NCBI GenBank assembly: GCA_026984795.1
Contig: JALSRK010000076.1
Location: forward strand, 62,001-126,000
Reading direction: 5' to 3'
From: Solibacteraceae bacterium
GTDB lineage: Bacteria; Acidobacteriota; Terriglobia; Bryobacterales; Bryobacteraceae
Length of the DNA: 64,000 bases
The notes under the pieces were generated by a model. It did no database searches. It was given only the letters and a program-made list of their open reading frames with translations, and was not told the origin of the DNA. The position numbers and the translations under genes are program-made. Each line of letters opens with the position of its first letter. Position 1 is the stretch's first letter. Positions 1 through 64,000 of the stretch are shown in pieces.

Positions 1-1286
1 GGCTTCCTGTGTCGAGGTTGCCGGAGTTTGTCACCGAACAGGGGAATCCGGGGAATGCCAAAGCCGTCACTGCGATCGTCGTCGAGTACCCATCCAGGCG
101 GTTGCCTGAGGGCGTCGCGCTGGTTGACACCCCGGGACTCGGTTCACTCGCGGGCGCCGGCGCCGCTGAGACGCGATCGTATCTGCCGGAGTGCGATCTG
201 GGGGTGGTCCTCATCAACGGGGCCGCGTCGCTGGCGGCGGAGGATCTCTCGACGATCGCATCGCTGCATGAAGCGGGCATTCCGGCGATGGCGGTGGTCA
301 GCAAGGCGGACCTGGTTCCGGCGGAAGAGCGGAAGCGGACCATCGAGTACGTGGAAGAGCGGATTCTGGCCGCGCTCGGCGCCGCTGTTCCCGTGGATGC
401 AGTCAGCATGGTCGGCCCGGACAAGGACTTGCTGGACAAGTGGTTTGAAAACCGGATCGCGCCCTTGTATGCGCGCCGCCGGGCGGCCGCAGCGGAGTCC
501 TCGAGACGCAAGCTCGCCGCCTTGCGCACGTCGGTAACGAACGCGCTGCGCACGAAACTGGAGCACGCCGCAAGCCCCGCGCCAGGCGACCCCGGCCGGC
601 TGCGGGAGCTGGAACGCCGGCTTCGCCGAGCCGGGGGTATGGGCGCCGAAGTGCGGCGGCGCTGCCTGAAGCAGATCCACGGGCTCCGGAGCTCGAGCGA
701 AGCCGTGGTTCACCGGGCGGCGCAGAGGCTGGCTGCGTCCCGGGCGGCAAAGTCCGCTGAAGATGTCTCTACGGCGATCAATGAGGCGATCGTCGAAACC
801 GCGCACGAAACGATGGTGACGGTGGCCGCCGAAGTGAATCGTTGGCGTGCCGAAATGGCTTCCGCCTTGCGGGAGACGGCAGCGGCCCTCACGCTGCACG
901 ACGCTCCCGACGAGCCGGAATTCCCGGGCGTCGATCGCGGCGCGCCCCGAGCCGATGCAGCCGTCAGCGTGCCGGGGGTTCGGCGCCCGCTAGGCTTCCT
1001 TCCCCGCCGGCTGGCCGGCTGGTGGCTCCAGCGGCGGCTCCGCCGGGCGGCTGGGCCGGCGGTGGAAGAAGCGCTTCTCGCCTATAGCCGCGTCATGGAA
1101 ACGTGGCTGCGCCGGGCTCTGGCCGCGCTCCGGGACCGGTTCGAGGGCTACGCAGGGGTGTACCGAGCGCACTTGGAAAGAACGATTGCCGGTGCGGCCG
1201 TTCCGCCTCGAGATCGTGAGGCCGTTCGGCGCGATCTGGAGCGCTTGGCCCGCTTGGCGCCGCGGGATCCGGCACTGGAAAGCTGA
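1..1286 (+). CDS. Dynamin-like GTPase, 5' end outside the window
   Basis: The reading frame is open to the left edge, so this is the C-terminal part of a larger protein; the GTG at 9 is unlikely to be the true start. The first 130 residues read as the second half of a dynamin-type G domain: a DTPG motif (G3) near residue 40 and SKAD (G4, usually T/NKxD) near residue 98. The P-loop (G1) is missing and must lie upstream. The remainder is Arg/Ala/Glu-rich and helical, and a segment around residues 325-345 (LGFLPRRLAGWWLQRRL) may be an amphipathic membrane-contact or paddle region. Bacterial dynamin-like proteins act in membrane remodelling or stress repair. Function here is inferred only from the GTPase motifs. 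The final 30 residues are rich in Arg-Asp-Leu heptads. Confidence 0.7.
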   Translation, partial: LPVSRLPEFVTEQGNPGNAKAVTAIVVEYPSRRLPEGVALVDTPGLGSLAGAGAAETRSYLPECDLGVVLINGAASLAAEDLSTIASLHEAGIPAMAVVSKADLVPAEERKRTIEYVEERILAALGAAVPVDAVSMVGPDKDLLDKWFENRIAPLYARRRAAAAESSRRKLAALRTSVTNALRTKLEHAASPAPGDPGRLRELERRLRRAGGMGAEVRRRCLKQIHGLRSSSEAVVHRAAQRLAASRAAKSAEDVSTAINEAIVETAHETMVTVAAEVNRWRAEMASALRETAAALTLHDAPDEPEFPGVDRGAPRADAAVSVPGVRRPLGFLPRRLAGWWLQRRLRRAAGPAVEEALLAYSRVMETWLRRALAALRDRFEGYAGVYRAHLERTIAGAAVPPRDREAVRRDLERLARLAPRDPALES

Positions 1287-1613
1287 GGAGGGATCCAGCG
1301 GGGTCCCGCCCCGTGCCCGAGGGCTGCGGAGCGCCACCGGTTGAACCGCCACCACTAGAGGAGCATGGACCCCGCCGGAGCAGGTCCGGGCCGCGGCGCA
1401 GGTCTCAGACCCGGCTCCCGGTGAGATTCCGGCGCGACGCCTTCCGCCTCGGATCCGCCGGAGCGAATAGCCGAACGGGCCGGCGGCCACGCCGTGGAGG
1501 CTTTTCAGCGGTCCTTCAGAAGAGGGGGCTAGACTTGTATCTTCTCGGAGAAGGTTGCTGTTTCTTTGTGCGGCAATCGAGTGGAAACGGTTCCGGAAGG
1601 AGGTCGATCACCG
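1287..1613. other. Intergenic region before the first efflux operon
   Basis: No convincing gene lies in these 327 bases. A short perfect palindrome, CTTCTC-G-GAGAAG, sits at 1541-1553, about 60 bases before the TolC start, and could be a regulator site for the efflux operon. No strong sigma-70 boxes were recognised. Confidence 0.35.
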
Positions 1614-2912
1614 GTGAGACTCTCGCTGGGCTTGTTCGTTCTGGTGATTTCGTGGCCGCTGTGGGCCGCGGAGGCACAGTCCGCGGCGCCGGGCCCGTTG
1701 ACCCTGGAGGACTGCGTGCGGCTGGCCCTGGAAGCTCCTTCTCCGGCGAGCCTGGCTGACCAGGCCGTCGGGATCGCCCGGGAGCAGGGGACCGTCGCTC
1801 GCTCCGGGATCCTGCCCCAGGTGCGGTTCGGTAATGGATTCGTTTACAACAGTCCTCGGCTGACGCAGCGTGACCAGTTCAGCTTCGTTGCCCTGAACGG
1901 CATCCGCGAGTACCTGATGGTGGTGGACTCGAGCTGGGAGATCGACCTGTCGGGGCGGTTGCGCGCCGGGCTGGCCATCGCGCGCGCACAGAGGAACCTC
2001 GCCGAGGCGGATCGGCGTCTGGCCCGGCGGGATTTGCGGCGGGCCGTCGCCGTGGCCTATTACGACGTGCTCTTGACGAGGCGGCTGGCGAAACTCGAAA
2101 CGGCGGCGCTCGATGAGGCCCGGGATTTCGAGAAGCGCACGCAGGCCCTTCAGGCGCAGGGCGAAGCTTCCATGGCCGACGTGTACAAGGCAAAAGCTCA
2201 GCGGGCTCGGTTCGAGCGGCGGGTCAGCCAGGCGCGCATGAACGCCCGGCTGGCGAACCAGGTGCTGGCCTCCTATTGGACCGACGACGTGGACCGGGAG
2301 CTGAACCTGGAAGATACCCTGGACCGGCCCCCGCCGCTGCCGGCGGAGCTGGCGGCGCCGCCCGCGGCGGTTCCGTCCATCGTCCGGCGGCGGCCGGAAC
2401 TCCAGCGCTTCGAAGCCCTGCGGCAGCAGTTCCGCGGTGAGGAGACGGCGGCGAAGGCGCAACTGCGGCCGCAGGCGAACGTCGTCTTCCAATATGGCTT
2501 GGACTCGAATTATGTCCGGTGGGCGGACCGAGGCTACGCCGCCTTCGTGACCCTCGAGATTCCGTTGTTCGACTGGTTCCGCTCGCGCGGCGCCGCCCGC
2601 CAGGCGCGCTACCGGGCCGCGCAGATCGCTCACCAGCGCGCCATTGCCCTCCGGGCCTTTTCGCGGGAATACTTCGCCGCGAAAGCACGCGCCGAGTCCT
2701 GGCACGAGCGCATTGCCGTTGCCCGGGACGAACTTCGCAACGCGCGGGAGAACTTGCGGCTGGCACGCCTGCTCTACGAAGGCGGTGAAGGGCTGGCGTT
2801 GGACGTCGTCACGGCGCAGACCCAGGTCGCCGACAGCGGAACGGCCTATTACACGGCGATCGCCGGTTACCTGAAAGCCTTGGTGGATTTCGAGGTGGCA
2901 TCCGGAAAATGA
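1614..2912 (+). CDS. Outer membrane efflux protein, TolC family
   Basis: A 432-residue outer-membrane channel of a tripartite RND pump. The GTG at 1614 is chosen as start because GGAAGGAGG lies ten bases upstream (1595-1603) and the protein then begins with a hydrophobic signal peptide ending near AEAQSA; a longer frame from 1566 would put non-hydrophobic residues ahead of it. The mature part opens with LTLEDCVRLAL, typical of the OEP repeat, and has the duplicated long helical pattern of TolC proteins (Ala/Arg/Gln/Glu-rich coiled coil, YYDVLL and DWFRSRGAARQARY segments). It ends in ATGA overlap with the fusion protein gene, so the two are translationally coupled. The substrate of the pump cannot be read from the sequence. 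Confidence 0.88.
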   Translation: MRLSLGLFVLVISWPLWAAEAQSAAPGPLTLEDCVRLALEAPSPASLADQAVGIAREQGTVARSGILPQVRFGNGFVYNSPRLTQRDQFSFVALNGIREYLMVVDSSWEIDLSGRLRAGLAIARAQRNLAEADRRLARRDLRRAVAVAYYDVLLTRRLAKLETAALDEARDFEKRTQALQAQGEASMADVYKAKAQRARFERRVSQARMNARLANQVLASYWTDDVDRELNLEDTLDRPPPLPAELAAPPAAVPSIVRRRPELQRFEALRQQFRGEETAAKAQLRPQANVVFQYGLDSNYVRWADRGYAAFVTLEIPLFDWFRSRGAARQARYRAAQIAHQRAIALRAFSREYFAAKARAESWHERIAVARDELRNARENLRLARLLYEGGEGLALDVVTAQTQVADSGTAYYTAIAGYLKALVDFEVASGK

Positions 2913-4171
2913 GACCCCTGCTGATCTTGATCCAACCTTTTCTGATCGCGGCGACACTGCTGGTGTTCGGCTGCGGCCCGGCTGAAGAGGCGGCGCCGGA
3001 GCTCGTCGTTCCGGTCAGGACAGCGCGGGCCGAGCGATCCGACATCGAGGCCGTGGTGGCGGCGCCGGCCGCCGTTTTTCCCCTGTCCGAGACCAAAGTG
3101 GCGGCCCGGCTCACGGCGCCGATCGAAGCGTTGAAAGCAGGCAAGGGCGATGTTGTGCGCCGGGGCCAGTTATTGGCCCGGCTGGTCTCGGGCGACCTCG
3201 AGGCGCAGCGGGACGAAGCGGCCGCCCAGGTAGCGAACGCCGAGGCCGACCTCGCCAAGCTTTCGGCGGGCACGTTGCCGGCGGAGATCGAACGCGCCCG
3301 GGGTCAGGTGGAAACCACGGCGGCGGCCCTGGAGGAAGCCGAAAAGATCTACCAGCGGCGAAAAGCGCTGTTCGACGAAGGGGCCATTCCGGAGCGGGAG
3401 CTGCTGGTGGCCAGGACGAGGTACGAGCAAGCCCGCACGAACCACCAGGTAGCCCAGCGCTCTCTGAAGTTGCTGCTCGAGCATTCCAGGCAGGAGGATA
3501 TCCGGATGGCGCGGAGCCGCCTGGAGCAGGCGCGGGCGCGGCTCCGCTACATCGAGCAGCAGCTCTCCTACACCCTCATCCGTAGCCCCTACGATGGGGT
3601 GATCACGGAGCAGTTTCTTTACCCCGGCGACATGGCGAAGCCGGACACGCCGATCTTTACCGTCATGGACCTCTCGATCGCCGTGGCCCGCGCCCAGGTG
3701 CCGCTCGAGAAGGCGGCCGCGATCCGCAAGAACCAGGCGTGCCGGTTCACTTCCTACGACGCCCCGGAGCGGGCTTTTCAAGGCAAGGTAACGATGGTGA
3801 ACCAGGCGGCGGACCCGATGCGGCGCACGGTGGAAGTCTGGTGCGGGATCCCCAACCGGCAGGGGGCTCTGAAAGCCGGAGCGTTCGGCGAGGTAGCCGT
3901 CGTCACCGCCGTTCACCACGGAGCCACGGTGGTCCCGCTGCCGGCCGTCCAGTTCGAGGAAGGGACGCGGCGCGGCGTCGTCTGGGTGGCCGGGGCCGAT
4001 GGAGGGGCGCACGAGCGGAAGGTGACTACGGGCGTAGTGGACGGAGAACGGGTGGAGATCCTTTCCGGTGTCCGACCTGGGGCGACGGTGGTGATCGAGG
4101 GCGCTTACGGCCTGGCTGAGGGCGTGAAGCTCCGCGTGCTGCAGCCGGGAGACGGAGAGACCCAGCAGTGA
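2909..4171 (+). CDS. RND efflux membrane fusion protein (HlyD/AcrA type)
   Basis: A 420-residue periplasmic adaptor linking the permease to the TolC channel. A lipoprotein signal peptide with lipobox LVFGC places Cys near residue 22. Next come a biotinyl-lipoyl half motif (LTAPIEALKAGKGDVVRRGQ), a long coiled-coil hairpin of Glu/Ala/Arg-rich helices (residues 90-215), the second lipoyl half (IRSPYDGVITEQFLYPGD), and beta-barrel and membrane-proximal domains. It overlaps the TolC gene by four bases at the 5' end and the permease gene by four bases at the 3' end, the arrangement of a tight three-gene operon. AcrA/MexA-family proteins of this length are usual. Confidence 0.9.
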   Translation: MRPLLILIQPFLIAATLLVFGCGPAEEAAPELVVPVRTARAERSDIEAVVAAPAAVFPLSETKVAARLTAPIEALKAGKGDVVRRGQLLARLVSGDLEAQRDEAAAQVANAEADLAKLSAGTLPAEIERARGQVETTAAALEEAEKIYQRRKALFDEGAIPERELLVARTRYEQARTNHQVAQRSLKLLLEHSRQEDIRMARSRLEQARARLRYIEQQLSYTLIRSPYDGVITEQFLYPGDMAKPDTPIFTVMDLSIAVARAQVPLEKAAAIRKNQACRFTSYDAPERAFQGKVTMVNQAADPMRRTVEVWCGIPNRQGALKAGAFGEVAVVTAVHHGATVVPLPAVQFEEGTRRGVVWVAGADGGAHERKVTTGVVDGERVEILSGVRPGATVVIEGAYGLAEGVKLRVLQPGDGETQQ

Positions 4172-7100
4172 GCAGTGGAGCGCTTGCTGAATTCGTCCAG
4201 TCCCACGCGCGGGCGCTCGTGCTCGTGGCCCTCACCCTGGCTCTCGCCGGGGCGGTCTTCACTTTCGTGCTGCCCATTTCCCTGTTCCCGCAAACCGACT
4301 TTCCGCGGATCGTCATCCTCGTGGACAACGGGATCGCGCCGGTGGACGTGCAGATGCTCACCGTCACCCGCCGCATCGAAGAGGCGGTGCGGCTGGTTCC
4401 CGGAGTCACCGACATCCGCTCGGTCACCGCCCGGGGCTCGACGGAAATCAGCGTCTTCTTCCGGTGGGACGTGGACATCGTGGATGCGCTGGAACTTGTC
4501 GAAGGCCAGATCGCGCAGATCACCCCGACGCTGCCGCCGGAGTCGCGCTTCTATATCAACCGGCTCACCTTTTCGGTCTTCCCGATGCTCGGCTTCAGCC
4601 TGACCTCGCGCGACCGCAGCCTGACGGATCTCTGGGAGCTGGCCTACTACGACATCGCCCCGCGCCTCTACCGGATCCCCGGCGTGATGGAGACCCGTAT
4701 CGTCGGGGGCCGGGAGCCCGAGTTCCACATCCTGGTGGATCCGGAGAAGCTCAACGGTTACAACTTGCCCTTGACCCGCGTCGTGGATGCGATTCGCAAC
4801 ACCAACTTGATCGCGGCGGCGGGAATGCTCCAGGAGAACTACCACCTGTACCTGACCACCGTCACCGGCCTCATGCGCAAAAAGGAGCAGATCGAAGATG
4901 CGGTAGTGGCCACGGTCCAGGGGACGCCTGTTCGGGTGCGGGATCTGGCCCGGGTCGTGCGCGGCGAGCGGCCGGTCTACAACATCGTCACCGCCGACGG
5001 CCGGCCGGCGGTGCTCGTAAACGTTCTACAGCAGCCGGACGGCAACGCGATCGAGATCGCCCGGGCGGTGCGCGAGGAACTCCGGAAGATCCGCCAGACG
5101 CTCCCCGGCGACATCCAGATGGCCACCTTCTACGACCAGTCGGTCCTGGTGAGTGATTCCATCTTCGGCGTCCGGGATGCGATCCTGATCGGCTTGGCGC
5201 TGGCCGTGGGCATCCTGCTCGGCTTCCTGAAGGACTGGCGGACGACGCTGATCGCCGCCCTGGTGATTCCCATCTCCCTGCTGGTGGCGGTGATCTTCAT
5301 GCAACTGTTCCGCATGAGCTTCAACCTGATGACTCTGGGCGGGCTGGCGGCTTGCGTGGGCATTGTCATCGACGACGCGATCGTCATGGTCGAGAACATC
5401 ATGGTGCACATGTCGTTGGGGCAGGACGCCTCCTCGGCGGCCAAGAGCGCCATCACCGAACTGACACCGGCCCTGATCGGTTCCACGCTCACACCGATCG
5501 TCGTCTTCCTGCCGCTCGTCTTTCTCGGAGGCATTACGGCCGTCTTTTTCCGGGCTCTGGCGATGACGATGGTGACGGCGCTGCTGGCTTCGCTGGCCCT
5601 GGCGATCTTCGTGACGCCGGTGATCGCCCAGTTCTTTCTCAAGCGCCGGAAGGTGGTCCGGGCGGAATCGCTGGAGGCCGCCGAACAGGCGGGCGAGGGC
5701 CGCTGGCTCCGGATGTTGACCGGGCGCTACGAGCGTGCTCTTCACTGGTGCCTGACTCACGGCTGGGTGGTTCTCGGAGCGGTGGCGGTGATCGTCGTTT
5801 GCTCCTTCGCGCTCTACCTGCACCTGGGAAGCAGCTTCTTGCCGGAGCTCGACGAGGGCGCGTTCGTGCTGGACTACATCATGCCCCCGGGCACGTCGCT
5901 CGAAGAGACCAACCGCGTTCTGCTCCACATCGAAGAGATTCTGAGGGACACCCCGGAGGTCGAGAGCTACTCCCGGCGCACCGGCGCCCGGCTGGCGCTG
6001 GCGATCGCCGAGCCGAACACCGGCGATTTCCTGGTCAAGCTCAAGCCGTTCCCCCGGCGGCCCCTCTCGGAAGTGGTGGACGAGATCCGCCGGCGGATCC
6101 TCTCCAGCGAACCGGCGATCGAAGTCGAGTTCCCCCACATTCTCGAGGACCTGATCGGCGACCTCGCCTGGTCTCCGCAGCCGATCGAGATCAAGGTCTT
6201 CCATCCCGATCAGCAGGTCGCCCTGGATCTGGCGATGAAGATCGAAGCGTGGCTGCCGAAGGTTCGCGGCGTAGTGGACATCGTGAACCAGAACGTGGTG
6301 ATCGGTCCGGCGGTGAATTTCCGGGTGGATCCCGTCAAAGCAGCCCGGGCCGGTTTCTCGGTCCGCGACGTCGCCGACCTGCAGGCGGCGATGATGGACG
6401 GTGTCCGGGCTTCGGAAACGATCATCGGCACACGGCTCTACGGGCTCCGCGTCCGCTACCCGGAACCGTATCGCTCCCGCGTCGAGCGGATCCGGGAGCT
6501 GCAAGTGACTTCACCGGCCACCGGGGCGATGGTGCCGCTGGCAAGCATCGCCGACGTCGAACTGGAGTCGGGCCAGCGCGAGATCAGGCGCTACAACCTC
6601 AAGGAAGCAATCGTCGTGACGGCCCGGCTCTCGGGGCGCGATCTGGGTTCGGCGATGCGGGAGATCCAGCAGCGCATGCCCCAAGAACTCGAGATCCCGG
6701 CCGGCACGGACATCGAATTCGGCGGTCTGTACAAGATTCAGCAGGAATCGTTCCGGGGCCTCACCCAGGTTCTCGTCGCCTCCGTGCTGCTGATCTTCAT
6801 CATTCTGGTTTTCGAGTTCCGTTCTTTCGCTCAGCCGCTGGCGATTCTCGCGGCGACGCTGCTATGCACTTCAGGCTCGCTGTTGGCGGTCTGGCTCACC
6901 GGCGAGACGCTGAACATCTCCTCTTTCATGGGCATGATCATGGTGATCGGCATCGTGCACAAGAATGGAATCCTGATGCTCGACGCCGAGCAGTATTTCA
7001 GCTCCCAGGGGCTGGGGTTGCGGGACGCGATCTACCATGCCGGGCGGCGGCGCTTGCGCCCGATTCTGATGACGGCGCTGGCGACGATCCTCGGGATGCT

Positions 7101-7245
7101 CCCGCTGGCGTTGGGCATCGGGGCCGGGGCCCAGATCCTGCGGCCGTTGGCGATTGCCGTGATCGGGGGCGTGGCGATCTCGATGGCGCTCTCGCTGCTG
7201 GTCACTCCGGTGCTGTATTACCGGGTCCGCCAATGGGTGTCCTGA
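4168..7245 (+). CDS. RND efflux transporter, inner-membrane permease
   Basis: A 1025-residue proton-driven RND pump. The GTG start overlaps the preceding stop (GTGA). The typical plan is visible: an N-terminal membrane helix, a first periplasmic domain (PxxDFPRIVILVDNG-like), a central group of membrane helices holding GIVIDDAIVMVENI (the TM4 motif with paired Asp of HAE-type drug pumps), a second periplasmic domain after about residue 550, and a terminal helix group with GIVHKNGILMLD. The Asp pair in TM4 argues for drug or lipid export over heavy-metal CzcA pumps, which carry a different TM4 motif. No regulator gene adjoins this operon, unlike the second pump at 52162-58216. Confidence 0.9.
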   Translation: MSSGALAEFVQSHARALVLVALTLALAGAVFTFVLPISLFPQTDFPRIVILVDNGIAPVDVQMLTVTRRIEEAVRLVPGVTDIRSVTARGSTEISVFFRWDVDIVDALELVEGQIAQITPTLPPESRFYINRLTFSVFPMLGFSLTSRDRSLTDLWELAYYDIAPRLYRIPGVMETRIVGGREPEFHILVDPEKLNGYNLPLTRVVDAIRNTNLIAAAGMLQENYHLYLTTVTGLMRKKEQIEDAVVATVQGTPVRVRDLARVVRGERPVYNIVTADGRPAVLVNVLQQPDGNAIEIARAVREELRKIRQTLPGDIQMATFYDQSVLVSDSIFGVRDAILIGLALAVGILLGFLKDWRTTLIAALVIPISLLVAVIFMQLFRMSFNLMTLGGLAACVGIVIDDAIVMVENIMVHMSLGQDASSAAKSAITELTPALIGSTLTPIVVFLPLVFLGGITAVFFRALAMTMVTALLASLALAIFVTPVIAQFFLKRRKVVRAESLEAAEQAGEGRWLRMLTGRYERALHWCLTHGWVVLGAVAVIVVCSFALYLHLGSSFLPELDEGAFVLDYIMPPGTSLEETNRVLLHIEEILRDTPEVESYSRRTGARLALAIAEPNTGDFLVKLKPFPRRPLSEVVDEIRRRILSSEPAIEVEFPHILEDLIGDLAWSPQPIEIKVFHPDQQVALDLAMKIEAWLPKVRGVVDIVNQNVVIGPAVNFRVDPVKAARAGFSVRDVADLQAAMMDGVRASETIIGTRLYGLRVRYPEPYRSRVERIRELQVTSPATGAMVPLASIADVELESGQREIRRYNLKEAIVVTARLSGRDLGSAMREIQQRMPQELEIPAGTDIEFGGLYKIQQESFRGLTQVLVASVLLIFIILVFEFRSFAQPLAILAATLLCTSGSLLAVWLTGETLNISSFMGMIMVIGIVHKNGILMLDAEQYFSSQGLGLRDAIYHAGRRRLRPILMTALATILGMLPLALGIGAGAQILRPLAIAVIGGVAISMALSLLVTPVLYYRVRQWVS

Positions 7246-7451
7246 AAGGGGCGCCCGGGTTTCGTCTCGGGCATGGGAATGTAACATATTCCCAGGAACC
7301 CGGCCGGCCGCTTCGCGCACCCGTGCGATGGTGGTTTAATGTTGTGATAAGGCGATGTCACCTGGGCAGGCAGTGCGAGGCCGGTGGCAGACGGTTGGCC
7401 CTGTCCGGGAAGGCTCGGCTCGAGAGCGTACAAGGAGGGACTCATAGGGCC

Positions 7452-10400
7452 ATGTCAAAGTTGGGGGGACTCTCCACAACCAGTGATTGCCGGCGCGGCC
7501 GGCGGCTCTGCGCGGCGGCCTGTCTGGCGGGCATACTGCCGCTTCTGGCGCTTTCCGCGAGGGCGGCGCCCGTTGCGGATCGGGTCAGGAAGCTCGAGGC
7601 GTCGGGTAGCGCCCTTCAGGCCCTGACGCTGTTGGAGGAGCAGGTTCAGCGGCGGGGAGATCTCGAGACCCTGCGCACCTATGCCGAGTTCCTCGACCGC
7701 CACGGCGACGGGCGGGCGCGTGAGGCGTACGAGAAACTCGTCAAGGCCGGCGGCGCTGAGCCGTGGGTCTTGCGGCGCCTGGTGATTCTCAACTTGTTGG
7801 CCGGCGATCGGGAGACGGCCGCCCGCTGGCTCGAGCAGTACCGGAAGGCCGGGGGCGCGGATCTGCCTCCCGCCGTTCCCCGGGCGACGGCGGTCCCCCC
7901 GCCGGAGCACTACATCGAGATCCCTGGGCCCCTGAGTTCGTTCTCCCGCATGGCCGCCTTCTCTTCCGAACTCGAACCGGACGATGTCCTGCCGGCTATC
8001 GCCCGCAACGTCATCACCAGCGGCTACCGGATCACGGCCAGCTACGAAGGGCTCCAGCCCACGGAATATATGAAGCTTCTGTTGCGCTATGTTTCGCAGG
8101 CGCGGGAACTGGAGCAGCTCGCCGACGACACGGGAATGATCTGGATCGAGCAGTGCGATTCGACCAAGACGGCCGATTTGCTCCGCGTACTGGGTTACCG
8201 CATGAGGGGTGGCTGCGGCGCGGAAGTCATTCTGGAAACCGTGAATGCGAGCCGTGCTTTCCTGACCATCGATTCGGGGTTCCCGCTGGCCGAGTTGGAA
8301 CAGGCGTTGCGCACGAACCGCCCGTTCACCTATGACTACCGCCCGAGCCGGATCCCCATCCTGGAGGGGGCCGACTACTGGCTGACCCAGAAGGAAAAGA
8401 AACGCTATCCGGCCTTCATCGACGCGTTCTTGGCCGATCCGGCTCTGTGCCGCTTGTACCTGGCGTTGTCGAAGATGGATCCGGCGACGGTCGAAGCATT
8501 GCGCAAGGTAGCGGACCTCGAGTTTCTGAAGGCGTTCGCCCACGTGCTGGATTTCTTCGGCGGGTTATTCGAGATACGTGACGGTAAAGCCCTGGTGCCC
8601 GGCGGCGAGCAGGCCCGGGCGGTGTGGGCCGACCTGGTAGGCGTTTCGCCGGACCGCGGCGGCGAGTTCTTCAAGCGGCTGGTCGCTCTCGACGACGGCT
8701 GGATGGCCAGCTACTTCGACGCGCTCCGGCGCATCGAGGGTCCCGTCCTGGATTACCTGGCTGAACCGGCCCGGCTGCGGCGCTTCTACCTGGCGATCCG
8801 GGGCAAGGTGACCAGTCCCGGCCCGGCGCGGCCGGTGTTCCGGTCGAACGCCGACCTCATGCTGCTGACCACCCGCCTGCGGCTGGATTCCGATGGCCGG
8901 CCGCACGTACCCGGCGGCCTCGACGTCTGGAAGCGTCTGTTCGCCGCCAGCCGTTATCAGGTGTACGACAAGAAACTGAAGAAGACCGCGCCGCTATGGA
9001 AAAGTCCCGACGACGTCATCGAAGCGCTCTTCGCGCTCTGCCGCAAGCCGGTGGACAACGAGCCTCTGAAGATGTTCATGACCCTGACCGACATCGACCG
9101 CCGGAGGCAGACCCCGCTCCAACCGGCCACCGTAGAGCAGCTGATTCATCGGTGGAGGCGTTTCGGCGACCAGTACACACTTTTCTCTGAGACCGGGGCG
9201 TTGCGGGACGAGACGATCCTCGCCTATCTGGACACCGCCCAGCAGATCGACAAGGAAGGCGACCGGCTCTTGCGGTCCGATGCGGCGGGCGCGTTTCAGG
9301 CGCTCACGGGGCTGTGGCAGATCGGTGTCCGCCACGGCGCAATCCCCGAAGAGAAAGCCGACGAGGTGCTGGCCTCGATCATTAAGCAGTTTTCGCCGAT
9401 TGCCAACCGCCGCACGCTTTTCGATCAGATGCGGCGCGCCACCGAGACGCTGCTGGCGGCCCTCGGCCCGGGGAAGGGATCGCGGCACGATCGGATCTTC
9501 AAGCTCCTGGCCGGTTCGCTCGATCCGCAGGACAAGGAGACGTATGACCGCATCGCCAGCCAGATGTGGCGGATCTTCGAAGCCCAGAAGCTGGTGACGC
9601 TGGACACCATCTTCGACGTGGCCGATCACCTCGAGGAGCTGGCCCAGGGCGCCCAGCTCAACACCGCGATCATCAACCGCTTTGAGAGCCGGCTGGAAGA
9701 TTTGCGGCCGTATGGCGAGGGTCTTTCCTCGGTCGAGAAGAACGCGGTCTCCTTCGGCTATTGGGCGGAGCGGCACTTGAACCAGCAGCGCAAGCTCGAC
9801 TTGCGGCGCGAGATCCGCAAAGCGATCGGATCTCCGGACAGGTTACGAAACCTGAGGGCGTTGCTCACCGGCGTGCTGCGCGACACCCTGGTGGGCTACA
9901 ACTACATCCACTACGCGCCGCCGGGAGCGCAGTTGCTGCAGACCAACCCACTGTTCGTTCGCTCGCATGACTTCATCGGTACCGCCGGCGCCAATGAGAC
10001 CTGGCGCGAAGCAGGCGTCTATGGCACGGGCTGGCCGTCGAGTGCGGGGGGCCGGCTCGTGGGTTCGCTCGCCGGTCTGCCTTATGCGCTGGCGCAGGCC
10101 GAGCAGAACTTCCTGGTCCCGGAAAACGAGCAGGCGCTGATCTGGGGCGACCTGGTCCCGCAAATGATGGTGGCGGCGAAGGTCCCCCGGTGGTGGCGCG
10201 TGCCTCCGCCGTTGATGCACTGGGTGGCTCTGCACGTGGGCCTGGCAAAGAGCGTCGTGGCGGAAGCGGCTCTCGACGCCGGGCGGCGCGAGGCCGTGAT
10301 CCGCGAGCTGCGGCGGCACGCCACTCCGGCGCGGGTGAAGGAAGTGGCGAAGTTGCTGGCGGCGGGCGACCCTGTAGAGGCGCTCGATAACATCACCCCG

Positions 10401-10874
10401 TCCGAGCTGTTCCTTCTCGGCCGGACGGCGGCGCAGGCGCCCGGGCCCGAAGACCCTCTGCGGGCTGAGATCCGCCGGTTGGAGACGGAATATCCGCGGG
10501 AAGTGAACATGGCGGCGGCCTCTCGCGCTTTCGGCTCACCCAAACCGAAGCTGACCACTTCTTACCGGCCGGAGTTGCTGAATCTGCGCACCTTCCCCAC
10601 GCTGATGGGCTACTCGAGCCGGATCATGGCCGAAAGCTGGGAGTCCAACCTGATCTTCTTCGCCACCTTGGCCGACGGGCTTTACATGAGGCCGTCGCAG
10701 CTCAACGTGCAGGTGCCGGAGTGGACGCGGAAGACGGTGGAAACGATCTTCGCCACCCATCTCGAGGACTGGCCGGCGGTGCTCCGCTCCTTGCGTGAGG
10801 TCGGCGAAGAGGTGCGCGCCGCCTGGCGGCGCCCGGCGGGGCCCGTGGAAAGGGCGTCGTTGGGAGAGCGATAA
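7452..10874 (+). CDS. Large secreted protein of unknown function
   Basis: The ATG at 7452 follows an AAGGAGG at 7432-7438 and starts a Sec-type signal peptide (RRGRRLCAAACLAGILPLLALSARAAPVA), so the real gene is 1140 residues; the same frame is open far upstream, but there it only shadows the RND gene. The first 130 residues look like TPR-style helical repeats (LRTYAEFLDRHGDGRAREAYEKL). The rest is a largely alpha-helical, charged protein without a catalytic motif I can name. The C-terminal 350 residues contain Trp/Tyr-rich stretches (ETWREAGVYGTGWPSSAGGR) and end in a basic tail. The VWA-domain gene follows 33 bases later on the same strand, so the two may be co-transcribed. Similar very long hypothetical proteins occur in Acidobacteriota, but this rests on general resemblance only. 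Confidence 0.75.
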   Translation: MSKLGGLSTTSDCRRGRRLCAAACLAGILPLLALSARAAPVADRVRKLEASGSALQALTLLEEQVQRRGDLETLRTYAEFLDRHGDGRAREAYEKLVKAGGAEPWVLRRLVILNLLAGDRETAARWLEQYRKAGGADLPPAVPRATAVPPPEHYIEIPGPLSSFSRMAAFSSELEPDDVLPAIARNVITSGYRITASYEGLQPTEYMKLLLRYVSQARELEQLADDTGMIWIEQCDSTKTADLLRVLGYRMRGGCGAEVILETVNASRAFLTIDSGFPLAELEQALRTNRPFTYDYRPSRIPILEGADYWLTQKEKKRYPAFIDAFLADPALCRLYLALSKMDPATVEALRKVADLEFLKAFAHVLDFFGGLFEIRDGKALVPGGEQARAVWADLVGVSPDRGGEFFKRLVALDDGWMASYFDALRRIEGPVLDYLAEPARLRRFYLAIRGKVTSPGPARPVFRSNADLMLLTTRLRLDSDGRPHVPGGLDVWKRLFAASRYQVYDKKLKKTAPLWKSPDDVIEALFALCRKPVDNEPLKMFMTLTDIDRRRQTPLQPATVEQLIHRWRRFGDQYTLFSETGALRDETILAYLDTAQQIDKEGDRLLRSDAAGAFQALTGLWQIGVRHGAIPEEKADEVLASIIKQFSPIANRRTLFDQMRRATETLLAALGPGKGSRHDRIFKLLAGSLDPQDKETYDRIASQMWRIFEAQKLVTLDTIFDVADHLEELAQGAQLNTAIINRFESRLEDLRPYGEGLSSVEKNAVSFGYWAERHLNQQRKLDLRREIRKAIGSPDRLRNLRALLTGVLRDTLVGYNYIHYAPPGAQLLQTNPLFVRSHDFIGTAGANETWREAGVYGTGWPSSAGGRLVGSLAGLPYALAQAEQNFLVPENEQALIWGDLVPQMMVAAKVPRWWRVPPPLMHWVALHVGLAKSVVAEAALDAGRREAVIRELRRHATPARVKEVAKLLAAGDPVEALDNITPSELFLLGRTAAQAPGPEDPLRAEIRRLETEYPREVNMAAASRAFGSPKPKLTTSYRPELLNLRTFPTLMGYSSRIMAESWESNLIFFATLADGLYMRPSQLNVQVPEWTRKTVETIFATHLEDWPAVLRSLREVGEEVRAAWRRPAGPVERASLGER

Positions 10875-10907
10875 TACTCGCAGCGAGTGATGGAGGCGAA
10901 TCAGGTT

Positions 10908-11909
10908 ATGCGTTGGGCAATCGTCGCGGGCGTGGGACTGGCGGCCGGGATGCCGCTCGTGGCTCAGCAAGTGCGGGAGAGGCCGGTGTTCCGCACCACG
11001 GTGGACATGGTCGTGCACAGCTTCACCGTGACAGACGAGAAAGGCCGCTATGTGAAGGGGCTCAAGCCCAAGGATATCCGCATACTGGAAGACGGCATCG
11101 TGCAGAAAATCGCGACCTTCGCCGAGGGCAACGAGCCTCCGGTCGAGGTTCTCGAGGACGGCAGCACGCGGCCGCTGATCATCACGCCGGGACAGGACAA
11201 GGTCGATGGCTCCAAGAAGTACCGGGGTGGATCGGAAGTCTTTGTCGGCACCAACGTCTTCATCCTGTTCGACACGTCCAACTACATGTACCGGAGCTTC
11301 GTTTACGCCTCCGACGCCATCGCGGACTTCATCCGGGGATTGGACCGCGCCGATTCCGTGGCCGTGTACACCTTCAGCCGCAACCTCTCGCGCACGGCTC
11401 CGCTGACGCGCGACCGCAACCAGGCCATCATCGGCCTGCGCCGCGCGGTGGCCGGCGACGATGCGGCGCTCTACAACGCGCTCTTGCTGACCCTCCGCGA
11501 CGCTTCGCGGGTGCCGGGAAGAAAAGTGGTGATCGTCTTTTCGAACGGCCCCGACAATGCGAGCATGGTCGCTCCGGACGACGTGCGCGCCGTAGCCGAA
11601 GACGAGGGGATTCCGATCTATGTGATTTCGACGAGCGAGGTGAACAAAGACCGCATCTCGAGCAACGTCTTCCGGCGCATCTCGATGCGGACCGGCGGAA
11701 GGGTCTATTTCGCCAAGACCTGGCAGAAACAGGTGGAGGCCTTCGAGTCCATCCGGGAGTCCCTCGGCAATTCCTACACGGTCACCTACTACCCGGCTAA
11801 GAATCCCAACATGGGCTTCCGGAGGATCACCGTCGAAATCGTTTCCGACATTGGGAAGAAGTACCGTGTGCTCGGCCGTCCAGGCTACCGGCCGCGGCCG
11901 GTCTTCTGA
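10908..11909 (+). CDS. Secreted VWFA-related protein of acidobacterial type
   Basis: The ATG at 10908 is preferred: TGGAGG lies 11 bases upstream (10891-10896) and the protein then starts directly with a signal peptide (RWAIVAGVGLAAGMPLVAQQ). Alternative starts at 10887 and 10890 would add six or seven residues. The mature protein has the N-terminal beta region seen in these proteins (FTVTDEKGRYVKGLKPKDIRILEDG) and then a von Willebrand A fold from about residue 105 (FILFDTSNYMYRSF...). The metal site DxSxS reads D-T-S-N-Y, so the last Ser is lost, although a downstream Asp-rich loop (GPDNAS) is kept. The C-terminus (YTVTYYPAKNPNMGFRRITVEI) matches the family. The role is unknown, presumably cell-surface binding. 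Confidence 0.85.
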   Translation: MRWAIVAGVGLAAGMPLVAQQVRERPVFRTTVDMVVHSFTVTDEKGRYVKGLKPKDIRILEDGIVQKIATFAEGNEPPVEVLEDGSTRPLIITPGQDKVDGSKKYRGGSEVFVGTNVFILFDTSNYMYRSFVYASDAIADFIRGLDRADSVAVYTFSRNLSRTAPLTRDRNQAIIGLRRAVAGDDAALYNALLLTLRDASRVPGRKVVIVFSNGPDNASMVAPDDVRAVAEDEGIPIYVISTSEVNKDRISSNVFRRISMRTGGRVYFAKTWQKQVEAFESIRESLGNSYTVTYYPAKNPNMGFRRITVEIVSDIGKKYRVLGRPGYRPRPVF

Positions 11910-11963
11910 GCCTTGGAACCGCTTCCCTGGAGCGGCGGGTGGCCGGGATCCCGCCGGCGCCTC

Positions 11964-12980
11964 TCAGCCGGGCTTGTAGTCCGCCTCTAACCTGCCGGCG
12001 CGGGCGAGTTCCACAAACGCCTTCAGCGAAAGCCGGATGCCTTTCTCGAGCGGAGTGAGCGGCGCGCTGGGAAAAGCCCGCCGGATCGCCGTGTCGTCCA
12101 GCTCGTGAACGAATGGAGCCTCTTCGGCGTCGGGGGCGATGCCCAGGTCCACAGCGTCACCCATTCCCATCGAGGCGGCGGTTTCCGCGATGAGACGCAG
12201 GAACTCTTCGACGGCCACCGTCCGGCCGCGGATGTTGAACACGCCATAGCCATCGAACGTGTCGAGAGCCGCGGCGGCGAAGTGAGCACCGGCGTCGCCT
12301 ACATAGTGGTAGTTCTCGCGGCCCGTGTACGGCATCCGGAACGGGATGGGCCGGCCGCGGACGTGACCGGCGGCGACAGCCTTGATCGCCGCCGTAGGCG
12401 CCGACGTCTGGCCCAGGTCGCGGCCCTTGCCGTACACGGTGTTGAGGCGCAGGCAGACCGTCGGGACCCCCGTCTCCTCGTGGTAGAGCCGGGCCAGGTG
12501 CTCCGAGGCGAGTTTCCACACGCCGTAGAGATTGCGGGGCCGAAGCGGGTCGGTCTCGCGGACGGCCGGTCCCGGGTAGAGGGATCTTGGGCCATAGACG
12601 GCGGCGGAGCTGGCGAGTACGAACCGCTCGAGCGAACGGCGCCGGGCGGCGGCCCGGACCAAGTTGAGGGTGCCGCCGGTGTTGACCTCCATGCCGCGCC
12701 ACGGCTCTGCGTCGCAGGCGGGCGTCTGGAATGCGCCGAAATGGATCACGTGGGTTGGGGAGGCCGCTTCCATCCAGCGCTCCACTGCCGTCGAATCGGT
12801 AAGATCGCCCCGGAGCATCCGCACCCGGGCCTCCACCCGGTCTCCGAACCAGAGCTGAAGCCGGTCCGGTCGGCCGGAGCGCGAAGCGACGAAGATCCTT
12901 GCCGCACCGCGCCGGGCGCAGGCATAAGAGGCGGCGGCTCCAATGCAGCCGGTGCCGCCGGTGATCAGGATGCGAACCAT
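11964..12980 (-). CDS. NAD-dependent epimerase/dehydratase (extended SDR)
   Basis: A 338-residue extended short-chain dehydrogenase. The start gives MVRILITGGTGCIGAAA, the Rossmann GxxGxxG loop at residues 8-14. DLTDS (NAD adenine binding) lies near residue 60, and the catalytic YGVWK (YxxxK) near residue 150, with an upstream Ser pair in VLASSAAVYG. The C-terminal substrate domain resembles UDP-hexose 4-epimerases or threonine dehydrogenase-like reductases; the exact substrate cannot be told. The gene is divergent from the Csm operon, with about 220 bases between the starts, and convergent with the VWA gene. Confidence 0.85.
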   Translation of the reverse strand: MVRILITGGTGCIGAAASYACARRGAARIFVASRSGRPDRLQLWFGDRVEARVRMLRGDLTDSTAVERWMEAASPTHVIHFGAFQTPACDAEPWRGMEVNTGGTLNLVRAAARRRSLERFVLASSAAVYGPRSLYPGPAVRETDPLRPRNLYGVWKLASEHLARLYHEETGVPTVCLRLNTVYGKGRDLGQTSAPTAAIKAVAAGHVRGRPIPFRMPYTGRENYHYVGDAGAHFAAAALDTFDGYGVFNIRGRTVAVEEFLRLIAETAASMGMGDAVDLGIAPDAEEAPFVHELDDTAIRRAFPSAPLTPLEKGIRLSLKAFVELARAGRLEADYKPG

Positions 12981-13201
12981 CGTTTCTCGAGCCGGGTTGC
13001 CGCCGCCTCGCAGACATCGCCGCCGCGGGACCGCCCACGGGCCCGGCGCTCCTTGTTATTATCGTGCGGGCGGCGGAGGGCGTTGCCCGGATGGTCCCGC
13101 CGAAGGCGGTGCGGCGCCGTGGGAACGCAGAGGCAGAGGAGCGCGGAACCTGCTGTTTCGCGCCGGCGTGTGTTAGAGTGAAATTCTCGGTTGGTCACCG
13201 G

Positions 13202-14665
13202 ATGTCGGTTCAGATCTTCCTTCAGGGACACGTTTTCGGCATCGAGGATTTTTTAAGGTTACCGGCTCCCTCAGGCGAAGCCCCGTGGGGTGTCTGCGGT
13301 GAGAACCTGATCATCGGCCGGAGCCGTTGGGCGTCCCTGTTGACCGAGGTGCTGCCCCGCGCCCTGCTCGAGGAGCTCGGGTTGCCGAAAGCGTTGCTTG
13401 GCTCGAGCGGCGGCCGGCAGTTCCTGCTGATTCTTCCGGGCGAGACGCGGGAAGCCGCGGGCGAATTCCTGGAGAAAGCGGCGGCCGAAATCCGGGACTT
13501 GAGCGGCGGCGCGCTCCGGTTGCTGTGGGCGGCGACGGAAAACTTGGGCGACTGGGCCGTCGTCCGCCGGCGTTTGCGGGACGGATTCGCCGGGCGCCTC
13601 GATCACCCTGCGGCCGGCGCTCCGGAGGATTTTTTCGAGCCCTTCGAGCAGGCCGGCGAGGCCGGTCACGAATGGAACTACTTCGTATCGGTCTTCGGAC
13701 CGGCTTTCAACGAGGCCAAAACGGTCGGCTGGTCGCCCGAGACTCCGGGCCGGGTGCTGGCGGGCGAAGGGAAACATCAATGGCCGCTCACCGATTCCCG
13801 CGAGGCGATCCCGCTGGCGCGGCATACGGCCCCGGCCGACGGCGCCGGCATCGCCGACCCGCCGGCGCTGGCTTCCCGCGCCGAAGGCCGGAAAGTCTGG
13901 GGGGTGCTGCGGGGCGACGTGGACAACTTCGAGTTCCGGATCCGGCGCCTGACGACCATCGAGGAACACGTGAAGCTTTCCCTGCTCTACCGCCGGTTCT
14001 TTGCCGGGGAGCTCGAGGTGCTGTGTTCGCTGCCGGAATTCTGGCAGAAGGTGTCTATTATCTACACGGGCGGCAACGATTTCGCCGTCTTCGGCGCCTG
14101 GGATGCCTTGATCGCTCTGGCGCGGGAGGTGCAGCGCCTGTTTCACCGCTTCAACGAAGAGAACCTCAAAGAGATCCCCGGAGCCGAGGGCAAGACCATC
14201 TCCATGGCCCTGGCGATGGCTCCGGAGCCGGAGACCCCGCTGGTGGAGGTCTTCGGTGAGGCGGGCCGGCGGCTGGAGTACGCCAAGGCGGCCGGACGCG
14301 ACTGCTTCCATGTTTTCGGCCATCTCGTCGAATGGCGGCAGTTGGCCCAAGCGGCCGAATTGCACGAGAACCTGGAACGGTTGGTGACCGAGTTCGGCGG
14401 CTCCCCGAGCCTGCTCGGGGATCTGATCCGTTTCTACCGGCGCGCCGGTACGGCCGCCGGATCCGCTGCGGAAGGACGATTCCACCGTCCGTGGCGCTAT
14501 CATCGCCGCCTCAGCCTCGTGGCTGCAGGTGCGCGTGACCGGGAGTACCAGCGGCTGCGCTCCCGGCTGGTGGCTGATCTCATCGGCAAGAGCGCGGCTC
14601 AGGCGAAGCTTCGCCCCGGCGGCCGGGTGGCCCTCGAGTGGGCGAAGCTCTTGTCGGAGGACTGA
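13202..14665 (+). CDS. csm1: Cas10/Csm1-like large subunit, short form without HD domain
   Basis: About 487 residues from the ATG at 13202, much shorter than the 750-850 typical of Csm1. It begins directly with the Palm1 signature (FLQGHVFGIEDF, then IIGRSRWASLLTEVLPRALLEELGLP and SSGGRQFLLILP), so the usual N-terminal HD nuclease is absent. The linker to Palm2 (residues 130-230) contains no Cys, so the zinc finger is also missing. Palm2 starts with GVLRGDVDNFE (Asp239, Asp241) and reaches YTGGNDFAVFG at 288-298, where GGDD is replaced by GGND (Asn292, Asp293). The TISMALAM, RRLEYAKAAGRDCFHVFG and C-terminal helical domain match Csm1. Frame upstream of 13202 is open to 13064 but shows no domain. 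Three bases of non-overlapping spacing plus stop separate it from csm2. DNase activity is not expected; oligoadenylate synthesis is doubtful. Confidence 0.88.
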   Translation: MSVQIFLQGHVFGIEDFLRLPAPSGEAPWGVCGENLIIGRSRWASLLTEVLPRALLEELGLPKALLGSSGGRQFLLILPGETREAAGEFLEKAAAEIRDLSGGALRLLWAATENLGDWAVVRRRLRDGFAGRLDHPAAGAPEDFFEPFEQAGEAGHEWNYFVSVFGPAFNEAKTVGWSPETPGRVLAGEGKHQWPLTDSREAIPLARHTAPADGAGIADPPALASRAEGRKVWGVLRGDVDNFEFRIRRLTTIEEHVKLSLLYRRFFAGELEVLCSLPEFWQKVSIIYTGGNDFAVFGAWDALIALAREVQRLFHRFNEENLKEIPGAEGKTISMALAMAPEPETPLVEVFGEAGRRLEYAKAAGRDCFHVFGHLVEWRQLAQAAELHENLERLVTEFGGSPSLLGDLIRFYRRAGTAAGSAAEGRFHRPWRYHRRLSLVAAGARDREYQRLRSRLVADLIGKSAAQAKLRPGGRVALEWAKLLSED

Positions 14666-14669
14666 TCCG

Positions 14670-15110
14670 ATGGCGGAAACACAACAGGAAACGCGGAGTC
14701 GGGAGACCAGGGCCGCCCGGGAAGCCCGCTCGGGCCGGAGCCAGGGGCGGAGTGGCGACCGCGGCGGCCCCCCGGAAATCGACCTCGAGAAGCTGATCGC
14801 CGACAGCCTGTACCTGGATAACCAGGCGCACGCGATCGTAGCCCGTATGCGGGACATGGATTCGGGCACCAAGAGCCAGTTGCGGCGGCTCTATAACGCC
14901 GTGCGCCGCGCTTGCCGGGCGCCGGAGGCCGAACGGCAGCACCACTTCGTCATGCTGCGGGCGCGGCTGGCGTACACGATCGCCCGCCACTCGCTCCGCA
15001 GTCTGGACAGCCTGGAGCGGCTGCTGCTCCAGGTGACGCGCAAGAATGACCCGCGGGGCTACGAACGCTTCCGCGATCTGTTCGAGGCCATCATCGCCTA
15101 CAACGAGTGA
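14670..15110 (+). CDS. csm2: Csm2, small subunit of the type III-A complex
   Basis: A 146-residue protein from the ATG at 14670, four bases after the cas10 stop. The first 40 residues are Arg/Gln/Gly-rich and look disordered. The helical core carries the Csm2 hallmarks: TKSQLRRLYNAVRRA (the family's SQxRRFY-like helix), MLRARLAYTIARH (like LKPRLAYAxGR), and the C-terminal FRDLFEAIIAYNE (like FxxFMEAIVAYH). Csm2 forms the small-subunit filament that lines the crRNA-target duplex. The call rests on these motifs and on position between cas10 and csm3. Confidence 0.85.
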   Translation: MAETQQETRSRETRAAREARSGRSQGRSGDRGGPPEIDLEKLIADSLYLDNQAHAIVARMRDMDSGTKSQLRRLYNAVRRACRAPEAERQHHFVMLRARLAYTIARHSLRSLDSLERLLLQVTRKNDPRGYERFRDLFEAIIAYNE

Positions 15111-15120
15111 GCGAGGAACC

Positions 15121-15957
15121 ATGAGCGCCCATACCGCTGAGACCGAACTGAAATTCATCGGCAAGCTGATCCTCGATGGAGAGATGCACTGCGTTACCGG
15201 ATTGCACATCGGGGCCGGAAAGGGATCGCTCGAGATCGGCGGCGCCGACAACCCCGTCGTAAAGGACGCTTTCGGGCGTCCCTACGTGCCGGGCAGCTCC
15301 CTGCGCGGCAAGCTCCGATCTCTGCTCGAGCAGGCCGCCGGGCTCGCCGTGCCCTCCCAGCTCGTCTATCTCTCCAGGCGCCGCGGCCAGGAGGTGCGCA
15401 TCCATGAGAGCGACCGGCCGGACGACGAGATCTGCCTGCTGTTCGGCCGCAGCCCCGGCCGCCTCGAGAGGACGACCGGCGAGGTGCTGGACAGCTCCGC
15501 CGCGACCCCGGCCCGGCTGGCCGTCTATGACGCGCCTCTGATCGAGGAGAGCATCACCGAGTCGATGCGCGAGAACCTCGACGACGAGCTCACCGAGGTC
15601 AAGAGCGAGAACGCCGTAGACCGCATCACCTCCCAGGCGAATCCCCGTACCCTCGAGCGGGTCCCCGCCGGAGCGCGCTTCCGGGTCCGGATGGTGCTCG
15701 ACATCCTGTGCGAAGAGGACAAGGGCCTGGTGGCGCGGCTGGCCGAGGGCATGCGCCTGCTCGAAGACGACAGCCTCGGCGGCGGCGGCTCCCGCGGAAG
15801 CGGGCAGGTTCGGTTCGCCAACCTCAGCTTGCGCTGGCGCAACCGGGCCTATTACGCCGAGGGCGGGCCGGAAGAGGAACTGCTCCAAGACGCCGACGTC
15901 GCCCGGCTCCAGGCCCTGGCGCGCGAGGAAGACTTCAGCACGAAACTCGCCGGATAG
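15121..15957 (+). CDS. csm3: Csm3, backbone RNase subunit (Cas7 family)
   Basis: 278 residues from the ATG at 15121 (an upstream in-frame start at 15046 would overlap csm2). It has the RAMP pattern of Csm3: TGLHIGAGKGS, then GGADNPVVKD, where Asp43 aligns with the catalytic Asp33 of Streptococcus thermophilus Csm3 (GAIDSPVIKD), and PYVPGSSLRGKLR. Further on, NAVDRITSQANPRTLERV matches the conserved Csm3 stretch NTIDRITAEANPRQIER, and LGGGGSRGSGQV is the glycine-rich loop. Csm3 polymerises along the crRNA spacer and cuts target RNA every six nucleotides. Because Asp43 is kept, target RNA cleavage is predicted to be active even though Cas10 is degraded. A start ten bases after csm2 supports one operon. 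Confidence 0.93.
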   Translation: MSAHTAETELKFIGKLILDGEMHCVTGLHIGAGKGSLEIGGADNPVVKDAFGRPYVPGSSLRGKLRSLLEQAAGLAVPSQLVYLSRRRGQEVRIHESDRPDDEICLLFGRSPGRLERTTGEVLDSSAATPARLAVYDAPLIEESITESMRENLDDELTEVKSENAVDRITSQANPRTLERVPAGARFRVRMVLDILCEEDKGLVARLAEGMRLLEDDSLGGGGSRGSGQVRFANLSLRWRNRAYYAEGGPEEELLQDADVARLQALAREEDFSTKLAG

Positions 15958-15959
15958 CC

Positions 15960-17000
15960 ATGCGGGAGGCGCTCTTAGTCCGGATTCGGGCTACCAGCCC
16001 TTGGCGGTTCGGCTCGGAGGCGGGGAGGCCGGACACGACGGCGGAACTCTATCACAGCGACGCCCTCTATTCGGCCGTCACCGCCGCCATACAGAGGCTG
16101 GGAAATCTCCCGGAGTGGCTCGAGGCGACCGCCGCCGCGGAGATCCCGGCGGTACGCTTTAGTTCGGGCTACCCCTGGAGGGGCAATGATCTCTTCGTCT
16201 TGCCGCCGGTGACGGTCTGGCCTTCGGAGTCCTTCGCCATGATGCATCTCCGCGGCGCCCGCTACCTGCCCCTGCGGGCGGTGAGAACGCTGCTCGCCGG
16301 CGGCGAGCTGCTGGAAGAGGAATGGATGGTGGATCCCGCCAGCCGCTGTCTTCTCCACCGTATCGCCGGGCCGGTGACCTCTGTCTTCCGGGTCTCCCTG
16401 AGGGTACGGCAGCCGGTGGACCGGATCCGCAACAGTGGTTCCGAAGCCAGGCGGATCGCCTGTCTGGAGTTCGGGCCGGAGGCCGGCGTCTGGTTCGTGA
16501 TCGCGTTCTCCGATGAACCGGCCCGGGCCCGTTGGGAAGAGCCCGTGCGGGCAGCGTTGCGGCTCCTGGCCGACAGCGGCTTCGGCGGCGGCCGGTCGCT
16601 CGGCTGGGGCCGCGGCGCCGCTCCCGCGTTCGAGAGCATCCCGTGGCCGGACCACTTCCTGCCCGAGGCCGTCGCGCCGGCCGGTGAGGCCGAAGCAGCA
16701 GCAGCGCCGCAGCCTCCTCCCGGCTACTGGCTCTTGTCGCTCTTCCGCCCCGGCCCCCGGGATCAGGTGGACTGGGACCGGGGACGGTACGCCGTCACGG
16801 TCCGGGGAGGGCGCGTCGAGAGTCCGGCTGGCTGGGGCGCAGAGAAAAAAGCGGTGCGGATGGTCCGGGAAGGCTCCGTCTTGTCGGGCGCGGCCGCACC
16901 GGTGGGTTCGGCGCCCGATGTCGCTCCTGAGGGATTTCCTCATCCCGTTTACCGGTACGGTTTCGCGCTGAACATTCCGATCCGGTTGGGGGCGGTATGA
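15960..17000 (+). CDS. csm4: Csm4, crRNA 5' tag-binding subunit (Cas5 family)
   Basis: 346 residues from the ATG at 15960, immediately after the csm3 stop. The N-terminus has the RAMP strand and ELYHSDALYSAVTAA, matching the IHSDTLFSAL motif of Csm4. The glycine-rich loop is GFGGGRSLGWGRG at about residues 209-221. The C-terminus ends with HPVYRYGFALNIPIRL, the conserved Csm4 finish. An Ala/Pro linker (PAGEAEAAAAPQPPPG) divides the two RAMP halves. Csm4 caps the complex at the crRNA 5' handle and contacts Cas10. It overlaps csm5 by four bases. Confidence 0.88.
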   Translation: MREALLVRIRATSPWRFGSEAGRPDTTAELYHSDALYSAVTAAIQRLGNLPEWLEATAAAEIPAVRFSSGYPWRGNDLFVLPPVTVWPSESFAMMHLRGARYLPLRAVRTLLAGGELLEEEWMVDPASRCLLHRIAGPVTSVFRVSLRVRQPVDRIRNSGSEARRIACLEFGPEAGVWFVIAFSDEPARARWEEPVRAALRLLADSGFGGGRSLGWGRGAAPAFESIPWPDHFLPEAVAPAGEAEAAAAPQPPPGYWLLSLFRPGPRDQVDWDRGRYAVTVRGGRVESPAGWGAEKKAVRMVREGSVLSGAAAPVGSAPDVAPEGFPHPVYRYGFALNIPIRLGAV

Positions 17001-18145
17001 AGTACCGGCTCACCTGTCTCAGTCCGGTCCTCATCGGGGACGGCTCCCACCTGGCGCCCATCGACTACATGGTCTGGCGCAACCAGGTGAACGTCCTGGA
17101 CCAGAACCGCATCTTCCGGTTGCTCGCCAAGGGTCCCCGGCTCGAGAACTACCTGAAGCAGATCCGCCGCGCCGACAAGCTGGACTTCGCTTCCTGGGGC
17201 GGCTTCGCCCAGAACTTCGCCGGCCGCCGGATCCCGTTCGAGCACCCCTCTTATGCAGCCTATTGGGAGAAGCTGGGCGCCGAACACCTCCGGATCCCCA
17301 CCTTCGTTTCTTCGCCTTCCGGCCCGTATCTGCCCGGCAGTGCGCTGAAAGGCGCGCTCCGGACCGCCTATCTCAGTCTGCGCGTCACGCCCGGGATGTT
17401 GAAGGACGTGGCTGCCCGGATGGGCAGGGAGAGGGGCACGAAGAGCCTGGGCGCGCTGCTCGAGGATCGCATCGCCGGCAGCGCCGGAACGAGCGTTTTG
17501 AAGCCTTTCAGCGTCGGCGACTCGACCCCTGTCGATCCGGGCGCGTTGAAGATCTTCCTGGTGCGCACCGCCACCCTGGCGCCGGGAGGCCCGGGGAAAC
17601 TGGCTTTACGCTGGCGGCAGGCCCCGCGGGGTTCGGTGGAGGCTGCGCGGCCGGAATCGAGCACGCCGCTGTTCGTCGAGATGGCCGCTCCGGACACCGT
17701 CTTCGAAGGCCGCTGGCGCGAGAACGGCTTCTACCAGCGGCCGGAAGTCGCGAAGGCCCTGCGCTGGAAGAACCCGCTCACCACGAAGTCGCTTATGGAG
17801 GCGGCGAACTCGGCGGCCGAGCGCTTGTTGCAGATCCAGCTCCGCTACGCCGAGATCGCCGGCCTGGATCTGCTGCGGGAGAACGTCCGCCGCCTCCTGG
17901 ACCGGCTCGCCCGGCTGCGCCGGGAACAGGCCTGCATGTTGTGTCTGGGATGGGGCGGGGGGTTCCTGAGCAAGTCCGCCGGCGGCAACCCCTCCGACGA
18001 AACGCACCGGCAGATCCTGGCCCAGTTGAGCTACTACAGCCGGGCCATCCGGAGCGGCTTGCCGTTTCCAAAGACCAGACGGATCGTCTTCCTCGAGGAC
18101 CGTCCAGCGGCCTTTCCGGGCTGGGCCCTGCTGGAAATCTCTTGA
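16997..18145 (+). CDS. csm5: Csm5, crRNA 3'-end capping subunit (Cas7-like)
   Basis: 382 residues, start overlapping the csm4 stop (ATGA). The N-terminal RAMP strand reads LTCLSPVLIGDGSHLAPIDY, typical of Csm5, followed by the motif PYLPGSALKGALRTAYL near residues 110-126 (PGSSxKGALRTA in the family). A C-terminal Gly-rich segment (LGWGGGFLSKSAGG) and PFPKTRRIVF match the family end. Csm5 sits at the 3' side of the crRNA and recruits trimming nucleases. This is the last csm gene: csm6, cas6, cas1, cas2 and an array are not seen downstream or upstream. Confidence 0.87.
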   Translation: MKYRLTCLSPVLIGDGSHLAPIDYMVWRNQVNVLDQNRIFRLLAKGPRLENYLKQIRRADKLDFASWGGFAQNFAGRRIPFEHPSYAAYWEKLGAEHLRIPTFVSSPSGPYLPGSALKGALRTAYLSLRVTPGMLKDVAARMGRERGTKSLGALLEDRIAGSAGTSVLKPFSVGDSTPVDPGALKIFLVRTATLAPGGPGKLALRWRQAPRGSVEAARPESSTPLFVEMAAPDTVFEGRWRENGFYQRPEVAKALRWKNPLTTKSLMEAANSAAERLLQIQLRYAEIAGLDLLRENVRRLLDRLARLRREQACMLCLGWGGGFLSKSAGGNPSDETHRQILAQLSYYSRAIRSGLPFPKTRRIVFLEDRPAAFPGWALLEIS

Positions 18146-18196
18146 ACCGTGCCTGCCCTCCGGCTTTTCACGCCCTCCTGCCGATTAGGAATAAGA

Positions 18197-18219
18197 GGCT
18201 CTCTGCTTGGAGGAGAGCC
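18197..18219 (+). terminator. Hairpin after csm5
   Basis: A perfect 7-base stem (GGCTCTC / GAGAGCC) with a 9-base loop lies 52 bases after the csm5 stop. It has no U-run, so it may be only a weak or Rho-assisted terminator separating the Csm operon from the ATPase gene. Confidence 0.35.
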
Positions 18220-18335
18220 GGTCCGCGTGTTACACTGCTGGCGACACCCGCGTAAGAGTCTCTGAACTTTGGATCGATCGGGCGCAGAGGGTGCCGTGGC
18301 CTGAGACGCGCGAGGGAGGAGCAAGCTGAGAACCG

Positions 18336-19229
18336 ATGTACGAGGCGTTCTTTGGTCTGAGCCGGAACCCCTTCAAGCTGAGCCCCGATCCGGCCTTCCT
18401 CTACCGCAGCCCGCAGCATGAGGAGGCGCTGGCGAACCTTATCTATGGGGTGCAGAGCCGTAAGGGGTTCGTGGTGCTCACCGGCGAGGTCGGTACCGGT
18501 AAGACTACGCTGCTCGAGTGCCTCCGGGATTTCCTCGTCTACCACCACATCGAGTTCGCCACTATCTTCAACTCCCGCGTCACTCCGGCCGAGTTCTTCG
18601 AGATGATCGCCTACGACTTCGACCTCCGGGTCGAGAAACCGGCCAAGACCGAGGTTCTGTTCGCGTTGAACCAGATGCTCATCCAGGTAGCCGACGAGGG
18701 CCGGACCACGGCGCTGATCATCGATGAAGCTCAGAACCTCGACTGGGACGTGCTGGAGGAGATCCGGCTCCTCGGCAATCTGGAAAGCCGCGAGGGCAAA
18801 CTGCTGCAGATCGTCATGGCCGGGCAGCCGGAACTGGACCGCAAGCTCGACGCCCCGAACCTGCGGCAACTGAAACAGCGCATCGTCCTGCGCTCGACCC
18901 TGCTGCCGTTCAAGGAGCACGAGACCGTCGAGTACATCAATAGCCGCATGGAAAAGGCGGGCATGCCGGACCAGCAGGTTTTCCCCCCGGAGCTGCTGGC
19001 CGAGATCCATACCCGCTCGCAAGGCATTCCCCGTGTCATCAACGCGATCTGCGACAACCTGCTGCTGACCGCCTTCGCCCTGGAGAGCCGCGTGGCCAGC
19101 GTCGAGATGCTCGATGAGGTCTGCGGCGACATGCGCCTGGAATGGCCGGGCCGCAGACGCCGGCAGGAAACCGTCGACGAGCCCTTTCCCCGCCCCCAAC
19201 TGTTCCGCCGGGACCTGGGGGGCGGCTGA
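18336..19229 (+). CDS. AAA+ ATPase of the ExeA/GspA (TIGR03015-like) family
   Basis: 297 residues beginning MYEAFFGLSRNPFKLSPDPAFLY, the hallmark start of ExeA-type secretion ATPases. Walker A is GEVGTGKTT at about residues 50-58, and Walker B is ALIIDEAQNL near residue 130. Sensor/arginine segments (QIVMAGQPELDRKL, LKQRIVLRSTLLPF) and the IPRVINAICDNLLLTAF helix follow. Homologues occur in type II secretion loci, in exopolysaccharide/exosortase loci, and as transposition-type ATPases (TniB-like). It lies 190 bases after csm5 on the same strand, so it may be separately transcribed. No peptidoglycan-binding domain is attached. The C-terminal 25 residues are Arg/Pro-rich. A link with the Csm complex is only suggested by position. 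Confidence 0.85.
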   Translation: MYEAFFGLSRNPFKLSPDPAFLYRSPQHEEALANLIYGVQSRKGFVVLTGEVGTGKTTLLECLRDFLVYHHIEFATIFNSRVTPAEFFEMIAYDFDLRVEKPAKTEVLFALNQMLIQVADEGRTTALIIDEAQNLDWDVLEEIRLLGNLESREGKLLQIVMAGQPELDRKLDAPNLRQLKQRIVLRSTLLPFKEHETVEYINSRMEKAGMPDQQVFPPELLAEIHTRSQGIPRVINAICDNLLLTAFALESRVASVEMLDEVCGDMRLEWPGRRRRQETVDEPFPRPQLFRRDLGGG

Positions 19230-19639
19230 CTTCCGGCCCGGCGCCGGCTCTCGCACCGGCCGCCGGAGCAACCCCGCTCCGTTCGCCCACCCGTCTGAAC
19301 CCTCCAATCGCCGGCTGCCCGAGACCTTGATGCCAGCCCGCAGCGCTGACGTGGCCGCGAAGGTGTTCGCCGATCCGGCCGCCTTAGGGGTGTGGGCGGC
19401 TGGGTGCGCCGTTCCGGCAGGGGGCTCCTTTCTGATCCCAGGGGTCCGGGCAGGCGCCCTCGGGGGAAGGCCTTAGAGGGAGTAGGGTTTCCCCCTGAAT
19501 AAATCACATCGGAAAATTCCGGATTTCGCTAAGGGCAACCTCTGAGCTAGCCTGTAAGTGGTTTTGCTTAGCGACCACCGGGGGGGCCATCGTTGCTTGG
19601 TTCGCCCGTAAGCGAAAGCTCTGAGAGGTTCTTGTTCTG
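19230..19639. other. Intergenic region with an inverted repeat
   Basis: No gene is supported in these 410 bases. The first part has the high-GC character of the neighbours, and from about 19480 the sequence becomes clearly more AT-rich. A perfect inverted repeat CGCTAAG (19527-19533) / CTTAGCG (19567-19573) lies 66 bases before the small repeat-protein gene and could be an operator or an RNA stem. Confidence 0.4.
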
Positions 19640-19930
19640 ATGCGAAATATTGCTGTGATTTCAATCGCTTGTGCTACACTGTTGCTGTTAGGCGCACTCT
19701 CGGCGAGCGCTGTAGTTGCGACCGTGCCGCAGAGCGATTTGGCGCTAGGGCCGTGGCCGGTGCCGCCACCCCCGCCGGATGACAAGAAGGGCGGCGGTTT
19801 GGCTTTGGGGCCGTGGCCGGTGCCGCCACCCCCGCCGGATGACAAGAAGGGCGGCGGTTTGGCTTTGGGGCCGTGGCCGGTGCCGCCACCCCCGCCGGAC
19901 GACAAGAAGGGCGGTGGCGGGCGTTTCTGA
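19640..19930 (+). CDS. Small secreted protein with three 20-residue Pro-rich repeats
   Basis: 96 residues. Residues 1-27 are a clear Sec signal peptide (MRNIAVISIACATLLLLGAL, cleavage near ASA-VVA). The mature part is almost entirely three copies of LALGPWPVPPPPPDDKKGGG, the last ending GGGGRF. The repeats are Pro- and charge-rich with no Cys, so the mature peptide should be extended and soluble. I do not recognise the family. It could be a surface or matrix peptide or a ribosomal-peptide precursor, although no modification enzyme adjoins. The repeats are nearly identical at DNA level. The gene sits in an AT-richer patch and is followed by a membrane-protein gene 94 bases downstream. Confidence 0.7.
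   Translation: MRNIAVISIACATLLLLGALSASAVVATVPQSDLALGPWPVPPPPPDDKKGGGLALGPWPVPPPPPDDKKGGGLALGPWPVPPPPPDDKKGGGGRF
19741..19919 (+). repeat. Three tandem 60-bp in-frame repeats
   Basis: Copies start at 19741, 19801 and 19861. The first 49 to 56 bases are the same in all three except for a few substitutions in the first ten bases (copy 1) and in the last part of copy 3. The period is a multiple of three and encodes 20 residues. There are no unique spacers. Confidence 0.95.
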
Positions 19931-20024
19931 GTGTAAGGATCCCCTGGATCCCACTCATCGCTCAGGTGCAGAAAGGCCAACGCGATTGTCGTAGCACGGT
20001 GCCCTGCCTAGCGCGCCGTGCAAA

Positions 20025-20702
20025 ATGAATCCATTTTGGTTAGCACTGGGGATCGGCGGTACTGCCCTGCAGGTGGCGGTGATCTACCGCATGATCCAGG
20101 GTTTCCATCGCCGCTATCCTGGTGTTTTCTTTTATCTCCTTGTCCTGTTTCTTACTTCTGTTATTGACTCCGCTGCTGCCTTTGACGCGACAGGATGGGG
20201 GACAGCCTACCGGCAGCACTACGTCTTCAACAACATCGCCCGACATTTGGCGGGCTTGGTGGCGGTTCTTTCGTTGTATTTTCGGGCTACTTGGAACCAC
20301 AGAAAACGGTTTCTCTTGCGTTTCGAAGTCCTCTTGTTGGTGGTCTGCGTGGCGGGGGTGAGCCTGTACTTCAACTATCATGGATCTCTTGATTCGGACT
20401 ATATCGCGAAGGCGGGGCGCGACCTGAGCTTCTTGACCGCACTGCTCAATCTCGTGCTCTGGTTTGCACTTATTCAATCCAGAAGCCGGGAGAGGGTACT
20501 TTTCCTTGTGAGTGGCGGTCTGGGACTCAACATGGCCGGCGAGGCAGTGGGGCAATCTCTTAACGCCATTAGCTGGAATCTCTGGCTCCTTGCTTCTCTA
20601 ATCGGCGTCGGCTCCCACATCCTTTGCCTCCTCATCTGGCTGCGGGCCATGAAGGTCTACTCCCTCGAACAGGCGGCAGCCGCCCAGGCCGAGGCTCGCT
20701 GA
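20025..20702 (+). CDS. Polytopic membrane protein of unknown function
   Basis: 225 residues with about six or seven hydrophobic segments (LALGIGGTALQVAVIYRMI, VFFYLLVLFLTSVI, LAGLVAVLSLYF, LLLVVCVAGVSLYF, LTALLNLVLWFAL, VLFLVSGGLGLNMAG, LWLLASLIGVGSHILCLLIW). No catalytic motif is visible. The short C-terminal tail is cytosolic-looking (EQAAAAQAEAR). Codon and base use are more AT-rich than the surrounding genes, together with the small repeat protein just upstream. Similar orphan membrane proteins are frequent in Acidobacteriota, but I cannot name the family. Confidence 0.75.
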   Translation: MNPFWLALGIGGTALQVAVIYRMIQGFHRRYPGVFFYLLVLFLTSVIDSAAAFDATGWGTAYRQHYVFNNIARHLAGLVAVLSLYFRATWNHRKRFLLRFEVLLLVVCVAGVSLYFNYHGSLDSDYIAKAGRDLSFLTALLNLVLWFALIQSRSRERVLFLVSGGLGLNMAGEAVGQSLNAISWNLWLLASLIGVGSHILCLLIWLRAMKVYSLEQAAAAQAEAR

Positions 20703-20728
20703 GCCGCCTCGGTCATCCTCCTGGTCTT

Positions 20729-20758
20729 TTGACCCCCACGGCGGCCCGGCGATAGAAT
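20729..20758 (+). promoter_or_regulatory. Sigma-70-type promoter of the oxidoreductase gene
   Basis: TTGACC (20729-20734), an 18-base spacer, and TAGAAT (20753-20758) match the -35 and -10 consensus at five of six positions each. Transcription would start near 20765, giving a leader of about 70 bases before the ATG at 20835. Confidence 0.6.
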
Positions 20759-20834
20759 GAGGATGTCTTTCACCGGCGGCGTCTCTCGCGCCCCGGGACG
20801 AATCAGTTCGGGCGGAACACAAAGGATCAGACTC

Positions 20835-22163
20835 ATGGCGGAGATTCATCGTTCATTCAACCGGCGGGACTTCTTGCGGCGGGCCGGCGTTGCCGGTGCG
20901 GCCTTCGGCGTCGGCGTTCCCAGCCGCGTGCTCGGGGCCAATGACCGCATCCGCATCGGCACCATCGGCGTCGGCGGCCGCGGCAGCCACGTCACCGGCT
21001 ACTTCGCCCGCATCGGCGAAGAGACCGGGGGCGTCGAGATCGCCGCTGTCTGCGACGTCTGGCGCAAACGCGTGAACCTCAACAAGAAGCGCTTCCACTG
21101 CGACGGTTATCTCGATTACAAGGAACTGCTGGCCCGCGACGACATCGACGCTGTCCTCATCGCCACGCCGGACCACTGGCACGCCACCATGGCCATCGAG
21201 GCCATGAAGGCCGGCAAGGACGTCTACCTCGAAAAGCCGATGTGCCACACCATCGACGAGGCCCGCCGCCTGGTCGAGACGGTGAAGGAGACCGGCCGGG
21301 TGCTGCAGGTCGGCTCCCAGACCACTTCCGCCGACCAGTGGTACAAGGCCAAGAAGGCCATCGCCGACGGCATGATCGGCCAGATGATCATGAGCCAGGG
21401 CTCCTACCACCGCAACTCGCCGAACGGCGAGTGGAACTGGCCCATCGATCCTCAGGCCGGCCCCAACGCCAAGGGCGACGAGTACATCGACTGGAAGATG
21501 TGGCTCGGTCCGGCGCCGGAGCGCCCCTACGACCCGGACCGCTACTTCCGGTTCCGGAAGTACTGGGACTATTCCGGCGGCATCGCCACGGATCTCTTCT
21601 ACCACGTCGTCGCCCCGCTGAACATCTGCTGGGGCGAGCCTCAGTTCCCCTACCGGGTCACCGCCAGCGGCGGCATCTATGTCTTCAAGGACCGCGAGGT
21701 GCCCGACACCTTCCACCTGATGGCCGAGTACAAGAAGGGCCACTCGCTGGTGCTCAGCTCTTCGATGGCGAACAGCCAGCACATCCCGGGCCTGATCCGC
21801 GGCCACCTGGGCACCATCATCATGGTCGAGCACGGCATGTTCGAGCGCTACGCGCCCTACATTACCGTGCGGCCGGACTACTCCGAGCGCAAGAGCCGCA
21901 ACGTGATCACCGAGGAGTACGCGGCGAAGTGGGGGACGGTGGACATCCGCATCCCGGTGAAGCGCGCCGACATGCTCGCCGACCACATCAAGAACTTCCT
22001 CGAGTGCATTCGCACCCGCGCCAAGCCCCACCTGGACGTCGAGACGGGCGCCAAGGCGCAGGTGGTGATCACCATGGCCGTCGAGGCCTACCGGCAGAAC
22101 AAAGTCTTGTTCTTCGACGAGGCGAACTGGAAGGTACTGGACCACCCGCCGGAGAAGGCGTAG
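20835..22163 (+). CDS. Tat-exported Gfo/Idh/MocA oxidoreductase
   Basis: 442 residues from the ATG at 20835, chosen because it gives a twin-arginine signal at once ([20 protein letters not shown]); an earlier in-frame ATG at 20757 overlaps the promoter. The Rossmann motif [12 protein letters not shown] follows the signal peptide, and [14 protein letters not shown] holds the family's EKP motif. The C-terminal half is the alpha/beta substrate domain ([40 protein letters not shown], the bacteroidete/acidobacterial subgroup). Such exported enzymes bind NAD(P) and oxidise or reduce sugars or glycosides in the periplasm. Together with the rhamnose genes downstream this fits glycan breakdown, but the substrate is unknown. 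Confidence 0.9.
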
Positions 22164-22193
22164 GCGGCCGCCTCGCGCCGCTGCGGATAGTCT

Positions 22194-23123
22194 TCAAAGC
22201 AGGGCCTGGACCTTCTCCCAGTCGCCCGGCTCGCCGAATGGGACGCCTTTGATATTCCGGTCGATCGCCCGCAGCAACCCGGTGAGCACTTTGCCCGGGC
22301 CGGATTCGACGGCGCGGTCCACGCCCTGCGCCGCCAGGCGCCGTACCGACTCTTCCCAGCGCACGGGATTGGGAACCTGCTGATAGAGCCCCTCGCGCGC
22401 CTCGGCCCCGGTCCGGATCTCACGCGCCTGCCAGTTGTTGACCAGCGGGATTTCGAGATCCCGGAACTCGGTGGCGTCCAGGTCGGCCTCGAGCCGCTGC
22501 TGGGCGGGCCGCATCAGCGGACAGTGGAACGGCGCGCTCACCGGCAGCATCACCGCCTTGCGCGCCCCGGCGGCCTTGGCCAACTCCACGGCCCGCTCTA
22601 CGGCCCCTTTGTGCCCGGCGATGACGACCTGGGCCGGGGAGTTGAAGTTGGCCGCCGCCAGTACCTCGCCCTGGGCCGCCTCGGCCAGGATGCCGTCCAG
22701 TTTGCCCTCGGGCAGCATCAGCAGCGCCGCCATCGCCCCCACGCCCGGCGGCACGGCCTCTTGCATGTAGCGGCCGCGCTTGCGGACCAGGCGGACGGCG
22801 TCGGCCAGCCGGAGCGCCCCGGCGGCCACCAGCGCCGAATATTCGCCCAGGCTGTGCCCGGCCACGTAGTCCGGACGCACGCCCTTCTCTTTCAGCACGG
22901 CGTAGGCCGCCACTGACACGGTCAGAATCGCCGGCTGGGTGTTCTCGGTCATCTTCAGCTCGTCTTCCGGCCCCTCGAAGCAGAGCTCCGAGAGAGGGAA
23001 GCCGAGCGCCTCGTCGGCCTCCTCGAACACTTTCCGGGCGCAATCACAGGCCTCCGCGAGACTCTTGCCCATACCCGCGAACTGCGATCCTTGGCCGGGG
23101 AACAGAATGGCGAGTTTACCCAT
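22194..23123 (-). CDS. fabD: Malonyl-CoA:ACP transacylase
   Basis: 309 residues, the usual FabD length. It begins KLAILFPGQGSQFAGMGKSL with the GQGSQ motif, and the nucleophile elbow GHSLGEYSAL near residue 93 holds the active Ser. The catalytic His lies in SAPFHCPLM, and the ending PGKVLTGLLR is also conserved. The enzyme loads malonyl groups on acyl carrier protein for fatty-acid synthesis. Here it lies 59 bases downstream of the rhamnulokinase gene on the same strand rather than with other fab genes, which are not in the window. Confidence 0.95.
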   Translation of the reverse strand: MGKLAILFPGQGSQFAGMGKSLAEACDCARKVFEEADEALGFPLSELCFEGPEDELKMTENTQPAILTVSVAAYAVLKEKGVRPDYVAGHSLGEYSALVAAGALRLADAVRLVRKRGRYMQEAVPPGVGAMAALLMLPEGKLDGILAEAAQGEVLAAANFNSPAQVVIAGHKGAVERAVELAKAAGARKAVMLPVSAPFHCPLMRPAQQRLEADLDATEFRDLEIPLVNNWQAREIRTGAEAREGLYQQVPNPVRWEESVRRLAAQGVDRAVESGPGKVLTGLLRAIDRNIKGVPFGEPGDWEKVQALL

Positions 23124-23182
23124 AGAGACTCATTCTCGCCGACGGCCGCCCGCCCGCGCCACTTTCGAGGGGGCTGCCGCAC

Positions 23183-24652
23183 TCAGGCGGAGTGCAGCTC
23201 CTGGAACTTGCGGTAGGCTTCGTCCCAGCCCGCGGCGGGCTGCGGCTCGTACGTCTTGACTGGGAACGACTGCCGCACCACCGCCCGGGCTTCCTCGAGG
23301 CCGGTGAGAGCGCCGGCCCCGATGGCCTGGATGAGCACGTTGCCCGCCGCGGTGGCTTCGGTTGGGCCGGCGACGACGGTTCGGCCCGTGCAGTCGGCCG
23401 CGAGCTGGTTGAGAACCTCGTTCTGAGAGCCCCCGCCGACGATGTGGATCACGCCGATGCGGCGGCCCAGCAGCCGCTCCAGCGCCTCGAGCACCTGCCG
23501 GTAGCGCAGGGCGAGGCTCTCGAGAATCGTGCGGCAGAGCTCGCCGGGCGAGGCAGGCTCCTTCTGGCCCGTCTCGCGGCAATAGGCGGCGATGCGCTGG
23601 GGCATGTTGCCCGGCTCGGGGAAGCGGTCCGGATCGATTACGGCGGTAAAGGCCGGGGCTTCGCCGGCCAGCTTCGCCAGTTCCGCGTAGCTGTACTCGC
23701 GCCCCTCGAGCGCCCAGGCGCGGCGGCACTCCTGGATCAGCCACATGCCGGCGATGTTCTTCAGGAAGCGGATGCGGCCGCCGTAGCCCACCTCGTTGGT
23801 CAGGCCCGCCTGGCGCGCCTCCTCGTTGATCACCGGCTCGGCGAGTTCGACGCCCATCAAGCTCCAGGTGCCGGAGCTGATGTAGCACCAGCCGTCGCCC
23901 TCGGCGGGCACGGCGGCGACGGCGGCGGCGGTGTCGTGGCCGGCGGAAGCGAAGACCGGCGTGTCCGGATCCAGTCCGGTGGCCTCGGCCACCTCGGGCC
24001 GGACCGGACCGAGGCGCCTCCCCGCCGGGACGATCTCCGGAAGGATGCGCCCGGGCAGCCCCAGCCGTTCGAAGAGTTCCGTAGCCCAGCGTCGCTTCGC
24101 CGGATCGTAGAATTGCGACGTGGAAGCGAGCGTCAACTCGGCCTTCTGCACTCCGGTGAGCCAGTAGTTGAAGATGTCGGGCATGAAGAGCAGCTTGTCG
24201 GCCACTTCCAGCGCCGGGGCCCCGGCCAGCTTCATCCCGTAGAGCTGCGGCAGGGTGTTCAAGTCCATGAACTGGATGCCCGTGTAGCCGTAGAGTTCCT
24301 CGGCCGGCACCACCTCGGTGATCCTGGCGATCATGCCGTGGTTGCGGGCGTCCCGGTAGTGGCGCGGATTGTCCACCAGGGAGCCGTCGGAAGCGAAGAG
24401 CCCGAAATCGACGCCCCAGGTATCCACACCAATGCCGTCCAGCTTGAGTTTCCTCTCCCGCCCGGCCACGGACGCCCCGGCCAGGATCTCGTGCCAGAGC
24501 CGGAACGTGTCCCAATAGAACCCCTGGGGGATCCGCACCGGTTCGTTCGGGAAGCGGTGGAGCTCTTCGAGGGTGAGCTTGCCGCCGTCGAGCGAGCCGA
24601 GAATTGCGCGGCCCGAAGAAGCGCCGAGGTCGAAAGCAAGGAAGCGCCGCAT
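23183..24652 (-). CDS. rhaB: Rhamnulokinase
   Basis: 489 residues from the ATG at 24652, which gives the FGGY-kinase start MRRFLAFDLGASSGRAILG; longer frames to 24745 and 25010 lack homology. RhaB features are the phosphate-1 motif DLGASSGR, IPQGFYWDTFRLWHEIL, GVDTWGVDFGL, the second ATP motif FASAGHDTAAAVAAVP, CYISSGTWSLMGVEL, and IHIVGGGSQNEVLNQLAADCTG. It phosphorylates L-rhamnulose made from rhamnose. It is divergent from the alpha-L-rhamnosidase gene, so liberated rhamnose can be processed; isomerase and aldolase genes are not in the window. Confidence 0.93.
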   Translation of the reverse strand: MRRFLAFDLGASSGRAILGSLDGGKLTLEELHRFPNEPVRIPQGFYWDTFRLWHEILAGASVAGRERKLKLDGIGVDTWGVDFGLFASDGSLVDNPRHYRDARNHGMIARITEVVPAEELYGYTGIQFMDLNTLPQLYGMKLAGAPALEVADKLLFMPDIFNYWLTGVQKAELTLASTSQFYDPAKRRWATELFERLGLPGRILPEIVPAGRRLGPVRPEVAEATGLDPDTPVFASAGHDTAAAVAAVPAEGDGWCYISSGTWSLMGVELAEPVINEEARQAGLTNEVGYGGRIRFLKNIAGMWLIQECRRAWALEGREYSYAELAKLAGEAPAFTAVIDPDRFPEPGNMPQRIAAYCRETGQKEPASPGELCRTILESLALRYRQVLEALERLLGRRIGVIHIVGGGSQNEVLNQLAADCTGRTVVAGPTEATAAGNVLIQAIGAGALTGLEEARAVVRQSFPVKTYEPQPAAGWDEAYRKFQELHSA

Positions 24653-24842
24653 AAGCCCGCCAGTATAGCGCGCCGTCCGGAGCTTGTGCCCCGGCTCGCG
24701 GCGCCTGGCGGAAACGAGACGGACCGCTCTCCGGGGCGCTGTCATATTGGTGGCGCCCGGCGATACCGCGGGACCCGTGGCGGTCCCCCACGAACAGCGT
24801 GGGCGCGGTTGGAGAGCGAGTCAGCGTGTTCCACCGCTGAGG

Positions 24843-24854
24843 TGTGATATCACA
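24843..24854. promoter_or_regulatory. Palindromic operator candidate at the rhamnosidase start
   Basis: TGTGATATCACA is a perfect 12-base palindrome with TGTGA/TCACA arms, 25 bases before the rhamnosidase ATG. The arms resemble Crp or GntR-type half sites but with only two bases between them. Placed so close to the start it would act as a repressor site. Confidence 0.45.
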
Positions 24855-24879
24855 TTGGTGTTTCGATGGAGGCGGAATC

Positions 24880-27507
24880 ATGATACGTGGCGTGACTTCG
24901 GCTACTTGTCTCTCCTTGGTGGTTTCCATGGCGCTCGCCGCCGCTCCTCCGGCGCCCGTCTCGCTCCGGGTGGAGCATCTCGAGAACCCGCTGGGCATCG
25001 ACGCGGCCAATCCGCAGTTCTCCTGGGTGCTGCCCCAGTACGGGCGCGACCAGCGGCAGACGGCCTATCAGATTGTCGTCACCGCCGGCGGGCGCACGGT
25101 CTGGGACTCCGGCAAGGTGGAGTCGGCGGACTCGATCGGCGTCCGCTACGCCGGCCCTGCGCTGGCCTCCGGCGCGGCTTACGAATGGAAGGTGCGCTGG
25201 TGGGACAAGGCGGGCGAAGCCAGCCCGTACAGCCGCCCGGCGCGGTTCGAGATGGGGCTGCTCGCGCCCGGCGACTGGACGGGGAAGTGGATCGCCGGCG
25301 GCAACCAGCTCCGCAAGGAGTTCCGCCTCGACGCGCGGCCGGTGCGCGCCCGCGCCTATGTCTCCGGCCTGGGCTACTACGAGCTACGCATCAACGGCCG
25401 CAAGGTGGGCGACCACGTCCTCGACCCCGGCTGGACCACCTATGACAAACGCGTGCTCTACGTCACCTACGATGTGACGGACCGGCTCAACGCCGGCGAC
25501 AACGCCGTGGGGCTGATCCTCGGCCAGGGCTGGTACGGCAAGCGCGAGGCGTTGCTCGAGCTGGTGGTCGAGCTGGAAGGGGGCCGGACGGTGCGCATCG
25601 TCACCGACGGATCCTGGAAAGCAACCCAGGGCCCGATCCTGGCCGACAGCATTTACAACGGCGAGACCTACGACGCCCGCAAGGAGACCCCCGGCTGGGA
25701 TCGCCCCGGCTTCGACGACAGCGGCTGGAGGCCGGCTCAGGTGGTCAAAGGCCCGGGCGGGAAGCTCTCGGCCCAGATGATGCCGCCCATCAAGGTGGTC
25801 GAGACGCTCTACCCCCGGCGGCTGAGCAACCCGAAGCCCGGCGTCTGGGTCTACGACCTCGGCCAGAACATCAGCGGCTGGGTCCAGTTGCGCGTCAAAG
25901 GGCCGCGGGGGACGAAAGTACGCATCCGCCACGCCGAGCTGATCTACGAGGACGGAACGCTGAACACCGAGAACCTCCGCCGGGCCAAAGCCACCGACTA
26001 CTACACCCTTCGGGGCGACCCGGACGGTGAGGTCTGGGAGCCGCGGTTCACCTATCACGGCTTTCGTTACGTGGAGCTCACCGGCTACCCGGGCACGCCG
26101 TCGCTCGACAGCATCCGGGGCCGCGTGGTCCACACCGCCGTGCGCCAGACCGGCGCCTTCGCCGCCTCCAAGCAGATTCTCAACGACATCCAGAAGATCA
26201 TCCTATGGGGTGTCCAGACCAACCTCCACAGCGTCCCCACCGACTGCGACCAGCGCGACGAGCGTATGGGCTGGATGGCCGACGCCCACCTGGCCTCCGA
26301 AACCGCCATGGTCAATTTCGACATGGCCGCCTTCTACCGGAACTTCTTGCGGCTGATGCGCGACGAGCAGTCCGGGGACGGGGCCGTTACCGACACTGTT
26401 CCCCACAAATACGGACGCCGCCCGGCGGACCCCGCCTGGGGCTCGGCCTATCCGCTCATCACCTGGTACCTGTACAAGCATTACGGAGACAGGGCGGCCC
26501 TCGAGGAGCACTATGAGGGCCTGAAGGCCTGGGCCGACTTCCTGGACTCGAAAGCGAAGGATCACATCGTCGAGTACTCCTACTATGGCGACTGGGTGCC
26601 GGTGGAGAAGACTCCGGGGCCCTTGGTCTCGACGTTCTACTACTACTGGAGCACCCGCATCGTGGCCCGGGCGGCCCGCATCCTCGGCCGCGACGCCGAC
26701 GCCGAAGCCTACGAGCGCCGGGCGGCTCAGATCCGCGAGGCGTTCCACCGGCGCTTCTACCGGCCGGAGACCGGCGATTACGGCAATGGCTCGCAAGCCT
26801 CCAACGTTCTGGCGCTCTATCTGGATCTGGCTCCGAAACAGGCCCGGGGCGGGGCCAACCGCAGCCTCTATTGGGACATCGTCTACCGGCACGACACGCA
26901 TCTCACCACCGGCATCCTGGCCACGAAGTACCTGATGCCGCTGCTCACCCGCACCGGCCGGGCCGACCTGGCCTACGAGCTCGCTACGCAGACCACGTAT
27001 CCAAGCTGGGGCTACATGGTCAAACGGGGCGCGACGACGCTCTGGGAGCTCTGGCAGGAGAAGACCGGCCCTTCGATGAACTCGCACAATCACCCGATGT
27101 TCGGCAGCGTGGGGGCCTGGTACTACGAGGCGCTGGCCGGCCTGGCGCCGGACGAGAAAGAGCCCGGCTACCGGCGGATCATCGTGCGGCCGCAGGTGGT
27201 CCGGGACTTACGCTGGGCCTCCGGCTCGATCGAGACACCTTACGGCCGGGCCGCCTCGAGCTGGCGGCGCACCACTGACGGGCTGAGACTCGATCTGGAG
27301 ATCCCGGTGGGGGCGGTCGCCGAACTGTACGTGCCGACGCTGAACAAGGACGATCCGGTCATTTCCGAGTCCGGGGAGGTGATTTGGCGCGAGGGCGCGT
27401 TCGTGCCGGGAGCGGCCGAGGGGGTCCGCAGCGGGCGTCGCGAAGGCCGAGCCATCGTCTTCGAGGTGGGCTCGGGCGTCTACCGGCTGAAGCTCGAAGG
27501 GGAGTGA
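24880..27507 (+). CDS. Alpha-L-rhamnosidase, GH78
   Basis: 875 residues from the ATG at 24880, preceded by GGAGG; the signal peptide ends near ALAAAP. Domain order fits GH78: an N-terminal fibronectin-like domain (VEHLENPLGIDAANPQFSWVL), then the beta-sandwich (YVSGLGYYELRINGRKVGDHVLDPGWT), the concanavalin-like domain with YDLGQNISGWVQLRVKGPRG, and the alpha6/alpha6 barrel containing VPTDCDQRDERMGWMADAHL (catalytic acid Asp/Glu region) and NSHNHPMFGSVGAWYYEALAG. It removes terminal rhamnose from polysaccharides or glycosides, probably in the periplasm or outside. The divergent rhaB gene supports a rhamnose pathway. Confidence 0.95.
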   Translation: MIRGVTSATCLSLVVSMALAAAPPAPVSLRVEHLENPLGIDAANPQFSWVLPQYGRDQRQTAYQIVVTAGGRTVWDSGKVESADSIGVRYAGPALASGAAYEWKVRWWDKAGEASPYSRPARFEMGLLAPGDWTGKWIAGGNQLRKEFRLDARPVRARAYVSGLGYYELRINGRKVGDHVLDPGWTTYDKRVLYVTYDVTDRLNAGDNAVGLILGQGWYGKREALLELVVELEGGRTVRIVTDGSWKATQGPILADSIYNGETYDARKETPGWDRPGFDDSGWRPAQVVKGPGGKLSAQMMPPIKVVETLYPRRLSNPKPGVWVYDLGQNISGWVQLRVKGPRGTKVRIRHAELIYEDGTLNTENLRRAKATDYYTLRGDPDGEVWEPRFTYHGFRYVELTGYPGTPSLDSIRGRVVHTAVRQTGAFAASKQILNDIQKIILWGVQTNLHSVPTDCDQRDERMGWMADAHLASETAMVNFDMAAFYRNFLRLMRDEQSGDGAVTDTVPHKYGRRPADPAWGSAYPLITWYLYKHYGDRAALEEHYEGLKAWADFLDSKAKDHIVEYSYYGDWVPVEKTPGPLVSTFYYYWSTRIVARAARILGRDADAEAYERRAAQIREAFHRRFYRPETGDYGNGSQASNVLALYLDLAPKQARGGANRSLYWDIVYRHDTHLTTGILATKYLMPLLTRTGRADLAYELATQTTYPSWGYMVKRGATTLWELWQEKTGPSMNSHNHPMFGSVGAWYYEALAGLAPDEKEPGYRRIIVRPQVVRDLRWASGSIETPYGRAASSWRRTTDGLRLDLEIPVGAVAELYVPTLNKDDPVISESGEVIWREGAFVPGAAEGVRSGRREGRAIVFEVGSGVYRLKLEGE

Positions 27508-27607
27508 TGCCGCAGGGGTGGGTGATTCTCCCCAGCAGTTGGTGAATTAACCCAGCGAAAAGAAGCGCACGAAGGCGCAAGCGTATGAAAACCCGGCCGG
27601 GTACGTT

Positions 27608-27623
27608 TGGCACGCGATGTGCA
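27608..27623 (+). promoter_or_regulatory. Sigma-54 type -24/-12 promoter
   Basis: TGGCACGCGATGTGCA matches the consensus TGGCACG-N4-TTGCA at all positions but one; the essential GG (27609-27610) and GC (27621-27622) have the right spacing. Transcription would start near 27634, just ahead of the hairpin array. No activator gene was recognised nearby. Confidence 0.6.
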
Positions 27624-27633
27624 TTGTCGATAG

Positions 27634-27830
27634 GCAACTATAAGTCGTCATTGACTTAATAGCATCCCCGGCGGCGAGACCCAGCTCGCCGCTTGCCCCT
27701 CCGAGCGGGCCACGGCGTCCCCTCCCCGTGGCCCGCAGTCCTAGTGGGAGGGCCTGCTTCCCCTCCGGCAGGCCCTCAGCCTCCTCTGTATGTGAGCTTC
27801 GCCTCCCCCCCGGGCGAAGCTCTTTTCTGC
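27634..27830 (+). ncRNA. Candidate structured RNA with four hairpins and CCUCC-rich loops
   Basis: Four consecutive perfect stems are seen: 8 bp (27671-27678 with 27685-27692), 11 bp (27705-27715 with 27726-27736), 10 bp (27748-27757 with 27768-27777) and 10 bp (27795-27804 with 27814-27823). CCCCTCC occurs three times in predicted single strands (27696-27702, 27719-27725, 27760-27766), and CCTCCT occurs in the linker at 27781-27786. These equal the anti-Shine-Dalgarno core, so the RNA could mask ribosome-binding sites. The last hairpin is followed by a U-run. The start is inferred from the -24/-12 site. It may be a free sRNA or the leader of the cytochrome c gene 40 bases downstream. I cannot name an RNA family. 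Confidence 0.6.
27795..27827 (+). terminator. Rho-independent terminator or attenuator
   Basis: A 10-bp perfect GC-rich stem with a nine-base C-rich loop is followed at once by TTTT and then CTG. It ends the hairpin array 39 bases before the cytochrome c start codon. Confidence 0.65.
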
Positions 27831-27866
27831 TGGGGCCGCCCCGCGGGCCAACTATACTCTCTAGAT

Positions 27867-28208
27867 GTGAGGGCGTTGTCGAGAGTCGCAGTTTTTCTCG
27901 CCGCGGTCCTGGTGCTGGCCGTATCCTTCGCCGCCGCCCGGCGTCCGCGGATCGCCTGTGCCGACGAATGGGAACTCGGCAGGGAGACTTACTTGAGCCG
28001 CTGCGCCCGATGCCACGGCGAGGACGGCTCGGACACTTCTTATCCGGACATCCGGCCCCTGAAAGGGATTGGAAAGCGGCTGACTCGTGACCAGATCCGG
28101 GCCAGGCTGCACCTGAAAGCTGTAGGTCCCAAGCTCGTCCTGATTCGGGGCGAGACTTTCACGGCCGCTGAAGTGGAGGCGTTGATATCATATGTCGCGG
28201 AGTTGTAA
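27867..28208 (+). CDS. Small c-type cytochrome
   Basis: 113 residues from a GTG at 27867. A signal peptide (LSRVAVFLAAVLVLAVSFAAA) leads to a class I cytochrome with heme motif CARCHG; a distal Met ligand is not obvious, and the Lys/Arg-rich helix ends in ALISYVAEL, the usual last helix. The stop is three bases before the sulfatase start, so the pair form one transcript. The function is periplasmic electron transfer; the partner is unknown. The start was chosen as the only Val/Met codon directly before the hydrophobic segment. Confidence 0.8.
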   Translation: MRALSRVAVFLAAVLVLAVSFAAARRPRIACADEWELGRETYLSRCARCHGEDGSDTSYPDIRPLKGIGKRLTRDQIRARLHLKAVGPKLVLIRGETFTAAEVEALISYVAEL

Positions 28209-28211
28209 CCG

Positions 28212-29642
28212 ATGGCAGCCCTTCTCGCTCTGATCCTGCTGATTCTGCCGGCCGCGGCCGTGGCCGCGCCGCCGAACATCGTTATCCTCTTCGCCGACGA
28301 CCTCGGCTACGGCGACCTCGGCGTTTACGGGAACCCGTCCATCCGCACGCCGAACTTGGACCGCATGGCCTTCGAAGGCCAGAAGTGGACGAATTTCTAC
28401 GTTGGGGCCAGCGTCTGCACCCCCAGCCGCGCGGCCTTGCTTACCGGCCGGCTGCCGATCCGCAACGGCATGATGTCGGCGAAGAACCGGGTCCTCTTCC
28501 CCGACTCCCTCGGCGGGCTTCCTGGTGATGAGGTCACCATCGCCGAGATTCTGAAGCCCCTCGGTTACGCCACCGAAGCGATCGGCAAATGGCACCTGGG
28601 CCACCTGCCGCAGTACCTGCCCACCAAACAGGGCTTCGACACCTATTTCGGGATTCCGTATTCGAACGACATGGACAAGACGCCGGACGCGCCCAAGGGC
28701 CCGGAACTCTGGAAACATCCCAAGATCGAGTACTTCAACGTACCGTTGATGCGCGACGAGCGGATCGTGGAGCGGCCCGCCGACCAGACGACCCTGGCGA
28801 GACGCTACACCGAGGAAGCCGTCCGCTTCATCCGGCAGCACAAGAGCGAGCGGTTCTTCCTCTACCTCGCCTACAGCTCGCCCCACGTCCCCCTGTTCCG
28901 CTCGCCGCCGTTCGCCGGCGTCAGCTTGCGGGGACGCTATGGAGATGTCGTCGAGGAGATCGATTGGAGCGTTGGGCGGATCCTCGACGCCCTGCGGGAC
29001 GAGGGCCTGGCCGGCAATACCCTGGTGGTCTTCACTTCCGACAACGGCCCCTGGCTGATCTTCGACGAATTCGGCGGCTCGGCCGGTCCGCTCCGCGGCG
29101 GCAAAGGCTCCACCTGGGAAGGCGGGATGCGCGAGCCGGCGATCTTCTGGTGGCCGGGGAAGCTTCGGCCGGGGACGGTCCAGGATCTCGGCAGCACGCT
29201 CGATCTCCTGCCCACGATCGCGGCCATCACCGGAGCGAAGGTCCCGGCGGACCGCATCCTCGACGGCTATGACCTTTCACCGGCTCTCTTCGGCGCCGGC
29301 AAGAGCCCCCGCAACGAAATGTTCTATTGGCGGGGCGACAAGCTGTTCGCCGTGCGTCTCGGCCGTTACAAGGCCCACTTCTACACCCGCTCGGGTTACC
29401 GGCACCGGCAGGCCACGGCCCACGAGCCGCCCCTGCTGTTCGACCTGGGCGTCGATCCCGGCGAGCAATGGGACGTCGCCGCCGAGCATCCGGACGTGAT
29501 CGAGAAGATCCGGAAGCTGGCCGAAAAGCACAAAGCTTCAATCCGGCCGGTCAAGGACCAGCTTCTCGAGCGCTCGCCCACCGCCCTTACCAGCCAGGCC
29601 GGGATCTCGACGAAAGTGATCCGCCTCGAGGCGGCGAACTAG
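28212..29642 (+). CDS. Sulfatase (arylsulfatase A type, S1 family)
   Basis: 476 residues with a short signal peptide (ALLALILLILPAAAVAAP). The metal-binding start PNIVILFADDLGYGDLG and the formylglycine site VCTPSRAALLTG (Cys69) are present; this Cys must be oxidised by a formylglycine-generating enzyme, not seen here. Further motifs are GKWHLGH, PHVPLF, and TSDNGPW near residue 276. The enzyme probably removes sulfate esters from glycans outside the inner membrane. It follows the cytochrome c gene by three bases and is convergent with the bufferin cluster. Confidence 0.93.
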   Translation: MAALLALILLILPAAAVAAPPNIVILFADDLGYGDLGVYGNPSIRTPNLDRMAFEGQKWTNFYVGASVCTPSRAALLTGRLPIRNGMMSAKNRVLFPDSLGGLPGDEVTIAEILKPLGYATEAIGKWHLGHLPQYLPTKQGFDTYFGIPYSNDMDKTPDAPKGPELWKHPKIEYFNVPLMRDERIVERPADQTTLARRYTEEAVRFIRQHKSERFFLYLAYSSPHVPLFRSPPFAGVSLRGRYGDVVEEIDWSVGRILDALRDEGLAGNTLVVFTSDNGPWLIFDEFGGSAGPLRGGKGSTWEGGMREPAIFWWPGKLRPGTVQDLGSTLDLLPTIAAITGAKVPADRILDGYDLSPALFGAGKSPRNEMFYWRGDKLFAVRLGRYKAHFYTRSGYRHRQATAHEPPLLFDLGVDPGEQWDVAAEHPDVIEKIRKLAEKHKASIRPVKDQLLERSPTALTSQAGISTKVIRLEAAN

Positions 29643-29645
29643 GTT

Positions 29646-30467
29646 TCAGGCCGGCAGCTCGATCCGCTGGAACAGCCCCTCGGCCATCCACTGCCGGAAC
29701 CACCGGAAAATCTCGTCCTCGGTCATGCGGCTCCGCCGGAGCGCCTCGCCCAGCGTGCAGCCCGAGGCCAGGCGGTTGAGCAGCCCGAAGGCCGGCCGCG
29801 TGAGCTCGAGGCTGAGCGGGGTGAAATCGCGCCGGAAGACCACCATCCAGGTCTTCTTGGGACGCGGCGGGCGCGCTCCCGGGGCTTCACGCACCTGGTC
29901 GGCGTAGCGGCTCACCGGATAGTGGAACGTCTCCAGGCGGAACGCTCGGATCGGAACCAGGCGGGCGTCTTCCCAGGCGTCTTCCGGGACCCGGGCCGCG
30001 TCTGCAGGGCCGATGGCCCGGTCTTCGGGCGCGTCGAAAACCTGGCTGAGCGCGAATTCGTACCGCGCCAGATCCGCGGCGAACCGCGGCCGCGGCAACC
30101 CTTCCAGTTCGTTCAGGAACAAGGGCAGGTAATCGCCCAGGCGGTTCAAAGTGTAGCTTCGGGACGGGTACTCCCGAATGTACAGCGAGACAAGTTGCTC
30201 CCAGAGTTCCGGCCCGAGAAACCCCGCCAGCAATGGATAGTCGACCTCCAGCGCCTCCCTCATTCGGGCTTCGTACATTCCCCGGTAGATGCCCAGCCGC
30301 TCCAGGGCCGTCAGGCTCCAGGACGGCTTGACGATTTCGAGAGCCCGCCCGGGCGGGATCTCCTTGGAGGCTCCGCTCGATTCGAGCGCTTCGGCGTCTT
30401 CTCCAGGGGCCATGATCACGGCCTGCAGCCAGCGCTGTGTGACGGTGAGATCGGCTTCAAGAGACAT
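29646..30467 (-). CDS. HvfC/BufC-like partner protein (DUF2063)
   Basis: 273 residues from the ATG at 30467, overlapping the DUF692 gene by 11 bases. The N-terminal DUF2063 pattern is visible ([31 protein letters not shown], then [10 protein letters not shown]). The C-terminal part is a winged-helix-like domain with [22 protein letters not shown] and [16 protein letters not shown]. In bufferin and related systems this protein binds the precursor and pairs with the DUF692 oxidase. Earlier in-frame starts up to 30623 lie inside the DUF692 gene and are rejected. Confidence 0.88.
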
Positions 30468-31335
30468 GGACGGCCGCCTCCTCTGCCTTGGGTTTGCCGG
30501 GCAACAACTCCATTCGGAACTTCCGGGCCTTGAGGGCCTCGGCGTGCACCGTGTCGAAATCCGGGATGGCATCGTCCCACTCGAGCAGCGTCGCCGCGGC
30601 GCCGTGGACCCGGTTCGTCGCATGGCGGTACAGTTCCCAGACTTGGTCGATGACGTGGTCCGAGTGCGTGTCCAGGATGTGGGTGCCCTTGTTCGTATGG
30701 CCCGCCAGGTGGATCTGAACCACCCGCTCGGCGGGAATCCCGTCGATGTACTCGAATGGGTCGAAGCCGTGGTTGTAGGCGCTGACGTAGACGTTGTTCA
30801 CATCGAGCAGCAGCCCGCAGTCGGCTTCCTCGGCCATGGTGCGGATGAAGTCCCACTCGGTCCACGTCGAGGCCGCGAATTCGAGGTAGGTGGACGGGTT
30901 CTCCAGCACCAGCGGGCGTTCGAGGAACTCCTGCACCGTCCGAATCCGGCGGATCACGTGGGCCAGGGCCTCGTCGGTATACGGCATCGGCAGCAGCTCA
31001 TGGGTGTTCAGGCCCATGACGCCGGTCCAGCAGAGATGGTCCGACACCCAGCGGGCGTGGATCCGCTCGGCGAGCTGCTTGAGCTTGCGCAGGTAGTCGA
31101 AGTCGATCGGATCGGTGGAGCCGAGCGACAGCGAGACCCCGTGCATGGCCACCGGATAGCGCTCGGCCACGAAGTCCAGCACATGAGCCGGCCGCCCGCC
31201 GGTGTCCATGTAATTCTCGGAAAGCACTTCGAACCAGTCGATCGCGGGCTCGCGGCTGAGGATGTGCGGGAAGTGGACCGTCCGCAGGCCGATGCCGAAA
31301 CCGAGGTCCGGAAACCCCCACTTGTTGTTCTTCAT
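30457..31335 (-). CDS. BufB-type multinuclear iron oxidative enzyme (DUF692, MNIO)
   Basis: 292 residues, a TIM-barrel enzyme that modifies Cys residues of a peptide precursor. Metal-ligand segments of the family are all visible: HGVSLSLG (His65), [17 protein letters not shown] (Glu), [16 protein letters not shown] (Asp/Asn), [14 protein letters not shown] and LLEWDD. Family members convert Cys to oxazolone-thioamide or thio-oxazole groups that bind copper. It sits between the precursor gene (79 bases upstream) and the DUF2063 gene (overlapping), the usual order of a bufferin cluster. Confidence 0.93.
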
Positions 31336-31414
31336 GGCGCGCCTTTCTGCGTGACGAGAGGTGGGGGAGCCGCGAAACCGGGCGATCCCCCGCTTCGGAT
31401 GTATCGCCTGCCGC

Positions 31415-31807
31415 TCAGGCCGCCACGCCGCGCCGCCGGCGCAGCCGCAAGGACTGCTTGGCCGATTTCAGCGGGACTGCGCAGCCGCCCTTGCCCTTGC
31501 AAGAGTTCTTGCCGGCGCAGCCGTTGTCGCCCGTCTTGCAGCCACCCTGGCCCTTGCACTCGTTCATGCCCTTGCAGCCGTGGTGTTGCGCCGTGGCGCA
31601 GCCGCCCTTGCCCTTGCACGAGTTCTTGCCGGCGCAACCGTTGTCACCGCTCTTACAGCCGCCCTGGCCCTTACACTCGTTTCTGCCCTTACAGACGTGC
31701 TTGGCGCCTTTCTCGGCCGCCGCTCCACCGGCGCGGGCGACCCGCCGGGCCGCCAGCATCCCCGAGACCGCCGTCGATACGGCAAATGCAAACTTTCGTC
31801 GAGTCAT
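31415..31807 (-). CDS. Bufferin-type Cys-rich RiPP precursor (BufA2-like)
   Basis: 130 residues. The leader begins [19 protein letters not shown], a Tat-like or Sec signal. After residue 38 come two copies of a 32-residue Cys/Lys/Gly-rich core (residues 39-70 and 78-109), each with six Cys in the pattern [20 protein letters not shown] then [12 protein letters not shown], joined by ATAQHHG. The total is 12 Cys. The tail is basic ([11 protein letters not shown]). The adjacent DUF692 and DUF2063 genes are the modifying partners. By analogy with bufferins, the product would be a periplasmic copper-chelating peptide. A GGAGG lies six bases before the ATG. Confidence 0.9.
31481..31693 (-). repeat. 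Duplicated 32-residue core inside the precursor gene
   Basis: Unit 1 covers 31598-31693 and unit 2 covers 31481-31576, with a period of 117 bases. The two encode the same residues apart from Arg/Met and Ser/Thr changes. This suggests an internal duplication that doubled the metal-binding core. Confidence 0.9.
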
Positions 31808-31937
31808 TGAATCCTCCAGATTCTTTTCCAGTGTCGAGAGTCTCCGCCTGCCGGAGCTTCTGTAGCCCCTCCGGAATGCGGTTTCACTGGGTTCTCTTAC
31901 GGCCCCTGACCCGGTCTGTTACGCCCTTTGCGGGAAG

Positions 31938-31951
31938 TTTACACGTGTAAA
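31938..31951. promoter_or_regulatory. CopY/BlaI-like operator candidate upstream of the bufferin cluster
   Basis: TTTACACGTGTAAA is a perfect 14-base palindrome and contains TACANNTGTA, the cop box known for CopY-type copper repressors; BlaI/MecI proteins use related TACA/TGTA sites. It lies 130 bases upstream of the precursor start and just after the stop of the preceding gene. No regulator gene is adjacent. Confidence 0.5.
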
Positions 31952-31958
31952 TTCCGGC

Positions 31959-33626
31959 TCACCGGAGCCGGTAGACGGCGTAGTGGGAATTGCGGAAGAC
32001 CGGGACCCGTCCGCTGACCGCGTTCTCTACGCGCACCGCCGCGTAATCGATGCCAAGCTCGGCGAAGCGGTCCAACGACTCCTCGGTGACCGGGTGCAGC
32101 ATCGTTGCCTCGTAGCGCCGCCACCACTCCTCGGCGAAATGCTCCACCATGTTCACCTGCCCGCCGGACTTCCAGTCCACATAGACGGCCCGCAGCGCCT
32201 TCACCCGGAAGATCCCCGGCTGGCGGCCCTTGCCGGCGTCCGGGAACAGGAACACGGCATCGAGAGGAGTCGAGCGCCGGGCCCAGGCGGCCAGCTCGTC
32301 CAGCTCCGGCTCATGCATGTTCCTCTCGGTAACCACCTTGCCGACGTAGGGCAGCGCCAGGAACGGCAGGACCAGCGCCGCCCCCCAGGCCGCCCACTGC
32401 CAGAGCCTGCCCCGGGCGGCCAGCCAACCGGCCAGGGCGAAGAGCGCCCCCAGCGCCACCACCATCGCCACCCGCCGCCGGACGAGCGGCGAGCCGAGGT
32501 CGGGAGCGAGAAGGCTCCAGACGTCCGGCTGCGTCGGGAGCACGAAGGCGAAAGCGCCCCACGCCAAGGCCTCGATCCGCCGGCCCCGCAGCGCTGCGTG
32601 CAGGCAAGCGGTCGCCGAGACGAGCACCGTCACCAGCGTCACCCAGAGCACAGCGCGGGCCGGCTGGAATCGGGCCATCAGCGACCACTTCAACGTGTCG
32701 TACAGCACCCAGGTGAGAGGCAGACTGAGCGCCCCGATGAGAGCCAGGCCGCCGAGCAAGAACCGCACCCGCCGCGGAACCGCCGCCCGGAGCCGCCACA
32801 AGCCCAGCCCGGTGGCCGCCAGCAGCGTCACGTAGAGCCAGATCCACCGCCCGATCCACAGCGAGACCCAGGTGTAGGGCGAGCGGAGCTTCTGCAGGCG
32901 CTCCAGCTCCGGCGACACGCGGCTGAACCAGCTTCCTCCCCCGCCGCCCGGCTGGAGATGCGCGAACACTATCAACACGGCCGCGGCTACCGGCAGCCAG
33001 AACATCGCCCGCCGCCATCCGAGCCGCCCTTCGGCCGCGTCATCCGGCCACAAGGCCCCGAGCAGGAAAACGGCCCAGACGGGGTACGTCGTCGGCGGAT
33101 GATAGAGGAACGCCAACGCGGTCAGGAGCCCGGCGGCCGTGTATTTCTTGTGGCTCGCCAGCCCTATCGCCAGCAACAGCATGCCCATCGCCGAGCCCCT
33201 CGGCTTCGGTTCGTATTCGACGGTGAGTACCGCCGGACCCAGTACCGTCGCCCCCAGCGCGTAAACAGCCGCCACGAGCAGCGACAAGCGTTTCGGCAAG
33301 CCCGCCGCCAGGGCGATCAGGAACACCCCGAGCACGCCGCAGGCGCGAAAGAGAAGCTGGTCGGCGGTGAGTAGCGGATAGAACCCGAGGCCTGTGAGGC
33401 GCCGGGCCCCCACCGCCAGCTCGTCATAGATCGTAAACGCCACATGCGGCCGCGTCGCCACCAGGTCGTTGGCGAGAACCGAGGGGTTGTAAAGGTGTTC
33501 GAGAATCGCGGCGTAGATCTGGCTGTCCTGCTGCAGCCACGTCTGCCCGGGAAAGAGAAGAAACCCTAAGGCCGTGATCAGCCCCACGGCGGCGGCGAGC
33601 GGCGCATATCCCCGGTGCAACCTCAT
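31959..33626 (-). CDS. Polytopic membrane protein, possibly glycosyltransferase-like
   Basis: 555 residues with about ten to twelve hydrophobic helices and a C-terminal soluble part from residue 430 (ELDELAAWARRSTPLDAVFLFPD, ending in VPVFRNSHYAVYRLR). The layout of membrane helices followed by a periplasmic domain resembles GT-C type transferases or DUF6798-like proteins, but the usual acidic motif in the first loop is not obvious (QQDSQIYAAI is the nearest). It overlaps the MFS gene by four bases (ATGA), so both belong to one transcript running leftward. Confidence 0.7.
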   Translation of the reverse strand: MRLHRGYAPLAAAVGLITALGFLLFPGQTWLQQDSQIYAAILEHLYNPSVLANDLVATRPHVAFTIYDELAVGARRLTGLGFYPLLTADQLLFRACGVLGVFLIALAAGLPKRLSLLVAAVYALGATVLGPAVLTVEYEPKPRGSAMGMLLLAIGLASHKKYTAAGLLTALAFLYHPPTTYPVWAVFLLGALWPDDAAEGRLGWRRAMFWLPVAAAVLIVFAHLQPGGGGGSWFSRVSPELERLQKLRSPYTWVSLWIGRWIWLYVTLLAATGLGLWRLRAAVPRRVRFLLGGLALIGALSLPLTWVLYDTLKWSLMARFQPARAVLWVTLVTVLVSATACLHAALRGRRIEALAWGAFAFVLPTQPDVWSLLAPDLGSPLVRRRVAMVVALGALFALAGWLAARGRLWQWAAWGAALVLPFLALPYVGKVVTERNMHEPELDELAAWARRSTPLDAVFLFPDAGKGRQPGIFRVKALRAVYVDWKSGGQVNMVEHFAEEWWRRYEATMLHPVTEESLDRFAELGIDYAAVRVENAVSGRVPVFRNSHYAVYRLR

Positions 33627-34828
33627 AGCGTGGCGATCTTGCGATGGATCAGCAGGAAATAGAGTCCGAGCAGCGCCAGCACCGCTCCAGAGGCGCCCAC
33701 CACCATTGGAGCGCCGAACACCGGCGCCAACGTCCCGGTGAGCAGGCTGCCGATCGGCATTCCGCCGCGAAAGGCGACATTATAGACGCTCATCACCCTC
33801 CCGCGCATGTCGTCCACCGCGATGAGCTGGACGAGCGACGTCACCATGGCGAAGACCATAACCAGCGCGGCGCCGGCGAGGAACAGGAGTACCGAGCTGA
33901 GCCCCAGGTGGGGAGAAAGGGCGAAGGCGGTGATGGCCGCCCCCAGGGCTACCAGAGCGAACAGCGTTGTCCGGCCCTTGTGCCTCCGGTGGCCGAAGGC
34001 GGCGACGATCAGCGCTCCGGTGATCGAGCCTCCGCCGGAAAGCGAAAGCAACAGGGTGTAGACCTCGGGGCCGCCGCGGAAGACGTCCCGGGCGAAGACC
34101 GGCAGGAAAACGATCACCGGCAGGCCGAAAAGCGTCACCGAGAAAGCCAGGGCGATCAGCGACTCCATGGCCGTCTGCCGCCGGATGAACGCAAAGCCTT
34201 GCCGGATGCTCTCGAGGATCGAGTCGGCGGTGCGCTTCGGCCGGAAACGGACCCGGATGAGCAGCAGCGAGGTGATCGGCGCGAGGTAAGACAGCCCGTT
34301 CAGCAGAAAACACCACGCCGCCCCTAGCTTCGTCAGCGCCAGCCCGCCCGCCATCGGTCCGAGCACCCGGGCGAGGTTGAACTGGATGGAGTTCATGGCG
34401 ATCGCGTTGGGCAGCTCACGCGGCTTGACGAGCGACGGGATCAGCGCCGCGTAGGCCGGTCCCCCGAAGGCTTGCGCCAAACCCACAACGAACGACAGGC
34501 AGAGGATGTGCCACACCTGGACGACACCGCCGGCCACCAGCCCCGCCAGCGCCAGGGCGCAAGACATCTGCAGGAACTGCCCGGCGATCAGGATGCGCCG
34601 GCGGTCGATCCGGTCGGCGGCCACCCCGCCCACCAGCGAAAAGAGAAAGATCGGGATGTCGCCCAGGAATGCATCCAGGCCCAGCCAGAACGGCGATCCC
34701 GAGATCTCCAGCACCAGCCAGCTCTGGGCGAGCTTCTGCATCCATGTGCCGACCGACGAAATGCAGGCTCCGCTCCAGACCAGCCGGAAGTCGCGGTAGC
34801 GGAACGCTCTGAAGACCCGGGTGATCAA
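33623..34828 (-). CDS. MFS transporter
   Basis: 401 residues and about 12 membrane helices. The MFS loop 2-3 signature is GGVAADRIDRRRILIAGQ near residue 65. The sequence resembles the enterobactin exporter (EntS)/DHA3-type group (FRLVWSGACISSVGTWMQKLAQSWLVLEISGSP at the start). The substrate is unknown. It overlaps the downstream membrane protein gene and starts 11 bases after the VOC gene. Confidence 0.88.
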   Translation of the reverse strand: MITRVFRAFRYRDFRLVWSGACISSVGTWMQKLAQSWLVLEISGSPFWLGLDAFLGDIPIFLFSLVGGVAADRIDRRRILIAGQFLQMSCALALAGLVAGGVVQVWHILCLSFVVGLAQAFGGPAYAALIPSLVKPRELPNAIAMNSIQFNLARVLGPMAGGLALTKLGAAWCFLLNGLSYLAPITSLLLIRVRFRPKRTADSILESIRQGFAFIRRQTAMESLIALAFSVTLFGLPVIVFLPVFARDVFRGGPEVYTLLLSLSGGGSITGALIVAAFGHRRHKGRTTLFALVALGAAITAFALSPHLGLSSVLLFLAGAALVMVFAMVTSLVQLIAVDDMRGRVMSVYNVAFRGGMPIGSLLTGTLAPVFGAPMVVGASGAVLALLGLYFLLIHRKIATL

Positions 34829-34839
34829 GGGCTGGTACG

Positions 34840-35214
34840 TTACGGAAGCGGCTTGTTGCGTTGAATCAGGTGCAACAGGTTGCCGTCCGGGTCGGTGAAG
34901 AACACCAGCCGGTTCCCATCCATCTCGAGGACCTCGGTGACGAAGGCGACCCCCTTGGCCTCGAGCGCCTTGCGCGCGGCGTCGAAATCATCCGGGATGA
35001 TCGCCAGGTGCCGGATGCCCGGGGCCTTCATCCCTTGCGGCGTGCGCTCGCCTTCGGACGGAATGATCTCCAGCATCGTCCCGTTCGGCGCCTTCACGAA
35101 AACGTTGCCCGCGTACCGGTGGCTGATCGTGAACTCCAGAGTTTCCACGTACCATTGCGCCAGCTTTTCCGGATCAGGGGTCGCGATGGCCGTGTGCTCG
35201 AGTCCTTGGAACAT
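34840..35214 (-). CDS. VOC/glyoxalase-fold protein
   Basis: 124 residues with the two beta-alpha-beta-beta-beta modules of the vicinal oxygen chelate fold: GLEHTAIATPDPEKLAQWYVETL, then GIRHLAIIPDDFDAARKALEAKG and the ending VFFTDPDGNLLHLIQ. Candidate metal ligands are His and Glu residues in TAIATPD (H7), MLEIIP (E), IRHLAI (H) and LLHLIQ. Lyase, dioxygenase or resistance roles cannot be separated. It is the second gene of a minus-strand run that continues into the MFS gene. Confidence 0.85.
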   Translation of the reverse strand: MFQGLEHTAIATPDPEKLAQWYVETLEFTISHRYAGNVFVKAPNGTMLEIIPSEGERTPQGMKAPGIRHLAIIPDDFDAARKALEAKGVAFVTEVLEMDGNRLVFFTDPDGNLLHLIQRNKPLP

Positions 35215-35241
35215 GTTTGGATTGTAACAGCCGGAACCGCG

Positions 35242-35733
35242 TCAGTAGATCTCGAAACAGAAGACGTCGTTGGCCCCTTGCGGCGTCAAGCAGTATTGGC
35301 CGTTCTCCAAATACTCGTTGGCCTCGATCTTGTACAGGTTGTCTTTGATCCGGTCGAAGGTCAGATACCGCGGCCGGGGCCCGCGCTTGCCCGGTTTCTT
35401 GGGGAAGGCCGTCTCGCGGTGGCCCTTCACCACGTCCATCCGGTACAACCGGTAGGCCTGCGGCGGAACCTTGTCCACCAGGATGATGAAGATCGGCTCG
35501 GCCAGCGGCGTCCTCACCGGCGACCGCTCGCCCGGTACGAGGTAGGCGATATGCTTCTTGCGCATCTCCTCCTGCGCCACTGCGTGCTCGGTTTCGATGA
35601 GGTTCTCGGCATGCAGCAGGTACGGCACATCCGCCTTTGGCGGCGGCGGGCCGTCGTACTGTTGCGCGAAAGCCGCCGCCCACACGCCCAGCAACAACGG
35701 TAGCACCCGGCCGGCAACCCTCATAATCTTCAT
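35242..35733 (-). CDS. Small secreted protein of unknown function
   Basis: 163 residues from the ATG at 35733, the first start giving a signal peptide (RVAGRVLPLLLGVWAAAFAQQ). The mature part is polar, with a Pro-rich start (YDGPPPPKADVPYLLHAENLIE), a conserved-looking basic segment (KKPGKRGPRPRYLTFDRIKDNLYKI), and one Cys pair near the end (QYCLTPQGANDVFCFEIY). I do not recognise the family. It precedes the VOC gene by 27 bases. Confidence 0.7.
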   Translation of the reverse strand: MKIMRVAGRVLPLLLGVWAAAFAQQYDGPPPPKADVPYLLHAENLIETEHAVAQEEMRKKHIAYLVPGERSPVRTPLAEPIFIILVDKVPPQAYRLYRMDVVKGHRETAFPKKPGKRGPRPRYLTFDRIKDNLYKIEANEYLENGQYCLTPQGANDVFCFEIY

Positions 35734-35774
35734 TGTACCGGCCCCGCGGCGCCGGCTCCTGCTTCGGCAAGGCT

Positions 35775-37412
35775 TCATCGCCCGGAGCCGCGCTCCCGCG
35801 GCTCGACTCCGGCCAGGAACTCGTCGAGTTCGTCTTCCTCCGGCGGTCGCTTCAGGAGGTGCGCCCCGGCCCACCGCGCCCCGGACTCCCCTGCCGGCCC
35901 GGCGAGCACGGCGACAGCTCCGATCTCTGACACAATCCGCTCCAGGAGAGGTTCCCATCGGTCCGGATCGCCGTCAGGCGCGCACAAGGCGCAGTCGAAC
36001 GGGAAACGGGCGGCCAGGTCGGCCGCTTCGGCCAGGTCCGCGGGAACCACGCGGTGTCCCCGGCGAGCCAGTGCGTGCAGCAGCCGGCGGCGGATCGTTT
36101 CGTCCGGCTCGGCCAGCAGGATCGTCAGGCGGGCCCGGGCGGCCCGGCGTGAGGCTCCGGAGCCCCTGGCGGCCGCGACCGGCAGGCGCAGCTCGATGGT
36201 CATCCAGCCCTCCGGGCCGCTCACGGTTCGTACGGCCCCGCCCAGGCTCTCGGCCGCGGACTCGAACCCCGCTCCGCCGGCGCGTTCGCTCGCTTCGACT
36301 TCCGGGTGTGAGATCGCTACGATGGCTTGTCCCCCTGCGGCCCGCGCCGAGACCCGGATCTGTGGCTTGCGCCCCGCCGGCGAGACTTCGGCTGCCTGCC
36401 GCAGCAGGGCTTTGAGCAGTGCCTCGAGCCGGCGCAGGGGCGCCCGGACGGCGGCCGGTTCCAGAGCGCCGACGTCGATCCGGACCCCGCCGGACAACTC
36501 CCGCCGCGTCTGCGCCACCACCGCGCCGACGAGCGTCTGGAGGTCGATCTCGAGAGGCTCTTCGTCCGCCCCTCCGGCCTCCCGCCCCGCCTGAAGTTCG
36601 GCCACCGCGGCATCCAGGTGTCTTCTCAGCGCGGCCGCCGTTTCCGCCGCCGGGGATCCGGAGACCGCGGCGCTCAACTCCTCCACGCCCTCCCGCAAGT
36701 CGGCCAGCCGCTCGAGCGCCCTCTCGATCGCCCCGCCCAGGCTCTTCGCCGCCTCCGAAGCCCCAGAGTGGCGGGCCACTTGCTCGCGCAGCGTAGCTTC
36801 TTCGAGCCACGCCAGCACCGTCCCGGCGACCCTGGCCAGATGCCGGGCTCCCTGCCGTCCCGTGGCCCGGGAGAGCGCCGCTCCCGGTCCCGGGACGATC
36901 TCCAGCAGCCCCAGCAGCCTTCCCCGGCCCCGTACCGGCAGGTAGTAGACCAGACCCCTTTCTGGATCGTTCACCGGTATGAGCTGGTCTACGTCTCGTC
37001 CGCTCTCTTGGGGATCCGCCAGCTCCCGGCACCGTTTTGCGGCTGGATGGTCTTCCGCCAGCGCTCCCCCCGTTTCGTCTCCAGCCGGCAACAGGGCGCC
37101 GTTCTGGGCCTCATAAAGCAGCAGTCGGAGGGACGCGATTCCCGGAAAGCGCCCGGTGAACCGCATCAGCGCCGTCCCGAGCTCCGCCGCCGAGCGCGCG
37201 GCGGTGATCTCTTCCACCAGCGCCTGCAAGGTTTCGGTGGTCGCCGAACGCCGGCCGAGGCGCCGCTGCTGGAACACGAACAGTCCGAGCGCCACCACAG
37301 CGAAGACGGCCAGCATCAGCATCACTTGGGTTCCTGTGACGGCGGCGGCGCGCACCGTAGCGAGCCCGCCCGGAAGCGGCGCGGGCATCGCACTCAGCCA
37401 AGGGCAGAACAC
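35775..37412 (-). CDS. Degenerate hybrid sensor kinase-like protein
   Basis: 545 residues (537 if the ATG at 37388 is used). A membrane helix (VMLMLAVFAVVALGLFVF) is followed by a GAF-like domain (residues 60-220: LRLLLYEAQNGALLPAG, YYLPVRGRGRLLGLLEIV), a helical dimer region, an ATPase-fold remnant and a receiver-like domain from about residue 425 (LTILLAEPDETIRRRLLHAL). I find no H-box, no clear N-box Asn, and the receiver phospho-Asp is replaced (FDCALCAPDG), although the Lys-Pro of LLKRPP remains. It is probably a signalling protein without kinase or phosphoacceptor activity. HAD phosphatase lies just upstream (27 bases). Confidence 0.7.
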   Translation of the reverse strand: MFCPWLSAMPAPLPGGLATVRAAAVTGTQVMLMLAVFAVVALGLFVFQQRRLGRRSATTETLQALVEEITAARSAAELGTALMRFTGRFPGIASLRLLLYEAQNGALLPAGDETGGALAEDHPAAKRCRELADPQESGRDVDQLIPVNDPERGLVYYLPVRGRGRLLGLLEIVPGPGAALSRATGRQGARHLARVAGTVLAWLEEATLREQVARHSGASEAAKSLGGAIERALERLADLREGVEELSAAVSGSPAAETAAALRRHLDAAVAELQAGREAGGADEEPLEIDLQTLVGAVVAQTRRELSGGVRIDVGALEPAAVRAPLRRLEALLKALLRQAAEVSPAGRKPQIRVSARAAGGQAIVAISHPEVEASERAGGAGFESAAESLGGAVRTVSGPEGWMTIELRLPVAAARGSGASRRAARARLTILLAEPDETIRRRLLHALARRGHRVVPADLAEAADLAARFPFDCALCAPDGDPDRWEPLLERIVSEIGAVAVLAGPAGESGARWAGAHLLKRPPEEDELDEFLAGVEPRERGSGR

Positions 37413-37439
37413 TCTTCTCTCTTCCGGAAGTCACCGAGC

Positions 37440-38123
37440 TCAACCGACCGGCTGGAATGCTGCCAGCCAGTCGGCCAGTTTCGGATCCTGGAAGTCCTGA
37501 ATCACGAGATCGCACCCCGGCAGCCGGTCGGTGGTCGTCGTGAGTCCCACCACCGCCGCCACCCCGGCGCTCCTCGCTGCCCGGACTCCCGTCTCCGAAT
37601 CCTCGAACACAATACAATCCGGCGGTTCGACATGCAAGAGGCGGGCCGCCAACAGGTAGATCTCCGGATCCGGTTTGGGCTTTCCCACCTGGTGCCCGTC
37701 GAGAACCACCCGGAAATAGGGCCGCAGCCCGCTTTCTTCGAGAATGAACTCCACATTGGCGGGCTCGGCGTTGCTGGCCAGCGCCAGGGGCAGGGAAGCG
37801 TTCCGCGCGATGAACTCCCTCACGCCGGCGACCAGATGCTCCGCCAGGCGCGGCCGCATCAGCTCCCGGTAAAGCTTCTCTTTCTCGGCCCCATGCCGGA
37901 ACCGTTCCTCGGGCGTGACCTCCGGCCCGAAGAAGATGCGCACGATCTCGTCGTTGTGCCGCCCGAGCATCTCGGCCTCGATCTTTTCCCGGGCAACCTC
38001 GATCCCGCGCTGGTGGAGGTAGCGCTGCCAGGCTTCCGTGTGAACCGGCGTCGAATGGACGATGACGCCGTCCATGTCGAAAACCAGCGCTGGACTCTCT
38101 TGCCAGACCGTTGGATCTTCCAC
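37440..38123 (-). CDS. HAD-family phosphatase, beta-phosphoglucomutase-like
   Basis: 227 residues. Motif I is LVFDMDGVIVHSTPVH (nucleophile and acid Asp pair), motif II LALASNAEPAN, motif III Lys in GKPKPDPEIYLLA, and motif IV CIVFEDSETGVRAARSAG. The cap domain is helical (WQRYLHQRGIEVAREKIEAEMLG). Members act on sugar phosphates or as phosphoglucomutases. It is divergent from htpX. Confidence 0.9.
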   Translation of the reverse strand: MEDPTVWQESPALVFDMDGVIVHSTPVHTEAWQRYLHQRGIEVAREKIEAEMLGRHNDEIVRIFFGPEVTPEERFRHGAEKEKLYRELMRPRLAEHLVAGVREFIARNASLPLALASNAEPANVEFILEESGLRPYFRVVLDGHQVGKPKPDPEIYLLAARLLHVEPPDCIVFEDSETGVRAARSAGVAAVVGLTTTTDRLPGCDLVIQDFQDPKLADWLAAFQPVG

Positions 38124-38285
38124 TGGTCCGGATCATAGCATACGGCTGTCCGGCTCCCCGGCCGGCGGCCGTTCGCCACGCTGCCATGTCCGGCGGTGGA
38201 GCCCTCCGGCCGGGAGTCCGCGGGCCGCTCTCCCGCCGGGATATAGACATGAACGAAGCTCGTGTCAAAATGGAGGAAGAAGCAT

Positions 38286-39140
38286 ATGAACGGCGTCAAG
38301 ACAGTCCTGTTGCTGGGGGCGTTGACCGGTTTGCTGCTCGCCGGCGGCGAGGCGCTCGGCGGCCGCCAGGGCCTCATCATGGGGCTGGTGTTGGCGGCCG
38401 GCATGAACTTCTTCAGCTACTTCTACTCGGACCGTCTGGCCCTGGCCGCTTACCGGGCTCAGCCGGTGACGCCCACCGAGAACGCTGGCATCTACCGTCG
38501 CCTCGGTCCCATTGTCGAACGCCTCTGCCAGCGGGCCGGCCTTCCCACGCCCAAGCTCTGGGTGATCCCCGACGAGTCTCCCAACGCTTTCGCCACCGGA
38601 AGGGATCCGAAGCATGCCTCGGTGGCCGTGACCGCCGGCATTCTGAAGCTGCTGAATGATGAGGAGCTCACAGGCGTCATCGGCCACGAGCTCGGCCACG
38701 TCAAGAACCGTGACATCTTGATCAGTTCGATCGCCGCCACCATCGCCGGCGCCATCACCTTCCTGGCGCGGATGGCCTTCTTCTTCGGCGGCTACCGCGA
38801 CGACGACGAAGGCGCCAACCCGATCGCCCTGATCGCCATGCTGATCCTGGCGCCGATCGCGGCCCTGTTGATTCAGATGGCCATCTCCCGGACACGGGAG
38901 TACGCCGCCGATGCCGCCTCCGCCCGGTTCGCCGGGACGCCGGACGGCCTGATCAATGGTCTCCGGAAGTTGGAAACCTGGTCCAAGCGCATTCCGCTGG
39001 ACGCTTCTCCGGCGCACCAGCACATGTTCATCGTCAAACCCTTCACCCGCCAGACCCTGGCACGGCTCTTTTCCACTCACCCCTCTACCGCCGAGCGCAT
39101 CGCCCGGCTGGAGAGACTGCGGTACCAGCCGGCTTTCTAG
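38286..39140 (+). CDS. htpX: HtpX-type membrane zinc protease
   Basis: 284 residues from the ATG at 38286, which has TGGAGGA nine bases upstream; the ATG at 38262 would put a charged stretch first. Two N-terminal membrane helices precede the M48 catalytic segment TGVIGHELGHVKNRD (HExxH). Two further membrane segments follow (SSIAATIAGAITFLARMAFFF and IALIAMLILAPIAALLIQMAI), then the zinc Glu in REYAADAASARFAG. The C-terminus is THPSTAERIARLERL. The enzyme degrades damaged membrane proteins. Confidence 0.93.
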   Translation: MNGVKTVLLLGALTGLLLAGGEALGGRQGLIMGLVLAAGMNFFSYFYSDRLALAAYRAQPVTPTENAGIYRRLGPIVERLCQRAGLPTPKLWVIPDESPNAFATGRDPKHASVAVTAGILKLLNDEELTGVIGHELGHVKNRDILISSIAATIAGAITFLARMAFFFGGYRDDDEGANPIALIAMLILAPIAALLIQMAISRTREYAADAASARFAGTPDGLINGLRKLETWSKRIPLDASPAHQHMFIVKPFTRQTLARLFSTHPSTAERIARLERLRYQPAF

Positions 39141-39171
39141 GTGCGGCGAGCCGTCTGTGGGGCCGCCCGCT

Positions 39172-40056
39172 TCACCTCACTGTGAAGGTGTGCTGTTCTT
39201 CGTACGTCTGATCTCCGATATGGTCCCGGACGGCGACGATGAGCGTGTATTCACCGGGCGCAAGGTCGGGAGTGAGATTCAAGCTCAATCCGCCCTGGAC
39301 ATGCCGCTGCGGGTAGAACGACTCTTCCTCTTCGGTGGCCGCCACGGGCTGCTCGAAGAGCACCTTTCCGTTCGCTCGCAGCACCTTCACGCCGTAATCC
39401 ACCGAAAACCGGTTGTTCTCGCCGAACGCATAGCCGGTGATGTCGAACCGGGCCCATACGGACGATCCCGGCCGGTAGACCGGGTTCCTGAGCGGCCGCA
39501 TCGATGTCTCCGTCCGGTAGAAGTGGAAGTTCCGAATCACCAGGGTCCTGCTCGGCTCCACGTCCCGGCCGCGGACCCGGAACGTCCTCTCCAGATCGGC
39601 GCTGGTCTTGGCATTGAGATCCTCGACGTGGATCGCGATCCGGTACTCCCCCGAAGGGGCCGTCGGTGGCACCGGCGCTTCGTAGCGCACCAGCGGCATC
39701 CACTTCTGTTTCTTGTCCTGGTAAGTCAGGACAGTGGCGATCCGGCCCTCTTCCGGTTTGCGGATCGGCAACCCTTCCGGATCGAACGCCTCAACCCGGT
39801 AGGCCAGCCAGAGGTGGTCTTCGTCCTCCTGTTCGACGGTCTTGAAGCCCGAGATCCGGAAGGTCAAGAAGAGCGTGTCGCCTGGAAAGAACTCGAAACC
39901 GGACCCCACTGGAGGCCCGCCGTCGTATTGGTGCAGCGCCACCTCGACGATGGCCAGCTTCGGCTCGGCGCCGGCCGCGGAAACCGCCAGCGCCAGCGCC
40001 GCCGCCACACTCAGCCCCAAGGCGGACCCCCGCGATGCACAGTCGGGAATCATCAT
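39172..40056 (-). CDS. Secreted protein of unknown function
   Basis: 294 residues with a signal peptide (ALGLSVAAALALAVSAAGAE). The mature part is beta-rich, with two similar modules (FEFFPGDTLFLTFRISGFKTV and RPGSSVWARFDITGYAFGENN) that look like immunoglobulin-like domains. No active site is visible. It is the last gene of a run with the lipoprotein gene (25 bases upstream) and gatB. Confidence 0.72.
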   Translation of the reverse strand: MMIPDCASRGSALGLSVAAALALAVSAAGAEPKLAIVEVALHQYDGGPPVGSGFEFFPGDTLFLTFRISGFKTVEQEDEDHLWLAYRVEAFDPEGLPIRKPEEGRIATVLTYQDKKQKWMPLVRYEAPVPPTAPSGEYRIAIHVEDLNAKTSADLERTFRVRGRDVEPSRTLVIRNFHFYRTETSMRPLRNPVYRPGSSVWARFDITGYAFGENNRFSVDYGVKVLRANGKVLFEQPVAATEEEESFYPQRHVQGGLSLNLTPDLAPGEYTLIVAVRDHIGDQTYEEQHTFTVR

Positions 40057-40081
40057 CGTACAGCGCCGCTGCGCCTCCTGA

Positions 40082-40606
40082 TTAGAATGACTGTTCGCCC
40101 GGGGCCGGAGTTTCCACCGGAGGCGGCGGCGCCAGGGTCAGCGGGATCTCGATCAGCGCCGTCCGCTCCGATTCCAGGTCGCCGCCGTCGGTCACCCGCA
40201 GCCGGTAGTCGCTCGGCGGCACATCGAAGACGATCACTCCCTCCAGCATCCCGGCCGGCTCCAGGATCCGCAGCAAACCCAACCAGTTGGGAAGCCCTTC
40301 GATGTCGGAGACCTCCATGAAGCTGTTGCCTTCTTCGTCCTCCAGCGTGAGCAACGGCACGGCCACCTGCTGCTGGCCGGCGTTGGAGATCGAGAGCCGG
40401 ATCAACAGGAAGCGGTTCTCGGGGATCTTCGCCTCGATGGAGTCGCCGAGCTGGGCCCGCCACTGCGTCTCGAGCACGTTGTAGGTCAACGGGCCCACTG
40501 TGGTCAGCTCCCCCATTTGATGCACCGGCTCCTCGAGCACGCCCGAGGAGCAGGCGCTCAGCAGGACGGCGGCCGCCAGCACGGTCCTCTCCATCGTTTT
40601 CCGCAT
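40082..40606 (-). CDS. Putative lipoprotein with a beta-sandwich domain
   Basis: 174 residues from the ATG at 40606 (40594 is also possible). The signal peptide has a lipobox LLSAC, so the mature protein is probably a membrane-anchored lipoprotein. The mature domain (NRFLLIRLSISNAGQQQVAVPLLTLED) resembles DUF4352-type immunoglobulin-like domains, with a Pro-rich tail. It lies between gatB (64 bases upstream) and a secreted protein gene. Confidence 0.75.
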   Translation of the reverse strand: MRKTMERTVLAAAVLLSACSSGVLEEPVHQMGELTTVGPLTYNVLETQWRAQLGDSIEAKIPENRFLLIRLSISNAGQQQVAVPLLTLEDEEGNSFMEVSDIEGLPNWLGLLRILEPAGMLEGVIVFDVPPSDYRLRVTDGGDLESERTALIEIPLTLAPPPPVETPAPGEQSF

Positions 40607-40670
40607 CGCGTTCAATCTTAATGAGATCCCCCGGCGGGAGGCAATCGCCGGCCGGCTGCGGCCCGCCCGC

Positions 40671-42146
40671 TCAGCCAAGCTTCTTCCGCAAGAGCTGGTT
40701 CACTTGTTTTGGGTCCGCCTGGCCCTTTGTCGCCCGCATCACCTGCCCCATGAAGTAGCCGATCACGGTCTTCTTCCCGCCCTTGTACTGCGCTACCTGG
40801 GTTGGGTTCTTCTCGAGCACCTCGTCGATGATTCCCTCCAGCTCGCCGCCGCCCATCACCTTCAACCCTTCACGCTCGACGATCTTCGAAGGAGCCTCGC
40901 CGGTGGCGAACATCTTCGGGAAGATCTCCTTGGCCAGCTTGCCGGTGATCTGGCCCTCGGCGATCAGGCGGATCAGCTCGCCGATGTGCTCCGGCGGCAC
41001 CGGCGACTCGGTGATCTCCTTGCCCTCGGCGTTCAGGCGGCCCAGCAGCTCGCCCTGGACCCATTTGGCGGCTTCCACGGGATTCCCCGCTGCCGCCGCG
41101 GCCTTCTCATAGTATTCGGCCAGCGGACGCGTCGCCGTCAGCACCCGGGCGTCGTAGTCCCGCAGGCCGTACTCCTCGATGAAGCGTTTCCGCTTGGCCG
41201 CCGGCAGCTCCGGCATCGAGGCCTGGATCGTTTCGAGCCACTTCTCGCTGATCTCCAGCGGCAGCAGATCCGGCTCCGGGAAATAGCGGTAGTCGTGGGC
41301 GTGCTCCTTCGTCCGCATACCGGCCGTCTGGCCGGTCGAGGGGTCGTAGAGCCGCGTCTCCTGTTCCACCGCGCCGCCGCCCTCGAGCACCGCCACCTGC
41401 CGGGCGATCTCGTAGTCCAGCGCCTCCCGTAAAAAACGGAACGAGTTCAGGTTCTTCACCTCTGCCTTCGTACCGAACTCTCCGGCCCCCTTGAGCCGCA
41501 CGGAAACATTGGCGTCGCAGCGCAGGTGGCCCTTTTCCATGTCGCAGGTGGAGACGCCGACGAACTGCAGCGTTTGCTTCAGTTCGGTCAGGTAGGCGTA
41601 GGCCTCCTCGGAGCTCCGCATGTCCGGCTCGCTGACGATCTCGATCAGCGGCGTGCCGCAGCGGTTGAGGTCCACATAGCTATACCGGTCGGAGTCCCGG
41701 AAACCCTCGTGAACGCTCTTGCCGGCGTCGTCCTCGATGTGCACTCGGGTGATGCCGATGCGCCGCCCCGCCCCGCCGGCCTCGATCTCCAGATGCCCGT
41801 GCTCGGCCAGTGGCAGCTCGTACTGTGAGATCTGGTAGCCCTTCGGCAGGTCCGGGTAGAAGTAGTTCTTCCGTGCCAGCCGCGAGACCCGGTTGATGCG
41901 GCAGTTCAGCGCCAGCGCGGCTTGGACAGCCATCTCCACCGCCCGCCGGTTCAGCACCGGCAGCGCTCCGGGCAGTCCCAGGCAGACCGGGCAGACGTTG
42001 GTGTTCGGCGGATCGCCGAATCGGGTCGGGCAGGCGCAGAAGATCTTCGTCCGCGTGGCGAGCTGGACGTGCACTTCCAGCCCGATCACCGGCTCATATT
42101 TGGCCAGCAACTCCGACGAGGCTAAGATGTCGGCGGCCGAGGACAT
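40671..42146 (-). CDS. gatB: Asp-tRNA(Asn)/Glu-tRNA(Gln) amidotransferase subunit B
   Basis: 491 residues, the usual GatB length. It has [21 protein letters not shown] with the zinc Cys (C32), [14 protein letters not shown], the GatB signature around [18 protein letters not shown], and DVNLR-like segments, HIEDDAGKS and [12 protein letters not shown]. The C-terminal YqeY-like tail domain is present ([19 protein letters not shown]). The subunit carries the tRNA-binding and kinase site of GatCAB; gatA and gatC are not in the window. Confidence 0.96.
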
Positions 42147-42242
42147 GACTTTTCCTCATTATACGGGCGGGGACCGGAGGGCCCCGGCCCCGGTGCGGAC
42201 AACCCACACCCGCCCGTAACGGAACGAGCGGCGCCCGGCCGT

Positions 42243-43082
42243 CTACCCGTGGATCTTCTTGAAGTTCGCCAGGCAGCGCTTCACCGTCTCGAACGGTGGA
42301 TAGTCACTGCCTTCCTGCTCGATCAGGTAGTACTCGACGCCGCCCACGGATTCGGCCGCTTGAAAGATCTCCTTCCACGGGGCGTCGCCCTCGCCGAAGA
42401 GCACCTTGTAGCCTTTGCCCGCCTTCGACGACCAGTCCTTGCAGTGGATGTCTTTGATCCGCCCCGGGTTCGCTCGGATCCAGGCCACTGGATCCGAGCC
42501 CGCCTCCAGGCAAGTGCCCACGTCGAGCTGCAGCATCACGTCTTTCGGCGTGTTGGCGGCGATCACCTCGATGGGCCGCTTGCCCTCCACCGGCCGGAAC
42601 TCCCGCTGATGGTTGTGATAGCCGGCCCTAAGGCCCGCGGCCTTCATCTTCTCGTGGGCTTTGGTCAGCTTCTCGGCGACCTTCTTCCACTCGTCCAGCC
42701 CGCCCTCGATCCGACCCGGGCTGGCCATGACGATGTACTTGCCGCCGAGGATCTTGTTCAGCTCGATGGCGTGGTCCAGGTTCGCCGGATCGAAGGCCGA
42801 GGCGCTGTTGTGCGTCGAGTAGCACTTGACGCCGAGCTCGTCGAGCAGTTTCCGGACCTCTTTCGCCCGGGCGGCGTCCCACTTCAGATACGGGGCATAG
42901 AACTCCACGCATTCGTAACCCATGCCGGCGACCTTGCGGACCGTACCCATCAGGTCCTTGGCGAGCTCCGTGCGGACCGAGTACAGCTCCAGTCCCACTG
43001 GAACCTTGCCGGATTTGGCCGCCATCGGCAAGGCGGCGCTGATCGCCAGGAAAGAACGTCGGGAATATTTCACGGCTACCAT
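42243..43082 (-). CDS. Exported sugar phosphate isomerase/epimerase-like TIM barrel
   Basis: 279 residues from the ATG at 43082, giving a Tat-like signal (KYSRRSFLAISAALPMAAKS); the longer frame to 43151 adds an unlikely segment. The AP-endonuclease-2/xylose isomerase-like barrel shows VGLELYSVRTELAKDLMGTV, THNSASAF, GYHNHQREF, MLQLDVGTCLEAG, IKDIHCKDW and YYLIEQEG, with the His/Glu/Asp metal ligands expected. Such exported proteins are common near Gfo/Idh genes in this phylum and may act on oxidised sugars. Confidence 0.88.
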   Translation of the reverse strand: MVAVKYSRRSFLAISAALPMAAKSGKVPVGLELYSVRTELAKDLMGTVRKVAGMGYECVEFYAPYLKWDAARAKEVRKLLDELGVKCYSTHNSASAFDPANLDHAIELNKILGGKYIVMASPGRIEGGLDEWKKVAEKLTKAHEKMKAAGLRAGYHNHQREFRPVEGKRPIEVIAANTPKDVMLQLDVGTCLEAGSDPVAWIRANPGRIKDIHCKDWSSKAGKGYKVLFGEGDAPWKEIFQAAESVGGVEYYLIEQEGSDYPPFETVKRCLANFKKIHG

Positions 43083-43207
43083 AGCGTAAATGACTGTAGC
43101 ACAAGGTGGAGGGCCGAAAACACTCCTGCCGGGGCTCGGGTGAATGCGCACATCCCGGACCGCCGGGACGACTCAACGCTTTGGAGCCCCGGAGCGTCAT
43201 AACAAAT

Positions 43208-43882
43208 GTGAAGAGCTCACTGCGCCTGCACGGCGCCGCCTGCACGGCTGCGGCCGTCATGTTGCTGCCGCCCGGCCTTGCGAAAGCGCTCGACGTCCGC
43301 CAGGCGATCGCCGGCATCGAGGCGCGCTACAACCGGCCCCGGACCATGCAGCTCCGCTTCGAGCAGACTTATACCGGCTACGGCCGGCCGCCGCGGACCG
43401 AACGGGGCGTCCTCTACCTGCGCAAGCCGCGGCGCATGCGCTGGGAGTACGAGCAGCCGCCCGGCAAGCTGTTCCTCTCCGACGGCAAGTTCGTCTACTT
43501 CTACAGCCCGGCGGCCAACCGCGTGGAGAAGATGCCGCTCAAGGAAAGCGGCGACCTGCGCACCCCGCTGGCCTTCCTCATGGGCCGGCTGGATCTGCGC
43601 CGGGACTTCCGCGAGTTCCGCTCCCGACCGGAGGGAGAGGATCTCCACGTCGTGGCCTTACCGAAATCGAAGAACGCTCCCTACCGTGAGGTGGTCTTCG
43701 TCGTCACGCCTGAGTTCCGTATCAAGCGTCTCGTCGTCCGGGGCGCCGACGAGTCGGTGATGGAGTTCCGCTTCTCTGCCGAACGTATCAACCCCCCGCT
43801 GCCGCCGGACCTGTTCGTCTTCCGCGCGCCTCCCGGAGTGGAGTTCATCGAGGTAGGGGCTGCCCAGGAGACCGGGAATTGA
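43208..43882 (+). CDS. lolA: LolA-like outer-membrane lipoprotein carrier
   Basis: 224 residues from the GTG at 43208. A signal peptide (SLRLHGAACTAAAVMLLPPGLAKA) leads to the LolA fold: AIAGIEARYNRPRTMQLRFEQTYTG, RGVLYLRKPRRMRWEYEQPPGKLFLSDGKFVYFYSP and IKRLVVRGADESVMEFRF. It escorts lipoproteins across the periplasm. Four bases separate it from the pilC-like gene, so it is the first gene of the assembly operon. Confidence 0.85.
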   Translation: MKSSLRLHGAACTAAAVMLLPPGLAKALDVRQAIAGIEARYNRPRTMQLRFEQTYTGYGRPPRTERGVLYLRKPRRMRWEYEQPPGKLFLSDGKFVYFYSPAANRVEKMPLKESGDLRTPLAFLMGRLDLRRDFREFRSRPEGEDLHVVALPKSKNAPYREVVFVVTPEFRIKRLVVRGADESVMEFRFSAERINPPLPPDLFVFRAPPGVEFIEVGAAQETGN

Positions 43883-43885
43883 GCT

Positions 43886-45097
43886 ATGGCCGAGTGGGTG
43901 CTCAAATACGCTGATCCCCGCGGGGAGATCCACCAGCAGGTGGCCGAGGCCGGCTCCGCCCAGGAACTGAAGGACAAGTACATCCGCCAGGGCTACCTCG
44001 TTTACTGGGTCAAGCCGAAGACCGAACTGGCCGGGCTCGCCCAGCGCGTGGGCCCCAGCCGCAAGAAGATCAATCCGGAGAAGTTCCTGATCTTCAACCA
44101 GCAGTTCGTCACCCTGATCAAGGCCGGCTTGCCGATCCTGAAATCCCTCGACCTGCTGGCCGAGCGCCTCACCGACCCCAAGCTCGGCCGCTACGTCAGG
44201 GCCGTCCGCGACGACGTCAAGACCGGCTCCAGCCTGTCCGACGCGTTCGCCGCCCAGGGCGTCTTCCCGCCCATCTACGTCACTTCGGTCATGGCCGGCG
44301 AGAAGAGCGGCGCCCTCGCCGAGGTGCTCGAGCGCTACATCCAGTATCAGAAACTCGCCCTGGCGGTGCGCAAGAAGGTCCTGCTCTCGCTACTCTATCC
44401 TTCATTGCTCATCGGGCTGACGATCCTGCTCATCGTCTTCCTGGTCACTTACGTGGTACCGAACTTCGCCAAGCTCTACGAGAGCATGGATGCCGATCTG
44501 CCCGTAGCCACTCAGATCCTCATCGCCGTCGGCACCACCGCCCGCAATTACATCCTGGTCGGGGTGGGTCTCCTGGCCGCCGCCGTGGTGGCCTTCCGAA
44601 TCTGGTCGCGCGGCGAGGCGGCCCAGGAGAAGATCGACCGGTCGAAGGTCCGCACCCCGGTGTTGGGCGACATCTGGATCAAATACCAGGTAGCCCAGCT
44701 CTCGCGGGTGCTGAGCACGCTGCTTATGGGCGGCATCCCGCTGGTGCAGGCTCTGGAGACGGCCGGTAGATCCCTCGGCTCGAGTCTGCTCCGCAAGACG
44801 ATGGAGCAGACCCGCAAGCTGGTCCGTGAGGGGCAGAGCCTCTCGGCCTCGTTCCAGTCCACCGGCCTGTTCCCGGAGCTCTCCATCGACATGATCGAGG
44901 TCGGCGAATCCACCGGCGCGCTGCCCCAGATGCTCAATAGCGTGGCCGAGTTCTACGAGGACGACGTCCAGACCCGCATGCAGGCGGCCTTGTCTCTGAT
45001 CGAGCCGGCGATCATGATCTTTATGGGCATCTTCGTGGCTTTCGTGCTGGTCGCGCTCTACCTGCCGATCTTCTCGCTCGCCGACACCCTGCGATGA
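43886..45097 (+). CDS. pilC: Inner-membrane platform protein PilC/GspF
   Basis: 403 residues with two GspF domains: one at about residues 70-195 (FNQQFVTLIKAGLPILKSLDLL) and one at 270-395 (QLSRVLSTLLMGGIPLVQALETAG). Membrane helices are VLLSLLYPSLLIGLTILLIVFLVTYVV, YILVGVGLLAAAVVAF and the C-terminal LIEPAIMIFMGIFVAFVLVALYLPIFSLADTL. It is the platform on which pilins assemble. It overlaps pilB by four bases. Confidence 0.92.
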   Translation: MAEWVLKYADPRGEIHQQVAEAGSAQELKDKYIRQGYLVYWVKPKTELAGLAQRVGPSRKKINPEKFLIFNQQFVTLIKAGLPILKSLDLLAERLTDPKLGRYVRAVRDDVKTGSSLSDAFAAQGVFPPIYVTSVMAGEKSGALAEVLERYIQYQKLALAVRKKVLLSLLYPSLLIGLTILLIVFLVTYVVPNFAKLYESMDADLPVATQILIAVGTTARNYILVGVGLLAAAVVAFRIWSRGEAAQEKIDRSKVRTPVLGDIWIKYQVAQLSRVLSTLLMGGIPLVQALETAGRSLGSSLLRKTMEQTRKLVREGQSLSASFQSTGLFPELSIDMIEVGESTGALPQMLNSVAEFYEDDVQTRMQAALSLIEPAIMIFMGIFVAFVLVALYLPIFSLADTLR

Positions 45098-46749
45098 GGA
45101 GGACCGAAGCAACGGAGGAAAAACGAGCCATGGCTGAGGAAATCAAACAGCAGGGAACCGAGGAGGAAGTCGAGCGGGCGCGGGCGCTCGCCCGGCGCTA
45201 CCGTTACGAGTTCGTGGACCTGCGCGAGACCCGCATCGACCACGATCTGTTCACCTCCATCCCGGTGGACCTGATGTTCCGCTACAACTTCGTGCCGCTG
45301 GGGGCCGATAACGGCACTCTCGAGATCGCCCTCGCCGACCCCCGCAACCTGAACCTCATCGATGAACTTTCCATCCTGCTCCAGAAGCGGCTCCGGGTGA
45401 AGGTCGCCACGCTGTCACAGATCTCCGACCTGCTCAAGAAGACCGAACAGTCCCAGCGGGTGCTCGAAGAGGTCACCGAAGGCTTCACCCTTGACGTCGT
45501 CGCCGAGGAGGACAGCCAGGACGAGACGCTCTCTATCGAGAAGCTCACCGCCGGCGACACCGACATCGCCCCGGTCATCAAGCTCGTCGATACCACCATC
45601 TTCAACGCTCTGGAGCGGCGCGCCAGCGACATCCACATCGAGACCCGCGACCAGGAAGTAGCCATCAAGTACCGCATCGACGGTGTCCTGCACTACGCCA
45701 TGCCGCCGATCGCCAAGGACTGGCATTCGACGATCATCTCCCGCATCAAGGTGATGAGCGAGCTCGACATCGCCGAGCGCCGCGTCCCCCAGGACGGCCG
45801 CTTCCGCGTCCGCTACAAGGGGCGCCTCATCGACTTCCGCGTTTCCATCATGCCGACGATCTATGGCGAGGACGCCGTGCTCCGCGTGCTGGACAAGGAG
45901 TCGATGAGCGAGAAGTTCAAGTCGCTGAACCTCGACGTGGTCGGCTTCTCCGAGGAGGACCTGGCCAAGTTCCGCCGCTATATCAAGGAGCCGTACGGGA
46001 TGGTGCTGGTCACCGGGCCCACCGGCTCCGGAAAGACCACCACGCTGTACGCGGCCTTGAGCGAGATCCAGAACGACGAAGACAAGATCATCACCATCGA
46101 GGACCCGGTCGAGTATCAAATCAAGGGCATCACCCAGATCCCGGTGAATGAGAAGAAGGGCCTCACCTTCGCCCGGGGGCTGCGCTCCATCTTGCGGCAT
46201 GACCCGGACAAGATCATGGTCGGCGAGATCCGCGATCAGGAGACCGCCCAGATCGCCATCAACGCGGCCCTCACCGGCCACCTCGTCTTCACCACCGTCC
46301 ATGCCAACAACGTGCTGGACGTGCTGGGCCGCTTCCTGAACATGGGGGTCGAGCCGTACAACTTCGTCTCGGCGCTGAACTGCATCCTGGCCCAGCGCCT
46401 GGTCCGGGTCATCTGCTCCCACTGCAAGCGCCCGGTCGACTATCCCGACGACTACCTCATCGAGAGCGGGCTGGACCCGGCCGAGTGGCGACAGATCACT
46501 TTCTACGAAGGGGCCGGCTGCTTCGAGTGCGGCGGTACGGGCTTCCGCGGCCGGACCGCGATCCACGAGCTGCTCGATCTGAGCGAGCGCATCCGCGAGA
46601 TGATCCTCGACCGCCGGCCGAGCTCCGAGATCAAGCGCCAGGCTCGAGAGGAGGGCATGCGCTTCCTGCGCGAGTCGGCGCTCGACAAGGTGAAGGCGGG
46701 CATCACCACCCTGCGGGAGATCAACAAGGTGACGTTCGTCGAGGTCTGA
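45094..46749 (+). CDS. pilB: Assembly ATPase PilB/GspE
   Basis: 551 residues from the overlapping ATG at 45094; an ATG at 45130 with GGAGG upstream is an alternative start. An N-terminal GspE domain (RYRYEFVDLRETRIDHDLF, VPLGADNGTLEIALADP) precedes the ATPase core: Walker A GPTGSGKTTTLY near residue 308, DIHIETRDQEVAIKYRIDG, the Asp box around TIEDPVE, Walker B IMVGEIRDQETAQIAI, and His box HLVFTTVHANN. A four-Cys zinc motif appears near the end (CSHC ... CFEC). It powers pilus or pseudopilus assembly. Confidence 0.95.
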   Translation: MRRTEATEEKRAMAEEIKQQGTEEEVERARALARRYRYEFVDLRETRIDHDLFTSIPVDLMFRYNFVPLGADNGTLEIALADPRNLNLIDELSILLQKRLRVKVATLSQISDLLKKTEQSQRVLEEVTEGFTLDVVAEEDSQDETLSIEKLTAGDTDIAPVIKLVDTTIFNALERRASDIHIETRDQEVAIKYRIDGVLHYAMPPIAKDWHSTIISRIKVMSELDIAERRVPQDGRFRVRYKGRLIDFRVSIMPTIYGEDAVLRVLDKESMSEKFKSLNLDVVGFSEEDLAKFRRYIKEPYGMVLVTGPTGSGKTTTLYAALSEIQNDEDKIITIEDPVEYQIKGITQIPVNEKKGLTFARGLRSILRHDPDKIMVGEIRDQETAQIAINAALTGHLVFTTVHANNVLDVLGRFLNMGVEPYNFVSALNCILAQRLVRVICSHCKRPVDYPDDYLIESGLDPAEWRQITFYEGAGCFECGGTGFRGRTAIHELLDLSERIREMILDRRPSSEIKRQAREEGMRFLRESALDKVKAGITTLREINKVTFVEV

Positions 46750-46792
46750 GGCGGCGCCGCCCTGGGGCCGCTCAGGCGGGGCAGAAGAGCGA

Positions 46793-47689
46793 ATGAACAT
46801 ACTGGCGCAGATTCGGAAGCTGTTGAAGGACCCGCCGCCGGAGCATGCCTTCGAGGTCTCCGAGACGGCGATCGCCTGGGCGCGCCGCACCCGCGAGGAC
46901 TTGAAACTGGGCGTCGAGGCCCTGGAACCGGGTATCCTCGCCGTCTCGCCCCTGCACGACAACGTCGCCGATCCGGATGCCTTCTTCCGCCACGTCCAGG
47001 CTCTCGCCGGCGGCGACGGCAAAGCCAGACGCCGCCGCACCGCCCTGATCCTGCCCGACTTTTGCGCCCGGGTGGCCGTGCTCGACTTCGACCAGTTCCC
47101 CTCCGACGCCGCCGAGCAGGTTTCCCTGGTGCGTTTCCGCATGAAGAAGAGCATCCCCTTCGACGTCGATTCGGCGCAGGTCTCCTATTACATGCAGTCC
47201 CGGGGCGGGGCCGGACGCAAGGTCGAAGTGGTGGCCGCCGTCGCTCCGCTGGAGATCATCGCCCGCTACGAGGCGGCCTTCCGCCACGCTGGCTTCGAAC
47301 CGGGCCTCGTCACCACCTCCACCCTGGCGGCGCTGAATCTGCTGAGCCCGGACGGGGTCCAGGTGCTGGCCCGGTTGAGCGGGTCTGTGCTCACCGCGGC
47401 GGTCACCGAGGGCCGCGACCTCCGCCTGCTGCGCTGCGTGGACTTGCCCGAGCTCACCCCTGAAGAAGTAATGCGAGTGCTGTTTCCCACCTGCGCTTTC
47501 GTAGAGGACACCGTCGGCGAAAAGCCGCGGGAACTGTTGGTGTGCGGTTTCGGGGACTGGGAGCCGGTGGTCGTGGAGCAGAGCCGGCAGGACCTCGGTC
47601 TCGAAGTCCGCCGGCTTGGCTCACGCTTCGGCGAGCCGGGACCGGCAAATGCCGGCTTGTTCGGATTCCTGGAAGCCGCGGAGACCTGA
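46793..47689 (+). CDS. pilM: PilM-like actin-fold assembly protein
   Basis: 298 residues. The N-terminal segment HAFEVSETAIAWARRT corresponds to the first actin-like strand of PilM, followed by LILPDFCARVAVLDFDQFP and VRFRMKKSIPFDVDSAQVSYY (PilM-type). ATP-binding glycine motifs of actin folds are weak here. It binds PilN on the cytosolic side. The start lies 43 bases after pilB. Confidence 0.82.
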   Translation: MNILAQIRKLLKDPPPEHAFEVSETAIAWARRTREDLKLGVEALEPGILAVSPLHDNVADPDAFFRHVQALAGGDGKARRRRTALILPDFCARVAVLDFDQFPSDAAEQVSLVRFRMKKSIPFDVDSAQVSYYMQSRGGAGRKVEVVAAVAPLEIIARYEAAFRHAGFEPGLVTTSTLAALNLLSPDGVQVLARLSGSVLTAAVTEGRDLRLLRCVDLPELTPEEVMRVLFPTCAFVEDTVGEKPRELLVCGFGDWEPVVVEQSRQDLGLEVRRLGSRFGEPGPANAGLFGFLEAAET

Positions 47690-47702
47690 GGAGAGTCGAA
47701 CG

Positions 47703-48275
47703 ATGAAACTGGCAGCGCCCATCAACCTCGCGAGCCGGCCGTTCCGGCACGACCGCCCGATTCTGGTCGCATCGATAGCCACCGCCGTGCTCATGGTCTT
47801 CGTCCTGGCGCTCCAGATCTATCTGATTCGGGCCGAGCGCGGGGCCGGCGAAGAGGCTGCCCGGGGCATCGCGGAGGCCGAGGTCCGCCTCGAGCAGCTC
47901 ACCCGGCGCGAAGCTCAGCTCCAGGCGGAGCTGACCCGTCCGGAAAACGAAACCGTGCTCGTGCGCAGCGTCTTCCTGAACAGCCTGCTACTGCGCAAGG
48001 GCATCAGTTGGACGCTGATCTTCGGCGACCTGGAGAAGGTGATGCCCTACAACGTCAAGCTCGTCCAGATCCGTCCCCAGGTCACCGAGGACAACGAAAT
48101 CCAGTTGGAGATGGTGGTCGCCGCCCGCGACTCCGAGCCGGTGATCGAGATGCTGCGCAACATGGAGAATTCCGACATCTTCAGCTCCACTGCGGTGACG
48201 GCGGCTCTGCCGCCCACCGACAATGAACCCCTGTACCGCTACCGGGTGAACGTGCTCTATGGCCGGAAACTCTAG
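47703..48275 (+). CDS. pilN: PilN-like assembly protein
   Basis: 190 residues from the ATG at 47703. It has the start INLASRPFRHDRP seen in PilN, where the cytoplasmic N-terminus contacts PilM, then one membrane helix (LVASIATAVLMVFVLALQIYLI), a coiled coil (EAEVRLEQLTRREAQLQAEL) and a small ferredoxin-like domain. It overlaps the next gene by 17 bases. Confidence 0.85.
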   Translation: MKLAAPINLASRPFRHDRPILVASIATAVLMVFVLALQIYLIRAERGAGEEAARGIAEAEVRLEQLTRREAQLQAELTRPENETVLVRSVFLNSLLLRKGISWTLIFGDLEKVMPYNVKLVQIRPQVTEDNEIQLEMVVAARDSEPVIEMLRNMENSDIFSSTAVTAALPPTDNEPLYRYRVNVLYGRKL

Positions 48276-48963
48276 CTGGAACGCGATCCGCGAACGCCTG
48301 CCCGCCGGACCCGGACTCCTCCGGGATCCGCGCCTCTTGGTGCGCCTGATCCTCGGCGTCCTGCTCGCCGCGAACCTGGCCGCGGCGCTGCTGCTCTTCC
48401 GCCCGTGGGCCGAGTCGCCTGAAGAAATGGAAGCCCGCCTCGGACGCCTGCGCTCCGAGATCCAGCGAAAGCAGCAGAACGTGGCCCGCCTGGAAACGCT
48501 CGTCGAGAAGTCGCGGAAGGCCCGCGAGCAGGGCGACGCCTTTATGGCGAAATACTTCCTCGACCGGCGCACTGCCTCTTCGACGATCATCAGCGAGCTG
48601 CGCGACACCGCCGCCAAAGCCGGCATCGAGCAGCAGGAACAGACCTTCAGCTTCGAGCCGATCGAAGGCAGCGACAATCTCTACATGATGACCATCTCCG
48701 GCAACTACGAGGGCCGCTACGAAGATCTGGTGAAGTTCCTGAACCTCCTCGACCGCTCGCCGCGCTTCCTGATCCTCGACACTCTGGCGGCTTCCCCCCA
48801 GCGCGCCGCCGGCGCCCTGAACGTCAACTTCAAGATGCACGCCTTCGTCATCAAGGGCAAGCCGCGGGCGCCGAAAGCCGCCGCATCGCCGGGTAAAGGG
48901 AGCGCGGAAGGCGGCCGTCCGGCCGAAACAGCTTCAGCTCCCCAGGAGGCGAAGGCGGGATGA
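48259..48963 (+). CDS. pilO: PilO-like assembly protein
   Basis: 234 residues with a single membrane helix near residues 30-50 (LVRLILGVLLAANLAAALLLF), a coiled coil (LGRLRSEIQRKQQNVARLETLVEKSRKA) and a PilO-like periplasmic domain (YMMTISGNYEGRYEDLVKFLNLLDRSPRFLILD). The C-terminus is Ala/Lys/Pro-rich. It overlaps pilN by 17 bases and the next gene by four. Confidence 0.82.
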   Translation: MAGNSSWNAIRERLPAGPGLLRDPRLLVRLILGVLLAANLAAALLLFRPWAESPEEMEARLGRLRSEIQRKQQNVARLETLVEKSRKAREQGDAFMAKYFLDRRTASSTIISELRDTAAKAGIEQQEQTFSFEPIEGSDNLYMMTISGNYEGRYEDLVKFLNLLDRSPRFLILDTLAASPQRAAGALNVNFKMHAFVIKGKPRAPKAAASPGKGSAEGGRPAETASAPQEAKAG

Positions 48964-49676
48964 AAGTCGGCGCGGAACCCAAGAAGGTCGCCATTCTGAT
49001 CGGTTTGCTCGCCGTGGCCGCTTATCTGTTCTTCTCCAACAGCGCCTCGGACATACCGGACTACACGCCGCCGTCCACTCCCGCCGCCGCGGTGAAGACC
49101 GCTCCGGAGAAGTCCCGCGCCCCCCGTCCCGCCCCCCGGCGCGTGGCGGCGCGGCCGGCGCCCCGTCCCGGAGCGCGACGGGGCGGCCGGGGGTTCCGGC
49201 CTTCGCTGGTCATCCGGCGGCCTGAGGACCGGCCCGATCCTATGTCCCTCGATCCGACGCTGCGCCTGGACCTGCTGGCGAAGTTGCAGGGCGTCCGTGT
49301 GGAAGGCGTTCGCCGGAGCCTCTTCGAGTTCGGTCGTCCGGTTCCACTGAAGAAGCCCGAACCGAAGCTTTCGCCGGCCAAGATCGAAGAGATCAAGCGA
49401 AAGCAGCGCGAGGCGATCGCCAAGCGGGTCGCCGCTAAGCCCGCCAAGCCGCCTCCGCCGCCCATCCCGCTCAAGTTCTACGGCTATATCAGCCGTGTCC
49501 ATACGGACGAAACGAAGGCCTTTTTCCTGGACGGCGAAAAGATCTTCATTGCCGGCGAGGGCGACCTCATCGATAAGAGGTACAAGGTGGTGAAGATCGG
49601 GGCCAAGTCGGCCGTGGTGGAGGATACCCGGCATGACCACCGCCAGACGCTGCGGCTGGAGGAAGTGCGTGGATAG
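48960..49676 (+). CDS. Periplasmic assembly protein, PilP-like position
   Basis: 238 residues. One N-terminal hydrophobic helix ([17 protein letters not shown]) is followed by a Pro/Arg/Ala-rich disordered segment (residues 35-85), a Lys-rich helix ([21 protein letters not shown]) and a small beta domain ([45 protein letters not shown]), which resembles PilP or GspC-type domains. Direct homology to PilP is not certain. It overlaps the pseudopilin gene by eight bases. Confidence 0.65.
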
Positions 49677-51384
49677 AAAGATCCAGCGCGGGCGCGGCGA
49701 GGGCGGCTTCGCCATGCTGCTCATCTTCGTGATGGCCGCCTCGGTGGCCATCATGCTCTACCGCGAACTGCCACGCCTGGTCTTCGAGTCCCAGCGGGTC
49801 AAGGAGCAGGAGCTGATCGACCGCGGCGAGCAGTACAAGCGCGCCATCCAGCTCTACGTGCGAAAGTTCAAGAAGTACCCGGCCAGCTTGGACGACCTCG
49901 AGAACGCCACCGAGATCCGCTTCCTGCGCCGGCGCTACAAGGACCCGATGACCGGCAAGGACGAGTGGCGGCTCATCCACATCGACAACATGGGCTTCTA
50001 CACGGATTCGCTCACGCGGAAGCGCCCGCAGCAGCAGGAAGAGAAGAAGTCCGAGAACACCTTCATCACCGAGGGAGCGGCCTTCGGCTCCGCTGCGCCA
50101 GCCCCCGGCCAGGGGACCGAACAGGCCCGGGGCGCCATGATCCGGGGGGCGAGCGACCGCCCGCTGGTGCGGGCCGAGCAGTACCGCGGCGTTGCGTCCC
50201 CGCCGCGTCCCCCGGGGGCCCCGCCCGTCGCCCGGCAGCCCTATCCGCCGGGCGTCCCGCCGCCGGCCGCCTATCCCCAACCCGGACAACCCGGCTATCC
50301 GCCGGGTCAGCCGCCCTATGGACAGCCAGGATATCCTCCGCCCGGTTACGGCCAGCCGGGCTATCCCCCTCCCGGTTATGCCCGGCCCGGCGCGGTCCCC
50401 GCTACACCCGGATATCCTGTTCCTGGCCAGCCGGGTTATCCGCAGCCAGGACAGCCTGCGCAAGGCGCCGGCCCTGGATATCCGCCGGCGCCCGGGACGC
50501 CGTATCCGCAGCAAGGTGTGCCCGGCCTGCCGGGACCTTACGGCCGGCCCCAGCCCGCCGCCCCGGGCTATGTGTCCCCCAGCTATCGGCCGCCCAGCTC
50601 CCCGCCGCAGCCAGCAACGCCGCCGCAGCCAGGCGCTTATCCCCAGCAGCCGGGCGGGTACCCGCCCCAGCCCGGCGCCCCGCCCGCGGTTCCCGGCGCT
50701 CCCCAGTATGGGCAGCCGGGCGTGATTACTCCCGTGCAGCCGCGTATCAGTCCTCAGTCGCCCCGCTCGCCCCGTCCGGCGACGCCGGCCTACCCCAGCC
50801 AAGGCGTTCCCGGTTTGCCGGGCCCCTACGGACCGCCCACGCCCATCTCGCCCAGCGGCCGCATCGGCACGCCGCCTACCGGCGCCCAGCCCGCCCGGCC
50901 ACCCGGGTCCCCGGGGACGCCTGCCACGCCCGGCGGCGGCCCGAACCCGGCCCTCTCCATCATTCAGCAGATCCTTACCACGCCCCGGCCCGGCGGCCTG
51001 GCCGGTATCACTGGACCGGCGGCCGGAGGCGGCATCGGCGGGGGCATCGCCGGCGTCGCCTCCACCTACGAGGCCGAGGGCATCAAGGTGTACAACGACC
51101 ACACCAAATACAACGAGTGGGAGTTCATCTACGACTACCGCGAGGACCAGGCATCGCGCGCTCGCGCCGCCGCTGGGGCGGCCGGCGCCGGCAGCCGGCG
51201 CAACCCGCTCGGCGGGTCCGGCCCCAGCCAGAGCCAGGGCTTCGGCTCCAGCTCGTCCTTCGGCGGGTCCGGCTCCCGCAGCGGCTTCGGCAGCTCCGGC
51301 TCGCCCGGTTCTCTCAGCCGCCCGCAGGACCGCTTCCCTTTGCTCGGCAACCCGGTTCCCCCGGCTCCCACCGGCCGGCCGTGA
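49669..51384 (+). CDS. Pseudopilin-like protein with long Pro/Gly/Tyr tail
   Basis: 571 residues from the GTG at 49669, chosen because GGAGG lies six bases before and because it gives a prepilin-like leader [20 protein letters not shown]. Residue +5 after the cleavage site is Leu, not Glu, as in GspK-like minor pseudopilins. A helical stalk and short globular part run to about residue 120 ([27 protein letters not shown]). The remaining 450 residues are Pro/Gly/Tyr/Gln-rich repeats ([12 protein letters not shown] type), then a Gly/Ser-rich stretch. Such a tail is unusual for pilins and looks like a surface or matrix domain. It is the last gene of the pil operon. Confidence 0.7.
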
Positions 51385-51475
51385 ACTGTGCCGGCGCTCT
51401 TTTCTTCGGGCCCCTCGTGCCGAGAGCCTGGGAGGCGAAACGATTAGTGCGCTTGCGTTCCTCGGCTAGTATTTG

Positions 51476-51509
51476 CTAACCTAGTGACCGCTAGGTTAGT
51501 GAACGCTAA
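51476..51509. promoter_or_regulatory. TetR operator candidate
   Basis: A perfect inverted repeat CTAACCTAG (51476-51484) / CTAGGTTAG (51491-51499) with a six-base spacer is followed by the overlapping palindrome TTAG-TGAACG-CTAA (51496-51509). It lies 12 bases before the tetR start, the usual place of an autoregulatory site. Confidence 0.65.
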
Positions 51510-51520
51510 TATCATCGGCG

Positions 51521-52165
51521 ATGCCCGGCAGCACCGACCGTAAGAAAAACCGCCTCACCGCCGAAGAGCGCCGCGCGGCGATCGTCGAGGCCGCCGTCCG
51601 CCTCTTCGCCGAGAAAGGGTTCCGCGGGACCACTACGCGCGAGCTCGCCGCCGCCGTCGGGGTCTCCGAGCCCGTCCTCTATCAGCACTTCGCCACCAAG
51701 GGAGACCTCTACACGGCCATCATCGAAGCCATCTGCCGCCACCGCGACCGCGACCGCGACGGCCTGCTCGAGCTGGCCCGCCACGCTGAAGACGACGAGG
51801 CCTTCTTTTCCCGCCTCGCCGAGCTGATCCTGGAGTGGTACGACGAACAGCCCGAGGTGGTCCGCCTGCTGCTGTTCAGCGCGCTCGAAGAGCACGACCT
51901 CAAGGACCGCTTCGTCGAGACCCAGGTCGCCATGCTCTACGAGATCCTCACCGAATACCTCGAGCGCCGGATGGACAAGGGCGTCTTCCGGCGCATGGAT
52001 CCCTATCTCGCCGCCCGGGCCTTCACCGGCATGGTTTCGCACCAGGGCATGGCCAAAGTCGTCTTCGGAATCGACGATCTGCGCGGGTCGCGCCAAGAGA
52101 TCGCCCGCAAGATCGCCGACATCTTCGTGAACGGAATCCGATCACACGGAGCGCAAGGCGCATGA
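51521..52165 (+). CDS. TetR/AcrR-family repressor
   Basis: 214 residues. The helix-turn-helix is clear: AIVEAAVRLFAEKGFRGTTTRELAAAVGVSEPVLYQHFATKGDLYTAI (residues about 20-65). The ligand domain is helical with FFSRLAELILEWYDEQPEVVRLL. It overlaps the fusion protein gene by four bases, so it controls and is co-transcribed with the efflux operon, presumably from the palindromes just upstream. Confidence 0.93.
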   Translation: MPGSTDRKKNRLTAEERRAAIVEAAVRLFAEKGFRGTTTRELAAAVGVSEPVLYQHFATKGDLYTAIIEAICRHRDRDRDGLLELARHAEDDEAFFSRLAELILEWYDEQPEVVRLLLFSALEEHDLKDRFVETQVAMLYEILTEYLERRMDKGVFRRMDPYLAARAFTGMVSHQGMAKVVFGIDDLRGSRQEIARKIADIFVNGIRSHGAQGA

Positions 52166-53373
52166 GGAAAGAACTTCTGGTTCTGGCAGGATTGCCCGCA
52201 CTGTTTCTTGCAGCCTGCGGGGGCTCGTCGCCCCAACAGCCCGTCGAGGCGGCGGCCGAGCTGCAGGAGCCCCTGGCCGTGCGCGTGGCGCGGGCCGAGC
52301 TGCGCCAGGCGCCGAGAAAGCTCTGGGTCACCGGTTCGCTCCAGGCCGACGAGACCGCTACGGTATCGAACGAGGTGGCCGGAAAGCTGGCCGCCGTCTA
52401 CGTCGATTTCGGCGACCGCGTCCGCCAGGGCCAGGTGCTGGCTGAACTAGACAAGCGCGAGCTGAAACTGCAACTCGAGCGGGCGCGCTCGGCCCTGGCG
52501 CAGGCGCTGGCCCGGCTCGGGCTGAGTCCGGATCAGGGGGACGTCGTCCCCGAGACCACGCCGGCGATCCGCCAGGCCGAGGCCCAGCTCGAAACCGCGC
52601 GTACCAAGTACGAATCCGCCGCCCGGCTCGTCAAGACGGGTGACATCGCGCATGACCGTTACGTCGAGATCGAGAAGGCCTACCACGCCGCCCAGGCCGC
52701 CCTCGACGCCGCCCGCCACGAGCTCCAAGTGGTGCTGGCGCAGGTCCAGTCGTTGAAGGCCGAAGTGGCGCTGGCCGAAAAGCGCCTCTCCGACGCCGAG
52801 ATCCGCGCCCCGTTCGACGGCTATGTCACCGAACGGCTGGCTTCCGCCGGCGAATTCCTGCGCCAGAACACCCCCTTGCTGCGGCTGGTGAAGCCCTACC
52901 CGCTGCGCTTGCGTTTCGACGTGCCCGAGAGCGCCGCGCCCGCCGTCCGGCCCGGCCGCTCGCTGCGGTTCCGCACCGACGCCCTGCCCGGGGAGGAGTT
53001 CGCCGCCACGGTCACCGAGGTCGCGGCCTCGCTCGATCCCCGGTCGCGCACGCTGCCGGCCGAAGCCCGCGTCGAGGTACGCGACGAGCGGCTGAAGCCC
53101 GGTATGTTCGTCCAGGTGCAGTTGGTGGTCGATCCCGACGCCACGGCGGTGGTCGTCCCACGCCAGGCCGTGCGCACCGTGGCCGGGCTGCGGAAGGTCT
53201 TCGTCATCGAGGACGGCCGGGCGGTGGAGCGCAAGGTGGAGACGGACCGGGAGTTCGGCGATTGGGTGGAGGTCCGTAACGGAGGCATCTCCCCAGGGAC
53301 GCTGGTGGCGCTGGACCACTTGGCGGAACTGGTTGATGGTATGCCTGTCACCGTCATTGAATCCGAGAGTTGA
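52162..53373 (+). CDS. RND efflux membrane fusion protein
   Basis: 403 residues from the ATG at 52162 overlapping the tetR stop. Lipobox FLAAC gives a lipoprotein. Lipoyl halves are ETATVSNEVAGKLAAVYVDFGDRVRQGQ and IRAPFDGYVTERLASAGEFL, with a long coiled-coil hairpin between (residues 95-205), then beta-barrel and C-terminal domains (VVPRQAVRTVAGLRKVFVIEDG). It is the adaptor of the second pump. Confidence 0.92.
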   Translation: MRKELLVLAGLPALFLAACGGSSPQQPVEAAAELQEPLAVRVARAELRQAPRKLWVTGSLQADETATVSNEVAGKLAAVYVDFGDRVRQGQVLAELDKRELKLQLERARSALAQALARLGLSPDQGDVVPETTPAIRQAEAQLETARTKYESAARLVKTGDIAHDRYVEIEKAYHAAQAALDAARHELQVVLAQVQSLKAEVALAEKRLSDAEIRAPFDGYVTERLASAGEFLRQNTPLLRLVKPYPLRLRFDVPESAAPAVRPGRSLRFRTDALPGEEFAATVTEVAASLDPRSRTLPAEARVEVRDERLKPGMFVQVQLVVDPDATAVVVPRQAVRTVAGLRKVFVIEDGRAVERKVETDREFGDWVEVRNGGISPGTLVALDHLAELVDGMPVTVIESES

Positions 53374-53376
53374 GCC

Positions 53377-56300
53377 ATGCAGAAGCTCGCGGAAATCTGC
53401 ATTCGCCGGCCGGTCTTCGCGACGATGCTGATCCTCTCGCTCGTCGTGATGGGTCTGGACTCCTACTTCAAGCTCGGAGTCGATTTCTTCCCCAAGCTCG
53501 AATTCCCCATCGTCACCATCACCACCACGCTGCGCGGCGCCTCGCCCGAGGAGGTCGAGAGCCAGGTCACCCAGCGCATCGAGGAGGCGGTGAACACCGT
53601 CAGCGGCATCGACGACCTCAGCTCGGTCTCGGCCGAGGGCATCTCGATCGTCACCGTGCAGTTCGTTCTGGAGAAGGATCCCGACGTCGCCGCCCAGGAG
53701 GTGCGCGACAACGTCAACCGGATCCTGAGCGATCTTCCTGAGGACACCGACCCGCCGATCATCGAAAAGCTGGCCACCGACGCCGCCCCGGTTATCAACG
53801 TCGTCGTGGCCTCCAACCGCGATCTGCGCGAGACCACCAGGATCGTCGATGACCAGATCAAGCGCAGCCTGGAGACGGTGCCGGGCGTCGGCCAGGTCCG
53901 CTTCGTCGGCGAGCGGGAGCGCCAGATCCAGATCTGGCTCGACGGCGACCGCCTCTACGCGTACAACCTGAACATCGACCAGGTTCGCCGCGCCATCGCC
54001 GCGCAGAACGTCGAGATTCCGGGCGGCCGCCTGGACCGCGGGCCGGTCGAGTTCTCCGTCCGCACCCTCGGTCGCATCGAGCGCCCCGAAGACTTCGAGC
54101 GCATCGTGGTGGCCAACGTCAACGGCGCCCCGGTGCGCGTCGGCGACATCGGCTACGTGACCGACGGCGTGAAGGAGCCGCGGTCGTTGGCCCGGCTGGA
54201 CGGAAAGCCGGCGGTGGTCCTTCAGGTCCGCAAGCAGGCCGGCACCAACACCCTGGAAGTGATCCGCCGAGTGAAAGAACGCATCGAAGAGATCCGGCCG
54301 TACCTGCCTTCGGACTTCGTGATCACCTATACCCAGGACCAGTCGGACTTCATCTACGGCTCGTTCAAGGCCGTCGAGCGCCACTTGATCGAGGGCGGGC
54401 TCTTTGCCGCCTTCGTCGTTTTCCTGTTCATGCGCAACTGGCGCTCGACCGTTATCGCCGCCATCGCCATCCCTACTTCGATCATCTCCACCTTCACCTT
54501 CATGAAGTGGATGGGGTTCACCCTGAACCAGCTCACCATGCTCGCCCTGGTCCTCATGGTGGGCATCGTCATCGACGACGCCATCGTCGTGCTGGAGAAC
54601 ATCTTCCGCTTCATGGAGGAAAAGAAGATGTCCCCCTTCCAGGCGGCCATCGAAGGCACCCGCGACATCGGCCTCGCCGTGATGGCCACCACCCTCAGCC
54701 TGGTGATCATCTTCCTGCCCATCGCGTTCATGTCGGGCCTCGTCGGCCGCTTCATGTCGAGCTTCGGCTACACTGCGGCCTTCGCGATCATTGTCTCCCT
54801 GCTGGTCAGCTTCACCCTCACGCCCACGTTCTGCTCCCGGTTCTTGCGGGTCTCTGACAACAACCACCAGCGCTTCAGCAAGGACACTTGGCTGTTCCGG
54901 TCCATCTCCCGCCCTTACATGGCTATGCTGCGCTGGTCGATGACCCATCGCGGCGCCGTCGTCGCTTTCTCGCTGGCGGTGGCCCTCTCCACCATCCCGC
55001 TGGCTTACTTCATCGGCAAGGACTTCCTCCCTGAGGACGACCAGAGCGAGTTCGAAGTGGGCGTGGAGATGCCCAAGGGCTCGTCGCTGGCCGGCAGCGA
55101 CCAGATGATGCGCGAGATCGAGGCGGAGCTGTGGAAGTTGCCCGGCGTCGAGCACGTGCTCACCACCGTCGGGGCCGACATCCGCCGCCGCGTGGACATC
55201 GGCACGATCATCGTCGAGCTCGTCCCCATGGACCAGCGCGATCACAGTCAGCAGCAGATCATGAGCTTGGCCCGGGAGCGCCTGCAGAAGTTCCGGGATA
55301 TCACCACCGCCGTTCGTCTTCCCTCCCTCATCCAGGGCGCCACCCGCGTGGACCTGATGTTCTACGTCCAGGGCCCGGACCTCGACAAGCTGGAGCAATA
55401 CTCCAACGCCTTGGTGGAAGCGCTTTCCCAGGTTCCGGGAGTCGTGGACCTCGACACCTCCTACGAACCGGGCAAGCCGGAGATCCAGGTGCGCATCAAC
55501 CGCGACAAGGCCGCCGACCTCGGCGTCAGCGTGGCCTCGGTCGCCACGGCGCTCCGCACGCTCGTCGGCGGCGATCAGCAGGTCACCACCTACCGCGAGG
55601 GCGACGACCGCTACGACGTCATGCTCCGGGTCGAGAAGCAATTTCGCGATTCGCCCGACGCCCTCGAGCGGCTCTTCGTTCCCTCGACGAAACTGGGCAA
55701 CGTCCCGATCGCCAACGTGGCTTCTCTCCAGCGCGCCACCGGCCCCGCCCAGATCACGCGATGGAACCGCGAGCGGAACATCCTGATCCAGGCGAACATC
55801 GCCGAGGGACAGTCCTTGAGCAATGTGCTGGAGATCCTCGATCAGAAGGTCAAGGATCTGAATCTGCCCCCGGAGTACCGCACCGGCCTGGTCGGGCACA
55901 GCCGGGAGTTCCTTCGCGCCGGCCGCGCCTACCTGTGGGCCTTCCTGCTGGCCATCGTCTTCATGTACATGGTGCTGGCGGCGCAGTTCGAGAGCTTCAT
56001 CGACCCGGTGACCATCCTGATCAGCCTGCCGCTTTCGGTGCCTTTCGCGCTGCTGTCGTTGATGGTCGCCGGCGAGAACTTCTCGGTGATCTACAGCTCG
56101 CTGGGCATCTTCGTCCTCTTCGGGGTGGTGAAGAAGAACTCGATTCTGCAGATCGACCACATCAAGGCCCTGCGCCGCGAGGAGGGTATGAGCCGCCTGG
56201 AGGCGATCTACCAGGGCTGCAGCGACCGGCTGCGCCCGATCCTGATGACCACCATGTCCCTGGTGGCCGGCATGCTGCCCCTGGCCCTCGGCGGCGGGCC

Positions 56301-56511
56301 GGGTTCCGGCTCACGGAGGACCGTCGCCATCGTGGTGATCGGCGGCCAGACGCTCTGCCTGATTCTGTCGCTGCTGGTCACGCCGGTCGCCTACTCGATC
56401 TTCGACGACATCGCTCACGCCCCCGCGTGGAGCCGGCTGGCCCGTGGCTGGGCCGGCGCCGGCGTCGCTCTGCGCCGGGCCTGGGCCACGATTACGGGGA
56501 CTCTACGGTGA
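53377..56511 (+). CDS. RND efflux permease, HAE1 type
   Basis: 1044 residues starting MQKLAEICIRRPVFATMLI, the classical HAE1 beginning. The TM4 motif is MVGIVIDDAIVVLENIFRFM with the proton-relay Asp pair. The second half repeats the plan (YFIGKDFLPEDDQSEFEVGVEMPKGSS, GVVKKNSILQIDHI). The C-terminal end (LVTPVAYSIFDDIAH) is typical. It lies three bases after the fusion protein gene and four before the TolC gene. Confidence 0.95.
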   Translation: MQKLAEICIRRPVFATMLILSLVVMGLDSYFKLGVDFFPKLEFPIVTITTTLRGASPEEVESQVTQRIEEAVNTVSGIDDLSSVSAEGISIVTVQFVLEKDPDVAAQEVRDNVNRILSDLPEDTDPPIIEKLATDAAPVINVVVASNRDLRETTRIVDDQIKRSLETVPGVGQVRFVGERERQIQIWLDGDRLYAYNLNIDQVRRAIAAQNVEIPGGRLDRGPVEFSVRTLGRIERPEDFERIVVANVNGAPVRVGDIGYVTDGVKEPRSLARLDGKPAVVLQVRKQAGTNTLEVIRRVKERIEEIRPYLPSDFVITYTQDQSDFIYGSFKAVERHLIEGGLFAAFVVFLFMRNWRSTVIAAIAIPTSIISTFTFMKWMGFTLNQLTMLALVLMVGIVIDDAIVVLENIFRFMEEKKMSPFQAAIEGTRDIGLAVMATTLSLVIIFLPIAFMSGLVGRFMSSFGYTAAFAIIVSLLVSFTLTPTFCSRFLRVSDNNHQRFSKDTWLFRSISRPYMAMLRWSMTHRGAVVAFSLAVALSTIPLAYFIGKDFLPEDDQSEFEVGVEMPKGSSLAGSDQMMREIEAELWKLPGVEHVLTTVGADIRRRVDIGTIIVELVPMDQRDHSQQQIMSLARERLQKFRDITTAVRLPSLIQGATRVDLMFYVQGPDLDKLEQYSNALVEALSQVPGVVDLDTSYEPGKPEIQVRINRDKAADLGVSVASVATALRTLVGGDQQVTTYREGDDRYDVMLRVEKQFRDSPDALERLFVPSTKLGNVPIANVASLQRATGPAQITRWNRERNILIQANIAEGQSLSNVLEILDQKVKDLNLPPEYRTGLVGHSREFLRAGRAYLWAFLLAIVFMYMVLAAQFESFIDPVTILISLPLSVPFALLSLMVAGENFSVIYSSLGIFVLFGVVKKNSILQIDHIKALRREEGMSRLEAIYQGCSDRLRPILMTTMSLVAGMLPLALGGGPGSGSRRTVAIVVIGGQTLCLILSLLVTPVAYSIFDDIAHAPAWSRLARGWAGAGVALRRAWATITGTLR

Positions 56512-56515
56512 TGCC

Positions 56516-58216
56516 ATGCGGAAGCTGATCTCGATCTTCTTGGCCATGAGTTTGCCGTGGGCCGGATGGGCCGCGCCCGCCGGCGAGGCCGGCGCCGAGG
56601 AGTCCCTCCCGGCCCGCGTCGGCGTCAGCGGAGGCAAACGCGAGATCACCCTGGCCGACGTCATCGAACTGGCGCTGAAGAACAACCTCGACGTCGGAAT
56701 CGAACGCACGAACCTAGAGACGGCCAACCAATCTCTGTTCGGCGCCAAGGGATTCCTCGATCCGCACTTCACTTTCTCTCCCCGTATCGAGGACCGCTCC
56801 ACCCCGACAAGCTCGACCCTGATCGGCACTAACGGAAAGCTCGACCAGACGATCGCCACCTTCGACGCCTCGTGGGACCAGCGCCTGCCCTGGTGGGGCT
56901 CCTCGCTGCGCGTGGCCCTTGAGAGCACCCGGCAAACCACCACGAATCCTTTCGAAGTGCTCAGCCCGTTCAACACCGCCCGGCTGGGCATCTCGGTCAC
57001 CGTCCCCGTCACCCGGAACCGGAAGATCGATCGCGCTCGGGCGAACCTCCGCATTACGAACCACCAGGTGGGGCTTTCGGAAACCCAGTTCAAGATCAAG
57101 GTCATCGACGTGATCCTCCGGGTGCAGGAAGCTTATTGGAACCTGGTCGCTGCCCGCCAGGCCGTGCAGGTCGCTTCCGAAGCCGTGAAGCTCGCCCGGG
57201 AGCAGTTGGCCCGTACCAAACGTCAGATCGACAGCGGCACGCTGGCCCCGGTAGAGCTGGCCGCCGCCGAGGCTGAGCTGGAGCGCCGCGTGGATACCTG
57301 GTACGCTTCCATCGGCCTGGTCACCGAGCTTGAGAATGCCCTCAAGATGGAGATCCTGGCCAGCGAGAGTGATCCCATGTGGAATGACGAGCTGATCCCC
57401 ATCGAGGAAGCGACGCTCGAGCCGCCTTCGTGCAATTCGGTTCAGGAAGCGGTCGATATCGCCCTGCGCAAGCGGCCGGAGCTGGCCGCCGTCGATCTCC
57501 GGGAGGAGACGGTCCGCGTCCAGGAGCAACTCGCCCGCAGCGAGGTGAAGACCCAGGTGAACCTGGTGGGTGGTTATTGGGTGGCGGGACTGAGCGGCTT
57601 CGCCGCCAGCCGCGAGAATCCCTTCGCTCGCAGCTTCGCAGCGCAGTTCCAGCGCGTCAACGAGCTTTCGAAACTGGCCGGACTGCCTCCGCTCGAGCCT
57701 CCCGATTTCGGCGCCCGCGCCCCCACCAACCTGGTCGGCGGCTTCGGGCTGGCCTGGCAGCACCTGTTCCGGGCCAACTTCCCCACCGCCACCGTCGGGG
57801 TGCAATTCGACTTCTCCGCGCGCAACCGCCGGGCCAAGGCCGAGCTCGCCAAGGCGGCCATCGAGGAGCGGCGGCTGAAGCTCGAGCGCCGCAAGCTCGA
57901 GCAGGCCATCGCCGCCCAGGTGCGCAACGCCCTCCAGGCCATCCAGACGGCCCGACAGCGCCTGGCCGCCGCCGAAGCCAGCGTGCGCGCCGCCGAGGAG
58001 AAGCTCGCCAGCGAGATCCGGCTCTTTCAGACCGGCGAATCGACGAACTTCCTCGTCCTCACCCGCCAGAACGAGCTTTCCGACTCCCGCCGCCGGGCGG
58101 TGGTGGCGCGCCTGGACTTCAACAAAGCCGTGGCCCGGGCCGAGCAGGCCCTCGGCCGCACCCTTGACGTCCACAACATCATCATCGAGCCCTCCGGCAC
58201 GATCGCCCGCAAATAA
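56516..58216 (+). CDS. Outer membrane efflux protein, TolC family
   Basis: 566 residues from the ATG at 56516, four bases after the permease stop; the earlier frame from 56444 overlaps the permease. A signal peptide (KLISIFLAMSLPWAGWAAP) is followed by REITLADVIELALKNNLDVGIERTNLE, the OEP opening, and two repeats of channel helices with Glu/Ala/Arg-rich coiled coils. It is longer than usual because of an insert of about 100 residues (residues 380-430, GVWVAGLSGF...PPLEPPDFGARAPTNLVGGF region). It completes the TetR-controlled pump. Confidence 0.9.
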   Translation: MRKLISIFLAMSLPWAGWAAPAGEAGAEESLPARVGVSGGKREITLADVIELALKNNLDVGIERTNLETANQSLFGAKGFLDPHFTFSPRIEDRSTPTSSTLIGTNGKLDQTIATFDASWDQRLPWWGSSLRVALESTRQTTTNPFEVLSPFNTARLGISVTVPVTRNRKIDRARANLRITNHQVGLSETQFKIKVIDVILRVQEAYWNLVAARQAVQVASEAVKLAREQLARTKRQIDSGTLAPVELAAAEAELERRVDTWYASIGLVTELENALKMEILASESDPMWNDELIPIEEATLEPPSCNSVQEAVDIALRKRPELAAVDLREETVRVQEQLARSEVKTQVNLVGGYWVAGLSGFAASRENPFARSFAAQFQRVNELSKLAGLPPLEPPDFGARAPTNLVGGFGLAWQHLFRANFPTATVGVQFDFSARNRRAKAELAKAAIEERRLKLERRKLEQAIAAQVRNALQAIQTARQRLAAAEASVRAAEEKLASEIRLFQTGESTNFLVLTRQNELSDSRRRAVVARLDFNKAVARAEQALGRTLDVHNIIIEPSGTIARK

Positions 58217-58975
58217 CCCAATGTGGGGGCAGGCTGGTAGGATCCCCATGTTGAGACAACAAGAATAGGGACAGGTCGCCGTTGGCTGAAAAACCGTTGT
58301 CTCGGCCGGCGGGTTCCTTGATGCTAACAGTCACCGGCGAGATGGCGATCGGCTGTGCGGGAGCGCAACCGGCCAAGGGATCGCCGGGGGAAGACCGGGC
58401 AATCGAGACCTGCGGGGAGCTTGCACGGGCGGCGGTGGGCGCAGAGGATTGCCAGCGGCGGAGACTCAACGGCGGCCCTGCACTGAGAACGACCGGCCGT
58501 CGAACCGAGCCTCGATGAACTGCGATGACGAGGGGACACCGGGGCTGCCGGCACAGCTCCCTCAAGCCGAGCCCACGTGAGTGATCTTGGCCGCCGGTAG
58601 ACGGCAGACGAGCTCCGCGCCCTTCTCTCAGCGCACTCGATGGGGCGCCCAGGGGAGCCGGTCCGCTCCGGGCTCTCGTTCAACCTCGGGTAGAAGGGAT
58701 GTCCCCCGGACATCCCACAGCGGCGCCGCCCAGACAGGCCGATTCTGGACACGAGCGCTCCAGCGCCGGCACCCCCGAGCAGGATTCTTCCACCCGCTGA
58801 TAGGGTCCCGTCACCAGCGCCCGGGGTTCTCCGCGCCACCGGTGGCGACTTCGCTGAACAAGAGAGTGAGGTGGATCGACGAGCTACCAGCCCAGGCAAT
58901 CCCAAGGGCCGGTCTGCCGGCCGCTCGCGGAAGCAGGAGCAGCCAGCAGACCAGCGAGGGCAGGAAGTGACAGGG
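58217..58975. other. Long intergenic region between convergent genes
   Basis: No supported gene in 759 bases; the open frames look like noise of high GC. An inverted repeat GAGACAAC (58253-58260) / GTTGTCTC (58296-58303) lies just after the TolC stop and may be part of a terminator or a decayed mobile element. A shorter ATGTGGGG/CCCCAT pair precedes it. Nothing else was recognised. Confidence 0.5.
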
Positions 58976-61900
58976 TCAGAAGACTGCGCGCACCGCCAGT
59001 TGCACGGTGCGGGGGTTGCCGCCGCGTTGCACGACGCTGAAGGTACCTCGGTTGGCCATGTTGGTGCCAACGTCGGCAAAGGTCGGTGTATTCGTAAAGT
59101 TCTGCGCCTCGCCGCGCACGTCCACCCGAACCCGCTCCTTCCACACGCGGAAGCTCTTCATGACGGCCATGTCGAGTTGAGTCCGTTGGGGCGCGCGGAT
59201 CTCTCCGGCGTAGAACGGGGCCTCGGGTGGGATCGTGTACTGGTTGGGGAGCGACTGAAACGCCGTGATGTCGAAATAGGGGTTCAAGACGTTGCCGTTG
59301 GCGTCCCTTTTATCGCCGAGCCGGCTGTGGATCGACCCGCCGATGTGCGGGTTCTTGATCCGGATCGGCCGTCCATTGGAATCCGTGACGGTCAAGGGTT
59401 GGCCGGAGGTGTAGTTGAACCGGCCCGATACGGTCCATCCCCCGACCAGCGCATCCAGGGCCCTGCCCGCACCGCTCAGGAAGCGCCGGCCTTTGCCGAA
59501 CGGCAGGTCGTAGACGAAAGCCACGTTCAGCAGATGCGGACGGTCGAACCCCGAGACGCCCCGATAAAAGGGACGCGGGTTGACCAGGCTGACGCGATTG
59601 TCCTCGATCAGCTTCGACCAGTTATAGTTGAACAGCATGCTGAGACCGTGGGAGAACCGTTTCTCGAATTTGAGGATCATCGCGTGGTAGTTGGCCGTCT
59701 TGCCGTTCTCGCCGACGTAGACCGAAGTGAACTGCGGGAAGCGCAACCAGAGCTGCCGCTGGCGGATGGTCTTCGACGCGCCCAGCGGGGAGCTGGACGG
59801 AAAGATCCCATAGAAGGGGTTGGGAACCTTCTTGTTTTCCTCGGAGCCGAACTGCAGATAGACGTCCGGCTTGTCGTTGAGGTCGAAGCGCGTGTAACCC
59901 ACAGTGGGGCCGCCGATCGACTTCAGGGTAAGCGTCCGCATGAAGGCCACTTCGAATGACATTGTTGAAGTCAACTGGCGCTGGACGCCGATCTGCCACT
60001 GCTGCGTGTAAGGCAGAACGCGGGTCTGGTTCTGGAAACGGATGCTGTCACCGGCCCGGGCGGCCATCCGCTCGGAGTTGCCGGGCGGCAACGTAATCCC
60101 GTTGGGGAACGGGTCTTGGAGGGTGGCGAAGGGCGTGGCATGACCGTCCACCGACCCGATTATGGGCGCGCTGAGCGCAAAAGTGGCCGGGATCGGATTC
60201 GAGTTGCTGACGTTGTACAGGTTGCTCGAGTAGAACAGCCCGTAGCCGCCGCGGATGACGGTCTTCTCCGTCAGCCGGTACGCGAAGCCGAACCGCGGAC
60301 CGAAGTTGCTGAAATCGGTTTCTCCTTCCCGTTCCGGGTTGCCGTCGACCCCGGCGAACAAGCCTCCGCCCCTCAGGTCCATTCCCGGGACGGCGATGGG
60401 AAACTTCGCATCGCGATCGAAGCCGTACCACAAACGGTTGTAACGTTCCTTCCACGGGCTCTCGATCTCGTAGCGAAGGCCGAGGTTCAGCGTCAGCTTG
60501 GGGGTCACCTTCCAGTCGTCCTGGACGTAGAACGCGGTGTAGTAAGACGACATCGAATACGGCGAATTCCCGCTCAACCGGCTCGAGTCCTGCAAGGTGC
60601 CCAGCAGCAGCGAAGCCATGGACGTGCCCGAGGTCTTGCCGGTGGAGGAACGGAATGGATCCGATCGCGTGAACTGGTTTCGAAAGTCGAACCGCCCGGC
60701 GCCGTAGCTGCCCACTTCGTTCGAGTTCCACAGCGTCAGCCTCAGGTCGGCGCCGAAGCGAAAGCTGTGCTGGCCTATCAGTTTGGTCATGCTGGGCACG
60801 ATGGAAAACACGTCGTTAGCACGCTCTTTGACGCGGCCCCCGAGGGTTTGTATGCCTTCTTTCATGGTGACATAAGGCCAGGCTTTGTTGAGGGAATGCT
60901 GGAGAATGACTTCGGGGATCTTAAGCTCGGCCGGATCGCGGCGGTTGGCATCGTAGATCTGAGTATTCCAGTAGCGGACCCACCCGTAACGGACGGTCAA
61001 CAGGGTGGCCGGAGAGAACGTGATGTCGTGGTTGATCGCCGCCGAATAGAATTTTTGGAGCCCGCCCGACCAGATTCGCAGTCCGGGGGGAGGGTTCCCA
61101 CCCTTGTCGTCCTTCTTCATGAATCCGAACCGCCCGAACAGCCGCTGCCGATCGCTCAATTGCTGGTCGACGCGCGCGTTCCACTGATAGGCGATGGCAC
61201 GGGAAACTCCAGTAGTCCGGAAGTTGACCACGCCGATCTGCGCCGGCACGTCCAGGTTCGGCGCCGGCCACACGTTGATGATCGCGTGGCCGGCCGGATC
61301 GAACCGCGACGCAGGGATGACGGAGCCCGGGAACGGATCTCGCGTCGCTGTACCGCCGACCACGGTGGTCGAGAACGGATCGTAGATCGCCAATGGCCCG
61401 CCGCTCGGGCTCAGGGTTTGCGAAAAGTCTCCGTTGCGCTCGAGCTCCGTCGGGACACGACTTTGGTGGGAGAGCGGGTTGTTGATCCGCTCGCGCTCGT
61501 AGCTGACAAAGAAAAAGGTCTTGTTCTTGATTATCGGGCCACCTACGGTACCGAGTACGAACGCTCTATCGGTGTCGGGCCGCTCTTTGCCGGCTTTGTT
61601 GTTGGACCAACTGTTGGCGTCCAGTACCTTGTCGCGAAAGAACGCTTCGAACGAGCCGTGAAACTCGTTCGTACCACCCTTCGTAGCTATGACGACAGTA
61701 CCACCGTTGGTCCGCCCCAAGGAGGCGTCGAACATTGTCGTATAGACCTTGTATTCCGCCATCGTGTCGGCCGACGGCGTGGTGGCGAGCGCCCCCCTCT
61801 GCCGCGGCATGGTGACCGACACGCCGTCGACGACCACTTCGTTGGAGCCCCCGGAGGAACCGCCGCCGTTGATACTGAGGTCCCAGTTCTGTCCGCTGCT

Positions 61901-62437
61901 GGAGAAACTCCTGTCCTTTCCCGACTGCCGGACGACGCCCGGCGCCAGCGTGAGCAGGTTGATGGGATTCCGGCCGGGGATATAGAGCTTGTCGAGGTAC
62001 CGCTGCTCAACCACCTGAGTGACGTCCGCATTCGAGGTGTCGAGCAGCGGGGTTTCGCCAGTGACGGTGATCTGCTCCGCCAACTGGCCCAATTCCAGCA
62101 CGATATTCAGCTCCAGGGTCTGGCCGATCCGCGGCTGCAACCCTTTGCGCACGTAACGCTTGAAACCGTCCGCCTCGACGGCCAGCGTGTACACGCCCGG
62201 GTCCACGGCCGGCAGCAGGTACTTGCCGACTTCGTTGGATTGAGTTTCCAGCGTCACCCCGGTCTCGGCGTTCGTAATGCTGATCTTCGCGGCCGGAATC
62301 GCAGCCCCACTAGGGTCCGTAATCTGTCCTTGGATGACCGCACGGTATTCCTGAGCCAGCACCGCGCCGCCGAAACTCAGGGATACCGCAAGGCAGACCA
62401 GGACCATGGTCAAAGAAAACCGATTTGGCATAACCAT
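58976..62437 (-). CDS. Oar-like TonB-dependent receptor
   Basis: 1153 residues. A signal peptide (SLTMVLVCLAVSLSFGGAVLAQ) leads to a carboxypeptidase-regulatory-like domain (IQGQITDPSGAAIPAAKISITNAETGV ... GKYLLPAVDPGVYTLAVEADGF), then a plug domain (ITVTGETPLLDTSNADVTQVVEQRYLDKLYIPGRNP, VDGVSVTMPRQ), and a long beta-barrel with aromatic strands to a C-terminal Phe. This is the expanded acidobacterial family of outer-membrane receptors, which import oligosaccharides or other ligands. It has a recognisable promoter at 62470-62498, and GTTAAC boxes upstream of it. Confidence 0.93.
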   Translation of the reverse strand: MVMPNRFSLTMVLVCLAVSLSFGGAVLAQEYRAVIQGQITDPSGAAIPAAKISITNAETGVTLETQSNEVGKYLLPAVDPGVYTLAVEADGFKRYVRKGLQPRIGQTLELNIVLELGQLAEQITVTGETPLLDTSNADVTQVVEQRYLDKLYIPGRNPINLLTLAPGVVRQSGKDRSFSSSGQNWDLSINGGGSSGGSNEVVVDGVSVTMPRQRGALATTPSADTMAEYKVYTTMFDASLGRTNGGTVVIATKGGTNEFHGSFEAFFRDKVLDANSWSNNKAGKERPDTDRAFVLGTVGGPIIKNKTFFFVSYERERINNPLSHQSRVPTELERNGDFSQTLSPSGGPLAIYDPFSTTVVGGTATRDPFPGSVIPASRFDPAGHAIINVWPAPNLDVPAQIGVVNFRTTGVSRAIAYQWNARVDQQLSDRQRLFGRFGFMKKDDKGGNPPPGLRIWSGGLQKFYSAAINHDITFSPATLLTVRYGWVRYWNTQIYDANRRDPAELKIPEVILQHSLNKAWPYVTMKEGIQTLGGRVKERANDVFSIVPSMTKLIGQHSFRFGADLRLTLWNSNEVGSYGAGRFDFRNQFTRSDPFRSSTGKTSGTSMASLLLGTLQDSSRLSGNSPYSMSSYYTAFYVQDDWKVTPKLTLNLGLRYEIESPWKERYNRLWYGFDRDAKFPIAVPGMDLRGGGLFAGVDGNPEREGETDFSNFGPRFGFAYRLTEKTVIRGGYGLFYSSNLYNVSNSNPIPATFALSAPIIGSVDGHATPFATLQDPFPNGITLPPGNSERMAARAGDSIRFQNQTRVLPYTQQWQIGVQRQLTSTMSFEVAFMRTLTLKSIGGPTVGYTRFDLNDKPDVYLQFGSEENKKVPNPFYGIFPSSSPLGASKTIRQRQLWLRFPQFTSVYVGENGKTANYHAMILKFEKRFSHGLSMLFNYNWSKLIEDNRVSLVNPRPFYRGVSGFDRPHLLNVAFVYDLPFGKGRRFLSGAGRALDALVGGWTVSGRFNYTSGQPLTVTDSNGRPIRIKNPHIGGSIHSRLGDKRDANGNVLNPYFDITAFQSLPNQYTIPPEAPFYAGEIRAPQRTQLDMAVMKSFRVWKERVRVDVRGEAQNFTNTPTFADVGTNMANRGTFSVVQRGGNPRTVQLAVRAVF

Positions 62438-62469
62438 TCGCTCCGTTGAGTGAAATCGCGTCTGCCGGT

Positions 62470-62498
62470 ATCTTAGGGGCCGCCCTCGGGCTAGTCAA
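62470..62498 (-). promoter_or_regulatory. Sigma-70-type promoter of the receptor gene
   Basis: On the minus strand: TTGACT, 17 bases, TAAGAT, with the -10 box at 62470-62475 and the -35 at 62493-62498. The predicted start is near 62463, giving a leader of about 25 bases before the ATG at 62437. Confidence 0.65.
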
Positions 62499-62528
62499 TG
62501 AACAGTAGGTCACCCACAGGTTGTTCGC

Positions 62529-62548
62529 CGGTTAACGCACGGTTAACG
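62529..62548. promoter_or_regulatory. Twin GTTAAC boxes upstream of the receptor promoter
   Basis: CGGTTAACG occurs at 62529-62537 and again at 62540-62548, a spacing of 11 bases, about one helical turn. They lie some 30-50 bases upstream of the -35 box and could bind an activator or LacI-type regulator. Confidence 0.45.
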
Positions 62549-63227
62549 ACCGCGGGCCTTGTGGCTCACTGTTGTTCAACATCCTTGCGGGCGCCGGCTA
62601 TGGGTGCCGGCGGCACAGCGCCTATGGCTCGTTTCGAATGGTGTCGTGAACCGTGTCTCGCCCTCTCCGCCGTCGATGCCCTCGGGCGGCTTGTCGACAA
62701 GCCCTGCTTCGGGCGGTCAACGACTTCCTCGACGGTGAACACCGGCAGACCGCGGCCGAGTCCACGAATTTGAGTTCCCATGCGCCCCGGGCGCTTTCGG
62801 TGCTACTATCAGCAGCCAGTAACGTCAAAGCCGGTTGAGAGGTTCTATACCCACCATGGAGTGGTGCTTAACGGCGGCCACGCCGGAGCTGAAGATGGGC
62901 GCCAGCCAGCAGGATAGGGGCGGCCAGCGCCACGTGGTCTCTCGGGAGCATGAGCTCCCCGGTGCGCCCAGGTGGCTGCGCACGGCAGCGGCGGTGAGTC
63001 TGCGCGGGCAGCGCCCGGAACAATTCTGGCGGCCGATGACCGTTGGCACGGGGCAGACTGGTGTTCGCCGGCGCTCCCCGGAGCGCCAGGCGCCGCAGCC
63101 CCCAGTCGCTGCCCGATCTCCGGCGACGACTTGCACCGTCGCGCGCTTCGTCCGGCCAAATCATGGAGTCTCCAAGTCCCCAGGGGCGGACTACGGCTGT
63201 GGCGGGTGACCTCGGGGACGAAGTACT
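62549..63227. other. Long intergenic region before the last gene
   Basis: No gene is supported in these 679 bases. Short frames exist on both strands but show no family pattern. It may hold the promoter of the last gene and decayed coding sequence. Confidence 0.45.
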
Positions 63228-64000
63228 ATGATGTACGGTGACGGTGAGATGCAGGGGGTCCCGACCGCGGAGGAGTGTCGTGCGCAGATCGACCGCTTGC
63301 TGAGGAGCGAAGCGTTACGGCACTCGGCCAGCTTGAAGAAACTGCTCGAATACCTGGCCGACGCCTCGTTGGTGGGGAAGGCGCATGAGCTGAAAGAGTA
63401 CACTGTCGGCATCGAAGCGCTCTCCAAGCCGAGCGAGTATGATCCACGCACGGACTCGTCGGTGCGCGTGCTGGCCGGGAAGCTTCGCCAGAAACTCAAG
63501 ATATATTATGCCGAGGAGGGCGCTCAAGACCGGATCCTGGTAACTTTTCCCAAAGGCCGCTTCGAGCTCGAGTTCGCCCGGCGGCCGGCGGCTCCCAGCA
63601 AAGGGGTCCTGGCGACGCCATCACCAGGCGCAGAAAGGCCATTCTGGAAGGTTGCCGCGCCGTTCGTGTTCGCCGTACTGCTTGTCACGGCCTTGTACGC
63701 CCTTTGGTTCCGGGAGCAACGGAGTGCCGCGACGCCGGCGCCGGCGGCGTATCCTTCCCCGGAGTTCGAAGCTTTCTGGAAGCCCCTCCTCGAAAGCCCT
63801 GAACCGCTGGTGATCGCGCTCGGGAGCCCCATGTTCATTAGTCTTGGTCCTGACTACCTACGCATCCCGTCAATAAACCGCTGGGAGGACTTCGAGGGCA
63901 AACCGAAAAAACGGGAATTGGAGAAGCGCTTCGGAATCGAGCGCTCGTTTCCGCGATATGACTATACGGGCATCGGCGAAGCCCTGGGCGCGTTCCTGCT
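63228..64000 (+). CDS. Winged-helix-like/membrane protein, 3' end outside the window
   Basis: The frame is open from the ATG at 63228 to the right edge, 257 residues so far (starts at 63231 and 63249 are possible). The first 110 residues carry the acidobacterial pattern AEECRAQIDRLLRSEALRHSASLKKLLEYL, LKEYTVGIEAL, YDPRTDSSVRVLAGKLRQKL and VTFPKGRFELEF, often found as an N-terminal DNA-binding-like or regulatory domain. A membrane helix follows (FWKVAAPFVFAVLLVTALYALWF), and then an extracellular part begins (SPEFEAFWKPLLESPEPLVIALGSPMF). Related proteins may be membrane-bound regulators with a periplasmic sensing part. Confidence 0.8.
   Translation, partial: MMYGDGEMQGVPTAEECRAQIDRLLRSEALRHSASLKKLLEYLADASLVGKAHELKEYTVGIEALSKPSEYDPRTDSSVRVLAGKLRQKLKIYYAEEGAQDRILVTFPKGRFELEFARRPAAPSKGVLATPSPGAERPFWKVAAPFVFAVLLVTALYALWFREQRSAATPAPAAYPSPEFEAFWKPLLESPEPLVIALGSPMFISLGPDYLRIPSINRWEDFEGKPKKRELEKRFGIERSFPRYDYTGIGEALGAFL

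What the first reader, a model, noticed from the sequence alone, without database searches (positions are those of the whole stretch)
13202..14665. Miniature Cas10 lacking HD nuclease and zinc finger, with GGND in place of GGDD
The protein starts directly at Palm1, has no Cys in the linker and carries Asn292 in the GGDD site (codon 14075-14077). The HD DNase is certainly missing, and the first metal-binding Asp of the oligoadenylate cyclase site is changed. This shrinks Cas10 from about 750-850 to 487 residues while keeping the DVD and C-terminal helical parts, suggesting a structural role.
Basis: partly seen in the sequence, partly recalled or inferred. Interest (0 to 1): 0.85.

Follow-up and report, generated by a model that had tools for sequence, protein, structure and literature searches.

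The report
A family-wide, stripped-down CRISPR Csm complex
The small Cas10 belongs to a five-gene CRISPR-type complex that has lost its DNA-cutting part, is found in most genomes of one bacterial family and seems to be inherited much like an ordinary cell gene, which suggests it may have been turned from an immune weapon into a routine RNA-handling machine.

Summary
In detail: the 487-aa Cas10 (13202-14665) starts at Palm1, lacks HD and zinc finger, and reads GGND. It heads a complete cas10-csm2-csm3-csm4-csm5 operon, separate from a conventional III-A locus in the same genome. GGND itself is minor: 2 of 60 sequences have it, 40 keep GGDD, and the site has decayed in several genera. The larger finding is distribution: a homologue is in 214 of 237 genomes of the family, 143 of 148 good-quality ones; the operon is complete in the sampled loci except at contig ends; and its tree agrees with housekeeping GatB about as well as FabD's does. 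Csm3's RNase Asp is kept 60/60 and Csm2 has an arginine/glycine-rich tail. A Cas6 is widespread too, and 23 of 56 sampled carriers have no Cas1 hit. Best reading: a domesticated, RNA-guided RNA-cleaving Csm particle with Cas10 mainly as scaffold. Guide and target were not found; standing defence with borrowed crRNAs is a close rival.

The parts
13171..13179 (+). extended -10-like promoter element (TGnTAn[AC]nT) of the operon
   Evidence: sequence; the element was noticed by eye first, then counted: 52 of 58 loci have it 15-75 nt before cas10, shuffled mean 1.2, maximum 5
13202..14665 (+). mini-Cas10: Palm1 (about 4-115), Palm2 (about 230-370), C-terminal helical part; no HD, no zinc finger
   Evidence: domain limits from profile matches and a low-confidence model
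14069..14080 (+). GGND (residues 290-293) at the GGDD cyclase site
14670..15110 (+). Csm2 (Cas11), 146 aa
   Evidence: PF03750 42 bits, TIGR01870 42.6 bits, both over cut-off
14670..14774 (+). Arg/Gly-rich N-terminal tail of Csm2 (shorter here than in many relatives)
   Evidence: RG/GR/RP/PR pairs 15.1 per 100 aa in tail against 1.0 in core over the 58 of 60 sequences where the core motif was located
15121..15957 (+). Csm3 (Cas7), 278 aa, with Asp43
   Evidence: TIGR02582 206 bits; Asp43 in 60 of 60
15247..15249 (+). codon of Csm3 Asp43, the presumed RNase Asp
   Evidence: equivalence to the known Csm3 catalytic Asp is recalled, not from a call
15960..17000 (+). Csm4 (Cas5), 346 aa
   Evidence: TIGR01903 117 bits, PF17953 46 bits
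16997..18145 (+). Csm5, 382 aa, overlaps csm4 by 4 nt
   Evidence: TIGR01899 59.8 bits
18336..19229 (+). XrtA/PEP-CTERM-type ATPase: frequent neighbour, probably not part of the complex
   Evidence: TIGR03015 286.9 bits, under its cut-off of 324.5; directly downstream in 29 of 56 loci with csm5

Best explanation
The operon encodes a reduced Csm ribonucleoprotein that has become a largely vertically inherited core component of this Acidobacteriota family. Csm3 and Csm2 form the filament on a guide RNA and Csm3 cuts paired RNA; Csm4 and mini-Cas10 cap the 5' end and Csm5 the 3' end. DNA cutting is gone (HD lost), and cyclic-oligoadenylate signalling is lost or optional (the site decays repeatedly, as in this GGND member). 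The Arg/Gly-rich Csm2 tail probably adds RNA binding or condensation. A family-wide Cas6, in many genomes encoded away from any detected array, probably processes the guide precursor. The selected function is probably routine RNA processing or regulation rather than adaptive immunity. Shown: gene content, distribution, conservation, partial congruence with housekeeping genes, catalytic-residue patterns. Inferred: assembly (from known Csm complexes), RNA cutting, Cas6 partnership, housekeeping role. Unknown: guide and target.
For: Homologue in 214 of 237 family genomes, 143 of 148 of good quality, 70 of 76 genera; 212 of the 214 have a best E of 1e-40 or better, whereas the conventional Cas10 of the window's genome scores only 2.9e-8. 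Of 396 genomes drawn over the phylum, 7 outside the family matched at E<=1e-10, the best 5.6e-18. Five-gene operon in 59 loci: csm2 and csm3 in 59, csm4 in 58, csm5 in 57, the gaps being contig ends. Mean identity to the window: Csm2 79.5%, Csm3 73.3% against FabD 71.8% and GatB 69.7%. dN/dS of the csm genes 0.015-0.174 within genera. Csm tree vs GatB: r 0.678, 9 of 27 splits; FabD vs GatB: r 0.677, 7 of 27. Csm3 Asp43 60/60. Cas6 profile in 205 of 237 genomes; Cas6 distances covary with Csm after removing GatB, partial r 0.54, 0 of 3000 permutations, 23 genomes. No CRISPR array in the fetched mini-Csm stretches. In 24 cas1-less genomes one repeat-end pattern gave 0-3 hits, and a second gave 1-13 with no cluster among the places listed. 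No relative in viral contigs.
Against: No guide RNA or target was found. The two repeat patterns miss other repeat types: five of eight Cas1-positive genomes gave only 0-4 hits with the first, so arrays in cas1-less genomes are not excluded. Two of 40 Cas6 loci (L111, L147) do have a CRISPR array about 7 kb away. The Cas6 family also serves ordinary CRISPR loci (type I-D in G425, beside cas3 in G456), and 12 of the 20 listed genomes without mini-Cas10 have it. 40 of 60 keep GGDD, so signalling may persist in many members. Conflicting split pairs with local support >=0.95: 13 for Csm vs FabD+GatB, 11 for Csm vs GatB, none for FabD vs GatB; Csm vs FabD r is only 0.576. Genus g239 lacks the operon in all five genomes, so it is not indispensable.
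Confidence: 0.47

Rival explanations
1. Standing antiviral effector: the mini-Csm is still an immune complex that takes crRNAs in trans from whatever arrays a genome has, cutting phage RNA without DNA cutting or signalling.
For: Trans recruitment of crRNAs is suggested for array-less III-G (PMC12669027 passage) and in trans sharing between loci is mentioned in PMC11229360 (passage). 34 of 58 sampled genomes have a Cas1 hit, and the window's genome has 115 matches to its III-A repeat end. In G410 a six-repeat array with the same 8-nt repeat end (ATTGAGAC) lies about 7 kb from the Cas6. Cas6 is widespread.
Against: 23 of 56 sampled carriers have no Cas1 hit, and two repeat-end patterns show no visible clusters there (limits as stated). 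Near-universal retention is unusual for defence genes (recalled). Repeats found in the family are diverse, so one repeat-derived tag would not serve every genome.
Confidence: 0.36
2. Signalling complex: most members make cyclic oligoadenylates for effectors elsewhere in the genome; the window's GGND copy is a lineage-specific loss.
For: 40 of 60 have GGDD and 7 GGDE; [quoted passage not shown] D241 is 60 of 60.
Against: The site is degenerate in several genera while the complex persists. No effector gene in the five-gene operon. Csm3 and Csm2 are much better conserved than Cas10. CARF effectors in cas1-less genomes were not searched.
Confidence: 0.13
3. Decaying relic of a III-A CRISPR system that has lost HD, cyclase site and array.
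For: Missing HD, zinc finger and neighbouring array; GGND.
Against: dN/dS 0.015-0.174, recurrent promoter element in 52 of 58, five genes present, Csm2 and Csm3 identity at the level of FabD and GatB.
Confidence: 0.03

Closest known systems
Type III-A CRISPR Csm effector complex
   Same: Same five effector genes with family-level matches; Csm3 Asp kept; Palm1-Palm2 Cas10
   Different: No HD, no zinc finger, variable cyclase site, no array or adaptation genes found beside it, family-wide distribution, Arg/Gly-rich Csm2 tail
Subtypes III-C, III-G, III-H, III-I (inactivated or lost Cas10 Palm)
   Same: Cyclase activity predicted lost; III-G also has no array found in its loci (PMC12669027, passages seen)
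   Different: Here the gene set is plain III-A, HD rather than Cas7 catalysis is lost, and Palm decay is lineage-specific
mCpol miniature Cas10 (PMC12657230, abstract beginning and passages seen)
   Same: Small Cas10-related protein with Palm domains
   Different: The passages describe an enzyme making c-di-AMP; ours sits in a csm operon and has a C-terminal helical part
HD-less Cas10 beside csm2 and csm3 in G086 (L011)
   Same: Starts at Palm1, no HD in its 529-aa frame
   Different: Keeps two CxxC pairs and GGDD; a weak hit in another family of the phylum

Membership tests
Type III-A (Csm) effector | Cas10/Csm1 with Palm domains | tested here: met
   PF22335 65.7 bits, cut-off 27; but the full-length model TIGR02578 gives 145.2 bits, below its cut-off of 170
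Type III-A (Csm) effector | Csm2, Csm3, Csm4, Csm5 in one operon | tested here: met
   All over NCBIfam cut-offs; same order in the 59 loci as far as contigs reach
Type III-A (Csm) effector | Csm3 RNase Asp | tested here: met
   Asp43 60 of 60
Type III-A (Csm) effector | HD nuclease (in 65% of III-A per PMC11229360, so not strictly defining) | tested here: not met
   Absent in the window; no HD-like extension seen in 59 relatives
Type III-A (Csm) effector | GGDD cyclase site | tested here: not met
   GGND in the window; GGDD in 40 of 60
CRISPR-Cas adaptive immune system | CRISPR array beside the genes | tested here: not met
   Repeats flagged in six mini-Csm stretches, window included, are all tandem repeats with near-identical units
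CRISPR-Cas adaptive immune system | Any array in the genome that could supply crRNAs | tested here: inconclusive
   Present in the window's genome; in 24 cas1-less genomes only two repeat-end patterns were tested
CRISPR-Cas adaptive immune system | crRNA-guided target recognition | not testable with these tools
   Needs RNA from the complex
III-G/III-H (inactive Palm) | Cas7 catalytic Asp not conserved, HD apparently active (PMC12669027 passage) | tested here: not met
   Opposite pattern: Csm3 Asp 60/60, HD absent
mCpol | Palm enzyme acting without Csm subunits (recalled in part) | tested here: not met
   Encoded with csm2 and csm3 in 59 of 59 loci

The most novel reading that the evidence does not exclude
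A Csm complex was domesticated in the ancestor of a bacterial family into a non-immune, RNA-guided RNA-processing machine, fed by a Cas6 with a guide that does not come from a CRISPR array, with Cas10 reduced to a scaffold.
Probability: 0.33. Interest if true: 0.95.

Novelty: new variant of a known kind. Interest (0 to 1): 0.83.

Why it matters
CRISPR effectors are normally patchy and gained and lost quickly (recalled). A Csm operon whose Cas10 is in 143 of 148 good genomes of a family, with Csm2 and Csm3 as conserved as fatty-acid and tRNA-amidation enzymes, is a strong candidate for a CRISPR ribonucleoprotein with a non-immune job. It makes the question whether Csm complexes can be domesticated directly testable: purify one, sequence its RNA, delete it. 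It also gives a natural series of Cas10s losing cyclase sites while the RNase site stays, which separates scaffold from enzyme functions.

Tried and rejected
Guide-RNA hunt. Flanks of cas10/csm5 and of Cas6 were compared by blastn. Among the best matches listed I saw long stretches shared between relatives, as expected of neighbouring genes, and no short block standing out as a common RNA; coding was not masked, so this is a weak negative. The long cas10-csm2 gaps are open in frame with Csm2 over most or all of their length and read as its tail. Lower synonymous divergence in csm2/csm3 was checked for an embedded RNA: codon conservation is raised over both genes (ratio 1.21 and 1.20 against about 1.07 elsewhere) with no single sharp peak, which fits codon bias or expression. 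One pattern hit about 0.5 kb from the window genome's C41 Cas6 looked like a lone repeat, but it lies in what reads as an alpha-galactosidase gene (name recalled from the sequence): rejected. Rfam found nothing in the window at gathering thresholds.

Repeats. Those flagged in mini-Csm stretches (L064, L066, L084, L085, L101, window) are tandem repeats with near-identical units. The repeat in L147, which I had first taken for a tandem repeat, proved to be a six-copy CRISPR array with differing spacers. That fact favours the defence rival a little, so I lowered the best reading from 0.50 to 0.47 and the novel case from 0.35 to 0.33 and raised the rival from 0.33 to 0.36.

Structure. A three-sequence AlphaFold model had pLDDT 47.4; Foldseek ranked Csm1 first but with TM 0.26 to 0.37, so it is only weak support. 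The second structure job was not used.

Trees. The planned IQ-TREE topology test failed (exit 1) and was not repeated; congruence rests on FastTree splits and distances.

Literature. Nine searches listed no paper whose title or abstract beginning describes this arrangement. For most papers only listings were seen; passages were seen in PMC12669027, PMC12657230, PMC11229360 and PMC11742911. The library lacks most subscription papers.

Full report
OBSERVATION. The ORF 13202-14665 encodes 487 aa, starts at Palm1, has Cys only at 32, 275 and 368, and reads GGND at 290-293 with N292 at 14075-14077. Palm2 matches PF22335 at 65.7 bits (cut-off 27); the Palm1 region matches Csm1_B at 21.2 bits, below its cut-off of 26.4. 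The full-length Csm1 model TIGR02578 gives 145.2 bits, under its cut-off of 170. A profile of 59 homologues matches 18 distinct solved sequences at E<=0.001, all Csm1/Cas10 chains.

OPERON. csm2, csm3, csm4 and csm5 follow at 14670, 15121, 15960 and 16997; each passes its NCBIfam cut-off. The fetched neighbourhood has no CRISPR array, and Rfam finds nothing in the window. The genome's Cas1 and PF10040 Cas6 hits are all on other contigs. The same genome holds a conventional III-A locus on contig C9: a Cas10 frame of 864 aa with an HD motif, zinc finger and GGDD, Cas1, Cas6, a CARF protein, and 87 repeat copies in the 19.9-kb stretch fetched; its repeat end has 115 matches genome-wide, those listed all on C9. 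Between the two systems Csm3 is 41% and Csm2 28% identical over the aligned parts, so they are distinct.

DISTRIBUTION. The family-level search found the mini-Cas10 in 214 of 237 genomes at E<=1e-5, 143 of 148 with at least 90% completeness and at most 5% contamination, 70 of 76 genera. Best E is 1e-40 or better in 212 of the 214; the two weaker ones, G422 and G446, match only residues 1-151 and 1-81 of the query. Of seven non-finders rechecked, six stayed without a match at E<=10 and G473 gave 0.131. Genus g239 lacks it in all five genomes. Of 396 genomes drawn over the phylum, 10 matched at E<=1e-10; three are of this family and the best of the other seven is 5.6e-18. Two of those seven were looked at: L011 is an HD-less Cas10 that keeps CxxC pairs and GGDD, L008 runs off its locus. 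One viral-contig scan found no relative; the 22 plasmid records with Csm3 matches are all under 60% identical. The family is not named by the tools; two relatives are titled Acidobacteriota or Acidobacteria and a neighbour is an acidobacterial VWFA protein. That it is Bryobacteraceae is my guess.

SAMPLE. I fetched 57 family loci from 57 genomes in 37 genera, picked for room on the contig and spread, not at random, and added L045 and L046. Of these 59 loci, csm2 and csm3 are found in 59, csm4 in 58, csm5 in 57; the missing ones are at contig ends (L045, L065). Starts were placed by script; L079 is cut at its contig end and L095 is short (397 aa). The ATPase gene lies directly downstream in 29 of 56 loci with csm5, and a VWFA gene within 2.5 kb upstream in 9 of 56.

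CATALYTIC SITES. Over 60 Cas10 (window included): GGDD 40, GGDE 7, GGND 2 (window and L074), 11 single variants. Degenerate sites fall in all four g213 loci, both g218, the one g264, two of five g233, and singly elsewhere. D241 is 60/60 and no sequence has CxxC. Csm3 Asp43 is 60/60. So the presumed RNase site is held while the cyclase site is repeatedly lost.

SELECTION AND DESCENT. Mean identity to the window: Csm2 79.5%, Csm3 73.3%, Csm5 51.1%, Cas10 50.4%, Csm4 45.9% (57-59 loci, aligned columns only, much of the Csm2 tail left out); FabD 71.8% and GatB 69.7% (29 genomes). dN/dS over eight within-genus pairs is 0.015-0.174 for the csm genes; one csm5 pair was saturated. For 30 genomes, Csm vs GatB trees share 9 of 27 splits (r 0.678, highest of 3000 permutations 0.355); FabD vs GatB 7 of 27 (r 0.677); Csm vs FabD 7 of 27 (r 0.576). 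Against: conflicting split pairs at >=0.95 number 13 between Csm and FabD+GatB and 11 between Csm and GatB, none between FabD and GatB. The longer Csm alignment tends to give higher supports, but some transfer is not excluded, and no formal topology test was obtained. An extended -10-like element precedes cas10 in 52 of 58, a pattern chosen after looking at the sequences.

CSM2 TAIL. Csm2 has an N-terminal tail rich in Arg/Gly/Pro: RG/GR/RP/PR pairs 15.1 per 100 aa against 1.0 in the core in the 58 of 60 sequences where the core motif was located; in L053 and L045 the motif search failed. In the 32 loci with a gap of at least 80 nt before the placed start, the frame is open upstream by 33 to 182 aa; true starts are not known. 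Such tails often bind RNA or drive condensates (recalled).

CAS6. PF10040 hits 53 of 58 sampled genomes, Cas1 34 of 58. Of the 58, 56 carry mini-Csm (G473 and G504 do not); 23 of the 56 have no Cas1 hit, and 20 of those 23 have a PF10040 Cas6. A profile of 38 Cas6 hits 205 of 237 genomes, 132 of 148 of good quality; it was built from 40 fetched loci, chosen to avoid copies beside cas1 where there was a choice, with L111 and L131 dropped by me before alignment as unlike the rest. In five Cas6 loci taken as queries, no neighbouring gene was shared by more than 6 other loci, apart from frames overlapping cas6 itself. In 38 of the 40 loci no array was detected; L111 and L147 have one about 7 kb away, the latter with six repeats ending ATTGAGAC. 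Cas6 and Csm distances correlate (r 0.674), also after removing GatB: partial r 0.54, 0 of 3000 permutations, 23 genomes. Against exclusivity or simple vertical descent: the same Cas6 family sits in a type I-D locus (G425) and beside cas3 (G456); 12 of the 20 listed genomes without mini-Cas10 have it; and Cas6 vs GatB r is 0.503, while the highest permutation reached 0.544. Genera g230 and g231 (G473, G474, G475) lack both.

ARRAYS. The III-A-type repeat end gives 0-3 hits in 24 cas1-less genomes; of eight Cas1-positive genomes three give 98, 115 and 287, and five give 0-4. The I-D-type end gives 1-13 hits in the 24 (backward control 0-7), with no regular series among the places listed; the list is truncated. 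Of six Cas1-positive genomes G623 gives 93, G425 23, G533 6 (five regularly spaced), the others 3-8. Other repeat types exist in the family, so arrays are not excluded.

MECHANISM. Most likely a guide-loaded Csm filament that cuts RNA by Csm3, capped by Csm4/mini-Cas10 and Csm5, without DNA cutting and with optional or lost signalling; the arrangement is taken from known Csm complexes. Domestication is favoured over standing defence by distribution, conservation and cas1-less carriers, but guide and target are unknown and the margin is small: 0.47 against 0.36.

Noticed in passing
G000:C9 (L107): Conventional III-A locus with HD/zinc-finger/GGDD Cas10, CARF protein and a long array in the same genome as the mini-Csm.
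   Followed up: partly
G000:C41:52974-53918 (L109): Cas6 gene with no array detected in the 12.6-kb stretch fetched; relatives across the family; profile A2 has no match among solved structures.
   Followed up: yes
L147:16744-17117 (oriented with Cas6; G410): Six-repeat CRISPR array about 7 kb from Cas6, repeat ending GGGGATTGAGAC; whether cas genes accompany it was not checked.
   Followed up: partly
L064:9045-9345: Five near-identical 70-bp tandem units just upstream of mini-cas10; not CRISPR.
   Followed up: partly
window 19640-19930: Small ORF with three 60-bp tandem repeats encoding PPPPPDDKKGGGLALGPWPV units.
   Followed up: no
csm2 and csm3 in within-genus pairs: Synonymous divergence often lower than in neighbouring genes (e.g. 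csm3 0.32 against ATPase 1.13 in G601/G594); likely codon bias.
   Followed up: partly
L011: HD-less Cas10 starting at Palm1 with CxxC pairs and GGDD in another family of the phylum, a possible intermediate form.
   Followed up: partly
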